Shown here: positions 1 to 64,000 of the stretch, piece after piece
Layout of the letters: each line of letters starts with the position of its first letter
How positions within the stretch are numbered: position 1 is the first letter of the stretch
Assembly (NCBI RefSeq): GCF_000526155.1
Contig: NZ_JAFN01000001.1
Location: 1,823,014 to 1,887,013, forward strand
Origin: Deferrisoma camini S3R1
GTDB taxonomy: Bacteria > Desulfobacterota > Deferrisomatia > Deferrisomatales > Deferrisomataceae
Length of the DNA: 64,000 nucleotides
Direction of reading: 5' to 3'
Position numbers and translations under genes: made by a program
The notes under the pieces: generated by a model
Told to the model about the DNA's origin: nothing
What the model saw: the letters and a program-made list of their open reading frames with translations, nothing else
Database searches by the model: none

Positions 1-1
1 G

Positions 2-229
2 ATCTACGTGAAGAAGGGGGTACCCCTGAAGGGAGCGCGGCACCTGGAGACCGCGGCCGAGGGCCTGCCCGACAACCCGGTGGTCCAGTACCACCTGGGG
101 GTGGCCTACGCCCGCCTGGGCGAGAAGAAAAAGGCCCGGTCCGCCCTGGAGAAAGCCCTGAAGCTCGCCAAGGACTTCCCCGGCGCCGACGAGGCCCGCA
201 AGGAACTCGAGGCCCTGGGGGCGGACTGA
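2..229 (+). CDS. TPR-repeat protein, C-terminal fragment
   Basis: The frame is open from the left edge of the window to a TGA at 227-229, so only the last 75 residues are seen. The visible part holds a clear tetratricopeptide repeat (residues reading NPVVQYHLGVAYARLGE followed by KKARSALEKALKL), i.e. two antiparallel helices with the Gly/Ala/Tyr/Ala pattern of TPR units, and a short charged tail. TPR domains are protein-interaction scaffolds, and the true function lies in the unseen upstream part. The next gene begins 8 bases after the stop, so co-transcription is likely. Confidence 0.7.
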   Translation: MYVKKGVPLKGARHLETAAEGLPDNPVVQYHLGVAYARLGEKKKARSALEKALKLAKDFPGADEARKELEALGAD

Positions 230-236
230 TACCGCG

Positions 237-998
237 GTGACCGACAGCCCCCTTCTCCACCCCACCATCGTCCTCGTCGAGCCCCTGTACGGCGGGAACC
301 TGGGCAGCGTGGCCCGCGTCATGGCCAACTTCGGGCTCCGGGATCTGGTGCTCGTGAACCCGGCCCCGGGCATCCTGGAGGACCCGCGCCTGGAGCCCAT
401 GGCGAGAAAGGCCGTGGAACTGGTGCGGGGCGCGAGGATCGTGGGCACCCTGGCCGAGGCCGTGGCCGACGCCGAGCTGGCCCTGGGGTTCACCACCCGG
501 CTGGGCCGCCGCCGCAACGACGGCCTCGAGCTCCGGCAGGCCGTGGAGCAGGCGGCCCGGTTCCTCGCGCCCGGCGCCCGCATCGCGGCCGTGTTCGGCC
601 GGGAGGATGCAGGCCTCACCACGGCCGAGCTGGACCTGTGCCACTGGCTCGTGCGGATCCCCACGGACCGGGGCCTGCCCAGCCTCAACCTGGCCCAGGC
701 CGTGGGCCTGTTCTGCTACGAGGTGCGCATGGCCCGGCTGGCCGCGGCTCCGGAGTCGGTGCCGTACCGGCCGGCCACCGTGGCCGAGATGGAGGGCATG
801 TACGCCCACTTCGAGCGGGTGCTGTGGGAGATCGGGTTCATCGAGGAGGAGAGCCCGGAGCGCATGATGAACCAGATCCGCCGGATCTTCTCCCGCCGGC
901 TCCCCAGCCCCCGGGACGTGCGGATCCTCCGGGGCATCCTGTCGAAGGTGGAGCTGGCCCTGCGCCGGCCGGAGCTGCGGAAAGCGCCCCCGGAGTGA
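237..998 (+). CDS. trmJ: TrmJ-like tRNA/rRNA 2'-O-methyltransferase (SpoU family)
   Basis: A 253-residue SPOUT-class RNA methylase. The N-terminus has the GGNLGSVARVMANFG motif (motif 1), the middle has AAVFGRE, and the C-terminal half has the SAM-knot signature SLNLAQAVGLF; all three define the SpoU/TrmH fold. Length and the helical C-terminal tail fit TrmJ, which methylates the 2'-O of residue 32 in tRNA using S-adenosylmethionine. The start is a GTG 8 bases after the preceding TPR gene. An assignment to another TrmH-family target cannot be excluded without phylogeny. It is followed by 0.8 kb of repeats. Confidence 0.85.
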   Translation: MTDSPLLHPTIVLVEPLYGGNLGSVARVMANFGLRDLVLVNPAPGILEDPRLEPMARKAVELVRGARIVGTLAEAVADAELALGFTTRLGRRRNDGLELRQAVEQAARFLAPGARIAAVFGREDAGLTTAELDLCHWLVRIPTDRGLPSLNLAQAVGLFCYEVRMARLAAAPESVPYRPATVAEMEGMYAHFERVLWEIGFIEEESPERMMNQIRRIFSRRLPSPRDVRILRGILSKVELALRRPELRKAPPE

Positions 999-1006
999 GA
1001 GAGTTC

Positions 1007-1062
1007 GGGCCTTCGGCCCGCTGACGGGCCAGGCGGCTGGGCAGCTTGGCGGCCGGGCGGCT
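1007..1062. repeat. GGGCCTTCGGCCC palindrome plus 8-bp repeat array
   Basis: Immediately after trmJ comes the palindrome GGGCCTTCGGCCC (1007-1019) and then about four degenerate octamers (AGGCGGCT/GGGCAGCT/TGGCGGCC/GGGCGGCT, 1029-1062). The same pairing recurs near 4.37 kb, 43.3 kb, 52.6 kb and 57.6 kb. No coding potential is seen. Confidence 0.7.
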
Positions 1063-1242
1063 CCCGGGCTGCTGCCAGCGGGGCAGGTTTTATTAACCCG
1101 GCGGCAAAATAGGCGCGTCACCACGGAGGGCGGGGCAAGGGACCTGCATCCCAGGAACCAGGAGCCGGTGGACAGAAGACAGGGGAGAACCGCTCCTGCA
1201 GTTCTCCTGTCTATTGTTCTCTGAACTCTGCCCCCTGATACG

Positions 1243-1270
1243 GCCACGCCCGGCGCTCCACCAGGCCCCT
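1243..1270 (-). repeat. Remnant of the ATACCAAG-family palindromic element
   Basis: A 28-base segment reads, on the minus strand, the same as the arm of the full element near 63.49 kb (AGGGGCCTGGTGGAGCGCCG and onward). Terminal inverted repeats are absent, so this is a decayed piece. The surrounding 1063-1336 contains no credible gene. Confidence 0.55.
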
Positions 1271-1336
1271 CGCCCCCCGAAATCGTGAAGAGGAGGCGAA
1301 GGGGCGTAGTAATGGGTAGAACGCGTGGGAATCCGG

Positions 1337-1382
1337 GAGGCTTTCAAGCCTCCTAGCATTCCGGCTTTCTAGCTTTCCAGCC
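1337..1382 (+). repeat. 8-bp repeat array (AGCYTYCY)
   Basis: About five tandem octamers: AGCCTCCT, AGCATTCC, GGCTTTCT, AGCTTTCC, AGCC. Same family as the arrays before metF, fumC and glnS. Nothing else is recognisable in 1271-1410. Confidence 0.65.
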
Positions 1383-1410
1383 ACTTGGCGGACCGATGGC
1401 CTGACCGATT

Positions 1411-1640
1411 CGTGTTCCGTTTCGCAAAAAATATGCGGATTACGGCGGTGGGGCTGGGGGCTCCGACGAAGCGCGACGGCCGAGCAGCCCGGGCCGCCCG
1501 GCGCCAGGGGAGCGGCCGCGGCGCGTGCTCTCACGCGCCGCAGCGGACCGCGCCGAGGCGGCCCCTGCGAGGCCGTTCAGCGAAGGAGGGGCCCCCAGCC
1601 CCACCCCCTGGGAACACCGCGAAATTTCCGAAACCCGACG
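1411..1640. mobile_element. Palindromic hairpin element A, copy 1
   Basis: This 0.23-kb non-coding block is nearly identical over its core to 39288-39523. It is an imperfect palindrome: the left arm TGGGGCTGGGGGCTCC matches the complement of the right arm GGAGGGGCCCCCAGCCCCA. The centre is a perfect 10-bp stem with a CTCT loop (1518-1541). Its right edge meets element B at a CTAG. No transposase is encoded, so it looks like a MITE- or REP-type sequence mobilised in trans. Confidence 0.75.
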
Positions 1641-1824
1641 CTAGCCCGCATTATTCATGGAGCCTTCTGCTGCAACCGCCGATTGCACACCATCTCGGGG
1701 CGTGCTCGCGCCTCGGGGCTCGACGTACCGTCCAGTACGCCTGCGCCCCTCGGCGCTGCGCTTGCCCCGATCTGACGCACACTCGACGGTTTCGCGACGA
1801 ACGCTCATGAATAATGCGGGCTAG
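1641..1824. mobile_element. MITE-like element B with 19-bp perfect terminal inverted repeats
   Basis: The ends CTAGCCCGCATTATTCATG (1641-1659) and its exact reverse complement (1806-1824) bound 184 bp. The interior is itself an imperfect hairpin centred near 1735. CTAG at both ends could be a duplicated 4-bp target, leaving 15-bp inverted repeats. It encodes nothing. The right CTAG supplies the TAG stop of the neighbouring minus-strand gene. Confidence 0.85.
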
Positions 1825-2582
1825 CCGGGGATCTCCGGGGACCACAGGAGCCGGTGGGCCCCCAGCCGGACCAGGTACCGGGCCGTGGGCTCGTCGTCCC
1901 GGCGAAGGAACAGGGCGTTGCCCCGGGACCACAGGGGGGTGGGGTCCTCCTCGTTGCGCAAGCGGGCCTCGGGGTGGGCGAGGCAGGGCCGGCCGCACCG
2001 CACCGGGTCCTCGGTCCAGGGGCAGGCCAGGCTCACGGTCACCGGCACCCACGGCGCGTGCACCCGCAGGGTCACCCCCTCGGGCAAGTCGGGCACCCGG
2101 ATCCCGGCCGGCGTGAGGTCCAGCTCCACCCCCACGGCCCCGTGCTCCGCGAGCAGGGCCCGCCCCTCGGGCCCGTCCCACAGGCTCGCCCGGAGCTCGG
2201 CCGCCTCGGACGCCGAGGCCGAGGCCAGCATCGCGGCCACCCGGGGCCCCCGGCGCTGGCGCGACAGCAGCCGGCCGGCCACCCCCCGCAACGGCAGGCC
2301 GGCCCCCCGGGCCCGGGCCCACAGGCCCCAGTCGTTGAAGCTCACCTCCGCCCCGGGCGCGGCCTCCAGCGCGGCCGCGAGCCACGCCCACGCCGCCTCG
2401 GCCGTGCCCTCCCGGACCACCGGGGTCACGAGCTGGAGCCCCACGCCCAGGGACCGGCACAGCCCGGCCGCCTCGGCCAGGGCCTCCAGGCGGGGCAGCC
2501 GGTGGACGCAGAACTCGGCTCCCAGGGCCAGCCCGTCGTACCCCCGAAGCTCCTCGGCTCCGGGAACCCGATCGGTCCTCAG
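1821..2582 (-). CDS. U32-peptidase-like TIM-barrel protein
   Basis: About 253 residues, translationally coupled to mobB. The reading frame becomes independent only at the mobB stop. No ATG, GTG or TTG lies nearby in frame, so a CTG overlapping that stop (CTGA) is proposed as start; this is uncertain. Features resembling the U32/UbiU-UbiV fold are a strand-helix pattern (LGVGLQLVTPVV, VSFNDWG, GVELDLTP) and a late cysteine set in CPWTEDPVRCGRPC that could bind Fe-S. Its role beside molybdenum-cofactor genes is unknown. The stop codon TAG lies inside the terminal repeat of element B, suggesting insertion at or just behind the gene end. Confidence 0.6.
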   Translation of the reverse strand: MRTDRVPGAEELRGYDGLALGAEFCVHRLPRLEALAEAAGLCRSLGVGLQLVTPVVREGTAEAAWAWLAAALEAAPGAEVSFNDWGLWARARGAGLPLRGVAGRLLSRQRRGPRVAAMLASASASEAAELRASLWDGPEGRALLAEHGAVGVELDLTPAGIRVPDLPEGVTLRVHAPWVPVTVSLACPWTEDPVRCGRPCLAHPEARLRNEEDPTPLWSRGNALFLRRDDEPTARYLVRLGAHRLLWSPEIPG

Positions 2583-3082
2583 GTACCGCCCGACAACAGC
2601 CGCCGCTCCAAGAGGTCGGCCACGGCCCCGGCGTCCCCCAGGGGGAGCACCGGGCAGGGCGCCTCGAAACCGGCGAGATCGGTGGCGACGCAGAGCACGT
2701 CCTCGGTCCATGGAACCTCCCGTTCGAACCCCCGCCGCACCACCTCGATCCTCGGATACCCCCCCAGCCCCTTGAACCCCTCGACCAGCAGGAGCTCGGT
2801 GCCCGGGGGGCACCACCCGGCCAGGGTGCCGGGCGACACGTCCGGCGGCCGGTCCCGGAACACCACCACCTCGTCCGCGGTGACGAAGAAGGTCGCCACG
2901 GCCCCGGCCCGGCGGTGCCGCCAGGTGTCCTTGCCGGGCCGGTCCACCTCGACCCGGCCCCGGTGGTGCTTCACCGTGGCCACCCGCCGGCCCCGGGCCG
3001 TGAGCTCGCGCACCAGGGACTCGAGCAGGGTGGTCTTGCCGCTCCCCGAGGGCCCCGCCACCAGGCAGACGGGTGGGTTCAC
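2579..3082 (-). CDS. mobB: MobB, molybdopterin-guanine dinucleotide biosynthesis adapter
   Basis: A 167-residue GTP-binding protein. The N-terminus has a Walker A loop AGPSGSGKTTL, followed by the family-typical ATVKHHRG stretch and a DTWRHRRAGA motif. The middle LLLVEGFKGL is the MobB Walker-B region. MobB assists MobA in attaching GMP to molybdopterin for bis-MGD enzymes. The GTG start overlaps the moeA stop by 4 bases (GTGA), indicating translational coupling in a moeA-mobB-U32 operon. Length is normal for the single-domain form. Confidence 0.9.
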   Translation of the reverse strand: MNPPVCLVAGPSGSGKTTLLESLVRELTARGRRVATVKHHRGRVEVDRPGKDTWRHRRAGAVATFFVTADEVVVFRDRPPDVSPGTLAGWCPPGTELLLVEGFKGLGGYPRIEVVRRGFEREVPWTEDVLCVATDLAGFEAPCPVLPLGDAGAVADLLERRLLSGGT

Positions 3083-4317
3083 GGGCCGATCCCCGGTTCG
3101 GCCTGGTCCAGGATGCCCGGGTCGTAGATCTGCACCCGCACCCGCTCCCCCGGCTCGGCGCCCGTGGACTCCGCTGGGATCACCAGCAGGCCGTTCGCCT
3201 GGACCAGGGTGCTCAGGATGCCAGAGCCCTGCTTCTTGACGCGGACCACCCGGAAGCCCTCCGGCCCGCGCTCGACCCGGCACCGCACGAAATCGGTCCG
3301 GCCCGCCTTGGTCCTCACCGCGCCGGCCTCCTCGCCGAGGACGGCCTCGACCACGGGCCGGAACAGCTCCCGGTGCCCCAGCATCTTGCGCAGGGCGGGC
3401 CGCACGAACTGCTCGAACGCCACCATGGCCGAGACCGGATTGCCCGGAAGCCCGAACACCGGCACCCGGCCCTTCATGCCGAACACCACGGGCTTGCCCG
3501 GCTTCATGGCCACCTTCCAGAACTGGACCGCCACCCCGGCCCGGGCCAGCACCGGCCGCACGAAGTCGTAGTCCCCCATCGACACCCCGCCGGTGGTGAT
3601 GACCGCGTCGCACGTCGCCGCCCGCTCGAACATCTCCAGCAGCCCCTCCGGGTCGTCCCGGCCGATGCCCAGCACCACCGGAACCCCCCCGGCCTCGGCC
3701 ACCTGGGCGGCCACCCCGTACGAGTTGGAGTTGATGATCTTGGCCCCCTGGGCCGGGGAGTCCAGGTCCACGATCTCGTCGCCGGTGGCCAGCACCGCCA
3801 CCCGGGGCCGCTGGTGGACCAGCACGAACGCCCGGCCCAGGCTGGCCATCATGCCCACCTCGGCCGCCCGGACCCGGGTGCCCCGGGGCAGCACCAGGGT
3901 CCCCTGCCGCACGTCCTCGCCCTGGGGCCGGATGTTGGCTCCGGCGGCCGGCACCGACACGATCTCCACCCCGCCGTCCGCCTCCCGCGTGTCCTCCACC
4001 TGCACCACGGTGTCGGCGCCGGCCGGGATGGGAGCACCCGTCATGATCTTGGCCGCCTGGCCCGGCTCCAGGCCCCGGCTCGGGTCGGCGCCGGCCGGGA
4101 TCGCCTCGACCACCCGGAGCACGACCCCGGGCCGCAGATCGGCGTGGCGCACGGCGTAGCCGTCCATGGCCGAGTTGTCGTGGGGCGGAAGGTCCCGGGG
4201 CGCCGTGACCTCCTCGGCCAGCACCCGCCCGTGGGCCTCGAGGATCGAGACCTTCTCCGGGGGCATGGGCCCCACCGCACCCAAAATGATCTCCACCGCG
4301 TCGAGAACGGGTATCAT
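3079..4317 (-). CDS. moeA: MoeA, molybdopterin molybdenumtransferase
   Basis: A 412-residue enzyme that inserts molybdate into adenylylated molybdopterin. Diagnostic segments occur in order: NSAMDGYA near residue 50, KIMTGAPIPAGAD near 90, the MoCF domain motif TTGGVSMGDYD near 245, and GLPGNPVS near 295, followed by the small C-terminal beta domain. The ATG is preceded by ATAAGGAG. The leader carries the octamer and heptamer repeat arrays described separately. It probably serves the CoxL-type molybdenum hydroxylase at 44-47 kb as well as other molybdoenzymes (inference). Confidence 0.95.
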   Translation of the reverse strand: MIPVLDAVEIILGAVGPMPPEKVSILEAHGRVLAEEVTAPRDLPPHDNSAMDGYAVRHADLRPGVVLRVVEAIPAGADPSRGLEPGQAAKIMTGAPIPAGADTVVQVEDTREADGGVEIVSVPAAGANIRPQGEDVRQGTLVLPRGTRVRAAEVGMMASLGRAFVLVHQRPRVAVLATGDEIVDLDSPAQGAKIINSNSYGVAAQVAEAGGVPVVLGIGRDDPEGLLEMFERAATCDAVITTGGVSMGDYDFVRPVLARAGVAVQFWKVAMKPGKPVVFGMKGRVPVFGLPGNPVSAMVAFEQFVRPALRKMLGHRELFRPVVEAVLGEEAGAVRTKAGRTDFVRCRVERGPEGFRVVRVKKQGSGILSTLVQANGLLVIPAESTGAEPGERVRVQIYDPGILDQAEPGIGP

Positions 4318-4336
4318 GGAACGAGGCTCCTTATAA

Positions 4337-4423
4337 CTTCGGTCGTTGGTCGTTGGTCGTCGGTCAGGGGCCTTCGGCCCGCTAGGCGGCTAGGCAGCTA
4401 GGCGGCTAGGCAGCCGGGCGGCT
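4337..4423 (-). repeat. Composite leader repeat upstream of moeA
   Basis: Read in the moeA sense: five octamers (AGCCGCCC, GGCTGCCT, AGCCGCCT, AGCTGCCT, AGCCGCCT), then the palindrome GGGCCGAAGGCCC, then four heptamers (GACCGAC, GACCAAC, GACCAAC, GACCGAA). The ribosome binding site and ATG follow within 20 bases. This is the clearest case where all three repeat types are joined. No promoter is obvious. Confidence 0.75.
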
Positions 4424-4474
4424 CTCGAACCGCGCCAAGGATCGAGAGATCCTAGCAACGGCCGCGAAAAACGG

Positions 4475-5485
4475 TCAACTTGGCCCCGGCTTCCGGGGTT
4501 CCCACACGTCCCACCACTCGGCCGTGCGGCCCGGCGCCACCCCGGGCCAGCCGGCCGGCCTCGCCCACCGGTAGCGAACGCGGCGACGCCGGCCCCGGCG
4601 CTCCTCCGCCACCGGTGCCAGGCCGGACACCGGCACCTTTCCGTGGCCGGTGGGCAGGTCCACCACGTAGCGGATGCTCCGGCCCAGCAGGGCCTCGGCC
4701 CGCCGGACCGTCCCCAGCCCCTCCCGCAGGCTCACCCAGAACCGGCCCGTGCCCGGAGCCCGGTCGGGATGATGGAGGTAGCGCAGCCCGACCCCCATCC
4801 CCTCCAGCCGCCGCACCAGGTCGGCCAGGACCGGAGCCGAGTCGTTGATCCCCCGCAGGAGCACGGCCTGGTTCTCCACGGGCACGCCGGCGGTCCGGAG
4901 CCGTTCCACCGCCCCCTCCAGGGCGGGACGGGCCTCGGCCGGGTGGTTCGCGTGGATCACCACCCGGCACGGCGGCCCCGACGCCAGGGCCTCCGCGAGC
5001 CCGGCCCCCACCCGCCGGGGCACCACCACCGGCGCCCGGGTGTGGACCCGCCACTGCCGAACGTGCGAGATCCGGCCCAGCCGCCGGCCGATCCCGGCCA
5101 GCACCCGATCGGGCAGGGTGAGGGGGTCCCCCCCGGACAGGATCACCTCCCCGACCTCGGGGTGGCGCTCCAGCCAGGCGCAGATCCGGTTCCACGCTTC
5201 CGGCCCCGGCCCGCTTCGGTGCGCCTCCCCCCCCCGCCGGAAGCAGAACCGGCAGTACAAGAAGCACCGGGATGCCGCCAGCACCACCACCCGGTCGGGA
5301 TGCTTGCGCACCAGGAACGGCACCGGCATGAGTCCCTGCTCGCCGGTGGGGTCGGCCAGGGCGTCGGGATCGGGGCCCTCGCCGGCCGGATCCGGCTCGC
5401 CCATGGCCAGCAGCGGGCTCCCCCGGCCCAGGGCCTCGGCCAGTCTGCGGTATTCCCTGGGCCAGCGCACGGGAAACGTGTTCAG
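4475..5485 (-). CDS. epmB: EpmB, EF-P-type lysine 2,3-aminomutase
   Basis: A radical-SAM enzyme of the KamA/EpmB family with the CxxxCxxC cluster motif in RCFLYCRFCFRRGG, the SAM-binding GGDP motif (ILSGGDPLTLPD), and PLP-binding and late VDLPTGHGK segments. It isomerises (S)-alpha-lysine to (R)-beta-lysine for EF-P modification. At about 336 residues it matches EpmB rather than the longer KamA. A strong AAGGAG site sits 6 bases before a CTG at 5485, taken here as start; GTG codons at 5470 and 5512 are alternatives. It is divergent from efp, and the shared spacer holds the efp promoter. Confidence 0.88.
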   Translation of the reverse strand: MNTFPVRWPREYRRLAEALGRGSPLLAMGEPDPAGEGPDPDALADPTGEQGLMPVPFLVRKHPDRVVVLAASRCFLYCRFCFRRGGEAHRSGPGPEAWNRICAWLERHPEVGEVILSGGDPLTLPDRVLAGIGRRLGRISHVRQWRVHTRAPVVVPRRVGAGLAEALASGPPCRVVIHANHPAEARPALEGAVERLRTAGVPVENQAVLLRGINDSAPVLADLVRRLEGMGVGLRYLHHPDRAPGTGRFWVSLREGLGTVRRAEALLGRSIRYVVDLPTGHGKVPVSGLAPVAEERRGRRRRVRYRWARPAGWPGVAPGRTAEWWDVWEPRKPGPS

Positions 5486-5503
5486 CTCGGGCTCCTTTCG
5501 GCT

Positions 5504-5533
5504 TTGACACACCCCCCCCGGGGGCGGTAAAAA
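5504..5533 (+). promoter_or_regulatory. Sigma-70-type promoter of efp
   Basis: TTGACA (5504-5509) and TAAAAA (5528-5533) are spaced by 18 bases of mostly C and G. The -10 region is one of the few A-rich patches in the area. It lies 38 bases before the efp start and abuts the ribosome binding site of divergent epmB. Confidence 0.55.
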
Positions 5534-5570
5534 TACGCGCTTTCCAACCCCCGGCCAAGGAGCTTTCGCG

Positions 5571-6134
5571 ATGTACAAGGCGGGTGACCTGCGCAAAGGC
5601 CTCAAACTGGAACTGGACGGCGAGCCGTACGTCATCGTGGACTTCGAGTTCTCGAAACCCGGCAAGGGCCAGGCCCTGTACCGGTGCCGGCTCAAAAACA
5701 TGCTCACCGGCATCCAGTTCGACCGGACCTACCGCTCGGGCGACACCTTCAAGCCGGCCGACGTGGAGGAGCGCAAGATGACCTACCTCTACACGGACGG
5801 CCAGTTCTACACCTTCATGGACCAGAAGACCTACGAGCAGTACCAGGTGTCGGCCGAGCAGCTGGGCGACAGCCGGTACTTCCTCACCGACAACCTGGAG
5901 GTGGACGTGGTGCTGTGGCAGGACAAGGCCATCGGCGTGACCCTGCCCAACTTCGTGGTGCTCACCGTGACCCGGGCCGATCCGGCCGCCCGGGGCGACA
6001 CCGCCACCAACGTGACCAAGCCCGTGCTGGTGGAGACCGGGTACGAGCTGCAGGCCCCGGCCTTCGTGGAGGAAGGGGACAGGATCCAGATCGACACCCG
6101 GACCGGCCAGTACGTGACCCGGGTGAAGGAGTAG
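5571..6134 (+). CDS. efp: Elongation factor P
   Basis: A 187-residue EF-P with three beta-barrel domains. It rescues ribosomes stalled at polyproline. The modified loop reads SKPGKGQA, with Lys32 corresponding to the beta-lysylated Lys34 of E. coli. The C-terminal domain carries the usual GDRIQIDTRTGQYVTRV ending. ATG follows AAGGAGC. Flanking epmB and epmA show that the Lys32 loop is meant for (R)-beta-lysylation. No hydroxylase gene (epmC) is nearby. Confidence 0.97.
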   Translation: MYKAGDLRKGLKLELDGEPYVIVDFEFSKPGKGQALYRCRLKNMLTGIQFDRTYRSGDTFKPADVEERKMTYLYTDGQFYTFMDQKTYEQYQVSAEQLGDSRYFLTDNLEVDVVLWQDKAIGVTLPNFVVLTVTRADPAARGDTATNVTKPVLVETGYELQAPAFVEEGDRIQIDTRTGQYVTRVKE

Positions 6135-6136
6135 GC

Positions 6137-7051
6137 GTGCCCGACCCCAGGGAGCCGGTTCTGCGGGCCCGGGCCCGGATCGTCGCAGCGGTCCGGGCCT
6201 TTTTCGTGGACCGGGGGTACGTGGAGGTGGAGACCCCCCACCGGATCCCCGCCCCCCTGCCCGAGGCCCACATCGATCCGGTCCGGGCCGACGGGGGGGT
6301 GCTCCACCCGAGCCCCGAGCTGTGCATGAAGCGGCTCCTGGCCCGGGGGTGGGACCGGATCTTCCAGATCTGCCGGTGCTGGAGGGCGGGGGAACGAGGC
6401 CGGCTCCACCTGCCCGAGTTCACCCTGCTGGAGTGGTACCGGACCGGCGTGGACTACACGGCCCTCATGGCCGAGTGCGAAGAGCTCCTCCTGCACGCCG
6501 CCCGGGCCGCGGGGAGGGGACCGCAGATCCACCGCCAGGGGACCCGGGTGGACCTGCGCCCGCCCTGGCCCCGGATCTCGGTGGACGAGGCGTTCGAGCG
6601 GTGGGCCGGCGCCGACCCGGACCGCGCCCTGGCCGACGGCTCGTTCGACGAGCTGGTGGTGACCCGGATCGAGCCCGCCCTGGCCCGTTTGGGCAAGCCC
6701 GCGTTCCTGTACGACTACCCCCTGGGCCAGGCCGCCCTGGCCCGACGCCGGCCCGACCGGCCGGACCGGGCCGAGCGGTTCGAGCTCTACGCCGGCGGGC
6801 TGGAGCTGGCCAACGCCTTCACCGAGCTGACCGACCCGGTCGAGCAGCGTGCCCGGTTCGAAGCGGAGCAGGAGGCCCGCCGCCGCCGGGGCGCCCGGAC
6901 CGACCCCATGCCCGAGCGGTTTCTGCAGGACCTCTCCCGGCTCCCCCCCTGCGCCGGCATCGCCCTGGGCGTGGACCGGCTGGTCATGCTGCTCACCGAG
7001 GCCGAGAGCATCGACGAGGTGGTGACGTTCACCCCCGAGGAGCTGGGCTGA
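6137..7051 (+). CDS. epmA: EpmA, EF-P-(R)-beta-lysine ligase
   Basis: A 304-residue LysRS-like class II synthetase without an anticodon-binding domain. Class II motifs are visible: motif 1 around FVDRGYVEVETP, motif 2 FQICRCWRAGERGRLHLPEFT, and motif 3 GIALGVDRLVML near the end. It activates beta-lysine made by EpmB and attaches it to EF-P. GTG start lies 2 bases after the efp stop, so the two are one transcript. Length equals the E. coli enzyme (325) within normal variation. Confidence 0.93.
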   Translation: MPDPREPVLRARARIVAAVRAFFVDRGYVEVETPHRIPAPLPEAHIDPVRADGGVLHPSPELCMKRLLARGWDRIFQICRCWRAGERGRLHLPEFTLLEWYRTGVDYTALMAECEELLLHAARAAGRGPQIHRQGTRVDLRPPWPRISVDEAFERWAGADPDRALADGSFDELVVTRIEPALARLGKPAFLYDYPLGQAALARRRPDRPDRAERFELYAGGLELANAFTELTDPVEQRARFEAEQEARRRRGARTDPMPERFLQDLSRLPPCAGIALGVDRLVMLLTEAESIDEVVTFTPEELG

Positions 7052-7062
7052 CCCGGCTCCCA

Positions 7063-7344
7063 CCCAAGTTGCGTTCAAAGCTATCGGACCCCTGAACCGG
7101 CGGGGCAAGGGGCCTGGTGGAGAGCCGGGCGTGGCTCCTACAGTCGCTGCCTCCGGCACTCAGCCGATGCCCGTTCTGCCGGTGACCCTAACTGCGTTGT
7201 CAACGTTCGCTTTTCCAGCGTTCATGGAGCATCCGGGCTGAGTGCCGGGGGCAGCGTGAGTCGGATGCTGCACTCACGCACGGCCGGAACCAGGCCCCTT
7301 GCCCCGCCCCCCGGAGGGATCTCTGATCGAACGCGACTTGGTAT
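7063..7344. mobile_element. Palindromic element (ATACCAAG family), type I copy 1
   Basis: A 282-bp non-coding element with ends CCAAGTTGCGTTCAAAG and TCGAACGCGACTTGGTAT. It has the same length as, and is very similar throughout to, 63448-63729. The arms GGGGCAAGGGGCCTGG and CCAGGCCCCTTGCCCC pair, and inside them GGCACTCAGCC pairs with GGGCTGAGTGCC, so the whole folds as one long hairpin. It begins 12 bases after epmA. With 7345-7470 (no feature seen) it fills the gap to the next gene. Confidence 0.8.
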
Positions 7345-7470
7345 CGCTCCTGCCGCACAGGCCGCTACCCGCCTCCTGGCCCCAGGGCTCTCCCCCCCGA
7401 AAGCCACCACCTCAAGTCCGCATTCCAACCGTCCGAAACGAAAGGAGAACCCTGTCGCGGAGGCCCGACG

Positions 7471-7788
7471 ATGCCCGACGGCGTGCGCATGATGGACCTG
7501 GCGGCGCTGACCCGGGGCCTGGAGGAGTTCAAACGCCTCGACCCCGAGCAGAGGGTGCTCGCCAACCGGCTGGCCACCCAGGCCGCGGTGCACCGGGTGG
7601 AGGAGGTGCACCGGGACGTGACCGCCGCGAACCGGGCCGGCGAGACCCGCGTTCGGGACCGGGACCGGCGTTCGGACTCCGAAGGGGAAGGGCAACGTCA
7701 CGCGGGCGCTGAAGAGGGGGAGGACGCCGAGGTGGAGTCCTGCCCTCCCGAGGCGGACGAAGGGCACGTGCTCGACATCAAGGTGTGA
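7471..7788 (+). CDS. Small hypothetical protein between repeat elements
   Basis: A 105-residue protein starting at ATG (a second ATG lies 6 codons later), with GGAGG 7 bases upstream. The first 50 residues are predicted helical (LAALTRGLEEFKRLDPEQRVLANRLA and onward, not given in full). The middle is very charged and the end is GHVLDIKV. I do not recognise the family. It is flanked on both sides by palindromic elements, and the A of its TGA stop is the first base of the next element. Codon use is normal for the window. It could be a real small gene or a fortuitous frame. Confidence 0.5.
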   Translation: MPDGVRMMDLAALTRGLEEFKRLDPEQRVLANRLATQAAVHRVEEVHRDVTAANRAGETRVRDRDRRSDSEGEGQRHAGAEEGEDAEVESCPPEADEGHVLDIKV

Positions 7789-8052
7789 TACCAAGTCGCG
7801 TTCAAAGCTATTGCCCCCCTGCCCAGAGGGGCAAGGGTCCTGTCGGAGAGCCGGGCGCGGCCCCTTCGCTCGCCGCGCAGTGCCTCCGGCGTCTGGACTG
7901 CGAAAGGGTTCGGATTCCAACGGGTTGTCATGAAGCCAGCTCCCCAGCCCCGTGCCTGCGCGGCGGATCTCAATGCCTGGCTTCGCGCCCGGCCGGAGGC
8001 AGGTCCCTTGCCCCGCCCCCGGCTGGGTATCCTATGGATGGCAACTTGGTAT
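7788..8052. mobile_element. Palindromic element (ATACCAAG family), type II copy 1
   Basis: Bounded by ATACCAAGTCGCGTTCAAA (7788-7806) and GGCAACTTGGTAT (to 8052), 265 bp. It shares the arm sequence with type I (GGCAAGGGTCCTGTCGGAGAGC) but has a different centre, including a GCCTGGCTTCGCGCCCGGCC segment found again at 8.67 and 31.7 kb. No coding capacity. It overlaps the stop codon of the preceding small gene. Confidence 0.8.
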
Positions 8053-8071
8053 GACTCCCCTTCAAGACGAG

Positions 8072-8101
8072 CGGGCCGGAGCCCCGCAGGGCTCCGGCCC
8101 G
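8072..8101 (-). terminator. Strong hairpin after the small secreted-protein gene
   Basis: A perfect 13-bp GC-rich stem (CGGGCCGGAGCCC with its complement) and CGCA loop. It lies 64 bases downstream of the minus-strand small gene. No T-run follows on that strand, so terminator function is only likely. Confidence 0.45.
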
Positions 8102-8164
8102 TCGTGGAATACGGGTTCCCCGGCCCAGATCGGCCGGGGCATCCCGGAGAGGAAGGGCTCTCCC

Positions 8165-8329
8165 CTACTTCACCAGGTCCAGCCCGTCCAACCCCGGCCC
8201 GTGCACCACCGTGCCCGAGGGGCACGGACACTCCTTCTTCTGGTGCGTATCCGCGGTACCCGCCAGCACCACGGAAGAACCCAGGCCAAACACCGCCAGG
8301 ACCGAAAGCACGGCGATCAGACGTTTCAT
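8165..8329 (-). CDS. Small secreted cysteine-containing peptide (54 aa)
   Basis: Not an obvious long frame but well formed. ATG at 8329 follows GGGAGGTG with good spacing. The first 25 residues (MKRLIAVLSVLAVFG, then LGSSVVLAGTA) are a classic Sec signal peptide with an Ala-x-Ala-like cleavage zone. The mature part is about 30 residues with a CPCP motif and ends DGLDLVK. The family is not recognised. It sits alone between two palindromic elements with a hairpin downstream. A small periplasmic or exported peptide is the safest reading. Confidence 0.6.
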   Translation of the reverse strand: MKRLIAVLSVLAVFGLGSSVVLAGTADTHQKKECPCPSGTVVHGPGLDGLDLVK

Positions 8330-8489
8330 GGCAACACCTCCCTTTCGTCGGTTCGGTTGAGGACCGTGACGACCGGAAGCGCTCCCGATTCTCGCTCATT
8401 TAGATGACGCGCCCCTTCGAAGGTTACACGCGGCAACCGCCTGCCGGGGGACGCCCTCCGCTCCGGAACCGACCGCTCTCCCCTTCTGG

Positions 8490-8748
8490 TACCAAGCTGC
8501 ATCCAAAGCCGTTGCCCCCGAGCAGAGAGAGGGACCTGCCGGAGAGCCGGGTGCGGCTCCTTAGCTCGCCGCGCAGCGCCTCTGACGTTAGGACCGCGAA
8601 ATGGTCAGGATTCCAGCGAGTTGTCATGAAACCAGCTCTTCGGTCCCGTGCCTGCGCGGGGAATCTCAATGCCCGGCTTCGCGCCCGGCCGGAGGCAGGT
8701 TCCTTGCTCCGCCCCACGAGAACTCTCGGTTTGAACGCAAGTCGGTAT
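8490..8748. mobile_element. Palindromic element (ATACCAAG family), type II copy 2
   Basis: 259 bp from TACCAAGCTGCATCCAAAG to TTTGAACGCAAGTCGGTAT. It is similar through its length to 7788-8052, including the shared AATCTCAATGCC / CGCGCCCGGCCGGAGGCAGG section. The ends are slightly diverged, suggesting an older insertion. No gene lies in it. 8330-8489 holds only the leader of the small minus-strand gene. Confidence 0.75.
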
Positions 8749-8813
8749 GAAACGACATCCGGCCAGAGCCTCCCCTTGGGCGCGGCCGCCCTGCTCTGCT
8801 ATTCTCGTGGCCC

Positions 8814-11141
8814 ATGCGAGCCGACGTGGAGCAGATCGTCCAAGCCCTGCTGCGGGACCGGAACCTGGGGCCGTGCGTGACCCACCACCAGGTGATCGAG
8901 CCGGCCCCGGCCCGTACCGAGCCGTTCCCCGACGGCGTGCACCCGGACCTCGTGCAGGCCCTCGGCACCCGGGGCATCGAGCGCCCCTACTCCCACCAGG
9001 CCCGGGCCGCCGAGGCCGCCCTGGGGGGCCGGGCCTTCGTGGCCGTGACCCCCACCGCATCGGGCAAGACCCTGTGCTACAACCTGCCGGTGCTGACCAC
9101 CCTGCTCCAGGAGCCGGACGCCCGGGCCCTGTACCTGTTCCCCACCAAGGCCCTGGCCCAGGACCAGCTGGCCGAGCTCCAGGAGCTGGCCCGGGCGATG
9201 GGCCGGGACCTTCCGGCGTTCACCTACGACGGCGACACCCCCCAGGACGTCCGTCGGCGCGTGCGCGACCAGGCCCGGATCGTGCTCACCAACCCCGACA
9301 TGCTCCACCAGGGCATCCTGCCCCACCACCCCCGGTGGGCCCGGTTCTTCGGGAGCCTCCGGTACGTGGTGATCGACGAGATGCACGTGTACCGGGGCAT
9401 CTTCGGCTCCCACGTGGCCAACGTGCTGCGCCGGCTGCGGCGGGTGTGCCGGTTCCACGGGTCCGAGCCCGTGTTCCTCCTCTCCTCCGCCACCATCCGC
9501 AACCCGGGGGACCTGGCCCGGCGGCTCACCGGCGTGGAGGACCTCGTCGAGATCACCGACTCCGGCGCTCCGCGCGCGAGGAAGCACCTGCTGTTCGTGA
9601 ACCCGCCGGTGATCGACCCGGCGCTGGGGCTGCGGGCCTCGGCCGTGGGCGTGGCCCGAAGGATCGCCACCCGGTTCCTGCGGGAGGGGGTGTCTACCAT
9701 CGCGTTCGTGCGCACCCGGCTCCAGGTGGAGATCCTCACCCGGTACCTCAAGGACCGGTTCGAGCGCCGGCCGGACCGCAAGGGCTGGGTGCGCGGGTAC
9801 CGGGGCGGGTACCTGCCGGACCTGCGGCGCCAGATCGAGCGGGGGCTGAGGGACGGCACCATCCGGGGCGTGGTGGCCACCAACGCCCTGGAGCTGGGCA
9901 TCGACATCGGCCAACTGGAGGCGGCCGTGCTCACCGGATACCCGGGCAGCGTGGCGAGCACCTGGCAGCAGGCGGGCCGGGCCGGCCGGCGCACCGGGGT
10001 GAGCGCCGCCGTGCTGGTGGCCTCGAGCCAGCCCCTGGACCAGTACGTGATCACCCACCCCGAAACGGTGGTGGGCACGCCGCCGGAGCTCGGGCTGATC
10101 GACCCCGACAACCTCCACGTGCTGGTCAGCCACATCCGGTGCGCCGCGTTCGAACTGCCGTTCGAGGAGGGGGAGGAGTTCGGGTCCGAGCCCCTCGAGG
10201 AGATCCTGGCCTTCCTCGAGGAGAAGGGCGTGCTGCGCCGGTCCGGCCGGCGGTGGCACTGGATCGAGGACGCCTACCCGGCCGAGCAGGTGGCCCTGCG
10301 CACCGCCGACCCCGACAACTTCGCGGTGATCGACGCCTCGGGGCCCCGGCCCCGGGTCATCGCCCAGGTGGACCTGGAGAGCGCGCCCACCACCATCCAC
10401 CCCGGCGCCGTCTACATGGTGGAGGGCCGGGCCCACCAGGTGGAGCGCCTGGACTGGGAAGGCCGCAAGGCCTACGTGCGGCCGGTGGACCCCGACTACT
10501 ACACCCAGGCCATCTCCTACGCCAAGGTGCGCGTCCTCGAGGCGTTCGCCGGCCACGACCTGGGCCGGGGGCGGGCCGAGTGGGGCGAGGTGCACGTGCT
10601 CGCCCGGGTGCCGGGCTACAAGAAGATCAAGTTCTACACCTCGGAGAACGTGGGCTACGGCGAGGTGGACCTGCCCGACCAGGAGATGCACACCACCGCG
10701 GCCTGGTGGGTGTTCCCCCTGATCCTGGCCGAGGCCCTGGGGCTCACCGACGCCGCCTTCCTGGACGGCATCGCCGGGCTGGGCCACGCGCTCCACCACC
10801 TGGCCTCGCTCCACTGCCTGTGCGACCCCTCCGACCTGGGCCGGGCCCTGGGCGACCGGGAGGGCCGGTGGGACGCGGGCCCCGGCCCGGTGGACCCGGC
10901 CGCCGCCCCGCCGGGGATCGAGCCCACCCTGTTCCTGTACGAGCGGTACCCGGGCGGCTGCGGCCTGGCCGAGGGGATCCACGGCCGCACCCGCGAGCTC
11001 CTGGAGGGCGCCCTGGAGCTCCTGGCCGCCTGCCGGTGCGAGAGCGGCTGCCCCTCGTGCGTGGGCCCACCCGGCGACGTGGGCCCCGAGGCCAAGGCGG
11101 CGGCCCAGCGCCTGCTGGGCCTGCTGCTGCGGACGGCATGA
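8814..11141 (+). CDS. mrfA: MrfA/YprA-like DEXH-box DNA helicase with DUF1998 zinc domain
   Basis: A 775-residue superfamily 2 helicase. Motifs in order: Q-like YSHQARAAEAAL near 60, Walker A TPTASGKT near 82, DEXH box VIDEMH near 190, SAT motif LLSSAT near 225, motif V ATNALELGIDIG near 360, motif VI QQAGRAGR near 387. The C-terminal DUF1998/MrfA domain has four cysteines in CRCESGCPSC. In Bacillus subtilis MrfA is a 3'-5' helicase acting with the exonuclease MrfB to remove mitomycin-C lesions. The next gene is an MrfB-like nuclease overlapping by 4 bases, which strengthens the call. A TTGGGC/TATTCT pair lies directly upstream (8776-8805). Confidence 0.88.
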   Translation: MRADVEQIVQALLRDRNLGPCVTHHQVIEPAPARTEPFPDGVHPDLVQALGTRGIERPYSHQARAAEAALGGRAFVAVTPTASGKTLCYNLPVLTTLLQEPDARALYLFPTKALAQDQLAELQELARAMGRDLPAFTYDGDTPQDVRRRVRDQARIVLTNPDMLHQGILPHHPRWARFFGSLRYVVIDEMHVYRGIFGSHVANVLRRLRRVCRFHGSEPVFLLSSATIRNPGDLARRLTGVEDLVEITDSGAPRARKHLLFVNPPVIDPALGLRASAVGVARRIATRFLREGVSTIAFVRTRLQVEILTRYLKDRFERRPDRKGWVRGYRGGYLPDLRRQIERGLRDGTIRGVVATNALELGIDIGQLEAAVLTGYPGSVASTWQQAGRAGRRTGVSAAVLVASSQPLDQYVITHPETVVGTPPELGLIDPDNLHVLVSHIRCAAFELPFEEGEEFGSEPLEEILAFLEEKGVLRRSGRRWHWIEDAYPAEQVALRTADPDNFAVIDASGPRPRVIAQVDLESAPTTIHPGAVYMVEGRAHQVERLDWEGRKAYVRPVDPDYYTQAISYAKVRVLEAFAGHDLGRGRAEWGEVHVLARVPGYKKIKFYTSENVGYGEVDLPDQEMHTTAAWWVFPLILAEALGLTDAAFLDGIAGLGHALHHLASLHCLCDPSDLGRALGDREGRWDAGPGPVDPAAAPPGIEPTLFLYERYPGGCGLAEGIHGRTRELLEGALELLAACRCESGCPSCVGPPGDVGPEAKAAAQRLLGLLLRTA

Positions 11142-12379
11142 TGAAGGGGCTCGCCGCACGGCTGCGCCGCCTGGACCGGAGCCGGCCCCTGGCCGGCTCG
11201 GCCTTGCGGGAGCGGCTCGAGCGGATGGATCGGGCCGCCGCCTCCTCCCGCCGGGCCCCCATCGACCGGTTCGTGGCCGGCGACCGGGTGGACACCCCGG
11301 CCGGGCCGGTGTTCCGGGTGGTGCGCACCGCGGCGGCGTCCAAGGCCCACGGCCGCCTGCCCGTGGGCGAGCTGGGCCGGCTGCCCTGCGAGGGCCTCCG
11401 GGACCTCTTCCCCCGGGAGCTCGGTCGCGTGGGAACCCCTTCGGAGATCGCGTTCCTCGACACCGAGACCACGGGCCTGGCCGGCGGCGCGGGCACGGTG
11501 GCGTTCCTGGTGGGGGTGGGGCGGTGGGATCCCGGAGGCCGGGGGTTCCGGGTGGTGCAGCTCTTTCTGGAGGACCTGGACCGGGAGCCCGCCCTGCTCC
11601 ACGCGCTGGCCCAGGAGCTCGAAGGGGTGTCGTGCCTCGTCACCTTCAACGGCCACCGGTTCGACGTGCCGCTCCTCGAGAACCGCCACGTGCTGAACCG
11701 CATGGCTTGGCCCCTGGAGGGGGCGCCCCACCTGGACCTGCTGCCGCCGGCGCGGGCGCTGTGGCGGCCCACCCTCCCCAACTGCCGCCTCGTCACCCTG
11801 GAGGCCGGGGTGCTGGGGGTCCGGCGCACCGGCGACGTGCCCGGGGCCGAGATCCCGGCCCTGTACGGCCGCTACCTGCGCCACGGCGCGGAGGAGCGGC
11901 TGGGACGGGTGTTCTCCCACAACCGCATCGACATTCTGAGCCTGGCCGGGCTCCTCTGGGCCGCGGGCCGGGCCGCCCGCCGGCCCGAAGGGCCCCAGGC
12001 CCTGGGCGTGGGGCTGCTGCACGCCCGGGCACGGCGGCCGGACCGGGCCCACCGGGCCCTCGCGGCCGGGCTGGACCACGCCCCCAGCCGAGGGGACCGG
12101 ATCCGGGCCCTGCGGGAGCTGGGCCGGGCCCACAAGGCCCGGGGCGACTGGCACGCGGCCCTCGCGGTCTGGCAGAAATGGGCGGGGCTCGAGCCCTACC
12201 GGCTCGAGCCGGTGGAGGAGGCGGCCAAGGCCCTGGAGCACCGGCTCCGGGATCCGGGCCGGGCCCTGGCGTGGGTCGAGAGGGCCCTGGGCCTGCCCCA
12301 CTGGCCCCCGGCGGACCGGGCGGCCCTGGAGCACCGCCGGGATCGGCTGAGGAGGAAGGCGGGAGACCGCGGGGTGTGA
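11138..12379 (+). CDS. mrfB: MrfB/YprB-like RNase H-fold exonuclease with TPR-like tail
   Basis: A 413-residue protein whose ATG overlaps the helicase stop (ATGA). Residues about 105-265 form a DEDD exonuclease of the RNase H-like 2 family: motif I FLDTETTGLAGG, motif II TFNGHRFDVPLL, and late SHNRIDILSLAGL with the closing acid. The last 130 residues are Ala/Arg-rich helices arranged like two TPR units, as in YprB. In B. subtilis MrfB is the nuclease partner of MrfA in mitomycin damage repair. By gene order and domain match the same pair is inferred here. Confidence 0.85.
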   Translation: MMKGLAARLRRLDRSRPLAGSALRERLERMDRAAASSRRAPIDRFVAGDRVDTPAGPVFRVVRTAAASKAHGRLPVGELGRLPCEGLRDLFPRELGRVGTPSEIAFLDTETTGLAGGAGTVAFLVGVGRWDPGGRGFRVVQLFLEDLDREPALLHALAQELEGVSCLVTFNGHRFDVPLLENRHVLNRMAWPLEGAPHLDLLPPARALWRPTLPNCRLVTLEAGVLGVRRTGDVPGAEIPALYGRYLRHGAEERLGRVFSHNRIDILSLAGLLWAAGRAARRPEGPQALGVGLLHARARRPDRAHRALAAGLDHAPSRGDRIRALRELGRAHKARGDWHAALAVWQKWAGLEPYRLEPVEEAAKALEHRLRDPGRALAWVERALGLPHWPPADRAALEHRRDRLRRKAGDRGV

Positions 12380-12396
12380 GGGAGAGGCGGGGCGGG

Positions 12397-14115
12397 TCAG
12401 TCCCGCCCGGCTTCGCTTCGGACCCGCAGGGTGCGCAGCCGGTTCAGGGCCGCGGCCAGCTCGAAGCGCCGGAACCCCGCCAGGTCGCCCACGGGGCGGT
12501 CGGTGAGGGCGTCGAGGCCCTCCTGCCGGACCTCCTCCTCGATCCGGTCCAGGATCTCGGCCAGGGTGCGGCGGCCGTCGGCCAGGGCCCGCACCCGCAG
12601 GAGCGCCGCGCCCACGGCCCTAAGCTGCCCCGGGTGGACGATCTGCTCCACGGCCGACACGTCGATCTCCTCGGTGCCGAACAGCACGGTCTTCACCCCC
12701 CGGCTCCTCACGCTCTCCTCGCGCCGGCCCCGGCGCGGGTCCAGGCTCCCGCCCAGGGGCCGGCGGGGCGTCACCGCTCCGAAGGCCGGGCCCCCTTCGG
12801 GCCGGCGCTCGGCCCGGTACCGCTCGGCGATCGCCTTGGCCTGCCGGGTCACGTCCCTCGGCCGGAACGCCTCCATGGCGATCACGGTGTCGGCCACGTC
12901 GAAGTAGTCGCCGCTGCCGCCCATCACCAGCACCGTGGACACCCCGCGCTCCTCCCAGAGCTGGCGCACCTTGTCCACGAACGGGGTGATCGGCTCCTTG
13001 TCCTTGGCGATCAGCTCCTGCATCCGGTGGTCGCGGATCATGAAGTTGGTGGCCGAGGTGTCCTCGTCCACCAGCAGAACCCGGCTCCCCGCCTCCAGGG
13101 CCTCCACGATGTTCGACGCCTGGGAGGTGGATCCCGATGCGTCCTGGGTGGAGAACGCGGCCGTGTCCACCCCACCGGGCAGGTTCGAGATGAACGGACG
13201 GATGTCCACGCCGGCCACGGCCCGGCCGTCCTCGGACCGGATCTTCACGGCCGTGGGATCGGTGACCACCAGCTCCCTTCCGTCGGCCGGCCGGTGGTTG
13301 TACACCCCCAGCTCCAACGCCTCGAGCAGCGTGGACTTGCCGTGGAACCCTCCGCCCACGATCAGGGTGATGCCCCGGGGGATTCCCATGCCCGCGACCC
13401 GGCCCCGGTTGGGGAGGTCCACCTCCACCCGCAGGCTCGGGGGGCTCTCGAACGGCACGGCCCCGGCCCCCAGGGGCCGGGGATCCACGCCGCTCAGCCG
13501 AGGAAGGACGGCGCCGTCGGCCACGAACGCCACGAGACCCAGCTCCGGGAGCCGGGACCGAAGGGCCTCGGCGTCCTCGTTGGTCTCGGCCGCGGCCCGC
13601 ACCTCGGCCGGGTCCAGGTTCCGGTACCGGAGCGAGCGCGAGACCAGCTCGGGCACCCGATCGCACAGGATCTCGGCGGCGGCCCGGCCCAGGATGCGCC
13701 GGCCGCGGGCCGGGAGCCCCACGGTGAACCGGAGCTCCACGGCCCCGTCCCGCACCAGGGCGGCGGTGGTGGGCAGCACCTCCTGCCCGGGCGCGTCGAT
13801 GTCGATCCGGCCGCTCTTGCCCGACCCCGACGGCCGGGACGCCCGCCGGGCCTCCCGGTGGAACCGCCGCGCCAGGAACGAGCACACCCCCACCACGCGG
13901 GCCTCGCCGGCCAGCAGGTCGGGGGGAAACCCGGCCACGTCCAGGGGCACGCGCACCCGCATCCGGCTGGGCGCGGCGAACGGGTCGCCCTGCACGTGGT
14001 CCACGATTAGTCGGAAGTCGGGGAAGTCGTAGGAACCCTTGATGTCCTTGTAGGCGGGGTACGGCCCGTTGTCGAGCCGCAGCAGCATCCTTCGCAGGTC
14101 CTCCTGGCTCGGCAT
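12397..14115 (-). CDS. P-loop ABC-class ATPase (PF09818 family)
   Basis: A 572-residue protein of the uncharacterised 'ABC_ATPase' family (PF09818). It begins LRRMLLRLDNGPYPAYKDIKG, typical of the family N-terminus. Walker A is GGFHGKSTLLEAL near residue 245 and Walker B is LLVDEDTSATNF near 345. An Arg-rich C-terminal third ends with helical repeats. Function is unknown. It resembles nucleic-acid-linked AAA/ABC ATPases, but no partner gene is adjacent. The leader carries degraded octamer repeats (14133-14157). The ATG at 14115 has a weak AGTG site. Confidence 0.8.
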   Translation of the reverse strand: MPSQEDLRRMLLRLDNGPYPAYKDIKGSYDFPDFRLIVDHVQGDPFAAPSRMRVRVPLDVAGFPPDLLAGEARVVGVCSFLARRFHREARRASRPSGSGKSGRIDIDAPGQEVLPTTAALVRDGAVELRFTVGLPARGRRILGRAAAEILCDRVPELVSRSLRYRNLDPAEVRAAAETNEDAEALRSRLPELGLVAFVADGAVLPRLSGVDPRPLGAGAVPFESPPSLRVEVDLPNRGRVAGMGIPRGITLIVGGGFHGKSTLLEALELGVYNHRPADGRELVVTDPTAVKIRSEDGRAVAGVDIRPFISNLPGGVDTAAFSTQDASGSTSQASNIVEALEAGSRVLLVDEDTSATNFMIRDHRMQELIAKDKEPITPFVDKVRQLWEERGVSTVLVMGGSGDYFDVADTVIAMEAFRPRDVTRQAKAIAERYRAERRPEGGPAFGAVTPRRPLGGSLDPRRGRREESVRSRGVKTVLFGTEEIDVSAVEQIVHPGQLRAVGAALLRVRALADGRRTLAEILDRIEEEVRQEGLDALTDRPVGDLAGFRRFELAAALNRLRTLRVRSEAGRD

Positions 14116-14132
14116 GGAAGTGTTTCACTCCG

Positions 14133-14157
14133 CTGGGAGGTTAGGAAGCTGGGAAGC
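14133..14157 (-). repeat. Degenerate 8-bp repeats before the PF09818 gene
   Basis: In the gene sense: GCTTCCC, AGCTTCCT, AACCTCCC, AGC, ending about 17 bases before the ATG. This is a worn example of the AGCYTYCY arrays. Confidence 0.5.
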
Positions 14158-14180
14158 AAGAAGCAGGTCAGCCGAGGGGT

Positions 14181-14687
14181 TCAGTCCAGGGTGAACTCCC
14201 GGATCCCGAGGAAGTGCCCGGTGCCGGTCAGGTAGTCCAACTCGGCGCGGACCAGGGCGGTGTGGCCGTCCTCGATCTCGAGGAACCGCCGGAACAGGGC
14301 CTTGGCCTCGGGATGGTCCACGGCGTCCACCAGCGTCCGGTAGTGGGCGCTCACCTCCTCCTCCAGGTGGAGCGCGGTCTCCAGGTGGGCGAACCCGTAG
14401 GCCCGGTCACCGGCCCGGCCCTCCCCTTCCATCTTGCGCTCCCCCTCCTCCATCCATTTCTTCTGGGGCACAGCCGTCTCGATCTCGGCCGGACCGAGCA
14501 CCCCCTGGGAGCGCCACTGCTCCAGCTTGTGCTCCAGGTACTCCACGTGGCGCCCCTCTTCCCGGGCCATCAGCCCGAAGAACTCCCGGGCCGCGTCCTC
14601 CCGGGCCGCTTCGGCGGCCTCGGCGTAGTGGGCCTGCACCTTGCGCTCGAACGCGAGCGCCGTGGTCAACGCTTCTTCGATCTTCAT
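14181..14687 (-). CDS. Rubrerythrin/ferritin-like diiron protein
   Basis: A 168-residue four-helix-bundle protein of the ferritin-like family. Carboxylate ligands are expected in helix 1 (FERKVQAHYAEAAE), helix 2 (AREEGRHVEYLEHKLE), helix 3 (LHLEEEVSAHYRTLV) and helix 4 (FLEIEDGHTALV). There is no rubredoxin domain, so it is the short 'DUF2383/rubrerythrin-like' form. Such proteins reduce peroxides or handle iron in anaerobes. The ATG at 14687 was chosen because CGGAGG lies 7 bases upstream; an in-frame upstream start would lack this. It is transcribed as the gene before the PF09818 ATPase, 65 bases apart. Confidence 0.8.
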   Translation of the reverse strand: MKIEEALTTALAFERKVQAHYAEAAEAAREDAAREFFGLMAREEGRHVEYLEHKLEQWRSQGVLGPAEIETAVPQKKWMEEGERKMEGEGRAGDRAYGFAHLETALHLEEEVSAHYRTLVDAVDHPEAKALFRRFLEIEDGHTALVRAELDYLTGTGHFLGIREFTLD

Positions 14688-14831
14688 GCTCGGCCTCCGT
14701 GTGGTGAACGGCATCACCGCCGAACCGAACGGTAGCCGCGGTGCAGGGCGCCGTCAAGCGCTGCCGTTTGCCCGGGCGACGCCGGGCTGGTACCGTTCGT
14801 TTCCGTGCTCTTCGGACCCGAGGTTTGCCGG

Positions 14832-15965
14832 ATGTCCCCCAACGCTCCTATCTTCCGCCCCACCGAGGCCCGTATCGACCTGTCTGCCGTGGCCCACAAC
14901 GTGCGGGCGCTCGGCTCCCTCACGCCGGCGGCCACGGCGTTCATGGCCGTGGTCAAGGCCGACGCGTACGGCCACGGGGCCGTGGCCGTGGCCCGGGCGG
15001 CGCGGGAGGCGGGCGCGTCGTGGTTCGGGGTGGCCCTGGTGGAGGAGGCGCTGGAGCTGCGGCAGGCAGGGCTGTCGGAGCCGATCCTGGTGCTCGGGCC
15101 CACGGACCCGGCCGCGGCCCGGGCCGCGGTGGCGGCGGACGTGCGGCTCGCCCTGTTCGACCCCGACCTGGCACAAGCCCTGGACGCGGCCGCCCGGGAC
15201 CTGGGCCGGACGGCCCGGGTCCATCTCAAGATCGACACCGGAATGGGCCGGGTGGGGGTGCGGCCGGATCGGCTCGCCGAGTTCGTGGAGGGGGTGGCGG
15301 GCCTGCAAGGGATCGAGGTGGAGGGCGCGTTCACCCACCTCGCCACGGCCGACGAGGCCGACCTGGGGTTTGCGCAGGAGCAGCTCGGCCGGTTCCGGGA
15401 GTGCCTGCCGGTGCTGACCGACCGGGGGCTGCGGCCGCGGCTCGTCCACGCCGCGAACACCGCGGGCATCCTGGCCCTGCCCGAGTCCCACCTGGACCTG
15501 GTCCGGGCCGGGATCGGGCTCTACGGCATCTACCCCTCGGACGAGGTGGCCCGGCCCGTGCGGCTGGAGCCCGTGCTCACCTGGGCGACCCGGGTCGCGT
15601 TCGTGAAGACCGTGCCCGGCGGCACCCCCCTTTCGTACGGCCGCACCCACGTGACCACAGGCCCCCGCCGGATCGCCACCCTGCCGGTCGGCTACGGCGA
15701 CGGATACCCCCGGCTCCTGTCGAACCGGGGCTCGGTGCTGGTGCGGGGCCGACGGGCGCCGGTGAAGGGCCGGGTGTGCATGGACATGATCCTGGTGGAC
15801 GTGACCCACGTGCCGGAGGCGGATGTCGGCGACGAGGTCGTGCTTCTGGGCCGCCAGGCGGGCGAGGAGATCCCGGCCGACGAGCTCGCCCGGCTCACCG
15901 GCACCATCCCCTACGAGATCACCTGCAACCTGGGGAAACGGGTGCCGAGGAGGCTGGAAGGCTAG
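14832..15965 (+). CDS. alr: Alanine racemase
   Basis: A 377-residue PLP enzyme converting L- to D-alanine for peptidoglycan. The catalytic lysine motif is AVVKADAYGHGAVAVA near residue 40. The barrel has HLKIDTGMGRVGV and LVRAGIGLYGIYPS, and the second catalytic Tyr sits in PLSYGRTH. The C-terminal beta domain contains GRVCMDMILVDVTHV. Start at ATG 14832 keeps the usual N-terminus; a GTG 9 codons upstream is possible. The last codons (RRLEG) and the TAG stop run into an 8-bp repeat array. Confidence 0.95.
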   Translation: MSPNAPIFRPTEARIDLSAVAHNVRALGSLTPAATAFMAVVKADAYGHGAVAVARAAREAGASWFGVALVEEALELRQAGLSEPILVLGPTDPAAARAAVAADVRLALFDPDLAQALDAAARDLGRTARVHLKIDTGMGRVGVRPDRLAEFVEGVAGLQGIEVEGAFTHLATADEADLGFAQEQLGRFRECLPVLTDRGLRPRLVHAANTAGILALPESHLDLVRAGIGLYGIYPSDEVARPVRLEPVLTWATRVAFVKTVPGGTPLSYGRTHVTTGPRRIATLPVGYGDGYPRLLSNRGSVLVRGRRAPVKGRVCMDMILVDVTHVPEADVGDEVVLLGRQAGEEIPADELARLTGTIPYEITCNLGKRVPRRLEG

Positions 15966-15987
15966 GAGGCTGGGAGGCCGGAAGGCT
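15951..15987 (+). repeat. 8-bp repeat array overlapping the alr stop
   Basis: Octamers GAGGCTGG, AAGGCTAG, GAGGCTGG, GAGGCCGG, AAGGCTGG. The TAG in the second unit is the alr stop codon. Confidence 0.65.
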
Positions 15988-16017
15988 GGGCCCGGATGCC
16001 GAGGGGCATCCGGGCCC
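15988..16017. terminator. Bidirectional hairpin between alr and the OB-fold lipoprotein gene
   Basis: A perfect 13-bp stem GGGCCCGGATGCC with a 4-base loop sits between two convergent genes. T-runs are short (CTCT), so terminator strength is uncertain. Confidence 0.55.
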
Positions 16018-16023
16018 TCTACG

Positions 16024-16806
16024 CTATTCTTTCGTCACCTGGGCGTCCTCCAGGAGCAGGGCGTAGCGGTAGCCGAACCCGAAGTCCTTGTCGGTGACCA
16101 CCTTGCCCCGGACGAGCACCGTATCGCCCACGCCCACCTGGGCCTGGGTGGTCACGGTGAGGTCGTTGGTGCCCTCGGCGCCGGTGCCGTCCCGGAGGTG
16201 GATCCAGTTGCGGCCCATGATGCCGGCGTTGAACTTGACCACCCGGCCCCGCACCACCACCTCCTGGCCGGCCAGGTCCGCCTTCTTGGCGAACAGCTCC
16301 TCCACGGTGTGGCCCCCCTCGGCCTTCTGGATGCCGCTCAGGTCCACCTGGGCCGCGGCCCGGTTCCGGGAGGCCGCGCCCGTCGGGGGGGTCTCCGCAC
16401 CGGCGGCGGCGGTGGCGGCGGCCGCCTGGTCGGTCGGCAGGATGGCCGTGGCGAAGTAGAGCATCTCGAAGGTGCGGTCCAGGGTCTTGCTGTGGTAGCC
16501 GGGCATGGGCATGGGGTTCTGCACCACCACCTCGTCGCCCACCTTCACCGTCACCTTGGGCGCGGCAGCCCAGGTCTCGCCTTGGGCCGTCTTCACCTTG
16601 ACGTAGGTGTAGCCGCCGGCGTCCATGGTCTCGAGCACCGGTCCGGCCATGGGGCCGGCCGGGGCGGGCGCGCTGGCCGGTTCCGGCTGGGGTTCGGCTT
16701 GGGGCGGGGGCGCGCTGGCGGGCTCCTGGGTGGCAACGGGTTGGGACTGGGTGCAGCCGACGAGCAGGGCGAGGCTCGCGGCCAGGAAGAGTCGGGGCGT
16801 GTTCAC
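16024..16806 (-). CDS. OB-fold (NrfJ-like) lipoprotein
   Basis: A 260-residue exported lipoprotein. GTG at 16806 follows GGGAG. Residues 1-17 form a signal ending in the lipobox LLVGC. A long Pro/Ala/Gln linker (residues 18-60) follows. A small beta domain (YTYVKVKTAQGETWAA, PMPMPGYHSKTLDRTF) is typical of DNA-binding-protein/NrfJ-like periplasmic domains with a CxxH-like metal site replaced by MPMPGYHSKT. The C-terminal OB fold reads VVVRGRVVKFNAGIMGRNW to LVRGKVVTDKDFGFGY. The function of this family is not established; it is often seen with cytochrome and nitrite/metal-related genes. Confidence 0.72.
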   Translation of the reverse strand: MNTPRLFLAASLALLVGCTQSQPVATQEPASAPPPQAEPQPEPASAPAPAGPMAGPVLETMDAGGYTYVKVKTAQGETWAAAPKVTVKVGDEVVVQNPMPMPGYHSKTLDRTFEMLYFATAILPTDQAAAATAAAGAETPPTGAASRNRAAAQVDLSGIQKAEGGHTVEELFAKKADLAGQEVVVRGRVVKFNAGIMGRNWIHLRDGTGAEGTNDLTVTTQAQVGVGDTVLVRGKVVTDKDFGFGYRYALLLEDAQVTKE

Positions 16807-16890
16807 GGTGTTCTCCCGGGTTGGAGGAAACGAGACAGGTTCGGCCCGGGAGGGTACCACACCGGCCAGACAAACCGAATAAGAGGGGGA

Positions 16891-16911
16891 TTAAAAGGGG
16901 CCGAAGGCCCC
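16891..16911 (-). terminator. Rho-independent terminator of the Hdr-Met cluster
   Basis: On the minus strand GGGGCC-TTC-GGCCCC is followed by TTTTAAT, 5 bases after the HdrCB stop. It uses the same GGGCCTTCGGCCC core as the dispersed palindrome. Confidence 0.75.
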
Positions 16912-16915
16912 CCAG

Positions 16916-18295
16916 TCACGCGTGGCCCGCGCGGGCCAGGGCCGGCCGGGGATCCACCGCCGACTGGTCGAGGGCCGCCGCCGCCAGGGGCAGGCCCTGG
17001 GCCAGCGTGAGGAGCTGGGTCACGTACACCACCGGCAGCGTGAACCCCAGGTCCCCGGCCATCTCGGGCTGGCGTTCGTCCAGGTTCACCTGGCACAGGG
17101 GGCATGCCACGGCCACCACGTCCGCGCCCCGGGCCTTGGCGTCGGCCAGCACCTTGGCCGTCATCTCCTTGGCCCGCTCCACCTGGGGCACCGAGAGGCT
17201 GCCCCCGCAGCAGTCCGTCTTGCGGGACCAGTCCACGGGCTCGGCCCCCAGCGCCCGCACGATCCGCTCCATGGCGGTGGGGTTCTCCGGATCGGGAGCC
17301 CCGGTGATCCGGGCCGGGCGGGTGAGCAGGCACCCGTAGTAGCAGGCCACCTTGAGGCCGTGGAGCGGCCGGCGGGGCTCGAAGCCGTCGTCCGTGCACC
17401 GGCCCTCCAGCAGGTCCAGGGCGTTGGCCACGGTCACCGTGTCGCGGTACTCGTACCCCATCCAGTCGTCCACGCGCACGGCCAGCCCCCCGTCCTCCCG
17501 GTACTCGGCCAGGGCGGCCTTGAACCGGCCGTAACAGGCCGCGCAGGGGGCCACCACCCGATCCAGGCCCATCCGCTCCACCAGGGCCAGGCTGCGCAGG
17601 GGCAGGCCCACCGCCAGGAACGCGTCCGTGCCGTGGGCCGGCGTGGTGCCGCAGCAGGTCCAGCCCTTCGGCTCCACCAGCTCCACCCCCAGGGCCCCGG
17701 CCGCCGCCCGGAACGAAACGTCGTAGGCCCTGCCCGTGGCGTGGAGGGAGCACCCCGGGTAGTAGGCCACCCGGTTCGGGGCGGGCCCCGCCCACGGGAC
17801 CCGCCGGGGCGGCCGGACCACCTCGGGCAGCAGCCGGATCTTGCCCTTGCGGATCATCCGCAACCCCATGGGGAGGTCGCGGAACGGCTGCTTCTCCCGC
17901 AGGTTCAGCTCGCCCATGAGCCCCAGCTCGTACACCCGGCCCAGCAGCTTCACCTGCCGCATGAACACCTTGTAGAACCGGGCCACCTCGGGCACGGACG
18001 GGGAGTCCAGGGTCTCCTGCCGGAACCGGTCCAGGATGGCCGGCAGGTCGATGCCCTGGGGGCACCGGGTCACGCAGGTCTGGCACGAGGCGCACAGCCA
18101 CACCGTGCGGCTGCGGGCCACCGAGGCGTCGCCGTCCTGGATGGCCCGGAGCACCTCGCTGGGCAGCAGGTCGAAGTGCTCGGCCATGGGGCACCCGGCC
18201 GAGCACCGCTGGCACTGGTAGCACAGGTACGCGTTCTCTCCGGTGGTCTGCTCGACTCGGCGGGCCACGGACTCACGGGTTTGGGTCACGGTCAT
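16916..18295 (-). CDS. HdrC-HdrB fusion, heterodisulfide-reductase-like subunit
   Basis: A 459-residue fusion. The N-terminal HdrC part (about 1-120) has two [4Fe-4S] motifs, CYQCQRCSAGCP and CASCQTCVTRCP. The C-terminal HdrB part has the two CCG domains that hold noncubane clusters: YYPGCSLHATG, CCGTTPAHG, CAACYGR, then CYYGCLLTRP, CCGGSLSVPQ and CPLCQVNLDE. It is the last gene of the minus-strand cluster and should receive electrons from the HdrA flavoprotein. In a Moorella-type MetFV-HdrABC-MvhD complex HdrB is the high-potential end of a bifurcation. The ATG at 18295 lies 29 bases from the metF stop. The terminator follows directly. Confidence 0.9.
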   Translation of the reverse strand: MTVTQTRESVARRVEQTTGENAYLCYQCQRCSAGCPMAEHFDLLPSEVLRAIQDGDASVARSRTVWLCASCQTCVTRCPQGIDLPAILDRFRQETLDSPSVPEVARFYKVFMRQVKLLGRVYELGLMGELNLREKQPFRDLPMGLRMIRKGKIRLLPEVVRPPRRVPWAGPAPNRVAYYPGCSLHATGRAYDVSFRAAAGALGVELVEPKGWTCCGTTPAHGTDAFLAVGLPLRSLALVERMGLDRVVAPCAACYGRFKAALAEYREDGGLAVRVDDWMGYEYRDTVTVANALDLLEGRCTDDGFEPRRPLHGLKVACYYGCLLTRPARITGAPDPENPTAMERIVRALGAEPVDWSRKTDCCGGSLSVPQVERAKEMTAKVLADAKARGADVVAVACPLCQVNLDERQPEMAGDLGFTLPVVYVTQLLTLAQGLPLAAAALDQSAVDPRPALARAGHA

Positions 18296-18324
18296 GGGAG
18301 CACTCCGGTTGGTGGCTTCGTTCC

Positions 18325-19311
18325 TCACCCCGCCTCGGCCGCGCCGGGCAGGGGTTGGGGCCGGGGCAGGAGGCCCGCGCCCTCCACGATGGGCCGCACG
18401 GCCTCCTCCCACTCGATGGCCATGATGTGCACCCCGGCCACGCCCGGGATCTCGCGGACCTCCTGGATCTGCTCGATGCAGATCCGAATGCCCTCGGCCC
18501 GGAACGCCTTGGACCGCTCGGCCTTGTCGTCGATGCCCTTGCCCGCGGCCACCATGCGGTCCACGATATCGTCGGGCACGTCCATGCCCGGCACCTGGTC
18601 TCGCATGTACTTGGCCATGCCCGGCCCCTTGAGGGGGCTCAGGCCCGCCAGCACGTACACCTTGTCCAGGAGCCCCAGGTCGCCCAGGCGGGCCATGAAC
18701 TCCCGGAACCGGTCCATGTTGTAGATGCACTGGGTCTGGATGAACCGGGCCCCGGCCTTCACCTTTTTGGCCACCCGGAACGGGCGGTAGGGGTACGGCT
18801 CGGCGAACGGGTTCTCGGCCGCCCCCAGGAAGAACCGGGGCGGCTCGCCCTCCACCTCCTCGCCGTTGGCGAACACCCCTCGGTCCCCCATGTCGGCCAG
18901 GATCTTCAGCAGTTGGATCGAGTCGATGTCCCACACGTTCTTAGCACCCGGGTGGTTGCCGAACGTCTGGTGGTCGCCCGACAGGCACAGCAGGTTCCGG
19001 AGCCCCAGGGCCCAGGCGCCCAGCAGGTCCGCCTGGATCGCCAGGCGGTTCCGGTCGCGGCAGGTCATCTGCACCACCGGCTCCACGCCGGCCTGCTGGG
19101 CCAGCAGGGCCGCGGCGATCGACGACATGCGCACCACCGCGGTCTGATTGTCGGTGATGTTCACGGCGTCGGCCGCCCCCCGGAGGAGGTCGGCCTTGCG
19201 CCGGATCACGGCCGGATCCGCCCCCTTGGGCGGCCCCAGCTCGGCCGTGACCGCGAACGATCCGGATTCGAGCACGCGTTCCAAATTGCTGCGGGTATCG
19301 CTCTGGGACAT
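18325..19311 (-). CDS. metF: Methylenetetrahydrofolate reductase (MetF)
   Basis: A 328-residue FAD TIM-barrel enzyme reducing methylene- to methyl-tetrahydrofolate. Seen are the N-terminal TAELGPPKGAD with the catalytic Glu, NITDNQTAVVRMSS, LLCLSGDHQT (FAD phosphate region) and ARFIQTQCIYN. It lacks an NADH-using extension and sits next to metV, as in acetogenic MetFV complexes. The ATG at 19311 is preceded by an octamer repeat array and GCCAGGAG. It is the fifth gene of the cluster, followed by HdrCB. Confidence 0.93.
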   Translation of the reverse strand: MSQSDTRSNLERVLESGSFAVTAELGPPKGADPAVIRRKADLLRGAADAVNITDNQTAVVRMSSIAAALLAQQAGVEPVVQMTCRDRNRLAIQADLLGAWALGLRNLLCLSGDHQTFGNHPGAKNVWDIDSIQLLKILADMGDRGVFANGEEVEGEPPRFFLGAAENPFAEPYPYRPFRVAKKVKAGARFIQTQCIYNMDRFREFMARLGDLGLLDKVYVLAGLSPLKGPGMAKYMRDQVPGMDVPDDIVDRMVAAGKGIDDKAERSKAFRAEGIRICIEQIQEVREIPGVAGVHIMAIEWEEAVRPIVEGAGLLPRPQPLPGAAEAG

Positions 19312-19328
19312 GGCACGGCTCCTGGCGA

Positions 19329-19373
19329 GGCTGGAAGGCTGGAATGCTGGAAAGCTAGGAGGCTAGGAGGCTG
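19329..19373 (-). repeat. 8-bp repeat array between metV and metF
   Basis: In the gene sense: AGCCTCCT, AGCCTCCT, AGCTTTCC, AGCATTCC, AGCCTTCC, AGCCTCG. It encodes the last residues of MetV (SSLLAS) and its TAG stop and forms the metF leader. The period is strictly 8. Confidence 0.75.
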
Positions 19374-20074
19374 CTCGCCGGCTCGGACTCCTCGATCGTT
19401 GGGGGGCCGCGACGCAGGTCCTCGCGCACGATCCGGCCGGGGCCGCCGCTGGGACCGGGCGACCAGTCCTTGGGCGGCTGGATCTCGGCCAGCCGGTCCA
19501 GGTGACCCAGGGCCTCCATCCGCTCGTAGATCAGGTGCCACGCACAGGGGGTGTCGGGGCTGATCTCGCACTTGCCGCCCTGGGAGCCCCCGCACGGCCC
19601 GTTCAGAAGGCTCTTGGAGCACCGGGCCACCGGGCAGATGCCGTCGGTCAGGCCCAGCACGCAGTCCCCGCACCCGGCGCACCGGGCCTCCCACACCCCG
19701 TGCTCGGTGGGCAGGCCGTAGAACTTGGTGTTCAGCCCCGGCACGGTGCGCAGCTCGGGGAACCGCTCCACCATGGCCTGCACCCCCACCCCGCAGGCCA
19801 GGCTCACCACGCAGTCCACCCCCTCCAGGGACGGCCGGGCGGCGTCCAGGTACTCCCACTCGCACTGGCGCTGCACCACGCCGTGGGTGGCGTCGAGCGA
19901 GCGGCCCTGCACGCGGGCCCGCATGCGCAGCGAAGCGGCCAAAACCTCGGCCTCCTTCTCGCCTCCGGCGAAGCACACGGTCACGCAGGTGCCGCACCCC
20001 AGCACCGCCACCCGTTCGGCCCCCTCGGTCAGGGCCAGGATCTCGTCCAAGGGCTTCTGCTCGGCCACGATCAT
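19355..20074 (-). CDS. metV: MetV-like zinc/Fe-S subunit (MTHFR C-terminal-type protein)
   Basis: A 239-residue protein of the 'methylenetetrahydrofolate reductase C-terminal' family. Cysteine-rich motifs: LGCGTCVTVCFAGGEKE near 30, then ARCAGCGDCVLG, CPVARCSKSLLNGPCGG, KCEISPDTPCAW. In Moorella MetV binds MetF and transfers electrons to it. The ATG overlaps the mvhD stop by 4 bases. The last residues and stop codon are made from an octamer repeat array, so the C-terminal tail is probably not functional sequence. Confidence 0.85.
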   Translation of the reverse strand: MIVAEQKPLDEILALTEGAERVAVLGCGTCVTVCFAGGEKEAEVLAASLRMRARVQGRSLDATHGVVQRQCEWEYLDAARPSLEGVDCVVSLACGVGVQAMVERFPELRTVPGLNTKFYGLPTEHGVWEARCAGCGDCVLGLTDGICPVARCSKSLLNGPCGGSQGGKCEISPDTPCAWHLIYERMEALGHLDRLAEIQPPKDWSPGPSGGPGRIVREDLRRGPPTIEESEPASSLLAS

Positions 20075-20538
20075 GCCCGCACCTCCGCTTCCGCACCCGC
20101 CCCGGCCTGCTCGTCCGGGGCGTCGGCGCCCTTGAGGGGGTTGGGACCCAGGGCGCGCACCCGCTCGGTCATCTCCTCGCAGATCTCGGCGAACCTCTGG
20201 GCCTGGGCCGACGAGAGGTTGTACATCCGCACCCGCTCGCCGCCGATCCCGATCTCGTCCAAGAGCCCGGCGATGTACCGGACCCGCCTCTTCGCGTTCG
20301 TATTACCTTCCAGGTAATGGCAGTCGCCCTCCAGTCACCCGGCCACGAACGCGCCGTCGGCGCCCCGCTCGAACGCCTCGAGCACGTGGGCCACGTCGAG
20401 CTTGCCGGTGCACGGAAGCCGCACCACCCGCACCCCTTCGGGGTAGCGCAGCCGCATGGCGCCGGCCAGGTCGGCGGCGCCGTAGGCGCAGTGGTGGCAA
20501 CAGAAGGCCACGATCCTGGGTTCGAACTCCTGGGACAT
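20071..20538 (-). CDS. mvhD: MvhD-like subunit, predicted selenoprotein (in-frame TGA at 20335-20337)
   Basis: Read through one TGA, the frame gives a full 155-residue MvhD/FrhD-like protein. The first half has the family N-terminus FCCHHCAYGAADLAG and PCTGKLD. The TGA is codon 68 in the context GAFVAG-TGA-LEGDCHYLEGN, where MvhD proteins normally have GC..GDCHY..GN. The second half continues with NTNAKRRVRYIAGLL and MYNLSSAQAQRFAE in the same frame without gaps. A hairpin fitting a bacterial SECIS follows the TGA. A Sec-containing MvhD homologue (VhuD) is known in methanogens. MvhD carries a [2Fe-2S] cluster linking partner enzymes to HdrA. Start ATG 20538 has GGAGG. The only alternative is a chance nonsense mutation that kept an intact downstream frame. 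Confidence 0.88.
20302..20337 (-). promoter_or_regulatory. Bacterial SECIS-like hairpin after the TGA of mvhD
   Basis: On the minus strand the TGA (20337-20335) is followed after 23 bases by the apical loop of a perfect 7-bp stem, ATTACCT-GGA-AGGTAAT (20318-20302). The stem is unusually AT-rich for this genome. The loop starts GG, and the UGA-to-loop distance lies inside the range described for bacterial SECIS elements. Confidence 0.75.
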
Positions 20539-20600
20539 GGAAGACCTCCGTGGAGTACCGTGGTAAATCAAGGTATAGGAGAAATGGGGAGCCGGTGCGT

Positions 20601-23600
20601 TCAACACCCGCCGGGCGCGGCAGAGGCGTCCCCCTCGCCTCGGTACCAGGTGTCGGCCCCCAGCAGGGCGTCCACGGTGGCGGCCACCTGGTCGTCGGTG
20701 TAGTGGGCCAGCTGGATCGCCTTGGCCGGGCACTCGGCCGCGCACACCCCGCAGCCGTGGCAGGTGGCCGGCTCCACGTACGCCGCACCCGCGATCCCGC
20801 CGGCGCCCTGCAGATCGGGCCGGATCTGCGGCACGTCGTAGGGGCAAACCCGCACGCAGGTCAGGCACCCGGCACACCGCTCCGGCACGACCTCGGCCAC
20901 CACCCCCTCGCTCTCCACGTGCTCCTTGGCCAGCACCGTGGCCGCCCGAGCCGCCGCGGCCTGGGCCTGGGCCACCGACTCGGCCAGGAGCTTGGGGTAG
21001 TGGGCCAGGCCCGCCAGGTACAGGCCCCGAGTCTGGAAGTCCACGGGCCGGAGCTTCACGTGGGCCTCCAGCAGGAACCCGTCGCTGTCCAGGGGCACCT
21101 TCAGCCGGGTGGCCAGCTCCCCCAGGTCCGCATGGGGCACGATCGGCTCGGCCAGCACCAGGAGCTCCGGGCTGAGCGATACCTCCCGGCCGGTGGCCGC
21201 GTCGCGGTACCACACCCGCACCGTGCCGTCGCCCGTGGCCACCTGGGGCGGCTCGGCCTCGTCGTACCGCCGGAACACCACGCCCCGGCGACGGGCCTCG
21301 GTGTAGAGCCGCTCCTTGAACCCGTACGTGCGGATGTCCTTGTACAGCACCGTGATCCGGGCCTGGGGCCGGAGCTCCTTGAGGATCAGGGCGTTCTTGA
21401 GGGCGGTGACGCAGCAGGTGCGGCTGCAGAACCGCTGGGCCGGCCCCACGCACAGCACCATGACCACCTCGTCGGGGATGGACCGGCGGGCGATGGGAAG
21501 GTCCAGGTCGTGGCCGTTGCCCGAGGCCTTGTGGAACAGGAACTCCTCGAAGTCGAGGCCGGTCACGACGTCGGGGTGGGCGCCCAGGCCCAGGTCCGGG
21601 CCCCGGTACTCCCGCGCGCCGGTGGCCACGATCACGGCGCCGTGCTCGACCACGTCGGTGTCGCCCGAGCGGTGGCGCAGCCGGCTCGTGAAGTTGCCCG
21701 TGAACCCCGAGATCTCTTCCAGCTCGGTTTCGAAGTGCACCCGGATGTTGGGGTGCTGCAGGACCCGCCGCACCCGGTCCTCCAGGTACTCCCGGGGGCT
21801 CCTGCCGGTCTCCAGGAACCGGATCCGCCGGAGGTTCCCCCCCAGCTCGCCGGTGCGCTCCACCAGGTGCACCGGGAACCCCTGGTCCGCCAGGTCCAGG
21901 GCCGCGGCCATGCCGGCCGCCCCACCGCCCAGCACCAGGGCCTGGCGCTTCACGGGGTAGCGCAGGCTCCGCACCGGCCGCAGCCGGGTGGCCCGGGCCA
22001 CCGCGGCCCGCACCAGGTCCATGGCCTTGCGGGTGGCCCCCTCCCAATCGCCGCCGTGGACCCAGGAGCAGTGGTTGCGGATGTTGGCCATCTCGAACAG
22101 CATGGGGTTCAGGCCGGCCGCCCGCACCGCGTCCTGGAACAGGGGCTCGTGGGTCCGGGGGCTGCACGAGGCGACGACCACCCGGTTCAGGCCCTTCTCC
22201 TTCACGGTCTCGGTGATGTGGGCCACGGTGTCCTGGCTGCAGGTGTAGAGGTTCGCCTCGGCGTGGACCACGCCGGGGAGCGAGCCCGCGTACTCGGCCA
22301 CCCCCGGCACGTCCAGGAACCCGCCGATGTTCGAGCCGCAGTGGCACACGAACACGCCCACCCGGGGCTCCTCACCGGCCACGTCCCGCTCCGGCGGGTA
22401 CTCGGGCTCTCGGGTCAGGGTGCCCCGGGCCCCGGCCAGCAGGCTTCCGGCCCGCGAGGCGGCCCCCGAGGCCTCGACCACGGTCTCGGGGATGTCCTTG
22501 GGCTCCCGGAACGGCCCGGCCACGTAGATGCCCGGCCGGGAGGCCTCCAGGGGCTTGAACAGGGTGGTGCGGCAGAACCCGTGGTCGTCCACCTCGATCC
22601 CCAGCCGCCGGGCCAGGTCCCGCACCGAGGCCGAGACCTCCATGCCCACCGACAGCACGACCAGGTCGAACCGCTCCTCGCGGATCTCCCGCCCCCTCAC
22701 GTACCGGACCAGCAGGTCGCCGGTGTCCGGGTCCTCCACCAGCCTCGACACCCGGCACCGCTCGTAGCGCACCCCGTACTCCTCGCGGGCCCGGCGGTAG
22801 TAGGCGTCGTACCCCTTGGAGAACGAGCGAGTGTCCATGAAGAACACGGCCACCTCGGTTCCGGGCTCGTGCTCCTTGACCATCACCGCTTCCTTGGCCG
22901 CGTACATGCAGCACACGCTGGAGCAGTAGTCGTGGTCCTGGTCCCGGGAGCCCACGCACTGGAGGAACGCCACCTTCTTGGGCACCTTGGCGTCGCCCGG
23001 CCGTTTCACGTGGCCCCGGGTGGGGCCCGAGGCCGAGAGCATGCGCTCGAGCTGGAGCGAGGTGACCACGTTGGGGAACCGGCCCAGGCCGTACTCCTGG
23101 CTGAGCCGCGCGTCGTAGGCCTGGTACCCGGGCGCGAGCACCACCGCCCCGACCCTGAGCTGCTGCGTGTCCTCCACCTGGTCGTGGTCCACGGCGTCGG
23201 CCTTGCAGGCCTCGACGCACGAGTAGCACTCGGAGCACACCCCGCAGCTCAGGCACCGCTCGGCCTCCTTGCGGGCCTCGTCCTCGGTGTATCCCAGGCT
23301 GACCTCGTCGAAGCCCTGGAGCCGCTCCTGGGCCTCGCGGGTGCGCACGTGGACCCGGCGGCCCTTGCGGATCTCACCACGGGTCATCCGCTCCCGCAGC
23401 TCCTCGTCCGAGAGCTCCGCCACCGGCATCCGCTCCTTGGGGGCCGGCCGCACGGCCTCGCCCCGGAGGTAGGCGTGGATGCCCCGGGCCGCCCGGTGGC
23501 CCGAGGCCACCGCCTCGATCACGAAGGCGGTGCCGGTGGTGGTGTCGCCCGCGGCGAACAGCCCCGGCCGGGCCGTGGCCCCGGTCTCGGGGTCGGCCAC

Positions 23601-25145
23601 CACCGTGTTCTGGCGGGTGATCTGGACGCCGGTGTCCGGCGGCAGGAACGCGAGCCCGGCCCGCTGCCCCACCGAGAAGATCACCGTGTCGCACTCCACC
23701 TCGAACTCCGAGCCGGGCACCGGCACGGGCCGGCGCCGGCCGGTCTCGTCGGGCTCGCCGGGCTCCATGCGCTGGAACCGCACGGCCCGCACCCGGCCGT
23801 CGGGCCCTGCCAGGATCTCCACCGGGTTCGAGTGGAAGGTGAACGCCACCCCCTCTTCCTCGGCGTGCCGGATCTCCAGGGGATGGGCCGAGGCCTCCTC
23901 GCGGGAGCGGCGGTAGTGCACCGCCACGTCCGCACCCAGGCGCACCCCCGTGCGGGCGCAGTCCATGGCCACGTCGCCCGCGCCGATCACCACCACCCGT
24001 CGGCCCACGTCGGGGGGGGGGCCCAGGCGCACGTCCCGCAGGAACGACGTGTTGGTGAGCACCCCGGGCAGGTCGTTGCCGGGGATCGGCAGGCGCACCC
24101 CCTCGTGGGCGCCCACGGCCACCAGCACGGCACGGAATCCGTCGTCGAACAGGTCCTCCACGTTGGACACCGGGTGGTTGAGCCTGAGGTCCACCCCCAG
24201 GTCCACGATCTCCTGCACCTCGCGCTCGATGATCGAGGCCGGCAGCCGGTACTCGGGCACCCCCACCCGGAGCATGCCGCCGGCCACCGGCAGGGCCTCG
24301 AACACCGTCACCGGGTACCCCTCGAGCGCCAGGTCGCGGGCCGCGGTGAGCCCGCAGGGGCCCGCGCCGATCACCGCCACCCGCTCGTCGAACCGTCTCT
24401 CGGCCGGCGGGGGGGGCTCGTAGGGCCGGGAGTAGGCCCAGTCGGCCACGAACCGCTTCAGGGCCCGGATGTCCAGAGGCTCGTCCACCCGGCCCCGGGT
24501 GCAGGCGTCCTCACACCGGTGGTTGCAGATGCGGCCGCAGATGCCGGGGAACGGGTTGTCGAGCTTGATCGTGCGAAACGCGGCCTCGTAGTCCCCGGCA
24601 CGGATGTGGGCGATGTACCCCTGGGCCCGCTGCCCGGCCGGGCAGGCGTGGCGGCAGGGGCTCACGCCGCGCTTCTCCACGGCAAAGGCGTTGGGCACGG
24701 CCTGGGGGTAGAGCTTGTGGATGGCCTTGCGGGTGGAGAGCCCCTCGTCAAAGGGGTTGGGGATGGCCACCGGGCACACCTTCTCGCAGTCGCCGCAGGC
24801 GGTGCACCGGTCCTCGCGCACGTACCGGGGCCGACGCCGCAGCCGCACGCGGAAGTCACCCGCGTGGCCCTCCACGGCCAGCACGTCCGCGTTGGTGATC
24901 ACGTCGATGTTGAGGTGGCGGCCCGTGTCCACCAGCTTGGGGCTGATGGTACACATGGCGCAGTCGTTGGTGGGAAACGTCTTGTCGAGCTGGGCCATGT
25001 GGCCGCCGATGGCCGAGCGGTTCTCCACCAGGTACACCTTGAACCCGGCGTCGGCCAGATCGAGGCTCGCCTGGATGCCGCCGATCCCGCCGCCCACCAC
25101 CATGACCGCGCCGGTCAGCCCGGCGCTCCCTGACGCTTGACCCAT
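20601..25145 (-). CDS. HdrA-GltD-HdrA triple flavoprotein fusion
   Basis: A 1514-residue protein. Residues 12-145 are an HdrA N-terminus (VVGGGIGGIQASLDLADAG, CAMCTISPKLVDTG, ferredoxin CTACGDCEKVCP). Residues 163-560 are a complete NfnB/GltD-type NADPH-glutamate-synthase-like module (CRHACPAGQ, CGRICNHRCEDAC, FAD VIGAGPCGLTAARDLAL, pyridine-nucleotide VVVIGAGDVAMDCAR, GLFAAGDTTTG). Residues 631-912 resume HdrA (CLSCGVCSECYSCVEACK, CVGSRDQDHDYCSSVCC). Residues 928-1514 are a second HdrA (VCHCGSNIGG, LGGGAAGMAAALDLADQG, C-terminal CAGCLTCVRVCP and CHGCGVCAAECP). This suggests a NAD(P)H-using bifurcating or confurcating core joining MvhD, HdrCB and MetFV. ATG 25145 follows GGGAGC and octamer repeats. 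No internal TGA. Confidence 0.9.
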   Translation of the reverse strand: MGQASGSAGLTGAVMVVGGGIGGIQASLDLADAGFKVYLVENRSAIGGHMAQLDKTFPTNDCAMCTISPKLVDTGRHLNIDVITNADVLAVEGHAGDFRVRLRRRPRYVREDRCTACGDCEKVCPVAIPNPFDEGLSTRKAIHKLYPQAVPNAFAVEKRGVSPCRHACPAGQRAQGYIAHIRAGDYEAAFRTIKLDNPFPGICGRICNHRCEDACTRGRVDEPLDIRALKRFVADWAYSRPYEPPPPAERRFDERVAVIGAGPCGLTAARDLALEGYPVTVFEALPVAGGMLRVGVPEYRLPASIIEREVQEIVDLGVDLRLNHPVSNVEDLFDDGFRAVLVAVGAHEGVRLPIPGNDLPGVLTNTSFLRDVRLGPPPDVGRRVVVIGAGDVAMDCARTGVRLGADVAVHYRRSREEASAHPLEIRHAEEEGVAFTFHSNPVEILAGPDGRVRAVRFQRMEPGEPDETGRRRPVPVPGSEFEVECDTVIFSVGQRAGLAFLPPDTGVQITRQNTVVADPETGATARPGLFAAGDTTTGTAFVIEAVASGHRAARGIHAYLRGEAVRPAPKERMPVAELSDEELRERMTRGEIRKGRRVHVRTREAQERLQGFDEVSLGYTEDEARKEAERCLSCGVCSECYSCVEACKADAVDHDQVEDTQQLRVGAVVLAPGYQAYDARLSQEYGLGRFPNVVTSLQLERMLSASGPTRGHVKRPGDAKVPKKVAFLQCVGSRDQDHDYCSSVCCMYAAKEAVMVKEHEPGTEVAVFFMDTRSFSKGYDAYYRRAREEYGVRYERCRVSRLVEDPDTGDLLVRYVRGREIREERFDLVVLSVGMEVSASVRDLARRLGIEVDDHGFCRTTLFKPLEASRPGIYVAGPFREPKDIPETVVEASGAASRAGSLLAGARGTLTREPEYPPERDVAGEEPRVGVFVCHCGSNIGGFLDVPGVAEYAGSLPGVVHAEANLYTCSQDTVAHITETVKEKGLNRVVVASCSPRTHEPLFQDAVRAAGLNPMLFEMANIRNHCSWVHGGDWEGATRKAMDLVRAAVARATRLRPVRSLRYPVKRQALVLGGGAAGMAAALDLADQGFPVHLVERTGELGGNLRRIRFLETGRSPREYLEDRVRRVLQHPNIRVHFETELEEISGFTGNFTSRLRHRSGDTDVVEHGAVIVATGAREYRGPDLGLGAHPDVVTGLDFEEFLFHKASGNGHDLDLPIARRSIPDEVVMVLCVGPAQRFCSRTCCVTALKNALILKELRPQARITVLYKDIRTYGFKERLYTEARRRGVVFRRYDEAEPPQVATGDGTVRVWYRDAATGREVSLSPELLVLAEPIVPHADLGELATRLKVPLDSDGFLLEAHVKLRPVDFQTRGLYLAGLAHYPKLLAESVAQAQAAAARAATVLAKEHVESEGVVAEVVPERCAGCLTCVRVCPYDVPQIRPDLQGAGGIAGAAYVEPATCHGCGVCAAECPAKAIQLAHYTDDQVAATVDALLGADTWYRGEGDASAAPGGC

Positions 25146-25153
25146 GATCTGCT

Positions 25154-25172
25154 CCCGGCTGGAAGGCGGAAA
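25154..25172 (-). repeat. Short octamer-like repeat in the HdrA leader
   Basis: In the gene sense CGCTTTCC, GCCTTCC, AGCC directly before the GGGAGC ribosome binding site. A minimal member of the AGCYTYCY family. A GC-rich hairpin (GGGCGGCCGCTTGGCCGCCC, near 25195) lies just upstream. Confidence 0.45.
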
Positions 25173-25240
25173 GCGGGGACGTGCTCGGAAAACGGGCGGC
25201 CGCTTGGCCGCCCGCCCCCCCGCCCCTGGACATCCGCCCG

Positions 25241-25720
25241 CTACACCTGCTTGGTCACGAACGCGTACTCCGGAACGCCCTGGACCTCGGCCTCCCACTC
25301 GGCCTCCAGGGCGGCCTTCTGCTCCAGCACCGTCATGACCATGTTCTGGATCATGTCGCTGGTATAGTCGGTGGTGATGAGGTCGTCGGCCATGTCCAGG
25401 ATCTCGATGCCCTCCTGGTAGCCGGAGCGGTACACCAGGTAGCTGGGCATGGGCAGCACCAGGATCACGCTGGTGCGCGTGGTCCGGAAGTCCTCCTGGA
25501 TCAGCTCCAGGAGCCCCGTGCCGTCCTCTTCGAGATAGGGGAAGGTGGTGTGGAGGAGGACCAGGCTCGGCCGCTTCTGGAGCACCGCGTCCCGACAGCC
25601 GTCGACCCGGGTGACCTCGTCGATCCTCAGATCCGGCTTGGCCTCGGTCAGGATCCTCCGCAGGCTCTTCACGCGGCTCCGGTCCGTGTCGATGATCATC
25701 ACGTCGGTGTGGCGTTCCAT
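25241..25720 (-). CDS. Atypical response-regulator receiver protein
   Basis: A 159-residue protein with the alpha/beta layout of a CheY receiver: MIIDTDRSRVKSLRRIL at the first strand with the acidic pocket, and LVLLHTTFPY at strand 3. The phospho-accepting Asp is replaced by His or absent (the line would normally read LVLLD). The switch Thr and Lys are also not evident (VILVLPMPS). A helical tail ends VPEYAFVTKQV. Such degenerate receivers act by binding rather than phosphorylation. It is the first gene behind a sigma-54 promoter and precedes the HdrA fusion, a position often taken by similar proteins in sulfate-reducer qmo/hdr clusters. ATG 25720 has GGAGG. Confidence 0.75.
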   Translation of the reverse strand: MERHTDVMIIDTDRSRVKSLRRILTEAKPDLRIDEVTRVDGCRDAVLQKRPSLVLLHTTFPYLEEDGTGLLELIQEDFRTTRTSVILVLPMPSYLVYRSGYQEGIEILDMADDLITTDYTSDMIQNMVMTVLEQKAALEAEWEAEVQGVPEYAFVTKQV

Positions 25721-25769
25721 GATGCGCCTCCTTCGGGGAACGTCCCCCGTGTGGGTTTGCCTCGTTGAG

Positions 25770-25787
25770 CAGCAAAGCCCGTGCCAA
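25770..25787 (-). promoter_or_regulatory. Sigma-54 promoter of the receiver-Hdr-Met cluster
   Basis: On the minus strand the sequence reads TTGGCACGGGCTTTGCT, matching the -24/-12 consensus (TGGCACG, N4, TTGCT) with no mismatch. It lies 50 bases before the first start codon. No competing TTGACA/TATAAT pair is seen. It implies control by an NtrC-type activator. Confidence 0.85.
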
Positions 25788-25934
25788 CATCGCAACATAT
25801 TGATTTTCAAAAACTTATGTTCCATCGGCCGATATCTTCCTTGGCGGGCCGGGTCCAGGACCCGGATTCGTGGCAAAACGCCACGCGCACGGCAGGACGA
25901 AAGGGGGCGCTTCCCGCGATATCATCACAACATA
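25788..25934 (-). promoter_or_regulatory. Possible activator sites: two TATGTTGYGATG direct repeats
   Basis: TATGTTGCGATG at 25799-25788 and TATGTTGTGATG at 25934-25923 (minus-strand sense), 135 bases apart, both upstream of the sigma-54 promoter. 11 of 12 bases agree. The rest of 25800-26159 shows no gene; it has GATATC twice and GC-rich stems of no clear meaning. Confidence 0.4.
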
Positions 25935-26159
25935 CCGGAATTATTTCGTTATACACCGAGGTCCGGATGGGGCGATCTGCCCCTCGCCCCCCTCTCCCGC
26001 CGCCGTGACGGGGCGTTCTGCCCCAACGCACCGCCGGGGCGACGCCCTCTTCGTTCGGGGCCCGACCTCAAGTGGGCACCGCCCCCAGCCGATCCTTAGG
26101 TCAAACCTTCACGCCAACCCGGTCCAGGCGGGCTGGGGAAAGAAGGGACCGTTCGGACC

Positions 26160-27272
26160 ATGGCTGCCCATCCCGCGCCCAAGCGCAACCACGCCCATTG
26201 GACCCTGCCCCCCGAGCAGCTCGGCCCCCTGACGGCCCGGTGGCTGGTGCCGGACGAGGGCGGGGGCACGGTCCGGGACCGGGCGTTGGAACGCCTGCGC
26301 TCGCCCCAACGCTCCTCTTGGAGCGAAGGGGGAGACGAGCGGGACCTGCGGGGAATCCGCTTGGCAGGGGAGGACCTCTCCGGGGTGGACCTGACCGGCT
26401 ACGACCTGTCCCACGCCGACCTCTCGGGCGCGATCCTGACCGGCGCCACCCTCTGCGGAGCCTCGCTGGTCGGAGCCGACCTCAGCAGGGCCAGGCTGGA
26501 CGGCGCGGAGCTGCTGGGCGCCGACCTTCGGGGAGCCCAACTGAACGGCTGCAGCGCCAAGCGGGCCGGGTTCGGGGAGGTGGACGCGGAGGAGGCGGTG
26601 TTTTTCGGCGCCGACCTGGAGCACGCCACCTTCACCCGGGCGGAGCTGGTGGGGGCGGACCTGCGCACGGTACGGGCCTCGAACGCCCGGTTCCGGGAGG
26701 CCGACCTCGAAGGAGCCGATCTGTCGGGGGCGGACCTGCGGGGGGCCGACATGGCCCTTTGCTCCGTGCAGGGGGCCACCCTCAACGGCGCCGACCTGCG
26801 GGGGGCAAGGATGCGGGGGCTCAAGGGGTTTCGGGGGGCCACCTGGATCGGGGTGGACGTGCGGGACGTGGACTTCACCGGGGCCTATCTGTTCCGGCGC
26901 CACGTGCTGGACGAGAACTACCTGTACGAGTTTCGCAACCAGAGCCGGTGGCACGAGTTCCTGTACAGGCTGTGGTGGCTCACGTCGGACTGCGGCCGCA
27001 GCATCGCCCGGTGGGGCCTGTGGAACCTGGGCCTGGCCTTCGTGTTCGGATGCCTGTACCTGCTCGTGGGCTTGGACCCCGGCGACCACCCCACGGCCCT
27101 GACCCCGTTCTATTACAGCGTCGTGACCCTGACCACGTTGGGGTACGGCGACGTGGTCCCGGCGACCGCAGCCGCCCAGATGCTGTCGGTGGTGGAGGTG
27201 ATTCTCGGCTACCTTGGTTTGGGGGGACTCCTCAGCATTCTCGCCAACAAGATGGCCCGCAGGGCCGATTGA
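26160..27272 (+). CDS. Pentapeptide-repeat protein fused to a two-TM potassium channel
   Basis: A 370-residue fusion. Residues about 60-245 hold some 18-20 A(D/N)LxG pentapeptides (for example LSGVDLTGYDLSHADLSGA), predicting a right-handed quadrilateral beta-helix in the cytosol. Residues about 280-368 are a channel pore: TM1 around GLAFVFGCLYLLVGL, pore helix and filter TLTTLGYGDVVP, TM2 around VVEVILGYLGLGGLL. The filter TLGYGD fits K+ selectivity. How the beta-helix gates the channel is unknown. ATG 26160. It is followed after 11 bases by the HDOD gene. Confidence 0.85.
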   Translation: MAAHPAPKRNHAHWTLPPEQLGPLTARWLVPDEGGGTVRDRALERLRSPQRSSWSEGGDERDLRGIRLAGEDLSGVDLTGYDLSHADLSGAILTGATLCGASLVGADLSRARLDGAELLGADLRGAQLNGCSAKRAGFGEVDAEEAVFFGADLEHATFTRAELVGADLRTVRASNARFREADLEGADLSGADLRGADMALCSVQGATLNGADLRGARMRGLKGFRGATWIGVDVRDVDFTGAYLFRRHVLDENYLYEFRNQSRWHEFLYRLWWLTSDCGRSIARWGLWNLGLAFVFGCLYLLVGLDPGDHPTALTPFYYSVVTLTTLGYGDVVPATAAAQMLSVVEVILGYLGLGGLLSILANKMARRAD

Positions 27273-27283
27273 GGGAGCCCGCC

Positions 27284-28183
27284 ATGTTTGGTCTCGGGAA
27301 AAAGAAAAAGAAGAAGAGCTCCGACGCCCCGGCCAAAAAGGCCGGCAAGGCCCACCCCAAGAAGAAGCGTGCCCACGTCCTGCCCCTGGAGGGGGCCGAG
27401 CTGCCGGCCTTCCACCCGGTGGCCATGAAGGCCATGCGGGAGATCCGCGGGGGGGAAAAATCCCCTTCGGAGATCGCCGACACCATCTCGGCCGACCCGG
27501 GGCTGTCGGTGCGGGTACTGCGCACCGTGAACTCGGCCGCGTTCGCCCTGCGCAAGGAGGTGACCAGCGTGGGGCACGCCGTGGCCCTGCTGGGCCTGGG
27601 CCGGCTCGAGTCGGTGCTGATCAGCGTGGCCGTGAAGGACGCCCTTCCCCAGCGGTGTTTCCGGGGGTTCGAGCCGGGCCGGTTCTGGCGCACGGCCGTG
27701 AAGCGGGCCGCCCTGGCCCAAGAGCTGGCAGGGCTGCTCCACCCGGCCACCCGGATGGAGTGCTTCACCTGGGGGTTGCTGGTGGACCTGGCCGTGCCGC
27801 TCCTGGCACAGCACCACACGGCCACCTACGGCCGCGTGTTGGAACGCTGGCACGGGGGAGAAGGGGAGCTCCATGCGCTGGAGCAGGAAAGCTTCGGGTG
27901 GACCCACGCCGAAGTGGGCGGGCAGGTGTGCCGAGCGTGGGAGCTGCCCGCCCCCCTGACCGGGGCGGTCGAGGACCACCACCTGGACACCGGCGAGGAG
28001 ACCCGGTGCCCGCCGGCGGTGCAGCTCGCGGCGATCCTGTGCGAGAGCCCGGAGCACTCCGGGATCGAGAGGCTGGTGCAGGTGGCCGCCGCCCGCTACG
28101 GCATCCCCGAGCCGGTGAGCCAACAGATCCTGTCCACCGCCGAGGAGAAAGCCTCTCAGCTCGCCTCCCTGTTCGCGAGCTGA
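27284..28183 (+). CDS. HDOD-domain signalling protein
   Basis: A 299-residue protein. After a striking lysine-rich start (MFGLGKKKKKKSS, then PKKKRAH) comes an HDOD domain (residues about 45-245) with FHPVAMKAMREI, ISADPGLSVRVLRTVNSAAF, SVGHAVALLGLGRLESVLISVAV and FTWGLLVDLAVPLLAQHH. HDOD proteins are catalytically inactive HD relatives used in motility, quorum and stress signalling. GGGAG precedes ATG 27284. Its proximity to a channel gene and a USP suggests a stress-response group (inference). Confidence 0.83.
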   Translation: MFGLGKKKKKKSSDAPAKKAGKAHPKKKRAHVLPLEGAELPAFHPVAMKAMREIRGGEKSPSEIADTISADPGLSVRVLRTVNSAAFALRKEVTSVGHAVALLGLGRLESVLISVAVKDALPQRCFRGFEPGRFWRTAVKRAALAQELAGLLHPATRMECFTWGLLVDLAVPLLAQHHTATYGRVLERWHGGEGELHALEQESFGWTHAEVGGQVCRAWELPAPLTGAVEDHHLDTGEETRCPPAVQLAAILCESPEHSGIERLVQVAAARYGIPEPVSQQILSTAEEKASQLASLFAS

Positions 28184-28237
28184 GCGACAAGGACAATCAT
28201 CCCCCCTGTACGCATCGCACCGGTAAGGAGCACGGAG

Positions 28238-28684
28238 ATGCGCCCCGAGATCCGCAGCATCCTTCTGCCCATCGACATCAGCGACGCCAGCTCCCGGGTA
28301 GCCGGGTACGCGGCCGCGCTGGCCGAGCGGTTCAACGCCCGGCTCACCGCCCTGTACGTGGTCGAGGAGAGCGAGGGGCTCCTGGGGTTCACCGTGGCCA
28401 GCCGCGACACCGACGAGTCGGTCCGGGAGCTGGAGGACGCCGCCATGGGGGAGCTGGCCGAGCATGCCCACCGCTACCTTCCGGCGGGCACCGAGGTCCG
28501 GGTGGAGGCCGGCGACCCCACCCACAAGATCCTGGAGGCGGCCGAGCAGGTCGGGGCCGACCTGATCGTGATGGGCAACCACAACCGCAAGGGGCTGGAG
28601 CGGCTCCTGGTGGGCAGCACGGCCGAGCACGTGATCCGGGAGTCCAAGGTCCCCGTGGTGAGCGTGCCCCTGCTGGCCGCCTGA
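28238..28684 (+). CDS. Universal stress protein (UspA family)
   Basis: A 148-residue Usp domain starting MRPEIRSILLPIDISDASS, with the ATP-binding signature GADLIVMGNHNRKGLERLLVGSTAEHV (G2xG9xGS/T type) near the end and a final VPVVSVPL strand. Such proteins dimerise and bind ATP under stress or starvation. The ATG has TAAGGAG 7 bases upstream. It stands 54 bases after the HDOD gene and converges on the regulator gene. Confidence 0.92.
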   Translation: MRPEIRSILLPIDISDASSRVAGYAAALAERFNARLTALYVVEESEGLLGFTVASRDTDESVRELEDAAMGELAEHAHRYLPAGTEVRVEAGDPTHKILEAAEQVGADLIVMGNHNRKGLERLLVGSTAEHVIRESKVPVVSVPLLAA

Positions 28685-28702
28685 GGTCCGGCGGGGCGGC
28701 GG

Positions 28703-30034
28703 CTAGCCCCCCAGCCCGTACTGCTTGATCTTGCGGTAGAGGGTCTTGCGGTCGATCCCCAGCACCTCAGCCGCCCGGGTCTTCTGCCCGTCGCAGGCGC
28801 GGAGCACGAGCGCGATGTGGTCGCGCTCCAGCTCCTCCAGGGTGGGGAACCGTTTCCGGTGGTTGGGCTGGTTCTTCAGCAGGTAGGCGGGCAGGCTCGA
28901 TGGCCGAAGCACGTCGGACTCCTCCAGGAGCACGGCCCGCTGCACGATGTTTTCGAGCTCCCGGATGTTCCCGGGGAAGTTGTACCCCGCCAGCACCGAC
29001 AGGAACCCCGGCGACACCTCCCGGAACCGCTTGTGGACCCGAGGGGCGTGCTTCGCCACGAAGTGGCGCACGAGTTCGGGCAGGTCCTCCATCCGCTCCC
29101 GGAGCGGCGGCAGGTGAATGGGGAACACGGCCAGGCGGTAGTACAGGTCGCCCCGGAACCGGCCCTCTTTCACCTCCTGCTCCAGGTCCGCGTTGGTGGC
29201 CGCGATGATCCGCACATCCACCTTGCGGGCCGTCACGCCGCCCACCGGCTTGATCTCCCGCTCCTGGAGCACGCGCAGGAGCTTGGCCTGGGTCTCGGGC
29301 CCCAGGTTCCCCACCTCGTCCAGGAAGAACGTGCCGCCGTTGGCGAGCTCCAACAGGCCCCTCTTGGGTGCGTGGGCGCCGGTGAACGCCCCCTTCACGT
29401 GGCCGAACAGCTCGCTCTCCAGGAGCGGCCCGGCCAGGGCCGAGCAGTCCACGGCCACGAACTCCCGGTCCTTCCGGGGTGAGAGCTCGTAGATCATCCG
29501 GGCGACCACCTCCTTGCCGGTGCCGCTCTCCCCGGTGATCAGCACGCTGGTGTCCGTGGCCGCCACCTTCTCGATCAGCGCGTTCACCTCGCGCATCCGG
29601 GGACTCGATCCGATCACGTACCGGTCGGTGCGGGCCTGCAGCTGGCGCCGGAGCTGCTCGTTCTCGAACCGAAGCCGCCGCCGCTCCTCGGCCCGGGCCG
29701 TGGTGATCCGCACCTCCTGGGGGCTGAAGGGCTTGGGCAGGTAGTCGTAGGCACCCAGCCGAAACGCCTTGAGCACGTTGTCGATGGAGGGGTACCCCGT
29801 GATGATCACCACGATCACCTCGGGGTCCAGCTCCCGCATCCGGGCGAGCACCTCCATGCCGTCGAGCCCCGGCATCTTGAGGTCCAGGAACACGAGGTGG
29901 TAGTCCCCCTGCCGGAAGCAGTCGAGGGCGCTCGCGCCGTCGCTGCACACCTCGGCCTCGTGGCCCATGCGCCGCAGGGTCTTGGCCAACCCTTCCCGGA
30001 TCGAGCGCTCGTCGTCCACGATCAGGGTTCGCAC
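28703..30034 (-). CDS. NtrC-type sigma-54 response regulator
   Basis: A 443-residue regulator. Receiver domain 1-120 has DDERS, the phospho-acceptor in LVFLDLKMPG and Lys in YLPKPF. The AAA+ domain has Walker A GESGTGKE, the GAFTGA sigma-54 contact loop, Walker B GGTFFLDEVG and the R-finger region NIRELENIVQRA. The C-terminal Fis-type HTH reads KTRAAEVLGIDRKTLYRKI. GTG 30034 overlaps the kinase stop by 13 bases. It is the only enhancer-binding protein in the window and so a candidate activator for the promoter at 25.78 kb (inference). Confidence 0.93.
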   Translation of the reverse strand: MRTLIVDDERSIREGLAKTLRRMGHEAEVCSDGASALDCFRQGDYHLVFLDLKMPGLDGMEVLARMRELDPEVIVVIITGYPSIDNVLKAFRLGAYDYLPKPFSPQEVRITTARAEERRRLRFENEQLRRQLQARTDRYVIGSSPRMREVNALIEKVAATDTSVLITGESGTGKEVVARMIYELSPRKDREFVAVDCSALAGPLLESELFGHVKGAFTGAHAPKRGLLELANGGTFFLDEVGNLGPETQAKLLRVLQEREIKPVGGVTARKVDVRIIAATNADLEQEVKEGRFRGDLYYRLAVFPIHLPPLRERMEDLPELVRHFVAKHAPRVHKRFREVSPGFLSVLAGYNFPGNIRELENIVQRAVLLEESDVLRPSSLPAYLLKNQPNHRKRFPTLEELERDHIALVLRACDGQKTRAAEVLGIDRKTLYRKIKQYGLGG

Positions 30035-31539
30035 CGCTCCTCCTCGGGAACCGGAAACACCACGGTGAAGGTGGTCCCCCTGCCCGGCTCCGACTCCACC
30101 CGGATGTCGCCCCGGTGCATCCGCATGATGTTGTAGGACAGGCTGAGCCCCAGACCCGTGCCCTTGCCGGGCTCCTTGGTCGTGAAAAACGGCTCGAAGA
30201 TCCGCTGGCGCACGCCAGGGGGCATGCCGGGCCCGGTGTCGGTGAACGCTACCCACACCGTCCCTTCGTCCGGGTCACAGCCCGACCGTAGGACCAGTTC
30301 CCCCTCCCCGTCCATGGCGTCCACCGCGTTGGTGACGATGTTCGTGAACACCTGCTTGATCTGGCTGGGGTTGCCCACCACCAGGGGCAGATCGTCCGAC
30401 AGCTCCCGCCGCACCCGGATGTTGTGGAACAACGCTTTGCCGCCCAGCAGCTCCATGCACTGGCCCAGGGCCGCGTTCAGATCCACGGGCTCCTGGTACC
30501 GCCGGCGCTGGTGGGCGAAGTCCAGCAGCGAGTTCACGATCTCCTTGCACCGGCGGGCCTCCTGGACGATCCGGTCCACGTCGGACCGGCGGGGGTCCGA
30601 GAAGTCCAGATCCTCCAGCAGCAACCCCCCGAACAGCAGGATGCCGCCCAGGGGGTTGTTGATCTCGTGGGCCACGCCGGCCGCGAGCTTACCCAGCGAG
30701 GCCATCTTGTCGGCATGGATGAGCTGCATCTGCACCTCTTCCAGCCGGCGTTCCAGCTCCATCACGTGGCGAAGGTCGTGGATAAAGCTCACGGTGCCGG
30801 CCTCGGCCCCGTTCTCCTCGTACAGCAGGTGCACCGTGAGCCACACCGGCACCCGCTCGCGGCTGCGGGTGATCAGGATGGCCTCGTAGCGCTCCAGGAC
30901 CCCCTCGCCCCCGTGCTCCGGGTCTCGGACCCGCTCCATCACCTCCCGGGCGGCGTTGCCCTCGTAGAAGTCCTGGATGTACCGCCGCCCCACCACCTCG
31001 GCGGCCGAGAACCCCAGCAAGGCCTCGGCCCCCCGGTTGAACCGGGTGATCACCCCCCGGGCATCGGTCACGATCACGGGGTAGGGGGAGCCCTCCACCA
31101 CCTGCCGCAGCCGCGCCAGGGCGCCGCGGAGCTCGTCCTCGGTCTCGTGGCGGGGGGTGACGTCCCAGAGGTGGAGCGCCCCGAGCCGGCGTTTCTCGGA
31201 GACCGGTACGATCTCCATCCGCCCCTCCACCCGCCGCCGGGGCCGCAGGGGGATCTCCACGTCGAAATCCAACGCCACGGCCTCGACCTGTCCGCTCTGG
31301 AGATCCCGAAGCGCTGCCGACAGGACCGGCCGGGCCGCCTTGCCCAACACCCCCGGCAGCGTCGCCCCCTGGATCTGGGCCGCAGAGGTGCCGGCCAGAC
31401 GGCAAAACGCCGGATTCGCATACCGGATCCGACGCCCCCCCGGGGTGAACAGGGCCAGGGCCTGGGGCGTGCGCTCCCACACCCCGGCCAGAACCCGCAT
31501 GGTCCGATGATGGTCCGAGAACAGTGCTGCGTCCGGCAT
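30022..31539 (-). CDS. PAS-containing sensor histidine kinase
   Basis: A 505-residue soluble kinase with no membrane segments. Two PAS domains (about 15-130 and 140-265) are followed by a HisKA dimerisation helix with the H-box GVAHEINNPLGGILLF and a HATPase_c domain (IVTNAVDAMDGEG N-box, DTGPGMP, FEPFFTTKEPGKGTGLGLSL). The partner regulator overlaps its 3' end. Being cytosolic with PAS domains, it likely senses redox or a small ligand. ATG 31539 was chosen; further starts up- and downstream are possible. Confidence 0.88.
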   Translation of the reverse strand: MPDAALFSDHHRTMRVLAGVWERTPQALALFTPGGRRIRYANPAFCRLAGTSAAQIQGATLPGVLGKAARPVLSAALRDLQSGQVEAVALDFDVEIPLRPRRRVEGRMEIVPVSEKRRLGALHLWDVTPRHETEDELRGALARLRQVVEGSPYPVIVTDARGVITRFNRGAEALLGFSAAEVVGRRYIQDFYEGNAAREVMERVRDPEHGGEGVLERYEAILITRSRERVPVWLTVHLLYEENGAEAGTVSFIHDLRHVMELERRLEEVQMQLIHADKMASLGKLAAGVAHEINNPLGGILLFGGLLLEDLDFSDPRRSDVDRIVQEARRCKEIVNSLLDFAHQRRRYQEPVDLNAALGQCMELLGGKALFHNIRVRRELSDDLPLVVGNPSQIKQVFTNIVTNAVDAMDGEGELVLRSGCDPDEGTVWVAFTDTGPGMPPGVRQRIFEPFFTTKEPGKGTGLGLSLSYNIMRMHRGDIRVESEPGRGTTFTVVFPVPEEERCEP

Positions 31540-31670
31540 GTTCGACTCGCGGCTGGCGGGGGAACGCGGGAGACCGACCGGCCCGGCCGCTGGGCGCCTC
31601 CCGCGGTCCAAGCCTCCGGACCCCATCTCAATCACATAAAACCGCGTTTGTCAATGCCGGGGCCACAGCG

Positions 31671-31779
31671 CCCGCTCCGTGCCTGCGCGGCGAATCTCAA
31701 TGCCTGGCTTCGCGCCCGGCCGGAGGCAGGTCCCTTGCCCCGCCCCCGGATACGGATCCGATGGATGACAACTTGGTAT
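31671..31779. mobile_element. Right half of a type II ATACCAAG-family element
   Basis: 109 bases almost identical to the right part of 7788-8052 (GTGCCTGCGCGG through GACAACTTGGTAT). The left inverted end is missing, so this copy is truncated. It fills the gap between the kinase leader and the nucleotidyltransferase 3' end. Confidence 0.7.
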
Positions 31780-31832
31780 CAGACGAAAGCGTTCCCCCGG
31801 GCGGGTCAGATGCCGCGTCGGACGGGGGCCCG

Positions 31833-34325
31833 TCACCCGGCCAACCAGGTCCGTACCTTGTTCTCGTAGGCCGCCAGCTCCCGGGACACGGCCGCAGGAT
31901 CCGGCCCCTCCACCACGAGGTGCAGCACCGGCCGGTAGGGATCGGGCAGGAGGAGCACGCTCGTGTCCCCCAGGAGCACCTGCACCCCGTCCACGAAGCT
32001 GGCCTCCTTGTCCACGCTGTCCTCGCTCATGCGCCGCATCACCCGGCCCTTCAGCTCGTGGGGGCACGGGATCTGGCGACGTTCGTACGTGAACGGGGGC
32101 AGGGAGTCCAGGACCTCGGAGGCGTCCACCCCTGCCCGGGCCAGCAGCTCGAGGATCTTCGCGGCGGCGAACATGGCGTCCGGGGCGTGGAGGAACCGGG
32201 GGAAGGCGTACTTGCCCGGGGCCTCCGACACGAACGTGTACTCGTGCAGCTCCGAGGTACGGAGGCTCGTGGTCTTGCCCCGTGTGATCCGCAGACGGGG
32301 CTCCAGGCCGTCCAGCACCCGGGGCGCCGTGACCGGCAGGAACGCCCGGGCGCCCTCGGGCTCGACCATGGCCAGCAGCCGCAGGATCAGCAGGAGCACC
32401 TCGTGCTCCGCCCGCACCCGCCCCCGGTCGTCCACCAGGCGCAGGTTCTGGCCTCCGGGCGAGATGTAGAACCCCAGGTCGGCGTGCAGAGCGCCCACGA
32501 TGTCCTCTGCCTGTTTGAGGATCCGGTCCAAGTCGTACATGCGCCGGGTCAGCCGGCGCTCGTCGGGGTAGGCATTGAGCACCACGGTGCGGCAGCCCAG
32601 GGCGTTCAGGAGGGGGGGCAGGTACTCGCCCGTGGTGCCGTTGTCCAGGTCCACCACCACCCGGAATCGCCGCGCGCGCACCGCGTCCGCATCGATCTCC
32701 CGCAGGAACCCTTCGCGGTAGAACGCGTCGATCCCGGATAGCTCCAGGATGGCCCCCACCTCGGAGTGGTCCACCCGGCGAAAGTTCTCCTTGAAGAAGA
32801 TGCGTTCGATCGACTTCTCCACGCCGGTGTCGATCCGGTTGCCGGCCTCATCGTAGAACACGATCTGGGTGCTGCGGCTGTCCGACGGGCTCTGTTGGAA
32901 GTACACCCCCGCCACCTCGCCGAAGCTGGCCAGCTTGTAGCGGGTGACGGGCACCGGCACCATCTTCACGTCGTGCACATCCACCCCCGTGGACAGGATG
33001 CCCCCGAGGAACGCCCTCTTGAGCATCCGGCTGGCCTTCAGGTAGTCGCGGCCCACCAGGATCGCCGTGTTGGGCCGCAGGATCGATCCCATGGCCGCCC
33101 CCAGCTTGGCCGCGAACTCCGGCGAGAGCTCGATGTTCGTGCGGCCCTCCACCGCGCCGGCCTCGAACACCGACTTCTTCCATTTGTCGCCCCACACCAG
33201 GTTGGCGGAGAGCACCGCCCCGGGCTCCACCTTCTTGTCGGGCCACACCATGAGGTCCCGCTCGAAGGACGCCCGGTCGCCCACCTCGGTGCCCTCGGCC
33301 ACGACCGCTCCCTTCTCCATGCGCACGGCCTCACCCACCCACACCCGGTCGCACAGCACCACCCGCCGGAGCCTCGCCCCCGGCCCCACCCGCACCTCGT
33401 TCCACAGCACGCTCGAAGCCAGGACGGCGCCGTCCCCGATCCGGCACCCCCTTCCCACCACGGAGTCCTCGAGTTCCACCGCACCGCCCACCTCGACCCC
33501 GGCCCCCAGCACCACCCGGCCCCTCACCCTCAGGCCCTCGGGCGGCACGAACCCCTCGTCCTCGACCCACAGCTCCCCCCCGTCGGTCTCGATTCGGCGG
33601 CCCGGGAACGAAAGCCTCACCTTCCCCGACAGCACGTCCGCCACGGCGTCCCGGTACGCGTCCGGGTCGCCCACGTCGCGCCAGTACCCCTCGGCGCACA
33701 TCCCGTAGATCGGCACCTCCTCGCGCAGGAACGAGGGGAACAGGTCCTTGGAGAAGTCGAACGGCCGGCCCCGGGGGATCCGGGCCAGCACCTCGGGCTC
33801 GAGCACGTAGATCCCGGTGTTCACGGTGTCGCTGAACACCTCCCCCCACCCCGGCTTCTCGAGGAACCGCAGGATCCGGCCGTCCGCGTCGGTGATCACC
33901 ACCCCGAACTGGAGGGGGTTCGGCACCCGGGTGAGGGTGATCGTGACCGGGGTGCGCTTCTCCTTGTGGAACGAGGTGATGGCGCCCAGGTCGAAGTCGG
34001 TGATCACGTCTCCCGACAAGACGAGGAAGGTCTCGTCCAGGAAGGTCTCGGCACACTTGACCGCACCGGCCGTGCCGAAGTCCTCGTCGGGGAGCACGTA
34101 CCGGAGCCGGAGGCCGAACCGGGATCCGTCCCCGAAGTGGTCCCGGATCGCGTCGGGCATGTAGTACAGGAGGATCACCACCTCCTCGATGCCGGCCCCC
34201 CGCACCCGCTCGAGGATGTGTTCCATCATTGGGCGGTTCACCACCGGGACCATGGGCTTGGGCAGGCTGTGGGTCAGGGGTTGGATGCGGGTACCGAACC
34301 CGCCGGCCATCAGAACCGCTTTCAT
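31833..34325 (-). CDS. Nucleotidyltransferase / left-handed beta-helix / phosphohexomutase-like fusion
   Basis: An 830-residue protein. Residues 1-235 are a sugar-phosphate nucleotidyltransferase (MKAVLMAGGFGTRIQPLT, KPMVPVVNRPMM, GDVITDFDL, EKPGWGEVFSDTVNTGIYV). About 255-370 is a hexapeptide-repeat beta-helix. About 385-830 resembles a phosphomannomutase, but the usual phosphoserine loop TASHNP is missing; the corresponding stretch reads GVYFQQSPSDSR. The metal loop DxDxDR is also not intact (VVVDLDNG). The family is known as mannose-1-phosphate guanylyltransferase-like. The mutase part may be regulatory. ATG 34325. Confidence 0.82.
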   Translation of the reverse strand: MKAVLMAGGFGTRIQPLTHSLPKPMVPVVNRPMMEHILERVRGAGIEEVVILLYYMPDAIRDHFGDGSRFGLRLRYVLPDEDFGTAGAVKCAETFLDETFLVLSGDVITDFDLGAITSFHKEKRTPVTITLTRVPNPLQFGVVITDADGRILRFLEKPGWGEVFSDTVNTGIYVLEPEVLARIPRGRPFDFSKDLFPSFLREEVPIYGMCAEGYWRDVGDPDAYRDAVADVLSGKVRLSFPGRRIETDGGELWVEDEGFVPPEGLRVRGRVVLGAGVEVGGAVELEDSVVGRGCRIGDGAVLASSVLWNEVRVGPGARLRRVVLCDRVWVGEAVRMEKGAVVAEGTEVGDRASFERDLMVWPDKKVEPGAVLSANLVWGDKWKKSVFEAGAVEGRTNIELSPEFAAKLGAAMGSILRPNTAILVGRDYLKASRMLKRAFLGGILSTGVDVHDVKMVPVPVTRYKLASFGEVAGVYFQQSPSDSRSTQIVFYDEAGNRIDTGVEKSIERIFFKENFRRVDHSEVGAILELSGIDAFYREGFLREIDADAVRARRFRVVVDLDNGTTGEYLPPLLNALGCRTVVLNAYPDERRLTRRMYDLDRILKQAEDIVGALHADLGFYISPGGQNLRLVDDRGRVRAEHEVLLLILRLLAMVEPEGARAFLPVTAPRVLDGLEPRLRITRGKTTSLRTSELHEYTFVSEAPGKYAFPRFLHAPDAMFAAAKILELLARAGVDASEVLDSLPPFTYERRQIPCPHELKGRVMRRMSEDSVDKEASFVDGVQVLLGDTSVLLLPDPYRPVLHLVVEGPDPAAVSRELAAYENKVRTWLAG

Positions 34326-34365
34326 GAAACCCCTCCTCCTGGTCGAATGCACAACCAACGAACCG

Positions 34366-34392
34366 GCAAACAAAAGCCCGGCCGAGCCGGGC
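34366..34392 (-). terminator. Rho-independent terminator of the receiver gene
   Basis: On the minus strand GCCCGGC-TCG-GCCGGGC is followed by TTTTGTTTG. It lies 27 bases after the receiver gene stop and before the nucleotidyltransferase leader. Confidence 0.8.
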
Positions 34393-34418
34393 CTCGATCT
34401 GGGGGGGCGGATCCGTCG

Positions 34419-34796
34419 CTACTGATCCCGCGTGCCGCCGTAGCGCCGCTCGATCACCCGCGCGATCTCGGCCTTGAGCTCGTCGAGGCTCCCCGATTTC
34501 ACCACGTACGCGTCGGCCAGCCAGGCGGAGTAGTCGGTCTTGAACGAGCTGTACGCCGTGGACAGCACCACCGGCACGTCCCGGTGGGTGCGGGAGAACT
34601 CCTGGAGGAACTGAAGACCGCTCTCGCCCCTCAGCTTGATGTCGAGTACCACCGCGTGGACCTCGTTCTCCTCCAGCAGGCCCCGGGCCTCCTCCCCGCT
34701 GCCCGCGCACAGCACCCGGTACCCTGCCTCCTCCAGCTCCTCCCGGTACAGGACCCGGATGCTCTCCTCGTCGTCCACCACCAGCACGGTGTACAT
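34419..34796 (-). CDS. Single-domain response regulator (CheY-like)
   Basis: 125 residues, receiver only: VLVVDDEESIRVLYREEL, phospho-acceptor Asp in AVVLDIKLRG, switch Thr in VVLSTAYSS, Lys in AYVVKSGSL. No output domain, so it must signal by protein contact. It is divergent from the diguanylate cyclase gene and shares its promoter region. ATG 34796 has GGAGGAGG. Its own promoter and terminator make it monocistronic. Confidence 0.92.
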   Translation of the reverse strand: MYTVLVVDDEESIRVLYREELEEAGYRVLCAGSGEEARGLLEENEVHAVVLDIKLRGESGLQFLQEFSRTHRDVPVVLSTAYSSFKTDYSAWLADAYVVKSGSLDELKAEIARVIERRYGGTRDQ

Positions 34797-34828
34797 GGCG
34801 CCTCCTCCTGGCGATGCGAAGCGGATTC

Positions 34829-34856
34829 ATCTTAGCATCCCGTTCCCTCTGGTCAA
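34829..34856 (-). promoter_or_regulatory. Sigma-70-type promoter of the receiver gene
   Basis: Minus-strand TTGACC (34856-34851) and TAAGAT (34834-34829) are separated by 16 bases, 32 bases before the ATG. Confidence 0.6.
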
Positions 34857-34942
34857 ACCGACCCGCCCCGACGAAACCGGTAAAGTCTCGGCGGCCGGGG
34901 TACGAAAAGAAGATCAACCCACCCCCGGCCCGGAGGACTGCG

Positions 34943-36031
34943 TTGGAGAGCCCGAACCTCCCCATCGATTCGATCCCCCCGGAACTGGCCCCGGCGGCCT
35001 GGGCCCTCCTGGCCGAGATCGCCCGTCGGATCCCCCCGTTCCTGGGCCAACCGCCGAGGGTCCTCCTGGAGCAGGCCCCCGACGGCACGGCCCTGTCCGA
35101 GGCGCTGGCCGCGTTCCTGGCCTGGCTCGAGACCGCCCCGGCCCAGTGGGGCACCCGCATGGAGGAGCTCGAGGCCCTGTTCGGGGAGATGGGAGCGGTG
35201 GTCGGGGAGCTGGACGGCCGGGTGAGGAGGTTCGTGCAGCACGCCCGCAGGTACGCCACGGAGCACGAGGGGCTGACCGCGTCGGTGGAGGAGGCCCTCG
35301 GCCGGCTGGACGCCGGGCTGGTGGACGACGCCTTCCGCCCCGCGCTCGAGCCGATCCTGAGGACGCTGCGCTCCGAGGCCGTGAGGGAACAACGGGAGAC
35401 CCGACGCCTGGAGGAGGAGGCCGGGCTGCTGAGGGACCTGCTGGGAGGGCTGCGCGAACGGCTGGGGCAGGTGGAGAACAAGGTGCGGGCGCTGCGCACC
35501 CAGAGCCTGCGGGACCCCCTGACCGGTCTGTGGAACCGGGGCGCCTGGGACGATCGCCTGGCCGAGGAGACCGCCCGGGCCGTGCGGTACCTGCAACCCT
35601 TCTCGGTGATCCTGTGGGACGTGGACCGGTTCAAGGAGGTCAACGACCGCCACGGCCACCCCACCGGAGACCTGGTGCTCCAGGCGCTGGCCGGCCGCAC
35701 CCTCCAGGCCCTGCGGCGCAGCGACTTCGTGGCCCGGTACGGGGGCGAGGAGTTCGCCGTGCTCCTGCCCCACACCGAGGGCGATGCGGCCCGGATCGTA
35801 GCGGAGAAGCTGCGACGGCTGGCCGAGACGGCCCCGATCCGGACCCAGGCCGGTCCGGTGCGGGTGACCCTGAGCGTGGGGGTGGCCACCTGGCAGCCGG
35901 GCGAGGACGAACAGGCCCTGGTGCAACGCGCGGACGACGCCCTCTACCAGGCCAAGAGGGCCGGCCGCAACCGGGTGATGGCGGCCCAGTCCCCCTCGGG
36001 GCAACCCAAAAAAGCGGCTCAGCCCGCTTGA
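34943..36031 (+). CDS. Diguanylate cyclase (GGDEF)
   Basis: A 362-residue protein: a helical, mostly coiled N-terminal region (residues 1-190, low complexity Glu/Arg/Leu) and a GGDEF domain (about 195-350) with DPLTGLWNRGAWD, the metal-binding WDVDRFKEVND and the active GGEEF in ARYGGEEFAVLLP. An inhibitory I-site RxxD (RRSD) lies five residues before GGEEF. It makes cyclic-di-GMP from GTP. TTG 34943 was chosen because CGGAGG is 6 bases upstream and no ATG fits. The 3' end is 42 bases from tRNA-Gln. Confidence 0.9.
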   Translation: MESPNLPIDSIPPELAPAAWALLAEIARRIPPFLGQPPRVLLEQAPDGTALSEALAAFLAWLETAPAQWGTRMEELEALFGEMGAVVGELDGRVRRFVQHARRYATEHEGLTASVEEALGRLDAGLVDDAFRPALEPILRTLRSEAVREQRETRRLEEEAGLLRDLLGGLRERLGQVENKVRALRTQSLRDPLTGLWNRGAWDDRLAEETARAVRYLQPFSVILWDVDRFKEVNDRHGHPTGDLVLQALAGRTLQALRRSDFVARYGGEEFAVLLPHTEGDAARIVAEKLRRLAETAPIRTQAGPVRVTLSVGVATWQPGEDEQALVQRADDALYQAKRAGRNRVMAAQSPSGQPKKAAQPA

Positions 36032-36073
36032 CAGGGTCGGGCCCATCGGGTATAAAGCGCGTCTCATTCGCGC

Positions 36074-36147
36074 TGGGGGATCGTCTAAGGGTAGGACAGC
36101 GGACTCTGGATCCGCGAGTGAGGGTTCGAATCCTTCTCCCCCAGCCA
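36074..36147 (+). tRNA. tRNA-Gln (anticodon CTG)
   Basis: A cloverleaf with 7-bp acceptor TGGGGGA/TCCCCCA, D arm, anticodon stem GCGGA/TCCGC with loop CTCTGGA (anticodon CTG), and T arm with GGTTCGAATCC. The CCA end is encoded at 36145-36147. Confidence 0.95.
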
Positions 36148-36164
36148 ACCGATTCGTACAAGAC

Positions 36165-36242
36165 GGTCCCGTCGTCTAGCCAGGCCTAGGACACCGGCCT
36201 CTCACGTCGGCGACACGGGTTCAAATCCCGTCGGGACCGCCA
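36165..36242 (+). tRNA. tRNA-Glu (anticodon CTC)
   Basis: Acceptor GGTCCCG/CGGGACC, anticodon loop CTCTCAC (anticodon CTC), T arm GGGTTCAAATCCC, encoded CCA at 36240-36242. Eighteen bases after tRNA-Gln, hence one transcript. Confidence 0.95.
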
Positions 36243-36249
36243 TCTTTTT

Positions 36250-36290
36250 GGGACCCCGGCGCCGAGCGGCGTCGGGGTCCCTGTGTTTTT
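36250..36290 (+). terminator. Rho-independent terminator of the tRNA operon
   Basis: A long stem GGGACCCCGGCGCC with its partner (36268-36281) and GAGC loop, followed by TGTGTTTTT. Confidence 0.85.
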
Positions 36291-36323
36291 CCCGCCCGTC
36301 CGGGCAAAGGAGGAGATCACCCC

Positions 36324-36860
36324 GTGGACCATCCGCACCGTTTCGGCGAACACCTTGACCGGCCGGTCGTGCCGGTGCTCGCGGCCGTCTCGGTCCTGGC
36401 CGTGGGCGCCGCCTACGGAGCCGCCCTGGCATGGACCCAGAGAAGCCTGGGGATCCCGGTGGGAGACATCCCGGCCCAGCGGATCCCCTTCCAGATCCTG
36501 CTGCTCGGGAACCTGTTCGGGGGGATCGGGGCGGTGGCGGCCGCCCACTTCGGGGGAAGCATCGTTCTGTGGCTCATGGGCCGGGCGGTGGGCGGGCCGG
36601 GCCGGTTCGGCCGGGTGTACCGCGGGGCGGCCCTGCTCCTGTGGGCGGCCCTGCCGGCGCTCCCGGCGGTGGCGCTGCGGGTGTTGGCCCCGGGGGCTCC
36701 CCTCCCGGACGGCCTGGCCGTCGGTGCGGGCCTGGCCGGGGTCCTGCTGCTCGCCGGCGCCTACCACCTGTGCCGCCGGACCCAACCCCTGCCCCCGTGG
36801 CGGGCCCTGCTCGCCGTCCTCCTCGCCGGCGCCTTCGTGGGATCGCTCGCCCTCCTTTGA
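36324..36860 (+). CDS. Predicted integral membrane protein (Yip1-like)
   Basis: A 178-residue hydrophobic protein with about five transmembrane segments: VVPVLAAVSVLAVGAAYGAA, ILLLGNLFGGIGAVAAAHFG, YRGAALLLWAALPALPAVAL, a segment around GLAGVLLLAGAYHL, and LLAVLLAGAFVGSLALL at the end. The layout and the first TM resemble the Yip1 family, but no motif is decisive. GTG 36324 follows AAAGGAGG. No partner gene is clear. Confidence 0.65.
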   Translation: MDHPHRFGEHLDRPVVPVLAAVSVLAVGAAYGAALAWTQRSLGIPVGDIPAQRIPFQILLLGNLFGGIGAVAAAHFGGSIVLWLMGRAVGGPGRFGRVYRGAALLLWAALPALPAVALRVLAPGAPLPDGLAVGAGLAGVLLLAGAYHLCRRTQPLPPWRALLAVLLAGAFVGSLALL

Positions 36861-36985
36861 CCGGCCGCCGGAACTTTGCATAACATGGCCCCTTCCAAAG
36901 GTCGTCGGAACGGCTCCCGAGGAAGGGACGGGCCCCGCCACCGATATCCGACGCTCCCCACACCTCCTCATCCAGGGGAATCCGA

Positions 36986-37687
36986 ATGACCCGCGCCATC
37001 GACCCGGCCTACCTCTCCCCCACCCCGATCCTCGATGCGGATCACCCAACGGTTCGGGGGTTCGCCCGCGAGGCGGTGGGGGGCCGCACCGACCCGGTGG
37101 AGCGGGCGGTGGCCCTGTACTACGCGGTGCGGGACGGCCTCTGGTACGACCCCTACTCCCCGTTCTACAAGCCCGAGCACTACCGGGCCAGCCGGGTGAT
37201 CAAGGCGGGCCGGGGCTACTGCGTGCAGAAGGCCTCGGTCATGATCGCGGCGGCCCGGGCCCTGGGGATCCCGGCGCGGGTGTCGTTCGCCACGGTGCGA
37301 AACCACCTGGCCACCCGCCAGCTCCTGGAGTACCTGGGCTCGGACCTGTTTGTGTACCACGGGGTGGTCGAGCTCTTTCTCGAGGGCCGGTGGGTCAAGG
37401 CCACGCCGGCGTTCAACCGCGAGCTGTGCGACCGGCACGGCGTGGAGCCGCTGGAGTTCGACGGCCGCCACGACTCCATCTTCCAGCCCTACAACCGGCA
37501 GAACCAACGGTTCATGGAGTACGTGGAGTTCCACGGCACCCACGCCGACATCCCCCTGGACGAGATCCTGGCGGCGTGGCGCCGGGCGTACGGAGACCAC
37601 CGGGTGGACGCCTGGATCCGGATGCACGAGACGAAGGGCTCGGCGCGCCCCCGGGACTTCCTGGCGGAAGAGGTGGTCACCGACTGA
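36986..37687 (+). CDS. Transglutaminase-like protein
   Basis: A 233-residue protein with the transglutaminase catalytic triad pattern: Cys in AGRGYCVQKASVMIAAARALGIPAR, His in LFVYHGVVELFLEG and the Asp/Asn region WVKATPAFNRELCDR. No signal peptide is seen, so it is probably cytoplasmic. Members hydrolyse or crosslink amide bonds; the substrate is unknown. ATG 36986. The 3' end overlaps the converging DUF763 gene by 11 bases. Confidence 0.85.
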   Translation: MTRAIDPAYLSPTPILDADHPTVRGFAREAVGGRTDPVERAVALYYAVRDGLWYDPYSPFYKPEHYRASRVIKAGRGYCVQKASVMIAAARALGIPARVSFATVRNHLATRQLLEYLGSDLFVYHGVVELFLEGRWVKATPAFNRELCDRHGVEPLEFDGRHDSIFQPYNRQNQRFMEYVEFHGTHADIPLDEILAAWRRAYGDHRVDAWIRMHETKGSARPRDFLAEEVVTD

Positions 37688-38744
37688 ACCGGGCCAACCT
37701 CCGCAACGCCTTCACCTTGTCGGACCGGTCCACCTTCGAGCGATCCACCGCCTGGCGCAGCAGGTCGATCGTGCGGTCGTAGGTCTCGCGGTCCACGGGG
37801 AACGGGGTGCGGTCCTTGCCCCCATGGGCGAAGCTGAACCGGGCCGGGTCGCGGGTGCTGGCGGGGGTGCCGTACACCAGCTCGGCCGTGAGGGCCAGGG
37901 CCCGTAGGGTCTTCGCGCCCACCCCGGGCAGCCCCAGCAGGGTCTCGAAATCCCCGGGCGCCCGCTCGTAGGTCTCCAGCAGGATCCGCCGCAGGTACCG
38001 GGGGTCCACGTCGGCCAGGCTCACCGGGTGCCGGCCCGGCATCCGGAGCTCTCGGGCCCGGGCCACCGCGTCCAGCACCACCTCGGGGCTCCGGCACAGC
38101 TCCACCGAGGCGTCCCGGGCCCCCCCGCTCTCTCGGGCAACCAGGTTCAGGGTGGGCCGGGCCCCCTGGGCGCACACCGCCGCGTGGGGCTCCTCGTCGA
38201 ACGCCCTCACCCCCTCCCCCAGCCAGTGGTACCGACGGGCCGTCCGGGCCTCGGCGCACATGCCCTGCTGCACCACGCACCAGCTTCCCCGGGCCGTGAA
38301 GAAGAAGGCGTGGTGGTAGATCTGGTGGTCGTCCTGCACCGCGGCCGAGTCCACCTTGGCCGACATCCGGCTGGCCCGCACCAGGGGGACCGCGTCGAGC
38401 CCCGTGATCTCGCACGCCGCCTCGATCTCCGCCGGGGTCCGGCGGGACGCCCGGCCCTTGCCCCCGGCCACGAACAGCCCCAGGTCCCCGCCGACCGGTC
38501 GGAGGGCCTCCTTCAGGGCTCCGCACACGGTGGTGGTCACCCCGCTCGAGTGCCAGTCGAACCCCAGCACGCAGCCCAGGGCCTGGAACCAGAACGGGTC
38601 CGAAAGGCGCCGGAGCACCTCGTCGGGCCCGTGCTCCTCGACCAGGAGACGCACGATCTCCCGGGCCAGGCGCACCATGCGCTCGAACAGCCAGCGGGGC
38701 GCGCGGCCGGTGTGGAGGGGGAGGTGGGCCGTGCCGGTCTTCAT
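37677..38744 (-). CDS. DUF763 domain protein
   Basis: A 355-residue member of the DUF763 family, which starts GTAHLPLHTGRAPRWLFERM as seen here. A conserved block SRMSAKVDSAAVQDDHQIYHH follows, then a helix-hairpin-helix-like LLGLPGVGAKTLRALALTAELVYG near residue 270. The HhH suggests nucleic-acid binding; the biochemical role is unknown. ATG 38744. It is divergent from the cytochrome gene. Confidence 0.85.
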   Translation of the reverse strand: MKTGTAHLPLHTGRAPRWLFERMVRLAREIVRLLVEEHGPDEVLRRLSDPFWFQALGCVLGFDWHSSGVTTTVCGALKEALRPVGGDLGLFVAGGKGRASRRTPAEIEAACEITGLDAVPLVRASRMSAKVDSAAVQDDHQIYHHAFFFTARGSWCVVQQGMCAEARTARRYHWLGEGVRAFDEEPHAAVCAQGARPTLNLVARESGGARDASVELCRSPEVVLDAVARARELRMPGRHPVSLADVDPRYLRRILLETYERAPGDFETLLGLPGVGAKTLRALALTAELVYGTPASTRDPARFSFAHGGKDRTPFPVDRETYDRTIDLLRQAVDRSKVDRSDKVKALRRLARFSR

Positions 38745-38890
38745 GGAGACCCCGATCTGGCGTGTCGAAACCGTCGCACGGCCGCGGCGTAGACACCGCT
38801 GCGGGCCGGGGTTGTGCCGGACCGCGTCCGGCCGTACCCTACGGAGCGAAGAAGGGGCAACGCCATGCCCGCCTGGGAGGGGGAGAGCCG

Positions 38891-39247
38891 ATGCTCGTTC
38901 GCGTGTTCACGGTCTTTTGCGTAGCAGCGGCCCTGGTCGGGGCCTGGGGGGCGCAAGGTGCCCAACGGATCCAGGTCACCAACTACGGCAGAAAGGAGCC
39001 GGTGCTGTTCCCCCACTCCGACCACGCCGAGCGGTTCCCGTGTGACACCTGCCACCACCCCCAGCGCTCGGAGGGGGCCCACCGCTGCGGGGCCTGCCAC
39101 CGCGCCGAGGCCGAGGGGGAAAAGCCCTCCCTGGAAGACGCCGCCCACGGCGAAGGCAGCCCCCAGGGCCGGTGCCGCTCGTGCCACTTCGGACCCAAGG
39201 CCCGGAAACCCCTGGAGTGCGAGGACTGCCACAGCGGCTCCGGGTGA
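38891..39247 (+). CDS. Periplasmic tetraheme c7/c3-type cytochrome
   Basis: 118 residues with a signal peptide (MLVRVFTVFCVAAALVG to about residue 24) and four CxxCH heme sites: CDTCHH, CGACHR, CRSCHF, CEDCHS. A class III axial-His segment LFPHSDHAERFPC precedes heme 1. It resembles Geobacter-type small multiheme cytochromes that shuttle electrons in the periplasm. ATG 38891 has GGGAGAG upstream. It is a single gene followed by a repeat element. Confidence 0.9.
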   Translation: MLVRVFTVFCVAAALVGAWGAQGAQRIQVTNYGRKEPVLFPHSDHAERFPCDTCHHPQRSEGAHRCGACHRAEAEGEKPSLEDAAHGEGSPQGRCRSCHFGPKARKPLECEDCHSGSG

Positions 39248-39287
39248 ACCGAACGGCGGCGGCCCGGGCCTTCGGCCCTCTAGGCGG

Positions 39288-39523
39288 CTAGTGTTCCGTT
39301 CCACAAAAAAGCATGTCCATTCCGGCGGTGGGGCGGGGGGCTCCGACGAAGCGCGACGGCCGAGCAGTTCGGGCCGCCCGGCGCCAGGGGAGCGGCCGCG
39401 GCGCGTGCTCTCACGCGCCGCAGCGAACCGCGCCGAGGCGGCCCCTGCGAGGCCGTTCAGCGAAGGAGGGGCCCCCAGCCCCACCCCCTCGAGAATGCAC
39501 GAACTTGCGAACCATGACACTAG
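39288..39523. mobile_element. Palindromic hairpin element A, copy 2
   Basis: 236 bp bounded by CTAGTGT and ACACTAG. It has the same core as 1411-1640, with the identical 10-bp/CTCT hairpin at the centre (39398-39421) and the same flanking arms. A GGGCCTTCGGCCC palindrome plus one octamer pair (39266-39290) adjoins its left edge. No coding potential. The rest of the 39248-39621 gap holds nothing recognisable. Confidence 0.75.
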
Positions 39524-39621
39524 GCGGACGGGGGGCGCCCAAGCCGCCCAAAGGTGAAGGTTCCTTTTTCGCAAACAGGCCCCGCGCAGCCTACCGGAGC
39601 TTCCGGCCTTCCGGTGAGAAA

Positions 39622-40146
39622 TCAGTGGGCGCGGCCCCGGGACCGGTGGGAGGTCGAGGCCAGGTCCACGGCCCGCTCGGGGCCCTCGGGCAGCACCCAA
39701 GGGAGGACCACCAAGAACTCGATCCGCACCACGGCATGGCCGGCCCACGCCCCCTCCGGCGCCATCCACGGCCGCACGGCCGCATGCACCCGCTCGGAGA
39801 CCCGCTCGAACACGTCCGTGGCCCCGGCCGCGAACGGGAACCCCCGGTAGGGCCGGCCGGCCACGATCTCGCCCACGCACAGGTAGGCACCCGCATACAG
39901 GTGCAGCCCCCCCTCCAGCGGCGTGATCCACCGGACCTCCCGCTCCTTGCGGGGGTCCACCCCCAGCGACGCGAGCAGCTTCCGGAACGCCGGGCCGTAC
40001 CGTGCCGGGCGGGCGGCATCGAAGTTGCGGCAGGCCAGACACCCGCAGCCGGAGGCGAACCCGGCCCCCACCGCCCGGTACAGGCGCCGGGTGGCGGCGG
40101 GGTCCACCTCGAGGGTCCAGGCGAGCACCCGTTGCCGCACGCTCAT
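39622..40146 (-). CDS. Conserved hypothetical protein with CGCLAC motif
   Basis: A 174-residue protein starting MSVRQRVLAWTLEVDP. A cysteine motif SGCGCLACRNF lies at residues about 32-42, with two strands around LHLYAGAYLCVGEIVAG later on. The three clustered cysteines could bind zinc, but no fourth is adjacent. The ATG overlaps the preceding gene by 4 bases (ATGA), so the two are coupled. I do not recognise the family. Confidence 0.65.
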   Translation of the reverse strand: MSVRQRVLAWTLEVDPAATRRLYRAVGAGFASGCGCLACRNFDAARPARYGPAFRKLLASLGVDPRKEREVRWITPLEGGLHLYAGAYLCVGEIVAGRPYRGFPFAAGATDVFERVSERVHAAVRPWMAPEGAWAGHAVVRIEFLVVLPWVLPEGPERAVDLASTSHRSRGRAH

Positions 40147-41840
40147 GGCGCCGGACTCACCCGGAACCGCCCCTCCGGGCGGGACGGGAGCCGAACCCGG
40201 GTGCGCAGATCGATCCGGTCCGCCCCGGAACCACCCCACCGAAGCCCCCACCGCACGGCCCGGTCCAGCTCCCGGGGCCCCGCCCCCGAGGGCAGCACCA
40301 CCACGGTGCGGGGCGTGGGGGCCACGACCCGCACCTCGCGGTTGCGGACCCGTTGGTCTTCCACCGCCTCCAGGGCCCCCAGCAGCAGCTCCGGCCGCCG
40401 GGCCAGGGCCGCCGCCCCCTCCCCCTCCAGGAGCACAGCGCCCTCCCCGTCCCGGGCGAAGCTCAGGGCCCACTCCGCCTCCCGGGCGTCCCGCCGGACC
40501 CGCTCGGCCACCTCCTTCAGGCCCACCCCCCACTCCTTCAACAGACCGGCCGTGAGGTACTGGACGTGATCCGGGCACAGGGCCGCCACCACCACCGGGA
40601 CCCCTCCGGCCCGCTCCCACACCAGGGCCTCGCCCGGCGTCCGCACGGGAACCTCGCGAAGCACCACCTTCCGGCCGCAGAAGCACCGGAACGGCCGGAC
40701 CGGCCGGGCCAGCTCCGCCCGCAGATCGGTCCAGAACTCCTCCCAGGCGTCCGGATCGCTGGCGAACCAGCCGGCCCAGGCATCCGGGTCCAGGTCGAAC
40801 CTCCGGCCGGTCTCGGGGTGGCGCAGCCGGACCACGTGCCCCTGCCGCCGCACCTCCAGGCCGCCGGCGTGGGCCCGCACCCACGCAACCAGATCCGCCT
40901 GGGCCCCCAGGTCGTCCGCCGCCTCCACCGCGGCCAGGGACGCGGCAGCCGAGGGCCCCAGGGCCTCCGTCGCCGCCCGGAACCGCCACTCCTCGGGGTC
41001 CACGAACACGCTCTCCCCCCTCGCCGAGGCCCGAAGACCGCCTTGCTCGGGCCTTACCTCAAGGCCCGATTCGGCCAAAGCCTTCTCCAGGGCCCGAAGG
41101 AACGGATCCGCAGGCACCCGGACCCACGCCACCTTTCCTTCCCCCGCCGGCGCCAGGCGGTCGCGCGGGAGCCACTCGTCCCAGGTGACCTCCGGGACCC
41201 AGGGGGTCGCGGGATCCCAGGGGTAGGCCCGGACCCAGTCCGGCCCGGGCGCGGCCTTTCCGGCGGCCATCCACCGAACCTGAACCTCCGACGGTTCTCC
41301 GGCGAGGGCCGCGGCCAGGTCCCGGCGGAACCGGGCGGCCCCCGAGAGCACCTCGGCGTACGGGTCGTCCGGGAGGGCCCGCGCCATGCGCTCGGCCACG
41401 GCCACGGCCCCCTCGTACCGGGCGGCCGTGAGCTCCGCCCAGGCCCAGTCCCAGTACACGTCCCGCAGGAACGCCTGCCGGTCCTCCACGGCCTCGGCGT
41501 CCGGCCCCTCCAACACCCGGGCCGCCTCCGGGAACCGCCCCAGGTCGTACAGGCACTCGGCCCGCAACCACACGGCCTCTGCCCCGAGCTCCGAGCCCGG
41601 GCCGATCTCGGCCAGGTACGACAGGGCCTCCTCGAACAGCCCCGCCTCGTGGGCGTCCCAGGCCAGGTTCAACCAGCCCCGGTCCTGGGACGGCCCCGCC
41701 CAGGCCACGACCGCCAGGAGCACGGTCGCCCACAGACACGCCGCCCCCAACGCCGCAGCCCGACGGCCCCGGTTCGCAGCCGGTTTTCGGGGTGTCGCAC
41801 CAAAACGCCAGCTTGGCCGCCTGGCTGATAACTTCCGCAC
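40143..41840 (-). CDS. Membrane-anchored TPR-like hypothetical protein
   Basis: A 565-residue protein. GTG 41840 has GGGGAGAG upstream. After a basic start comes one hydrophobic segment (AAALGAACLWATVLLAVVAWAG, about residues 28-49), then helices like TPR units (LAWDAHEAGLFEEALSYLAE, AECLYDLGRFPEAARVLEG). The long C-terminal region has no clear motif except a lone cysteine pair FRCFCGRK. It probably lies outside the membrane. Coupled to the next hypothetical gene. Confidence 0.6.
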   Translation of the reverse strand: MRKLSARRPSWRFGATPRKPAANRGRRAAALGAACLWATVLLAVVAWAGPSQDRGWLNLAWDAHEAGLFEEALSYLAEIGPGSELGAEAVWLRAECLYDLGRFPEAARVLEGPDAEAVEDRQAFLRDVYWDWAWAELTAARYEGAVAVAERMARALPDDPYAEVLSGAARFRRDLAAALAGEPSEVQVRWMAAGKAAPGPDWVRAYPWDPATPWVPEVTWDEWLPRDRLAPAGEGKVAWVRVPADPFLRALEKALAESGLEVRPEQGGLRASARGESVFVDPEEWRFRAATEALGPSAAASLAAVEAADDLGAQADLVAWVRAHAGGLEVRRQGHVVRLRHPETGRRFDLDPDAWAGWFASDPDAWEEFWTDLRAELARPVRPFRCFCGRKVVLREVPVRTPGEALVWERAGGVPVVVAALCPDHVQYLTAGLLKEWGVGLKEVAERVRRDAREAEWALSFARDGEGAVLLEGEGAAALARRPELLLGALEAVEDQRVRNREVRVVAPTPRTVVVLPSGAGPRELDRAVRWGLRWGGSGADRIDLRTRVRLPSRPEGRFRVSPAP

Positions 41841-41899
41841 CTCTCCCCTCCGAACTTTCCAGAAGAACCAGCCATTACACCGGCCCGCGCGGGCGCCTG

Positions 41900-43273
41900 T
41901 CAACGTCGGGGCCGGGCCAACCGCTCCGGGTCCAGCAGCCGGCGCAGCTCCCCTTCGTCCCCCAGCCCCAGGTCTGCCGCGGCGCGGGCCAGCGACACCC
42001 CCCGGGCCAGGGCCTCGTGGACCACCCGGGCCGCGGCCTCGTACCCCACCACCTCGGCCAGGGGGGTCACCAGGGCCGGGCTCGCCTCGGCCAGGGCCCG
42101 GCACCGGTCCCGGTCCGCCTCGATCCCGACCACGCACCGCCGGGCCAGCAGTCGGCACGCCTCCGCCAGGAGGGAGATCGACTCCAGCAGGTTCCGGGCG
42201 ATCAGGGGCATCATGAGGTTCAGCTCGAACGCCCCGCCCATGCCCCCCTGGGCCACGGCCAGGTCGTTGCCCAGCACCTGGGCCGCGGCCTGGATCACCG
42301 CCTCGGGCACCACCGGGTTCACCTTGCCCGGCATGATGGACGAGCCCGGCTGGAGCGCCGGGAGCCGGATCTCCCCCAACCCGCCCCGGGGGCCCGAGGC
42401 CATCCACCGAAGATCGTTCGCGACCTTGGTCAGGGCCACGGCCAGCCCCCGCAGCGCCCCGCTCACGGCCACACAGGCGTCCCTCGCCCCCTGGGCCTCG
42501 AACGGGTCCCGAGCGCGCCGCAGGTCGAGACCGGTCTCCGCCGACAAGAGGCGCAGCACCCGCGGCGCGAACTCGGGGTGGGCGTTCACCCCCGTGCCCA
42601 CCGCCGTGCCGCCCAACGGCACCTCCGCCAGCCCCTTGGCCGCGGCCCGGATCCGGGCCGCGGCCGACCGGACCTGGCGGGCGTACCCGCCGAACTCCTG
42701 GCCCAGGGTCACCGGCAGGGCGTCCATGAGGTGGGTCCGGCCCAGCTTCACCACCGTGCGCAGCGCCCGGGCCTTGGCCCCCAGGGCCCGGGCCAGCTCC
42801 CCGGCGGCCGGCAGGAGGCCCTGCTCCACCCCGCCGAGGGCCGCCACGTGGATGGCGGTGGGAAACACGTCGTTGGACGACTGGCACCGGTTCACGTGGT
42901 CGTTGGGGTGGACCGGCCGGCCGCCCAACCGGGCCGACGCCCGGCGGGCCAGCACCTCGTTCACGTTCATATTGGTGGAGGTGCCGGACCCGGTCTGGAA
43001 CGGGCTCAAGGGGAACGCCCCCTCGTCCCGGCGGGCCAGCACCCCCTCGGCCGCCTCCACGACGGCATCGGCCACCTCCGCCGGAATCAGCCCGAGCTCC
43101 CGGTTCACCCGGGCCGCGGCCCGCTTGATCCGCACGAGGGCCTCGATCACAGCCCAGGGAACCCGGCCCACCGGGATCCCGTTCTCGAGGGCCCGCTGGG
43201 TCTGGGCCCCCCACGGGGCGTCCTGAGGAACCCGCACCTCGCCCATTGTGTCGTGCTCGATCCGGTCCGGCAT
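41900..43273 (-). CDS. fumC: Class II fumarate hydratase
   Basis: A 457-residue fumarase/aspartase superfamily enzyme for fumarate-malate interconversion. Signatures: [14 protein letters not shown] near 100, [19 protein letters not shown] near 135, GRTHLMDA near 185, [10 protein letters not shown] near 225 and the superfamily stamp [11 protein letters not shown] near 315. ATG 43273 follows AGGAGG. An aspartase reading is less likely, because the NxxD pattern and H-D-H-V-N are those of FumC. The leader is rich in octamer repeats. Confidence 0.93.
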
Positions 43274-43284
43274 CGGAACCTCCT

Positions 43285-43387
43285 GCTGGAAGGCTGGAGT
43301 TGGGCCTTCGGCCCGCTTGAAGGCTGGAAAGCTCAAAAGCTGGAAAGCTAGGAGGCCAAGAGGCCGAAAATCCTGGGCCTTCGGCCC
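43285..43387 (-). repeat. 8-bp repeat arrays and two GGGCCTTCGGCCC palindromes before fumC
   Basis: In the fumC sense: palindrome (43375-43387), then GGCCTCCT, AGCTTTCC, AGCTTTTG, AGCTTTCC, AGCCTTCA, AGC, a second palindrome (43302-43314) and AGCCTTCC, AGC directly before AGGAGG. The rest of 43388-43592 carries the promoter of the next operon. Confidence 0.75.
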
Positions 43388-43506
43388 GCTCGGACTCTAA
43401 CCTACCCAAAGCCGCCCGGATCGCCAGCCAAATTTTCACCGCCCGCCCCGGGCGATGGGTCAGGTTTCACCGCCGGCCGGGCGGTCGCCTGCGGCCAAAC
43501 GAGCGG

Positions 43507-43534
43507 TTGAAAACGGTCTGGATCTTGCTAGACT
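43507..43534 (+). promoter_or_regulatory. Sigma-70-type promoter of the molybdenum hydroxylase operon
   Basis: TTGAAA (43507-43512), 16-base spacer, TAGACT (43529-43534), 59 bases before the first ATG. Confidence 0.6.
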
Positions 43535-43592
43535 CACCGCGCGGTCCCGCGCCGGAACCGGGACCGGTTCGCCCTTCGCAAGGAGAACGCCC

Positions 43593-44477
43593 ATGCACAT
43601 CGAACCGTTCGTGTACGAACGCCCCACGAACCTCCGGGAGTTCGAGCAGGCCCTGGCGCGCCACGGCGACGACGCCAGGATCCTGGCCGGGGGCACCGAC
43701 CTGATGGTGCTCGTGAAGGAGAAGGTGCTCTCCCCCCGGGTCCTGGTGGACGTGAACGCCGTGACCGAGCTCGATTGGATCCGCTGGGACCCCGAAGAGG
43801 GGCTGTCCATCGGCGCGGGCACCCGGGTGGCCGCCATCGAGACGAGCCCCCTGGTCCGGGAGCACGCCCCAGCACTGGCCTTTGCCGCGGCCCAGCTGGG
43901 GTCGAGCCAGGTGCGGCACATGGCGACCATGGCCGGGAACGTGTGCCACGCCAGCCCCTCGGCCGAGACCCCGCCGGTGCTCCTGGCCCACGACGCCCGG
44001 CTCACCCTGGGCCGGGAAGGAGCCGAGAGGACCCTGCCGATCTCGGAGTTCTTCCTGGCCTACCGGAAGACCGCGCTCCAGACCGGAGAGTACCTCAAGG
44101 CGTTCCGGCTTCCGCCCCTGCCCCCCCGGGCGGCCGTGGCGTACCGGTTCCGGGGCCTGCGACGGGCCATGGAGATCGACATGGTCAACGTGGCCTGCTA
44201 CCTGGAGCTGGCCGACGACGGCTCGGCCAAGGCGGTGCGAATCGCCATGGGCGCGGTGGGCCCGACCCCCTACCGGGCGGTGGCGGCCGAGCAGGCCCTC
44301 GCCGGCCGGCCGGTGGACGACGCGTTCTTCGCCGACGCGGGCCGCCTGGCTGCCGACGAGGCCAATCCCATCGACGACATCCGGGCGTCGGCGGCCTACC
44401 GCAAGCGCATGGTGGACGTGCTCACGCGGCGGGCCCTGCGGGCCGCCTGGGACCAGATCCAAGGAAAGGAGGGGTAG
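43593..44477 (+). CDS. Molybdenum hydroxylase FAD-binding subunit (CoxM/XdhB-like)
   Basis: 294 residues. FAD contacts: ARILAGGTDLMVLVKE near 30 and QVRHMATMAGNVCHASPSAETPP near 110, as in CO dehydrogenase medium subunits. C-terminal CO_deh_flav_C domain RAMEIDMVNVACYLEL. It lacks the [4Fe-4S] insertion of 4-hydroxybenzoyl-CoA reductase beta subunits. It passes electrons from the 2Fe-2S subunit to an acceptor such as NAD or quinone. AAGGAG precedes ATG 43593. First gene of the operon. Confidence 0.92.
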   Translation: MHIEPFVYERPTNLREFEQALARHGDDARILAGGTDLMVLVKEKVLSPRVLVDVNAVTELDWIRWDPEEGLSIGAGTRVAAIETSPLVREHAPALAFAAAQLGSSQVRHMATMAGNVCHASPSAETPPVLLAHDARLTLGREGAERTLPISEFFLAYRKTALQTGEYLKAFRLPPLPPRAAVAYRFRGLRRAMEIDMVNVACYLELADDGSAKAVRIAMGAVGPTPYRAVAAEQALAGRPVDDAFFADAGRLAADEANPIDDIRASAAYRKRMVDVLTRRALRAAWDQIQGKEG

Positions 44478-44481
44478 AGCC

Positions 44482-44967
44482 GTGAAACAGCCCATCACGC
44501 TCACGGTCAACGGCGAGCCCTACGAGCTTCTGGTGAACCCCACCGACTTCCTGGTGGACGTGATCCGAGATCAGATCGGCCTGACGGGCACCAAGAAGGG
44601 GTGCGGCATCGGCGACTGCGGCGCCTGCACCGTGCTGGTGGACGGCAAGCCCGTGCTGTCGTGCCTGACCCTGGCCGTGTCCGTTCAGGGCCGCGAGATC
44701 ACCACGATCGAGGGGCTCTCCTCGGGCCCCGAGCTCCACCCGGTGCAGCAGGCGTTCGTGGACAAGGGCGCGATCCAGTGCGGGTTCTGCACGCCGGGCA
44801 TGATCCTGTCGGCCAAGGCGCTCCTGGACCGGATCCCCAACCCCACGGAGGAGGAGATCAAGCGGGGCATCGCCGGGAACCTGTGCCGGTGCACGGGGTA
44901 CGTGAAGATCGTGGAGGCCATCGGCCACGCCGCCGAACTGCTGGCCCAGGAGGAGACCCATGGCTGA
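44482..44967 (+). CDS. Molybdenum hydroxylase 2Fe-2S subunit (CoxS-like)
   Basis: 161 residues with two [2Fe-2S] domains: plant-type KKGCGIGDCGACTVLVDGKPVLSC and the all-alpha CGFCTPGMILS with NLCRCTGYVKI. The pattern matches CoxS/XdhC small subunits. GTG 44482 lies 4 bases after the previous stop behind GGAGGGG. Its 3' end overlaps the large subunit start by 8 bases. Confidence 0.95.
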   Translation: MKQPITLTVNGEPYELLVNPTDFLVDVIRDQIGLTGTKKGCGIGDCGACTVLVDGKPVLSCLTLAVSVQGREITTIEGLSSGPELHPVQQAFVDKGAIQCGFCTPGMILSAKALLDRIPNPTEEEIKRGIAGNLCRCTGYVKIVEAIGHAAELLAQEETHG

Positions 44968-47263
44968 GAAAACCTTCCGCGTGGTCGGCACCTCGGTCAC
45001 CCGCAAGGACGCGCCCCTGAAGGCCCGGGGCGAGGCCCTGTACGCCGACGACATCCGCCTGCCGCTGATGCTCCACGCCCGGGTGAAGCGGGCTGACGTG
45101 GGCCACGCCCGGATCCTGCGGATCGACACCTCCCAGGCCGAGGCCCTCCCCGGGGTGAAGGCCGTGGTGGTGGGCGAGGAGGCCCCCATCCCCTACGGCA
45201 TCGTGCCCCAGATGCCCACCGAGTACGCCCTGGCCTACAAGAAGGTGCGCTACCACGGCGAGCCGGTGGCGGCCGTGGCGGCCGTGGACCCCGACACCGC
45301 CGAGAAGGCCTTGGACCTGATCGAGGTGGAGTACGAGCCCCTGCCGGTCTACACCGACCCGAAGGAGGCCATGGCTCCGGACGCGGTGAAGATCCACGAG
45401 GAGAGCCCCTTCCCCGCGAACATCGCCTACCAGGCCGAGCAGGAGTTCGGCGACGTGGACCGGGCGTTCGCCGAGAGCCACTACGTGCTGGAGAAGACCT
45501 TCCGCACCAGCTACGTGAACCACGCCTTTCTCGAGCCCCACTCGGCCGTGGCCAAGTTCGACACCAACGGCGAGCTCACGATCTGGTCGGGCACCCAGGT
45601 GCCCCACTACCTGCACCGGACGCTCTCCAAGGTTCTGGAGATGCCGATGCAGAAGATCCACGTGAAGGTGCCGAAGGTGGGCGGCGGGTTCGGGGGCAAG
45701 GGCGAGGTGTCCAACAACGAGCTGATCGCGGCCTTGCTGGCCCGCAAGGCCGGCCGGCCCGTGAAGCTCACCTACTCCCGCAAGGAGGTGTTCCTGCAGC
45801 ACCGGGGCCGCCACCCCATCGAGATCCGGATGAAGATCGGGGTGGACCGGGAGGGGGTCATCCAGGCCCTGGAGTACGACGGCACCATGGACGGGGGGGC
45901 CTACGGCGGCTGGGGCGTGGTGATTCTGTTTTACACCGCGGCCATGCTCCACCTGCCCTACAAGGTGGAAAACGTGCGGTTCCGGGGCCGCCGGGTGTAC
46001 ACCAACAAGCCCACCTGCGGGGCCATGCGGGGCCTGGGGGGGGTGCAGCCCCGGTTCGCCATGGAGAGCCTGCTCGATCAGATCGCGATCGACCTGGGGA
46101 TGAGCCCCTACGAGATCAAGAAGAAGAACGCGATCGACCGGACCCACGAGACCGTGAGCGGGGTGTACGTGCGCCACAGCGAGTACAAGCAGTGCATCGA
46201 CAAGGTGGTGGAGAACTCCGGCTACCTGGAGAAGCACCGCAAGCTCCCGTTCGGCCGGGGGGTGGGCCTGGCCGGCGGCTACTACATCTCGGGCACCGCC
46301 TACACCCTGTACATGTCCTATAAGCCCCACTCCACCGCCACCGTGCGGGTGGACACCGAGGCCGGGGTCACCGTGTACTGCGGGGCCACCGACATCGGCC
46401 AGGGCTCGGACATGGTGCTCGGCATGATGGCGGCCGAGAAGCTGGGGCTGCCGTTCGACCAGATCCACGTGGTCAGCGGCGACACCACCCTGGCCCCGTT
46501 CGACCTGGGCAGCTTCGCCAGCCGGGTCACCGTGGCCGCGGGCACGGCCGTGTGCCAGGCCTGCGACCGGGTGCTGGAGAAGATCTTCTCGGTGGCCGCG
46601 GTGCAGCTGGGCTGCCGGGCCCAGCAGCTCGCCGTGGCCGACGGCGAGATCTACTCCGTGTTCGAGCCCCACAAGAAGCGCATGGGGTTCTGGGAGGCGG
46701 TGGAGCGCTACATCGACGCCAACGGGCCCCTGGTGGCCTCGGGCGAGTTCACCCCGCCCCGGCGCACCGGCAAGTTCAAGGGCGCCAACATCGGCCACAG
46801 CCCCACCTACGGGTTCACGGCCCAGGTGGCCGAGGTGGAGGTGGACACCGAGACCGGCGAGATCCGGGTGGTCAACTACTGGGAGGCCGGGGACTGCGGC
46901 CAGGCCATCAACCCCCAGAGCGTCGAGGGCCAGGTGGAGGGCTCGATCGTGATGGGCATGGGCCAGGCCCTGTTCGAGCAGGTCCGGGTGGCCGAGGACG
47001 GCCGGCTGCTCAACCCCAACCTCCACGACTACAAGGTGCCCACGGCCGCGGACCTGCCGGCCATCCGGACCCACATCGTGGACAGCTACGACCCGGACAG
47101 CCCGTTCGGGGCCAAGGAGTCGGGCGAGGGGCCGATCCAGCCGGTGATTCCGGCCATCCTGAACGCCATCTACGACGCCATCGGCGTGCGGTTCACCGAG
47201 ATGCCCGTGACCCCCGAGAAGGTGCTCGAGGCCCTGGAGCGCCGGAAAGCCGAAAGGAGTTGA
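44960..47263 (+). CDS. Molybdenum hydroxylase catalytic subunit (CoxL/XdhA family)
   Basis: 767 residues of the xanthine-oxidase family. N-terminal RKDAPLKARGEALYADDIRLP; moco-binding GGGFGGKGE near 250; CGAMRGLGGVQ near 355; CGATDIGQGSDMV near 475; catalytic Glu in FGAKESGEGPIQP near 720. The KESGEG context resembles aromatic-acyl-CoA or purine-type members, while the AYxxCSFR loop of true CO dehydrogenase is absent, so CO oxidation is unlikely. The substrate is unknown. Needs MoeA/MobB products. ATG 44960 inside the previous gene end. Confidence 0.92.
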   Translation: MAEKTFRVVGTSVTRKDAPLKARGEALYADDIRLPLMLHARVKRADVGHARILRIDTSQAEALPGVKAVVVGEEAPIPYGIVPQMPTEYALAYKKVRYHGEPVAAVAAVDPDTAEKALDLIEVEYEPLPVYTDPKEAMAPDAVKIHEESPFPANIAYQAEQEFGDVDRAFAESHYVLEKTFRTSYVNHAFLEPHSAVAKFDTNGELTIWSGTQVPHYLHRTLSKVLEMPMQKIHVKVPKVGGGFGGKGEVSNNELIAALLARKAGRPVKLTYSRKEVFLQHRGRHPIEIRMKIGVDREGVIQALEYDGTMDGGAYGGWGVVILFYTAAMLHLPYKVENVRFRGRRVYTNKPTCGAMRGLGGVQPRFAMESLLDQIAIDLGMSPYEIKKKNAIDRTHETVSGVYVRHSEYKQCIDKVVENSGYLEKHRKLPFGRGVGLAGGYYISGTAYTLYMSYKPHSTATVRVDTEAGVTVYCGATDIGQGSDMVLGMMAAEKLGLPFDQIHVVSGDTTLAPFDLGSFASRVTVAAGTAVCQACDRVLEKIFSVAAVQLGCRAQQLAVADGEIYSVFEPHKKRMGFWEAVERYIDANGPLVASGEFTPPRRTGKFKGANIGHSPTYGFTAQVAEVEVDTETGEIRVVNYWEAGDCGQAINPQSVEGQVEGSIVMGMGQALFEQVRVAEDGRLLNPNLHDYKVPTAADLPAIRTHIVDSYDPDSPFGAKESGEGPIQPVIPAILNAIYDAIGVRFTEMPVTPEKVLEALERRKAERS

Positions 47264-47268
47264 GCGCC

Positions 47269-47694
47269 ATGGACGCCGCCAAGGTCCGCGAACTCGTCAA
47301 CGACCCCCGACGGGTGGGGGTGATGGCCACCACGAACCGGGCCGGCGAGCCCAACGCCGCGGTGTTCGGATCGCCCTACATGCCCGACGACCACACCCTG
47401 GTGATGGGCCTGGGCGAGACCCGCACCGCCCAGAACCTGCTCGAGACCTCCCGGGCCGTGTTCCTCAGCGTGCTCCCGGCCGACAACCCCGTGGAGACCC
47501 AGGGAGTCCGGATCTACCTCAAGGTGCGCACCCTGGAGAAGGAGGGGCCGAACCTGGAGGCCGTGAAGGACCGCATCCGCAAGGCGGCCGGCGACCGGGC
47601 CGCTGCCCGGGTCAGGTACGCCGTGTTCTTCGACATCGAGTCGACCCGGCCCCTGATCGACTGGGGCCCGGGGAGCAAGGATCCGCTGACCTGA
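47269..47694 (+). CDS. Pyridoxamine-5'-phosphate-oxidase-like flavoprotein
   Basis: 141 residues of the PNPOx-like split-barrel family: VRELVNDPRRVGVMATTNRAGEPNAAVFGS at the start, HTLVMGLGETRTAQNLLETSRAVFLS in the middle, RIYLKVRTLEKEG later. Such small proteins bind FMN or F420. Five bases after the hydroxylase large subunit, so part of that operon. It may reduce or oxidise the same metabolite (inference). ATG 47269 has AAAGGAG. Confidence 0.85.
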   Translation: MDAAKVRELVNDPRRVGVMATTNRAGEPNAAVFGSPYMPDDHTLVMGLGETRTAQNLLETSRAVFLSVLPADNPVETQGVRIYLKVRTLEKEGPNLEAVKDRIRKAAGDRAAARVRYAVFFDIESTRPLIDWGPGSKDPLT

Positions 47695-47696
47695 CC

Positions 47697-47732
47697 GAAG
47701 CGGCCGCCGCCCGAGAGGGCGGCGGCCGCTTC
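47697..47732 (+). terminator. Strong hairpin ending the hydroxylase operon
   Basis: A perfect 16-bp stem GAAGCGGCCGCCGCCC with GAGA tetraloop directly after the stop codon. No T-run follows, so this is termination or 3'-end protection. Confidence 0.6.
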
Positions 47733-47775
47733 GCTTCCGCCGCGCCCCACCCCCCACAGCCCTGCCCAACATTTC

Positions 47776-47803
47776 TTGACACCTCCTTTTTTTCTTGTAG
47801 CGT
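47776..47803 (+). promoter_or_regulatory. Promoter of the large lipoprotein gene
   Basis: TTGACA (47776-47781), a 16-base T-rich spacer and TAGCGT (47798-47803). The region 47765-47860 is clearly more AT-rich than the rest of the window, with TTCTATCTACTATTTCC downstream, which gives an untranslated leader of about 85 bases. Confidence 0.55.
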
Positions 47804-47897
47804 CACCTCCTACGGCATTTCCAGACTTCTTCTATCTACTATTTCCATTTTGCCCAGCCGGAAAGGACACCGCCACCCCCCCACAGGAGGGAATCGA

Positions 47898-50800
47898 ATG
47901 AACCCGCGCATACCCCCCCCAGTGAACCGGCCCGGAAGGCTCCCATGGTCGTGGCTTTCCCTCTTGCTGTTGTTGCTCCTCCTGACCCCGGCTTGCGGCG
48001 GGGGAGGGGGAGGCGGCACGGAGACGCCCCAAACCGGAGATACCAACCCACCCGTGGTCACGGCGGTCCCCGGGGGGGACACCTACACCGAACCGGTTTC
48101 CGTGACCCTCTCGGCAGACGAATCGGCGACCATTTACTACACCACGGACGGATCCACCCCCACGACATCCTCGGAAACGTACCAAGATCCCCTCGCCGTG
48201 AGCGGAGACACCACGTTGCGGTTCTTCGCGGTGGACGACGCGGGAAACGAGAGCGCGGTGACGACCGAGCAGTATGCCTTCGAGATTCCGGTGACGGTGT
48301 CCGGGCAGATCCTGTTCGACGACGGCGTGACCCCCGTGGAGGGGGCTACCGTCACCGTGAGCCTTTCGGACGAGGCCGCTCGACGGGCGGTTCGAGCCGC
48401 GAAGCGTACGTTCTGGGAGGCTGGGGACTACACCCGGCCCGATGCGAAGAAAAAAGCTCTGGAGCGACGACGGCAGGGCCGCTCTCGGGTGGCCCTGCGG
48501 GTGTTCGGGACCCAGTCCGTGTCCACGAACGCGCAGGGCAACTACCAAGTCACGGTCACCTCGAACCAGCTCCCCATCCATGTCCTGGTCCGGGTCACCC
48601 ACCAGCCGGCAGGTGCACCCGCTATCGAGTCGGCCAGATGGCAGGAGGTGGCGTCGGCTGGCGGGGTGACGCTGTCACCGATCGCGATCCCGAACCCCGA
48701 GGGTCGGGAAACAGCCCGGAGCGGCACAACCGCCACCACCCCAGACGGGACCGTGGAGTTCTCGGGGCTCCCGAGCGAGATCGACCGTCTGTTCGCCACC
48801 ACCTTCGACCCGGGGGACCAGTCCGGGGACACCCCTGGAGAACAGGCGTTCCCCGGCGAGTTTGCGGAACTGGGCCAGGTGCCGCTGAACTCGAGCGCCT
48901 ACTTGTGGGTGGAGGCTCTCGACGCGGACGGCAACCCGGTGAGCAACCTGAGCGACGCGGTGACGATCCGGGCCAAGATCCCCAAGACCCAGTGGGCAGA
49001 CCTGGAGGACATCACCTCTGGCACGGACCGGATCGAGCTCCCCATGTACTTTTACGACGAGGACTCCCAGATGTGGGAGCAAGGAGACACGCCCGGCTGG
49101 CTGGAAGCGGCGGACGGAACGGTTCTTCCGGAGGATGCCCAGAGCGAGATCCTGGACGGATCGTACGACCAAGACGTGTACGCCGTGTTCACCACGACCC
49201 ACTTTTCGTGGATGAACGTGGATTACGCCTACATCGGTCCCTGGACGTTGTCCCGCTTGGACCGCTCCAAAAGAAACGTGGACTGCCTCTACGAGGCGAT
49301 GCAGCTCGCCAAAGCCGTTGTCAGATCCCAGAAGGGACACGATACGTACAAGCAGTTCAACAAGGCGGACGGCGACCTGGACGTGGAGCTGGCCGACGGA
49401 AAGGGCCCTGAGCTCAAGAGCACGAACCTCAAGGGCGCGTACGGAGAGTTCAAGGGCAACGAGAACGGCGACCAGGACGATCAGCTCTACTTCGACAATA
49501 CGATGTGGGACGGCTGCAAGGAGGGGGCGACCGAGAAGCAGAAGAAGAACACAACCCTGCTGATGGCCGTCACGCTCGTGCACGAGACCGCCCACTGGAA
49601 GTGGGACGTGAAGCACGAAAACGGCAACTGGAAGAACGCAGAGCCGGGGGGAGAAGCAGGGAACCAGCTCGAGCGGGACCTGTTCGGGGGAATCGTGGCA
49701 GGCGGCCCGGACGGGCTCTCCGTGGACGGGAACGCCTTGTCCGACACGGTGCGCGACCGGTGGCTGAAGAAGGACAACTGGCCTGCGGCCTCCGCTGCAA
49801 ACCGAAGGGTCCCTCTAGTGGCTCAGACGGCCGAGGAGGAGGGCGAGTCGCCGATCCGCATGACCCTGACGCTGGACGACACGAGCTATGAGCTCGGCGA
49901 CAACATCCTAGCCACGGTGACCTACGAGAACGTGTCCGCGAGCGCCGTAAAGGTACTGACCCTCAACCAGCTCGAAGGGTACCCGCTGTGGTTCGAGATC
50001 GTCCGGGAGGGGGAGACGGAGCGGGTGGCGTTCCGGGGGGCCCGGGCCAAGCGGATCATCGACTATGAGAACGACTTCACGACAATCCAGCCCGGCCAGA
50101 CCCTGGACGTGGAGACCTGGCTCGTCCGCGACCCCGAGTCGGGCGAACGCCGGTACAACCTCATCCGCTCCGGGGACTATCAGGTCACCGCCTTCTACAG
50201 CCCCCATTTCGGCATCCCCCAGACCGAGTCCGACCCGGTCTCCTTCTCCGTGGCAGCGGGCGGCAGCGTCTCGGGCACGGTGACCCACGCCAGCACCGGC
50301 GCCGCCCTGGAAGGAGCCGTCGTGAGCGCCGTGCAAGACGGCCAGGAACTCGACAACGCCACCACGGACGCCGAGGGGAGGTACACCATCCCGGAGCTGC
50401 CCGGCGGAACCTACACCCTGGAGGTCAGCGCTCCCGGGTTCTTGCGCACGTCGCAGGAGGGGGTAACCGTTACGGCCGGCCAGGACACCCAGCAGCACTT
50501 CTCCCTGACCCCCCTTCTCACGGCCGGCCAGGTCCAGATCGTGTTGACGTGGGGTGAGTTGCCCAACGACCTGGACTCCCACCTCTGGCTCCCGCCCACT
50601 CAACCTTACCACGTGTACTACAACCGCGAGGGAACCACAGACGGCTGTCCGTTCTCCGGGCTCGACGTGGACGACACGGACTCGTTCGGCCCGGAGACCA
50701 TCACGATCTCCCAAAAGGTCTCGGGCGGACAGTACGTGTATTACGTGCACAACTTCAGCGGAAGCCCGGACCTGGCGGGCTCCGGGGCCCAGGTCGAGGT

Positions 50801-51311
50801 CTTCGACTCGTCCGGCCGGATCGCAACGTTCACCGCCCCGGACACCGGAAGCGGCACGTACTGGCACGTGTTCGACCTGGATGGGGACACGGGCGCGATC
50901 ACCGAGGTCAACGAGATCACGGACGCCGAACCTCGGCCCTACCTAGACACGGGTGCGGGGTGCGGCGACACGCCCACGGTAACGTTCGACTCGGCGGAAC
51001 AGTCGGTGGGCGAGGCGGACGGAACGGCGTCGGTCGGGGTGAGCCTCGACTTCTACTGGCCGCTGGACATCACGGTGCCGTTCACGGTCGGAGGCACGGC
51101 CACGGAGGGCAGCGACCAGGATTACTCCTTGGACCCGACGGGAAGCGTGACGATCCCGGCGGGCCAGACCTCGGCCACCATCACGGTGACGATCCACAAC
51201 GACACGGCCGTCGAAGGGGACGAGACCGTGGAGATCTCCCTGGGGACGCCCGATCAAGGGAGTCTGGGCGAGCCCACCCAGCACGTGTTGACCATCACCG
51301 ACGACGACTGA
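47898..51311 (+). CDS. Large modular lipoprotein with HExxH motif and Calx-beta domain
   Basis: 1137 residues. ATG 47898 has AGGAGG. A lipoprotein signal (WLSLLLLLLLLTPAC) is followed by a poly-Gly linker. Residues about 45-125 form a chitobiase/Fn3-like module (ATIYYTTDGSTPTTSS). About 130-260 is a carboxypeptidase-regulatory-like domain interrupted by a basic segment. Near 560 is AVTLVHETAHWKWDVKHE, an HExxH zinc motif. About 770-830 is a second regulatory-like repeat (GSVSGTVTHASTGAALEGA). About 840-970 has TWGELPNDLDSHLWLP. The C-terminus is a Calx-beta domain (VGEADGTASVGVSL to VEGDETVEISL). Likely surface-exposed. The overall family is not recognised, and the protease role is only suggested. 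Confidence 0.8.
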   Translation: MNPRIPPPVNRPGRLPWSWLSLLLLLLLLTPACGGGGGGGTETPQTGDTNPPVVTAVPGGDTYTEPVSVTLSADESATIYYTTDGSTPTTSSETYQDPLAVSGDTTLRFFAVDDAGNESAVTTEQYAFEIPVTVSGQILFDDGVTPVEGATVTVSLSDEAARRAVRAAKRTFWEAGDYTRPDAKKKALERRRQGRSRVALRVFGTQSVSTNAQGNYQVTVTSNQLPIHVLVRVTHQPAGAPAIESARWQEVASAGGVTLSPIAIPNPEGRETARSGTTATTPDGTVEFSGLPSEIDRLFATTFDPGDQSGDTPGEQAFPGEFAELGQVPLNSSAYLWVEALDADGNPVSNLSDAVTIRAKIPKTQWADLEDITSGTDRIELPMYFYDEDSQMWEQGDTPGWLEAADGTVLPEDAQSEILDGSYDQDVYAVFTTTHFSWMNVDYAYIGPWTLSRLDRSKRNVDCLYEAMQLAKAVVRSQKGHDTYKQFNKADGDLDVELADGKGPELKSTNLKGAYGEFKGNENGDQDDQLYFDNTMWDGCKEGATEKQKKNTTLLMAVTLVHETAHWKWDVKHENGNWKNAEPGGEAGNQLERDLFGGIVAGGPDGLSVDGNALSDTVRDRWLKKDNWPAASAANRRVPLVAQTAEEEGESPIRMTLTLDDTSYELGDNILATVTYENVSASAVKVLTLNQLEGYPLWFEIVREGETERVAFRGARAKRIIDYENDFTTIQPGQTLDVETWLVRDPESGERRYNLIRSGDYQVTAFYSPHFGIPQTESDPVSFSVAAGGSVSGTVTHASTGAALEGAVVSAVQDGQELDNATTDAEGRYTIPELPGGTYTLEVSAPGFLRTSQEGVTVTAGQDTQQHFSLTPLLTAGQVQIVLTWGELPNDLDSHLWLPPTQPYHVYYNREGTTDGCPFSGLDVDDTDSFGPETITISQKVSGGQYVYYVHNFSGSPDLAGSGAQVEVFDSSGRIATFTAPDTGSGTYWHVFDLDGDTGAITEVNEITDAEPRPYLDTGAGCGDTPTVTFDSAEQSVGEADGTASVGVSLDFYWPLDITVPFTVGGTATEGSDQDYSLDPTGSVTIPAGQTSATITVTIHNDTAVEGDETVEISLGTPDQGSLGEPTQHVLTITDDD

Positions 51312-51331
51312 CCCCCTTCTTCCCGGTCACG

Positions 51332-51366
51332 AGCCGGCCTCCCCCTGGGGGAGGCCGGCTTTTTTC
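51332..51366 (+). terminator. Rho-independent terminator of the lipoprotein gene
   Basis: AGCCGGCCTCCCC stem with CTG-type loop and full complement, then TTTTTT, 20 bases after the stop. Confidence 0.95.
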
Positions 51367-51375
51367 CCTTTCGGG

Positions 51376-52500
51376 CTAACCTCGGCTCGCCAGCAGCCGG
51401 TCGAGCTTGGAGCGTAGGGCGGCGACGGCCAGGCGGGTGGGGGTGAGGGTGCCCCGGGCCCGCCCGAGACGGAGCAGGGTCTCCTGGTAGGTGCGGGGCA
51501 CGTCCGGGGGCCGGGGCTTGCGGGCCAGGGCGAGGGCGTCCTTGGGGCACCGGGTGACGCACAGCCCGCAGCCGATGCACCGCTCGGCCGCCAGCCGGAC
51601 CCGCTCCCCGTCGAGTTCCAACGCTCCCATGGGGCAGCGGTCCACGCACCTGCCGCAGCCCACGCAGGAGCCCTCCTCCAGCCTCACCGCGAACGCGCTC
51701 GACACGATGTCGGCCGGGCGGGGATGACGGGCGATGTTCTTGAGCACCTGACAGCAGCATCCGCAGCAGCAGCAGATGTTCACCGCCTTCTGGGAGTTGG
51801 AGGGCTGGAGCACCAGCCCCTCCTCCTCGGCCCGGGCCAGGATCTCCAGGGCCTCCTCCGCGCCGATCCGGCGGCCGACCCCCCGCCGCTCGTAGTAGTC
51901 GGCGGCCATGCCGAAGATCAGGCAGGCCTCCTCGATCCGGTCGCACCCCTTGCCTGCCAGCTTGTGCTCCCGCCGGCAGATGCACGGGGCCACCAGGATC
52001 TTCTTCTGCCTCCGCACCAGCTCGTCGGCCCGCTCGTAGTCCATGACCGCGTGCTCCACCGGAACGGCCCGGCCCACCGGCACGGTGCGGAGCTGGGGCG
52101 ACTTCTTCCACGTCTCCGGATCGAACAGGTGGGGGATGTACTCGTTCACGTCCCGCACCAGCTCGGGGTCCAGGTCGTTCACGTGGTACTCCCAGATCCC
52201 GATCACGAACTGGGCGGCCATGTAGAGGGCGGGCCGGCCCGGCCGGGCCATCGAGAACACCAGCCCGCGGCGCACCATGGCCTCCAGCCGGGCCTCGGCC
52301 TCCTCGGGGCCCAGGCGGGCCCGCCGGGCGATCACCCGCGCCTCCTCGGGAATCACGCCGAGGCACAGGGCCAGCTCGGCCTCCTCCCGGGTGAACAGCC
52401 GCTTGAGGATGCGGATCTCCACCCCTGAGTCGGTCCGGGGGTACCCGCCCGGCAGGCGGTCCAGGTGGCGGGCCAGCCGTTCGTACACGTCCTGGGCCAT
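51376..52500 (-). CDS. 4Fe-4S ferredoxin-type protein with CCCCGCCC cluster
   Basis: 374 residues. An N-terminal winged-helix-like region (TREEAELALCLGVIPEEARVI, LEAMVRRGLVFS) is followed by a central cysteine site APCICRRE and an unusual run AVNICCCCGCCCQVLKN near residue 255. Two C-terminal [4Fe-4S] ferredoxin motifs follow, CVGCGRCVDRCPMGAL and CIGCGLCVTRCPKDAL. This architecture recurs in anaerobic Deltaproteobacteria as a putative redox protein; its role is unknown. ATG 52500 was chosen as it has GAGGAG. A palindromic operator-like site sits 17 bases upstream. Confidence 0.82.
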   Translation of the reverse strand: MAQDVYERLARHLDRLPGGYPRTDSGVEIRILKRLFTREEAELALCLGVIPEEARVIARRARLGPEEAEARLEAMVRRGLVFSMARPGRPALYMAAQFVIGIWEYHVNDLDPELVRDVNEYIPHLFDPETWKKSPQLRTVPVGRAVPVEHAVMDYERADELVRRQKKILVAPCICRREHKLAGKGCDRIEEACLIFGMAADYYERRGVGRRIGAEEALEILARAEEEGLVLQPSNSQKAVNICCCCGCCCQVLKNIARHPRPADIVSSAFAVRLEEGSCVGCGRCVDRCPMGALELDGERVRLAAERCIGCGLCVTRCPKDALALARKPRPPDVPRTYQETLLRLGRARGTLTPTRLAVAALRSKLDRLLASRG

Positions 52501-52516
52501 GGGGGCTCCTCGCGCA

Positions 52517-52530
52517 TGAATGTTCATTCA
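52517..52530. promoter_or_regulatory. TetR-type operator-like palindrome TGAATGTTCATTCA
   Basis: An inverted repeat of TGAATG with a 2-base spacer, AT-rich in a GC-rich genome, placed 17 bases before the Fe-S protein ATG. Such sites are typical of TetR/AcrR repressors. No tetR gene is in the window. Confidence 0.5.
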
Positions 52531-52573
52531 GTCGAGACCCTACACGAAAGCCCTCGTGGCCGCAACGGGAATG

Positions 52574-52635
52574 TCTTTCAGACCTTCAGCCTTCTAGCTT
52601 TCCAGCTTTCGAGCGTTCCCGCGGGCCGAAGGCCC
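52574..52635 (+). repeat. 8-bp repeat array and GGGCCGAAGGCCC palindrome
   Basis: AGCCTTCT, AGCTTTCC, AGCTTTCG, AGCGTTCC, then GCGGGCCGAAGGCCCG (palindrome 52623-52635). It lies in the leader of the small plus-strand gene, about 70-130 bases before its start. Confidence 0.7.
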
Positions 52636-52707
52636 GAAAAGGGTTCCGTTTCCGGGTGGGGCTGTTACACTGGGGTGTACACGGCCCCGGGCGGAAAGGA
52701 GTGGGCC

Positions 52708-53142
52708 ATGGGTTTCTTCAACCGGATCTTCGGCGATCGGGAGGAGCTACCGGAGCTGGACGCCGCAAACCCGGTCGCGCGGCGTCTCGAAGAGGTGAAA
52801 CCCGCCCTCGAGAACCTGGCCAAACGGGTCCGGGATCCCCTGGAGGTGGTGCCCTGCCCCCACGGGACCTTCGTGTTCATCGGAAAGCCCCGGAAGCGTT
52901 TCGGCGCGGCCTGGGTGGAGGGGAGTGAGGTAAAAAACCTCCGCCAGTTTGCGGAGGAGCGCAACATCCCGTCCGACCGGCTCGGTTCGCTGGTGGAGAC
53001 CCTCCAGAGGATCTACGAGCAGGAAGCCATGAGGGCCCCCCGGTACGTGACCCGTGTGGCCGACCGCACCGTGGTGGTGGACGCCTCCGAGGAACTCGGC
53101 CGGAAGGTCGAGGAGGTATTCGAGCAAAGCGCAACCCATTAG
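52708..53142 (+). CDS. Hypothetical cytoplasmic protein (144 aa)
   Basis: A 144-residue protein, ATG 52708 with GAAAGGAG. A predicted helix (ARRLEEVKPALENLAKRV) is followed by a beta segment VVPCPHGTFVFIGKPRKRFGAAWVEG and a C-terminal helix-strand-helix. No motif is recognised and no signal peptide is present. Its codon bias is that of real genes here. It stands alone, followed by 230 bases of hairpins and octamer-like repeats (53279-53306) without a gene. Confidence 0.7.
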   Translation: MGFFNRIFGDREELPELDAANPVARRLEEVKPALENLAKRVRDPLEVVPCPHGTFVFIGKPRKRFGAAWVEGSEVKNLRQFAEERNIPSDRLGSLVETLQRIYEQEAMRAPRYVTRVADRTVVVDASEELGRKVEEVFEQSATH

Positions 53143-53374
53143 GGAGCCCCGATGCTCCCCCTTGCGATCCGGAACCGGCGCTGCCTCCCCAATCTTCTCG
53201 CCCGGGGCCTGGGGCGCCGCCGGTTCCGTTCGGCCCGGCCTTCCTCCAGGAAAGCCGGGCCGATTCGTGGGAAACGGCTGGGCGGCAAGGCGGCCAGGCG
53301 GCAAAATTCTGGGGCCTGACAGGCTCGGGCGGCCCCTCCCCCCCAGGTGGTTCAAACCTCGCCCTCCCGCCCCG

Positions 53375-54337
53375 CTAACCTCCTTGCCCCGCGGCCCTCC
53401 CGCCCGCTCCGTCGCAGCCTTCGTCGATCGCCCGAAGGACGTCCTGGATCCGGGCCTCGGCCAGCCCGATGCAGGTGTCGGCCGCCCCGTAGTACATCTT
53501 CACCCACCCGTCCGGCTCCTCCACGAGCCCGCAGGGGAACACCACGTTGGGCACGTCGCCGGTGCGCTCGTACACCTCCTCCGGACCGAAGATGAAGTGG
53601 GGTGCATACCCGATCACCCGATCCGGACGATCCCGCTCCAAGAGCATGGCCCCCACCCGGTACAGGGTGCCGGCGCCCGTGCCCCGCACCCCGTGGTACA
53701 GCACCAACCAGCCCCGCTCCGTGAGCACCGGCGGGGTGCTCGCCCCCAGCTTCGCCCCGGACCAGCCGGGCTCGGGGCCCAGCACCACCCGCGCGTCCCC
53801 CCAGTGGCGCAGGTCCGGGGAGTACTGGATCCAGATCGCGCCCGGAACGCCGTGGTACCCGCCGGGACGGTCCAACATGACGTACCGGCCGTCGACCCGG
53901 TCCGGGAACAGCACGGCGTCCTTGTTGGGCACCTCGGTCACCAGGGCGACCCGCTCGAACTCCCGGAAGTCGTGGGTGCGGGCCACGGCCACCCGGGGGC
54001 CGTGGCGGCTGAACGCGGTGTAGGTGATGTAGTACGCCCCGTCGATGGGGGTGATGCGGGGGTCCTCCAGGCCGTACTCCTCGTACGGCCCGAACTCGGG
54101 GTCCTGGGCGGGCTCCACCCACGGCCGCGGGTCCACCCGGAACCGGTACCCGTCGTCGGAGCGCGCCAGGGTCAGGTGGCTGTGGCCGCGGAGGTCCTCC
54201 ACCCGCAGGACCAGCAGGTACTGGTCTTCGAACCTGCACGCGGCCGCGTTGAACACGGTGTTGCAGGCGTAGGGGATGTCCTCCCTCCGGATGATCGGGT
54301 TCTCGGCGTACCGCTCGAAGGGACACAGGTGCTTCAT
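53375..54337 (-). CDS. GH130-family glycoside phosphorylase/hydrolase
   Basis: A 320-residue five-bladed beta-propeller enzyme: NPIIRREDIPYACNTVFNAA at the start, YGLEDPRITPIDGAYYITYTAF near 95, GRYVMLDRP near 150, KLGASTPPVLTERGWLVLYHGV near 195 and MYYGAADTCIGLA near the end. GH130 proteins act on beta-mannosides, often by phosphorolysis with a proton-relaying Asp (here in LEDPRI). ATG 54337 directly behind a heptamer array. Located next to a glycosyltransferase gene, so a glycan or compatible-solute role is possible. Confidence 0.88.
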   Translation of the reverse strand: MKHLCPFERYAENPIIRREDIPYACNTVFNAAACRFEDQYLLVLRVEDLRGHSHLTLARSDDGYRFRVDPRPWVEPAQDPEFGPYEEYGLEDPRITPIDGAYYITYTAFSRHGPRVAVARTHDFREFERVALVTEVPNKDAVLFPDRVDGRYVMLDRPGGYHGVPGAIWIQYSPDLRHWGDARVVLGPEPGWSGAKLGASTPPVLTERGWLVLYHGVRGTGAGTLYRVGAMLLERDRPDRVIGYAPHFIFGPEEVYERTGDVPNVVFPCGLVEEPDGWVKMYYGAADTCIGLAEARIQDVLRAIDEGCDGAGGRAAGQGG

Positions 54338-54348
54338 GGTGTCACCCA

Positions 54349-54380
54349 ACTTCGGTCTTCGGTCGACGGTCCTCGGTCGC
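54349..54380 (-). repeat. 7-bp repeat array in the GH130 gene leader
   Basis: In the gene sense: GACCGAG, GACCGTC, GACCGAA, GACCGAA, GTT, ending 11 bases before the ATG. Confidence 0.75.
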
Positions 54381-54460
54381 GGGCGGCTCCGGAGCCGGCC
54401 CCATGCCCCGCCGCTAATATCTCGGGGGGCAGGGGAGCCGGGGTTCGGGGTGGCCGCCTC

Positions 54461-54576
54461 ATACCGAGTTGCGTTCAAACCGAGAGTTCTCGGGGGGCGG
54501 GGGCAAGAAACCTGCCTCCGACAGGTTCCCTGCCCCTCTGCTCAGGGGTCCAATGGTGTTGAACGCAACTTGGTAT
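54461..54576. mobile_element. Short ATACCAAG-family element
   Basis: 116 bp with ends ATACCGAGTTGCGTTCAAA and TTGAACGCAACTTGGTAT. Inside, GGGGGCAAGAAACCTG and CAGGTTCCCTGCCCC form a hairpin with a 7-base loop. Its last base is also the last base of the glycosyltransferase TGA stop (minus strand). Confidence 0.8.
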
Positions 54577-55715
54577 CAGTCCACCACGAGCACGTTGGGC
54601 TCGATGGCCCCGTACCCCACCAGACGGCGGTACAGGTCCAGGTGCCGGGCCGCCACCAGCGGCCACGCGATCCGCTCGCGCACGTGGCGCCGGGCCGCCT
54701 CGCCGCACCGCTCCCGCAGGGCCGGGTCGCCCAGGAGCCGGGAGATCGCCTCCACGAACTCCTCGTCGCTCGCGCACACGAGCCCCGCCCCGGAGTCCGC
54801 CAGGGCCCGGCGCATGGACTCGGTGTCGCTGGTGACCACGGGCCGGCCGAACGCCAGGCAGTGGGCGAGCACCCCGCTCTGGGCGTTGATCTCGTAGGGC
54901 AGGGCCACCACGTCCGCAGCCGACAGGATCCGGTCGAAGGTCTCCTGGGCCAACTGGCCCCGGATCAGGACGATCTGGTCTCGCACCGGCGAGCTGCGGA
55001 TCCGGTGGAACAGCATGTCGCGGTACTCCAGGAACTCCTGGCCCCGGATTTTCCCGGCCACCACCAGCAGCGCGTCCGGCACCCGCTCCACCACCCGGGG
55101 GAACAGGTCCACGATCCGCTCGAACCGCTTGCTGGGCCGGAAGTACCCGATCATGAGGACGATCGGTCGGTTCTCCGGCAGGCCGAGCTTGCGGCGGGCG
55201 TCGGGGTCCGGGTCCACCAGCCGGGCCCCGTGGGGGATCACCCGGATCTTGTCGTCGAACCGTCCCCCGAACTCCCGGTGCAGGGCGTCGCGCTGGTACG
55301 GCTCGTGCACGATGGCCGCGTCCGCGTTGGTGAGGATGTTCTCCAGGAGGATCCGGTGGGGCGGGTCGATCCGGGCGTACACGGTGTGAAGCGTGACCAC
55401 CAGCGGCACGCCCAGCAGCCGGAACCTGAGGAGCAGGGGCACGGCGTTCACCCCGTGGTGCCGGCCGTACATGCCGAACTCGTGCTGTACGTGGACCACG
55501 TCGGGGGTGAGCCGCATCATGGCGGAGAACGCCCGCTCGGGCAGGTCCTCGTCCTCGTAGTCGAACACCGGAAACACCCGGGGCCCGGAGCTGCCCAGGT
55601 GCCCCACCACGTACACGTCCACCGCCGAGGCTCGCAGGGCCTCGGTCAAATACTGGGTGTACGTGGCGACCCCGCACTCGATGGGCGGGTAGGTCGAGAT
55701 CATGCCGACGCGCAT
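54576..55715 (-). CDS. Glycosyltransferase family 4
   Basis: 379 residues, GT-B fold: N-terminal MRVGMISTYPPIECGVATYTQ, VVHVQHEFGMYG near 95, RVIPHGARLV near 180, second Rossmann domain IVLMIGYFRPSKRFERIV, and the donor-binding ALPYEINAQSGVLAHCLAFGRPVVTSDT near 295. It resembles retaining mannosyl/glucosyl transferases. ATG 55715 lies 7 bases after a heptamer array. It precedes the GH130 gene with a short palindromic element between. The substrate is not known. Confidence 0.9.
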   Translation of the reverse strand: MRVGMISTYPPIECGVATYTQYLTEALRASAVDVYVVGHLGSSGPRVFPVFDYEDEDLPERAFSAMMRLTPDVVHVQHEFGMYGRHHGVNAVPLLLRFRLLGVPLVVTLHTVYARIDPPHRILLENILTNADAAIVHEPYQRDALHREFGGRFDDKIRVIPHGARLVDPDPDARRKLGLPENRPIVLMIGYFRPSKRFERIVDLFPRVVERVPDALLVVAGKIRGQEFLEYRDMLFHRIRSSPVRDQIVLIRGQLAQETFDRILSAADVVALPYEINAQSGVLAHCLAFGRPVVTSDTESMRRALADSGAGLVCASDEEFVEAISRLLGDPALRERCGEAARRHVRERIAWPLVAARHLDLYRRLVGYGAIEPNVLVVD

Positions 55716-55721
55716 TCTGGG

Positions 55722-55769
55722 AACTTCGGTCTTCGGTCGTCGGTCGTCGGGGGTCGGTGGTCGGTCCGG
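55722..55769 (-). repeat. 7-bp repeat array in the glycosyltransferase leader
   Basis: In the gene sense: GACCGAC, CACCGAC, CCCCGAC, GACCGAC, GACCGAA, GACCGAA, GTT, then CCCAGA and ATG. The longest array seen. The remaining 55770-55905 shows nothing. Confidence 0.75.
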
Positions 55770-55905
55770 GGCTCAACAGCGGCCGCCGTCAACCCGCGGG
55801 AACGCAGCGAGGACGCGGTACGCCTTTGGCCCGTGCCCTCGGGTCAGAACGTACGGCCGGAAATGTGGGTCGCGCAGGGCCGGGTGGCAAGGGGGCGGAC
55901 GGCGG

Positions 55906-57591
55906 TCAGCCCCCCCGCGCCCTCACCTTGGCCCAGGTGTCCCGCAGGGTGACGGCGCGGTTGAACACGGGCCGACCGGGTCCGGTGTCGGGGTCGGCAG
56001 CGAAGTATCCGAGCCGCTCGAACTGGTAGCGCTCGCCCGGCTCCACGCTCCCGAGGCTCGGCTCGAGCTTGCAGCCCGTCAGAACCTCCAGAGAGTTGGG
56101 GTTCAGGTGCTCCCGGAAGTCGTCCTTGAGCCCGTCCGGGTTGGGCTCGGTGAACAGCCGGTCGTACAGGCGCACCTCGGCGTCCACGGCGTGGGCGGCC
56201 GAAACCCAGTGGAGCGTGGCCTTCACCTTGCGCCCGTCCGGCGCGTCGCCCCCGCGGGTGGCGGGGTCGTAGGTGCACCGCAGCTCGACCACCTCGCCGT
56301 TCTCGTCCTTGACCACGTCGGTGCACCGGACGAAGTACGCGTAGCGCAGCCGCACCTCCCGGCCCGGGGCCAGCCGGAAGAACTTCTTGGGCGGGTCCTC
56401 CATGAAGTCGTCCCGCTCGATGTACAGCACCCGGGAGAACGGCACCTTCCGGGTGCCGGCCGAGGCGTCCTCCGGGTTGTTCACGGCCTCGAGCTCCTCC
56501 ACCTGGCCCTCGGGGTAGTTCTCGATCACCACCCGCAGGGGCCGCAGCACGGCCATGCGCCGCTCGGCCCGGCGGTTCAGGTCCTCGCGCAGGCAGTGCT
56601 CCAGCAGGGCCACGTCCACCACGCTGTCCTTTTTGGCCACCCCGATCCGGCTGCAGAAGTCCCGGATGGCCTCGGGCGTGTACCCCCGGCGGCGTAGCCC
56701 CGCGATGGTGGGCATCCGCGGGTCGTCCCAGCCCGCCACCCGCCCCTCCTGCACGAGCTGGGTGAGCTTGCGCTTGCTCATCACGGTGTACGTGAGCCGC
56801 AGCCGGGCAAACTCGATCTGCCGGGGGTGGTGCACGCCCAGGGCGTCGAGGAACCAGTCGTACAGGGGCCGGTGGTCCTCGAACTCCAGGGTGCAGATCG
56901 AGTGGGTGATGCCCTCGATCGAATCGGACTGGCCGTGGGCCCAGTCGTAGGTGGGGTAGAGGCACCAGGCGTCGCCCGTGCGGTAGTGGGTGGCCCGCTT
57001 GATCCGGTACATGACCGGGTCGCGCAGGTTCAGGTTGCCCGAGGCCATGTCGATCTTGGCCCGGAGCACCTTGCTCCCGTCGGGGAACTCGCCCCGGCGC
57101 ATCCGCTCGAACAGGTCCAGGTTCTCCTCCACCGACCGGTTCCGGTAGGGGCTCTCGCGGCCGGGCTCGGTCAGGGTGCCCCGGTAGGCCCGGATCTCCT
57201 CTGGGGAGAGGTCGTCCACGTAGGCCTTTCCCTTCTTGATCAACTCCACGGCCCACTCGTAGAGCCTGTCGAAGTAGTCCGAGGCGAAATACAGGTGCTC
57301 GCCCCAGTCGAACCCGAGCCAGCGCACGTCCTCCTGGATGGCCCGCACGTACTCCATGCTCTCGGTCTCGGGGTTGGTGTCGTCCAGGCGCAGGTGGCAC
57401 CGGCCCCCGAACTCCTCGGCCAGGCCGAAGTTGAGGCAGATGCTCTTGGCGTGGCCGATGTGCAGGTACCCGTTGGGCTCCGGCGGAAACCGGGTCACCA
57501 CCTCCCGGTACCGGCCCTCGGCCAGGTCGGCCCGAACGATGTCCTTGATGAAGTGGGAGGGCGCTTCGTCGCGTCGTTCGGCGTCGGACAT
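55906..57591 (-). CDS. glnS: Glutaminyl-tRNA synthetase
   Basis: 561-residue class I synthetase. HIGH motif [18 protein letters not shown] near 42, KMSKS equivalent [14 protein letters not shown] near 270, and two beta-barrel anticodon domains at the C-terminus. The [21 protein letters not shown] stretch is typical of GlnRS rather than GluRS. It charges the tRNA-Gln encoded at 36.07 kb. ATG 57591. The leader holds octamer repeats. Confidence 0.97.
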
Positions 57592-57618
57592 GGGAAATCG
57601 CTCCGTGATCAGGATGAA

Positions 57619-57677
57619 AAGCTTGAAAGCTGGAAAGCTGGGAGGCTAGAAGGCCACCCCCCCCGGGCCTTCGGCCC
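57619..57677 (-). repeat. 8-bp array and palindrome before glnS
   Basis: In the glnS sense: GGGCCGAAGGCCC (57677-57665), then GGCCTTCT, AGCCTCCC, AGCTTTCC, AGCTTTCA, AGCTTTTC. It starts directly behind the antiporter gene stop. Confidence 0.75.
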
Positions 57678-57682
57678 GCCCC

Positions 57683-58636
57683 CTACACCACTCCCCCCAG
57701 GTACAGGAACGCCACGTACGCGCAGTACCCCCCCAGCAGCACGGCCCCCTCGGCCCGGGAGATCCGCGAGCCGGTGCGGCAGATGGGCAGCAGGGCCAGG
57801 GTGAACCCGGCCAGCACCGGATACTGTAGCACGAAGAACGATCCCCCCACCCGGATCGGGTCCAGCAGGGCGGCCACCCCCAGGATGCCCAGCAGGTTGA
57901 ACAGGTTCGATCCCAGCACGTTGCCCACGCTGATGTCGTCCTCGCCCCGGGCCACGGCCACCAACGAGGTGGCCATCTCCGGCAGGCTGGTGCCCACGGC
58001 CACCATGGTCAGTCCCACGATCACCTGCGGCACCCCCAGGATCCGGGCCGCCGTGACCCCGCCGTGCACCAGGAGGTGCCCGCCCAGCACCACTCCCCCG
58101 AGCCCCGCGGCCACGAACCCGGCGTCGAGCCCCCGGCGCAGGAGCGTGGGCGAGGCCCCCCGGTACCGGGACTGGATCTCGTCCGGCGCCCGTCGCTCCA
58201 CCACGATGCTCCAGTACAGGAACCCCGCGAATCCGGCCAGGAGCACCAGGCCGTCGGCCCGGCCCAGGCCCCCGTCCAGGCTGAGGAGCACCACCAGCAC
58301 GACCGCGGCCATCCCCAGGGGCACCTCCCTCCGGATCATGGTGAACTCTACCGCCAGGGACCGGACCACCGTGGACATCCCCAGGATCAGGCCGATGTTG
58401 GCGATGTTCGAGCCCACCACGTTTCCCAGGGCGATGTCCCCGTTGCCTCCCAGAGCGGCCGTCACCGTGACCACCAGCTCGGGCAGGCTGGTTCCGAACG
58501 CCACCACCGTGAGCCCGACCACGGCCGGGGCCACCCCGAACCCCCGGGCCAGGCTCGACGCGCCCCGGATCAGCAAGGTCGCGCCCAGGTAGAGCAGCAC
58601 CGACCCGACCCCCACCTGCAGGAGCGCTGGGATCAC
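57683..58636 (-). CDS. Calcium/sodium antiporter (YrbG/CaCA family)
   Basis: 317-residue inner-membrane protein with two inverted CaCA halves, each with the alpha-repeat motif: VVAFGTSLPELVVTVTAALGGNGDIALGNVVGSNIAN and VAVGTSLPEMATSLVAVARGEDDISVGNVLGSNLFNLL (written here as family signatures GTSLPE..GN.VGSN). Ten TM segments are predicted. GTG 58636 overlaps the channel stop by 4 bases (GTGA) behind CGGAGGAG, so both ion-transport genes are coupled. Confidence 0.92.
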   Translation of the reverse strand: MIPALLQVGVGSVLLYLGATLLIRGASSLARGFGVAPAVVGLTVVAFGTSLPELVVTVTAALGGNGDIALGNVVGSNIANIGLILGMSTVVRSLAVEFTMIRREVPLGMAAVVLVVLLSLDGGLGRADGLVLLAGFAGFLYWSIVVERRAPDEIQSRYRGASPTLLRRGLDAGFVAAGLGGVVLGGHLLVHGGVTAARILGVPQVIVGLTMVAVGTSLPEMATSLVAVARGEDDISVGNVLGSNLFNLLGILGVAALLDPIRVGGSFFVLQYPVLAGFTLALLPICRTGSRISRAEGAVLLGGYCAYVAFLYLGGVV

Positions 58637-59694
58637 CGGGACTCCTCCGCGGCCGACGTCTTCCCCGCGCGGGCGAGGACCTCCAGGTGCTTGAGGTGCT
58701 CCACCTCGCCGATCACGATCAACCGATCGCCGGCCTCCGGGCAGGTGCGGGCCGAGGGGTTGAACTCCATGCGTCCGCTGCGGCGCTTGATGGCCACCAC
58801 CATGACGTCGTGCTCGGAGCGGATCGGGCTCTCGGCCAGGGGCACCCCGGCCAAGGGCGACCCCTCGGACACCAGCACCTCCTCCATCTGAAGCCCCAGG
58901 CTCTCGGAGGTGGTGGCCAACTCGATGAAGTCGATCACGCTGGGCCGCAGCACCGCCATGGCCATGCGGGTCCCGCCGATGATGTAGGGCGACACCACCC
59001 GGTCCGCCCCCGCCTGCAGCAGCTTCCTCTTGCTGCGCTCCTCCTCGTACCGGGCCAGGATGAACAGGTCGGGATTCAGCCCCCGGGCGGTCAGGGTGAC
59101 GAACAGGTTGTCGGCGTCGGAATGCAGGGCGGTCACCAGCCCCTTGGCCCGCTCGATCCCCGCCCGGATCAGCACCTCCTCCTCGGTGGCGTCGCCCACC
59201 ACCACGGGGTAGTGATCCGGGATCTTCACCACCTGGGCCTCGTCCCGCTCCACCACCACGAACGTCAAGGGCCTGCGCTCGAACTCCTGGGCCACCAGTT
59301 TGCCGATCCGGCCGAAGCCGCAGATCACGTAGTGGTCGCGGAGCCTTCGGATCTTCGACATCTTGCGTCTCCTCCCGAGCAGGGCCTGGACCTCCCCCTC
59401 CACCACCATCCGGCCCAGGGTACCCACGGCGTAGGTCATGAGCCCGACCCCCGCCACGATGAGGAACATCGTGAACATCCGCCCCCCGGGGCTCAGCGGC
59501 CGCACCTCGCCGTAGCCGATGGTGGACACGGTGATGATCACCATGTACAGGCTGTCCTCCCACGGCCAGCCCTCGATCCATCGGTACCCGCAGGTGCCCA
59601 CGGCCAGGATGCCGAACAGCAGCCCGAGGATCCGGGTCAGATGGACCCGACCCCTCACGGCCGCGGCTCCCGGCCGGCCGAGGGTTTGACGCAC
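58633..59694 (-). CDS. Potassium channel with RCK/TrkA domains
   Basis: 353 residues: two TM helices around a pore with filter TVSTIGYGEV, then a TrkA_N Rossmann domain (VICGFGRIGKLVAQEFERR, VVVERD, VVGDATEEEVL) and a TrkA_C domain (VSEGSPLAGVPLAES to DRLIVIGE). Such MthK/Kch-like channels are gated by nucleotides or Ca2+. GTG 59694 was taken; GTG codons 12-15 codons later are possible and would clear the promoter of the divergent helicase gene. Coupled to the Ca2+ antiporter. Confidence 0.88.
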   Translation of the reverse strand: MRQTLGRPGAAAVRGRVHLTRILGLLFGILAVGTCGYRWIEGWPWEDSLYMVIITVSTIGYGEVRPLSPGGRMFTMFLIVAGVGLMTYAVGTLGRMVVEGEVQALLGRRRKMSKIRRLRDHYVICGFGRIGKLVAQEFERRPLTFVVVERDEAQVVKIPDHYPVVVGDATEEEVLIRAGIERAKGLVTALHSDADNLFVTLTARGLNPDLFILARYEEERSKRKLLQAGADRVVSPYIIGGTRMAMAVLRPSVIDFIELATTSESLGLQMEEVLVSEGSPLAGVPLAESPIRSEHDVMVVAIKRRSGRMEFNPSARTCPEAGDRLIVIGEVEHLKHLEVLARAGKTSAAEESR

Positions 59695-59714
59695 CGCCCC
59701 CGGCTCCCTATAGT
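59686..59714 (+). promoter_or_regulatory. Sigma-70-type promoter of the DEAD-box helicase
   Basis: TTGACG (59686-59691), 17-base spacer, TATAGT (59709-59714), the best -35/-10 pair in the window, 83 bases before the ATG. It overlaps the proposed start of the divergent channel gene. Confidence 0.7.
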
Positions 59715-59796
59715 GGCGTGTTTCCCGTTGCCAGGCCCGACCGATCCACGGGACGGCCGGGCCATCCCTTCAGAGAACCTCATCCAAAGGAAGTAC

Positions 59797-61044
59797 ATGC
59801 ACCTCACCGACAAGCGTTTCACCGAGTTCGACCTTCCCCCGGAGCTCCAACAAGGCATCGCCGACTGCGGATTCACCCACCTCACCCCCGTGCAGGCCCG
59901 GAGCCTGCCGCTGACCCTCGAGGGCCGCGACACGGCCGTGCAGGCCCAGACCGGCTCCGGCAAGACAGCGGTGTTCCTCATCACCATCTTCAACCACATG
60001 CTCCGCACCCCCCGCCGGAAGACCCGGGGGGTGTGCCCGCGGGCGCTGGTGCTCACCCCCACCCGGGAGCTGGCGGTGCAGGTGGCCCAGGACGCCCAGG
60101 ACATCGGCCGGCACCTGCCGTTCCGGGTGATCGCGGCCTACGGCGGCGTGGACTACCAGAAGCAGCGCCAGGCCATTGCCGAGGGGGTGGACCTGCTGAT
60201 CGGCACGCCGGGCCGCCTGATCGACTACCTGAAGCAGAAGGTCTACCACCTGCGGGACGTGGAGCTGGCGGTGATCGACGAGGCCGACCGGATGTTCGAC
60301 ATGGGGTTCATCGGCGACATCCGTTACCTGCTGCGCCGCATGTCCCGCTACGACCGGCGCCAGAGCCTGCTCTTTTCCGCCACCATCTCCGACCGGGTCA
60401 TGGAGCTGTCGTACGAGTACATGAACGTGCCGGAGCTGGTGGAGATCACCCCCGACAAGGTGGTGGCCGAGAAGGTGGAGCAGGTGCTCTACCACGTATC
60501 GTCGGCCGAGAAGACCTCGCTCCTGCTCGGTCTGTTGAAGCGGGAAGACTGGACCAAGGCGCTGGTGTTCGTCAACACCAAACGGGCCGCCGCGCGGCTG
60601 AAGCCGGTGCTCGACGCGGCGGGCCACCCGGCCGCGGTCCTGAGCGGCGACGTGAGCCAGCCCCAACGCCTCAAGATCCTGCGGCGGTTCATGGCCGGCG
60701 AGATCCGGGTCCTGGTGGCCACCGACGTGGCCAGCCGGGGCTTGCACGTGGAGGGCATCAGCCACGTGTTCAACTACGACCTGCCGCTGGAGGCCGAGGA
60801 CTACGTCCACAGGATCGGCCGCACGGCCCGGGCCGGTGCCTCGGGCAGGGCCGTGAGCCTCGCCTGCGAGGACTACGTGTTCGGCCTGGACGCCATCGAG
60901 GAGTACATCGGCCACAAGGTGCCGGTGGCCTGGCCCGAGGACGACTGGTTCGAGCCTGTGCCCCAGGTCAAACGCCCCCCCCGGCCCAGGGGCCGGTCCC
61001 GCTCCGGCGGGCCCCGAGGGCGGGGAGGTCGGAAGCGGGGCTAG
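59797..61044 (+). CDS. DEAD-box RNA helicase (RhlB/RhlE type)
   Basis: 415 residues. Q motif FDLPPELQQGIADCGFTHLTPVQ, Walker A AQTGSGKT, PTRELA, GTPGR, DEAD box VIDEADRMFDMGF, SAT, and C-terminal VATDVASRGLHVEG and HRIGRTARAG. The tail (from about 385) is Arg/Gly/Pro-rich and likely binds RNA. It unwinds RNA in decay or ribosome assembly. ATG 59797 behind AAAGGAAG. It has its own promoter. The end overlaps the converging lipoprotein gene by 4 bases. Confidence 0.93.
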   Translation: MHLTDKRFTEFDLPPELQQGIADCGFTHLTPVQARSLPLTLEGRDTAVQAQTGSGKTAVFLITIFNHMLRTPRRKTRGVCPRALVLTPTRELAVQVAQDAQDIGRHLPFRVIAAYGGVDYQKQRQAIAEGVDLLIGTPGRLIDYLKQKVYHLRDVELAVIDEADRMFDMGFIGDIRYLLRRMSRYDRRQSLLFSATISDRVMELSYEYMNVPELVEITPDKVVAEKVEQVLYHVSSAEKTSLLLGLLKREDWTKALVFVNTKRAAARLKPVLDAAGHPAAVLSGDVSQPQRLKILRRFMAGEIRVLVATDVASRGLHVEGISHVFNYDLPLEAEDYVHRIGRTARAGASGRAVSLACEDYVFGLDAIEEYIGHKVPVAWPEDDWFEPVPQVKRPPRPRGRSRSGGPRGRGGRKRG

Positions 61045-61442
61045 CGCTTCACTCCCTGCCGGATCCACCCCCGGATCCGGTCGATGTCGGCCCGCCCCAA
61101 GGGATCCGCACCCAGGGGCATGCGGGGGGTGTCTCCTCCCGCGGAGATCCGGTCCACCAGGTAGCTCGAGTCCGGGTCTCCGGGCACCACCCGCTTGCGG
61201 TCGGGCCGGCGGTGGGCCGGTGCGTCCACCAGGTCGGAGTACGCCCGCTCGTCCCCCAGGTGCAGCCCACCGGCGGGCCGGTCGCCCGAGTGGCAGCCGG
61301 CGCCGGCGCAGTGGGGCTCCAACACCTCGGCCACCAGGGCGGCGAACTCCCCGCCGGCCCCCTCCGCGGGCGTCTCCGGGGCCGGCTGGCATCCCGCGGC
61401 CAGGGCGGCCACGGCCGCCCAACCGATCCAGATCCTTCTCAA
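61041..61442 (-). CDS. Small lipoprotein with CX4CH heme-like motif
   Basis: 133 residues. The proposed TTG start overlaps the DHH gene stop (TTGA). Signal LRRIWIGWAAVAALAAGC is a lipobox. The mature part has EPHCAGAGCHSGDRPAGGL, a CX4CH motif resembling cytochrome-c-like domains (planctomycete-type, PSCyt). A late Met in TPRMPLGADPLG could be the sixth ligand. Whether heme attaches to CX4CH here is not known. It is the last gene of the lipoyl/DHH operon. Confidence 0.65.
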   Translation of the reverse strand: MRRIWIGWAAVAALAAGCQPAPETPAEGAGGEFAALVAEVLEPHCAGAGCHSGDRPAGGLHLGDERAYSDLVDAPAHRRPDRKRVVPGDPDSSYLVDRISAGGDTPRMPLGADPLGRADIDRIRGWIRQGVKR

Positions 61443-62428
61443 GCCGCCTCTCCCCTCCCCTGGGCCCTCCACAGGGACACGATCCGGTCCAAGATCTCCT
61501 GCTTGGCCCTGAGCATCTCGTCCTTGGAGCGGCACGCCACCCGGCCGGCCCCCGCGCCGGGGTGGCCGTCGCCGATGTTGAGGGTGCGCATGATCTCGCC
61601 CACGTCGCGGCCAGCTCCCTCCCGGTTCTCTCGGATCGTCAGCGACATCGAAACCGACAGGTCGTTGGTCTTGCGGCCGTTCCGAAAGGCGCACTCCACC
61701 GAGACCACGGCCCGGGCCTCGGGGTAGAGGACCTGGGCCAGGTTCTTCCACACGAACGGCCTGCGGTTGTGGCGCGTCAGGTCCACCAGCACGATCGCGG
61801 GCTCGGCCTCCAGGGGCCGGGCGTCCTGCTCCAGGAGCCGGAGCATCCGCTCCTCCTCCTGCCGATACGCCTCGTAGCGGCGGCGCACCGCTTTCGCCCG
61901 GGCGGTCTTCTCGAGCCCGTGGTCCCGCAGGGCGTACACCAGCTCCCGGTAGAACCGGTTGCGCTGGCTCGGGGACCGGAACTCCCCCTTCATGGCGTTC
62001 GAAACCACGTGGGCGGGCGTTTCGGCCCGCCACTCCTCCACGGTGGCGTAGTCGAAGCTGTCCACCACGTCCACGGCGTCCACCAGCGCGGCGAAGTGGT
62101 CGGGTAGCCTCCGCCCCTCGTCCCGCAGATAGCCGTACACCACCCGCGCGCACGACTTCTCCGGCGCGAACCGGCCCGGAATCGAAGCGGGGTCGAGCCC
62201 CCGGTGCTCCAGGTCGGCCAGATTGCCTTGGTGGTGATCGAACCACAGGCCGCACTCCACCGGGTACGGCAGGTCGCACACGATGTCCCGGGCCGTGATG
62301 GTCACCCGGGCCTGCTGCACCAGCACGGGCCCGGTGAAGAAGATCCGGTTCACCCCGTAGGCCTTGGAGCACAGGGCGGCCGAGGCCACGCCGTCGAGGT
62401 CGTTGTGGGTCACGATGGTCTGGAACAT
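61439..62428 (-). CDS. DHH-family phosphoesterase
   Basis: 329 residues. THNDLDGVASAAL near the start is motif I (D-x-D), and LWFDHHQGN holds the DHH motif III. A late DHHA1-type glycine-rich segment GDGHPGAGAGRVACRS closes the protein. The family includes RecJ-like exonucleases, nanoRNases and c-di-AMP hydrolases; length and lack of CBS or PAS domains favour a NrnA-like or uncharacterised member. The start ATG 62428 lies inside the lipB 3' end. Confidence 0.85.
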   Translation of the reverse strand: MFQTIVTHNDLDGVASAALCSKAYGVNRIFFTGPVLVQQARVTITARDIVCDLPYPVECGLWFDHHQGNLADLEHRGLDPASIPGRFAPEKSCARVVYGYLRDEGRRLPDHFAALVDAVDVVDSFDYATVEEWRAETPAHVVSNAMKGEFRSPSQRNRFYRELVYALRDHGLEKTARAKAVRRRYEAYRQEEERMLRLLEQDARPLEAEPAIVLVDLTRHNRRPFVWKNLAQVLYPEARAVVSVECAFRNGRKTNDLSVSMSLTIRENREGAGRDVGEIMRTLNIGDGHPGAGAGRVACRSKDEMLRAKQEILDRIVSLWRAQGRGEAA

Positions 62429-63075
62429 GGCTCGCGCGGCTCCTCCATTCGTTTCAGGCGCACCAGGATCTCCTCGATCACGGCCTCGCGCACCACCCCC
62501 AGGGGCACCGGCGCGTGGTCGGCGACCCGGGTCATGGGAACCCCGGTGAGCCCGCAGGGGGTGAAATGACGGTACACCCGGAGATCGTTGACCACGTTCA
62601 CCGCGATGCCGTGGCGGGTGATCCACCGCCGCACGGCCACCCCGATCGAGGCCACCTTGGCCGCCCCGATGAACACGCCCACGGGGTCCCGGCCCGGCTG
62701 GGCCGGGATGCCGAACCGCTGCAGGGCCGCCGCGGCTGCGTCCTCCAAGGCGTGCACGTAGGCCCGCACGTCCCGGCCCCGGCGCCGCAGGTCCACGATG
62801 GGGTACACCACCACCTGGCCGGGCCCATGGTACGTGGCCCGCCCGCCCCGGTCCACCGGGACCACCTCGACCCCTCGGGCCCGCCACTCCTCGGCCGGGA
62901 GCCCCGCGTCCCCGGGCTGGGTCGAGCGGCCCAGGGTGATCACGGGCGGGTGCTCCAGGGCCAGGATCAGCTCGGGGCCCTCTCCCCGGAGCAGGGCCTC
63001 GCCCAGGCGCTTTTGGAGCTCCCAGGCCTCCCGAAACCCCACCCGGCCCAGGCGCCGGACCTTGGGGCCGGTCAC
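62410..63075 (-). CDS. lipB: Lipoyl(octanoyl) transferase LipB
   Basis: 221 residues. LEHPPVITLGRS near 43, the acyl-binding DRGGRATYHGPGQVVVYPI near 80, the catalytic Lys in GAAKVASIGVAVRRWITRHG near 145 and the catalytic Cys in HFTPCGLTGVPMT. It transfers octanoate from ACP to lipoyl domains. GTG 63075 overlaps the lipoyl-carrier stop. With the carrier protein and an LplA-like gene it forms a lipoylation group. Confidence 0.95.
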   Translation of the reverse strand: MTGPKVRRLGRVGFREAWELQKRLGEALLRGEGPELILALEHPPVITLGRSTQPGDAGLPAEEWRARGVEVVPVDRGGRATYHGPGQVVVYPIVDLRRRGRDVRAYVHALEDAAAAALQRFGIPAQPGRDPVGVFIGAAKVASIGVAVRRWITRHGIAVNVVNDLRVYRHFTPCGLTGVPMTRVADHAPVPLGVVREAVIEEILVRLKRMEEPREPCSRPS

Positions 63076-63323
63076 GCGGCCTCCGGCCGGATTCGGGCCA
63101 CTACCTGATCCGGGGACACCCGGGCCCCCGGCTCCGCGAGGACCTCGATCACCACCCCGTCCACCTCGGCCTCCACCTCAAACACGGCCTTGTCCGTCTC
63201 CACCTCGAACAGCACGTCGCCGTCGCGCACCCGGTCGCCCTCGGCCACGTGCCACGCCACCAGCACGGCCGTGGCCACGTCGTCCCCCAGCCGGGGCACC
63301 CGTACTTCCACCCACTCGCTCAC
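63072..63323 (-). CDS. Free-standing lipoyl-domain protein
   Basis: 83 residues, a single biotinyl/lipoyl hammerhead: VRVPRLGDDVATAVLVAWHVAEGDRV and the modification site VETDKAVFEVEA with the target Lys. It resembles the lipoyl domain of an acyltransferase E2 but has no catalytic or subunit-binding domains. GTG 63323 behind AGGAGGAG. Its neighbour lipB suggests lipoylation rather than biotinylation. The partner enzyme is unknown. Confidence 0.85.
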   Translation of the reverse strand: MSEWVEVRVPRLGDDVATAVLVAWHVAEGDRVRDGDVLFEVETDKAVFEVEAEVDGVVIEVLAEPGARVSPDQVVARIRPEAA

Positions 63324-63339
63324 GTCGTCTCCTCCTGGC

Positions 63340-63371
63340 AACTTCGGTCTTCGGTCGACGGTCGTTGGTCG
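63340..63371 (-). repeat. 7-bp repeat array in the lipoyl-carrier leader
   Basis: In the gene sense: GACCAAC, GACCGTC, GACCGAA, GACCGAA, GTT, followed by GCCAGGAGGAG and the GTG. Confidence 0.75.
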
Positions 63372-63380
63372 AAAACCGTG

Positions 63381-63446
63381 AGCCCCGGGCAGACCCCCAA
63401 GCCTGGGAGCATGGGGTCTGCCGGAGAGCCGGGCGCGGCCCCTACT
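63381..63446. repeat. Fragment of a type II ATACCAAG-family element
   Basis: GGGTCTGCCGGAGAGCCGGG and its GCGCGGCCCCT continuation match the left arm of 7788-8052. It ends where the next full element begins, as if interrupted by it. Confidence 0.5.
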
Positions 63447-63447
63447 G

Positions 63448-63729
63448 CCAAGTTGCGTTCCAACCAAGATCCATCCGGGGGTCGGGGCAAAGGGGCCTGG
63501 TGGAGCGCCGGGCGTGGCTCCCACAGTCGCTGCCCCCGGCACTCAGCCGATACCCGCTCTGCCGGTGACCCGAAATGCATTGCCAACGTTCGCTTTCCTA
63601 CCGTTCCTGGGACACTCGGGCTGAGTGTCGGGGACAGCGTGAGTCGGATGCTGCACTCACGCACGGCCGGGACCAGGCCCCTTGCCCCGCCGGTTCAGAG
63701 GTCTGATGGCTTTGAACGCAACTTGGTAT
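63448..63729. mobile_element. Palindromic element (ATACCAAG family), type I copy 2
   Basis: 282 bp with ends CCAAGTTGCGTTCCAA and TTTGAACGCAACTTGGTAT. The same length and closely the same sequence as 7063-7344, including the nested GGCACTCAGCC / GGGCTGAGTGTC stem. It occupies most of the 63324-63760 gap. No gene inside. Confidence 0.85.
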
Positions 63730-63760
63730 GAAACCCTTGCCCTCCGCCCAGGCAAAGCGC

Positions 63761-64000
63761 CTATTTTGTCGCCGGGGCCGCCAGGCCGGCGGCGATGCGG
63801 CGGGCCAGGTCGTCCGGGGCCAGCCGGCAGCCGTGGTCTTTGAGGTTCGTCAGAAACTCCCCGTGGGGCCGGCCCCGCCGGTACCCGGGCTCCCGGGGCG
63901 GATGGGGAAGATAGCGGTCCACCAGCGAGAGGTCCATGTCCACGAGCAGGCTCGCCTGGTACAGGAACCCGCCCCGCCGGGCGAACACGCTCGACCCCAG
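63761..64000 (-). CDS. lplA: Lipoate-protein ligase A-like protein, C-terminal fragment
   Basis: The frame runs off the right edge; 79 C-terminal residues are seen. SLLVDMDLSLVDRYLPHPPREPGYRRGRPHGEFLTNL (given here only as the hallmark YRRGRPHGEFLTNL) matches the biotin/lipoate A/B ligase family, whose members read Y(R/K)xxRxHxEFLT at this place. Such ligases attach lipoate or octanoate to lipoyl domains. With lipB and the free lipoyl protein this suggests a local lipoylation set. Stop TAA-type end near 63761. Confidence 0.75.
   Translation of the reverse strand: MGSSVFARRGGFLYQASLLVDMDLSLVDRYLPHPPREPGYRRGRPHGEFLTNLKDHGCRLAPDDLARRIAAGLAAPATK

Follow-up and report, generated by a model that had tools for sequence, protein, structure and literature searches.

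The window analysed in this work is a stretch of 64,000 nucleotides from Deferrisoma camini S3R1, and metF, metV, hdrA, hdrBC and mvhD are all found in one cluster in it, which is transcribed in the order hdrA, mvhD, metV, metF and hdrCB. The genes and features of this cluster are as follows.

20601 to 25150, minus strand: hdrA in a long form, into which a GltD-like NAD(P)H domain is inserted (HdrL-like), from Pfam and NCBIfam HdrA2 and glutamate synthase small-subunit models; start provisional
20071 to 20538, minus strand: mvhD, 155 aa, selenocysteine (Sec) at codon 68, from translation and PF02662 (E = 6.7e-49)
20335 to 20337, minus strand: TGA codon 68, read as selenocysteine, from translation and the TGA present in 9 of 9 orthologues of the order
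20302 to 20318, minus strand: bacterial SECIS hairpin ATTACCT-GGA-AGGTAAT with G first in the loop, from position, codon choice and conservation
19355 to 20074, minus strand: metV, PF12225 methylene-tetrahydrofolate reductase C-terminal (E = 5.2e-37)
18325 to 19311, minus strand: metF, PF02219 MTHFR (E = 1.3e-35)
16916 to 18300, minus strand: hdrC-hdrB fusion with two CCG domains and 4Fe-4S domains; start approximate

The HdrCB assignment is weaker than the others, as the matches to TIGR03288 (HdrB, E = 4e-36) and TIGR03290 (HdrC, E = 2.1e-12) are both below the curated cut-offs. The mvhD translation from minus-strand positions 20538-20071 reads MSQEFEPRIVAFCCHHCAYG...VAG-U68-LEGDCHYLEGN...EVRA-stop, and its frame contains only two TGA codons, codon 68 (TCA on the plus strand at 20335-20337) and the terminal stop, which overlaps the start of metV (ATGA; overlap sequence GCATGATC). 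The original prediction, made from the letters alone, held that the in-frame TGA at 20335-20337 replaces the first cysteine of the GC..GDCHY..GN motif and that both halves are typical MvhD in one frame. The first statement was borne out by the frame and by the alignment of homologues, and the second by the single frame and by the match of both halves to a single family, PF02662 (FlpD), with a profile score of 165.4 bits (curated cut-off, 22.3). Residues 1-137 also align with MvhD chains of solved structures. When the VhuD model NF045873 (NCBIfam) was used, the protein scored 181.5 bits, which is below the curated cut-off of 215, and it is thus related to VhuD without being filed there.

The relatives of the gene allow two alternative origins of the in-frame TGA to be judged. 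Among 12 genomes of the order that were searched, nine orthologues were found, three of them from the same genus and six from more distant relatives, in separate genome assemblies, and all nine have TGA at codon 68. The six more distant orthologues have 67-82% protein identity over the whole protein length. Since the TGA is common to nine orthologues from separate assemblies, a sequencing error and a pseudogene can both be excluded. An error in sequencing or assembly, with TGC or TGT as the true codon, would agree with the frequent Cys at column 68 among the homologues (76 of 129), but the TGA recurs across these separate assemblies and is accompanied by a SECIS that is written in rare codons; we regard this reading as barely conceivable. 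The mechanical ORF list, which breaks mvhD in two, seems to present a pseudogene or a gene that ends at codon 68 and is followed by a second, independent ORF. However, the identity to the more distant relatives extends along the whole protein, the identical TGA is found in all relatives of the order, the SECIS is conserved, and the ATGA coupling to metV is intact, so that this reading is also very improbable.

Further evidence for a selenoprotein gene was obtained from the hairpin behind the TGA. It had been described as a perfect 7-bp stem with a GGA loop, and exactly this was found at 20302-20318, with the stem starting 16 nt and the loop 23 nt downstream of the TGA. Like other bacterial SECIS elements, it lies just downstream of the UGA and has a small apical loop with a G. 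As a small hairpin with -4.5 kcal/mol on its own, it does not stand out in plain folding energy (z = -0.74); the case for a SECIS is therefore built on placement, codon choice and conservation. First, in placement and codon choice, the hairpin uses the codons CAT, GAA, GGT and AAT, each of which has a usage of 4-5% in the neighbouring genes, and an equally stable, correctly placed hairpin was obtained in none of 20,000 synonymous shuffles with the codon usage of the cluster, compared with 401 of 20,000 under uniform codon usage. Second, in seven orthologues, the degenerate codons at invariant residues were identical at 10 of 11 positions in residues 69-80, compared with 7 of 67 elsewhere (Fisher p = 1.5e-7). 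A compensatory change was also observed, in which Tyr TAC to Phe TTC is accompanied by Gly GGT to GGA and the base pair is kept. Third, of 47 distinct Sec-68 genes, drawn from several phyla, 45 form the outer six pairs in the same register, but only 3 of 74 Cys-68 homologues do; these counts describe the SECIS and not the frequency of Sec, as the locus set includes loci fetched for the Sec-68 (site-2) pattern (L054-L089). The conserved register, the rare codons and the compensatory change together uphold the identification of this hairpin as a bacterial SECIS, and a chance origin of the TGA and hairpin is excluded. The signature CATTACC-nnnnn-GGTAAT is very clean, and it can help to find and correctly annotate such genes in high-GC genomes.

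A search for selA, selB, selC and selD found all four, as the earlier reading required, in the genome, which is 98% complete and consists of one contig of 4.24 Mb. SelA (591.7 bits), selB (340.3 bits) and selD (353.5 bits) are all above the curated cut-offs, and the tRNA-Sec (selC) has the anticodon TCA and a score of 72.6 bits. A second tRNA-Sec candidate (L002, 49.7 bits) was rejected, as it was identified as tRNA-Ser by ARAGORN. The complete Sec system speaks against another explanation, in which a different, selenium-free mechanism would insert Trp or Cys at the UGA. Nothing was found in favour of this explanation, and it is hardly to be expected, because column 68 is otherwise occupied by Cys only, and no such hairpin is found behind the terminal TGA of mvhD. 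Other selenoprotein genes were also observed in the genome. The selD gene itself (L018, 1501-2418) has an in-frame TGA, which lies in a UAAK motif and is followed by a stable hairpin. Of the three other MvhD paralogues, two have TGA at position 17 (CxxU; L023, 1498-1893, and L024, 1531-1929), and the third (L022) has Cys at both sites. In the L024 paralogue, no hairpin was detected by the same simple rule, and the rule is therefore incomplete.

We consider it almost certain that mvhD is a selenoprotein gene in which SelB and the hairpin decode UGA-68, with a product that is most likely the electron connector of a HdrA-HdrCB-MetF-MetV-MvhD complex. In the proposed mechanism, SelB would bring Sec-tRNA(Sec) to the ribosome and bind the hairpin 16 nt behind UGA-68, which would be decoded as selenocysteine, and the second UGA, without a hairpin, would terminate MvhD. 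The protein would then most likely serve as the [2Fe-2S] electron connector of a methylene-tetrahydrofolate reductase complex, through which electrons would move between the partner oxidoreductase and HdrA with its bifurcating flavin. That the codon is decoded in the cell, that the complex forms and in which direction electrons flow are predictions from the genes. The gene set is that of the electron-bifurcating methylene-THF reductase of Moorella and of the Chloroflexi DscP3 cluster (PMC5736913, PMC6085437). Compared with Moorella, HdrC and HdrB are fused here and HdrA has a GltD-like domain, and the Moorella MvhD beside metV (L132) has Cys at both positions instead of Sec68. With its inserted glutamate synthase small-subunit-like domain, the HdrA also resembles HdrL of Desulfobacterium autotrophicum (PMC2702500).

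The alignment of 129 distinct homologues indicates where the selenium would be placed. Columns 14, 17, 43, 68 and 73 are Cys or Sec in all of them; cysteine is invariant at 14, 43 and 73, either residue occurs at 17, and column 68, for which such an alignment had been proposed as a check, is Cys (76) or Sec (53) and nothing else, so that Sec is confined to 17 and 68. In solved complexes, the [2Fe-2S] cluster of MvhD lies close to the bifurcating FAD (PMC12350162). Because MvhD is a [2Fe-2S] subunit and residue 68 belongs to its five invariant Cys/Sec columns, Sec68 is likely to be at or near the Fe-S cluster, and it may tune the cluster potential or oxygen tolerance. In the solved MvhD of 9SFI/9T1S (F420-non-reducing hydrogenase subunit delta), X is given at exactly the Cys17 and Sec68 columns (9sfi_K), presumably standing for Sec at both, whereas the Deferrisoma MvhD has Sec at column 68 only.

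Selenocysteine in MvhD has already been published for bacteria and archaea, and this gene adds one more case. The original prediction had named only methanogens as the precedent, but the bacterial family is also established (PMC1794560, PMC2702500). As early as 2006, 19 FrhD selenoproteins of bacteria were listed by Zhang and colleagues, who described conversion both from Sec to Cys and from Cys to Sec (PMC1794560), and four Sec-MvhD (MvhD1/2/3/5) were reported in Desulfobacterium autotrophicum (PMC2702500). In a 2026 review, CxxU and two-Sec forms are given for the FrhD/MvhD/VhuD family (PMC13188914). The gene described here shares the family (PF02662), the Cys/Sec columns and the in-frame UGA with these selenoproteins of bacteria and methanogens; however, the motif usually cited is CxxU, which corresponds to position 17, and here position 17 is Cys and Sec is found only at 68. 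We dropped the idea that Sec at 68 is peculiar to the order, as the pattern was found in 169 of 395 genomes of the phylum (reversed-pattern control, 1), and the Sec-17 pattern likewise in 169 of 395. We found no description of a Sec-MvhD in a methylene-THF reductase/heterodisulfide reductase cluster for the order Deferrisomatales, and a well-documented example is now added.

The pattern of Sec17, Sec68 or neither in metV-linked MvhD is less documented than Sec-MvhD itself. Among MvhD genes with MetV in the locus, 35 rows have Sec17 only, 24 have Sec68 only, and 34 have Cys at both. In a quick tree of these 93 rows, which has a small number of columns (143) and many open forks, at least seven state changes were required, compared with 43 with shuffled labels. 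In the same tree, the Deferrisomatales MvhD group with Sec-68 sequences of Chloroflexota, namely those whose retrieved DNA includes metV, and are separate from the forms with Sec-17 or Cys in other Desulfobacterota. The hdrABC-mvhD-metVF clusters of Chloroflexota contain the nearest Sec-68 MvhD outside the order, with the same SECIS sequence, although they belong to a different phylum. Because the Sec position is shared across phyla, horizontal transfer between Chloroflexota and Deferrisomatales is suggested, and given the few columns and many open forks, we put it forward as a suggestion only. We propose, with about even chances of being right, that metV-linked MvhD either lacks Sec or has it alternately at 17 and 68 (51 residues apart, the latter with a conserved SECIS of its own), through at least seven changes, that either position gives a similar redox benefit, and that Deferrisomatales gained its form along with a cluster of the Chloroflexota type. 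Such alternation between two columns could be used to probe which of the invariant cysteines are important for passing electrons to HdrA.

Two further observations were made in other MvhD genes. Sec at 68 with nearly the same SECIS is found in MvhD of a series of Chloroflexota loci (L103, L104, L119, L133, L134, L143-L145, L149, L150 and L152-L154), and a limited literature search gave no paper on Sec in MvhD of Chloroflexota. In a few MvhD matches of other Desulfobacterota (G078, G005, G042, G282, G214 and G254), in-frame TAG or TAA occurs besides or instead of TGA, for which pyrrolysine, stops at the end of the match or errors are possible explanations.
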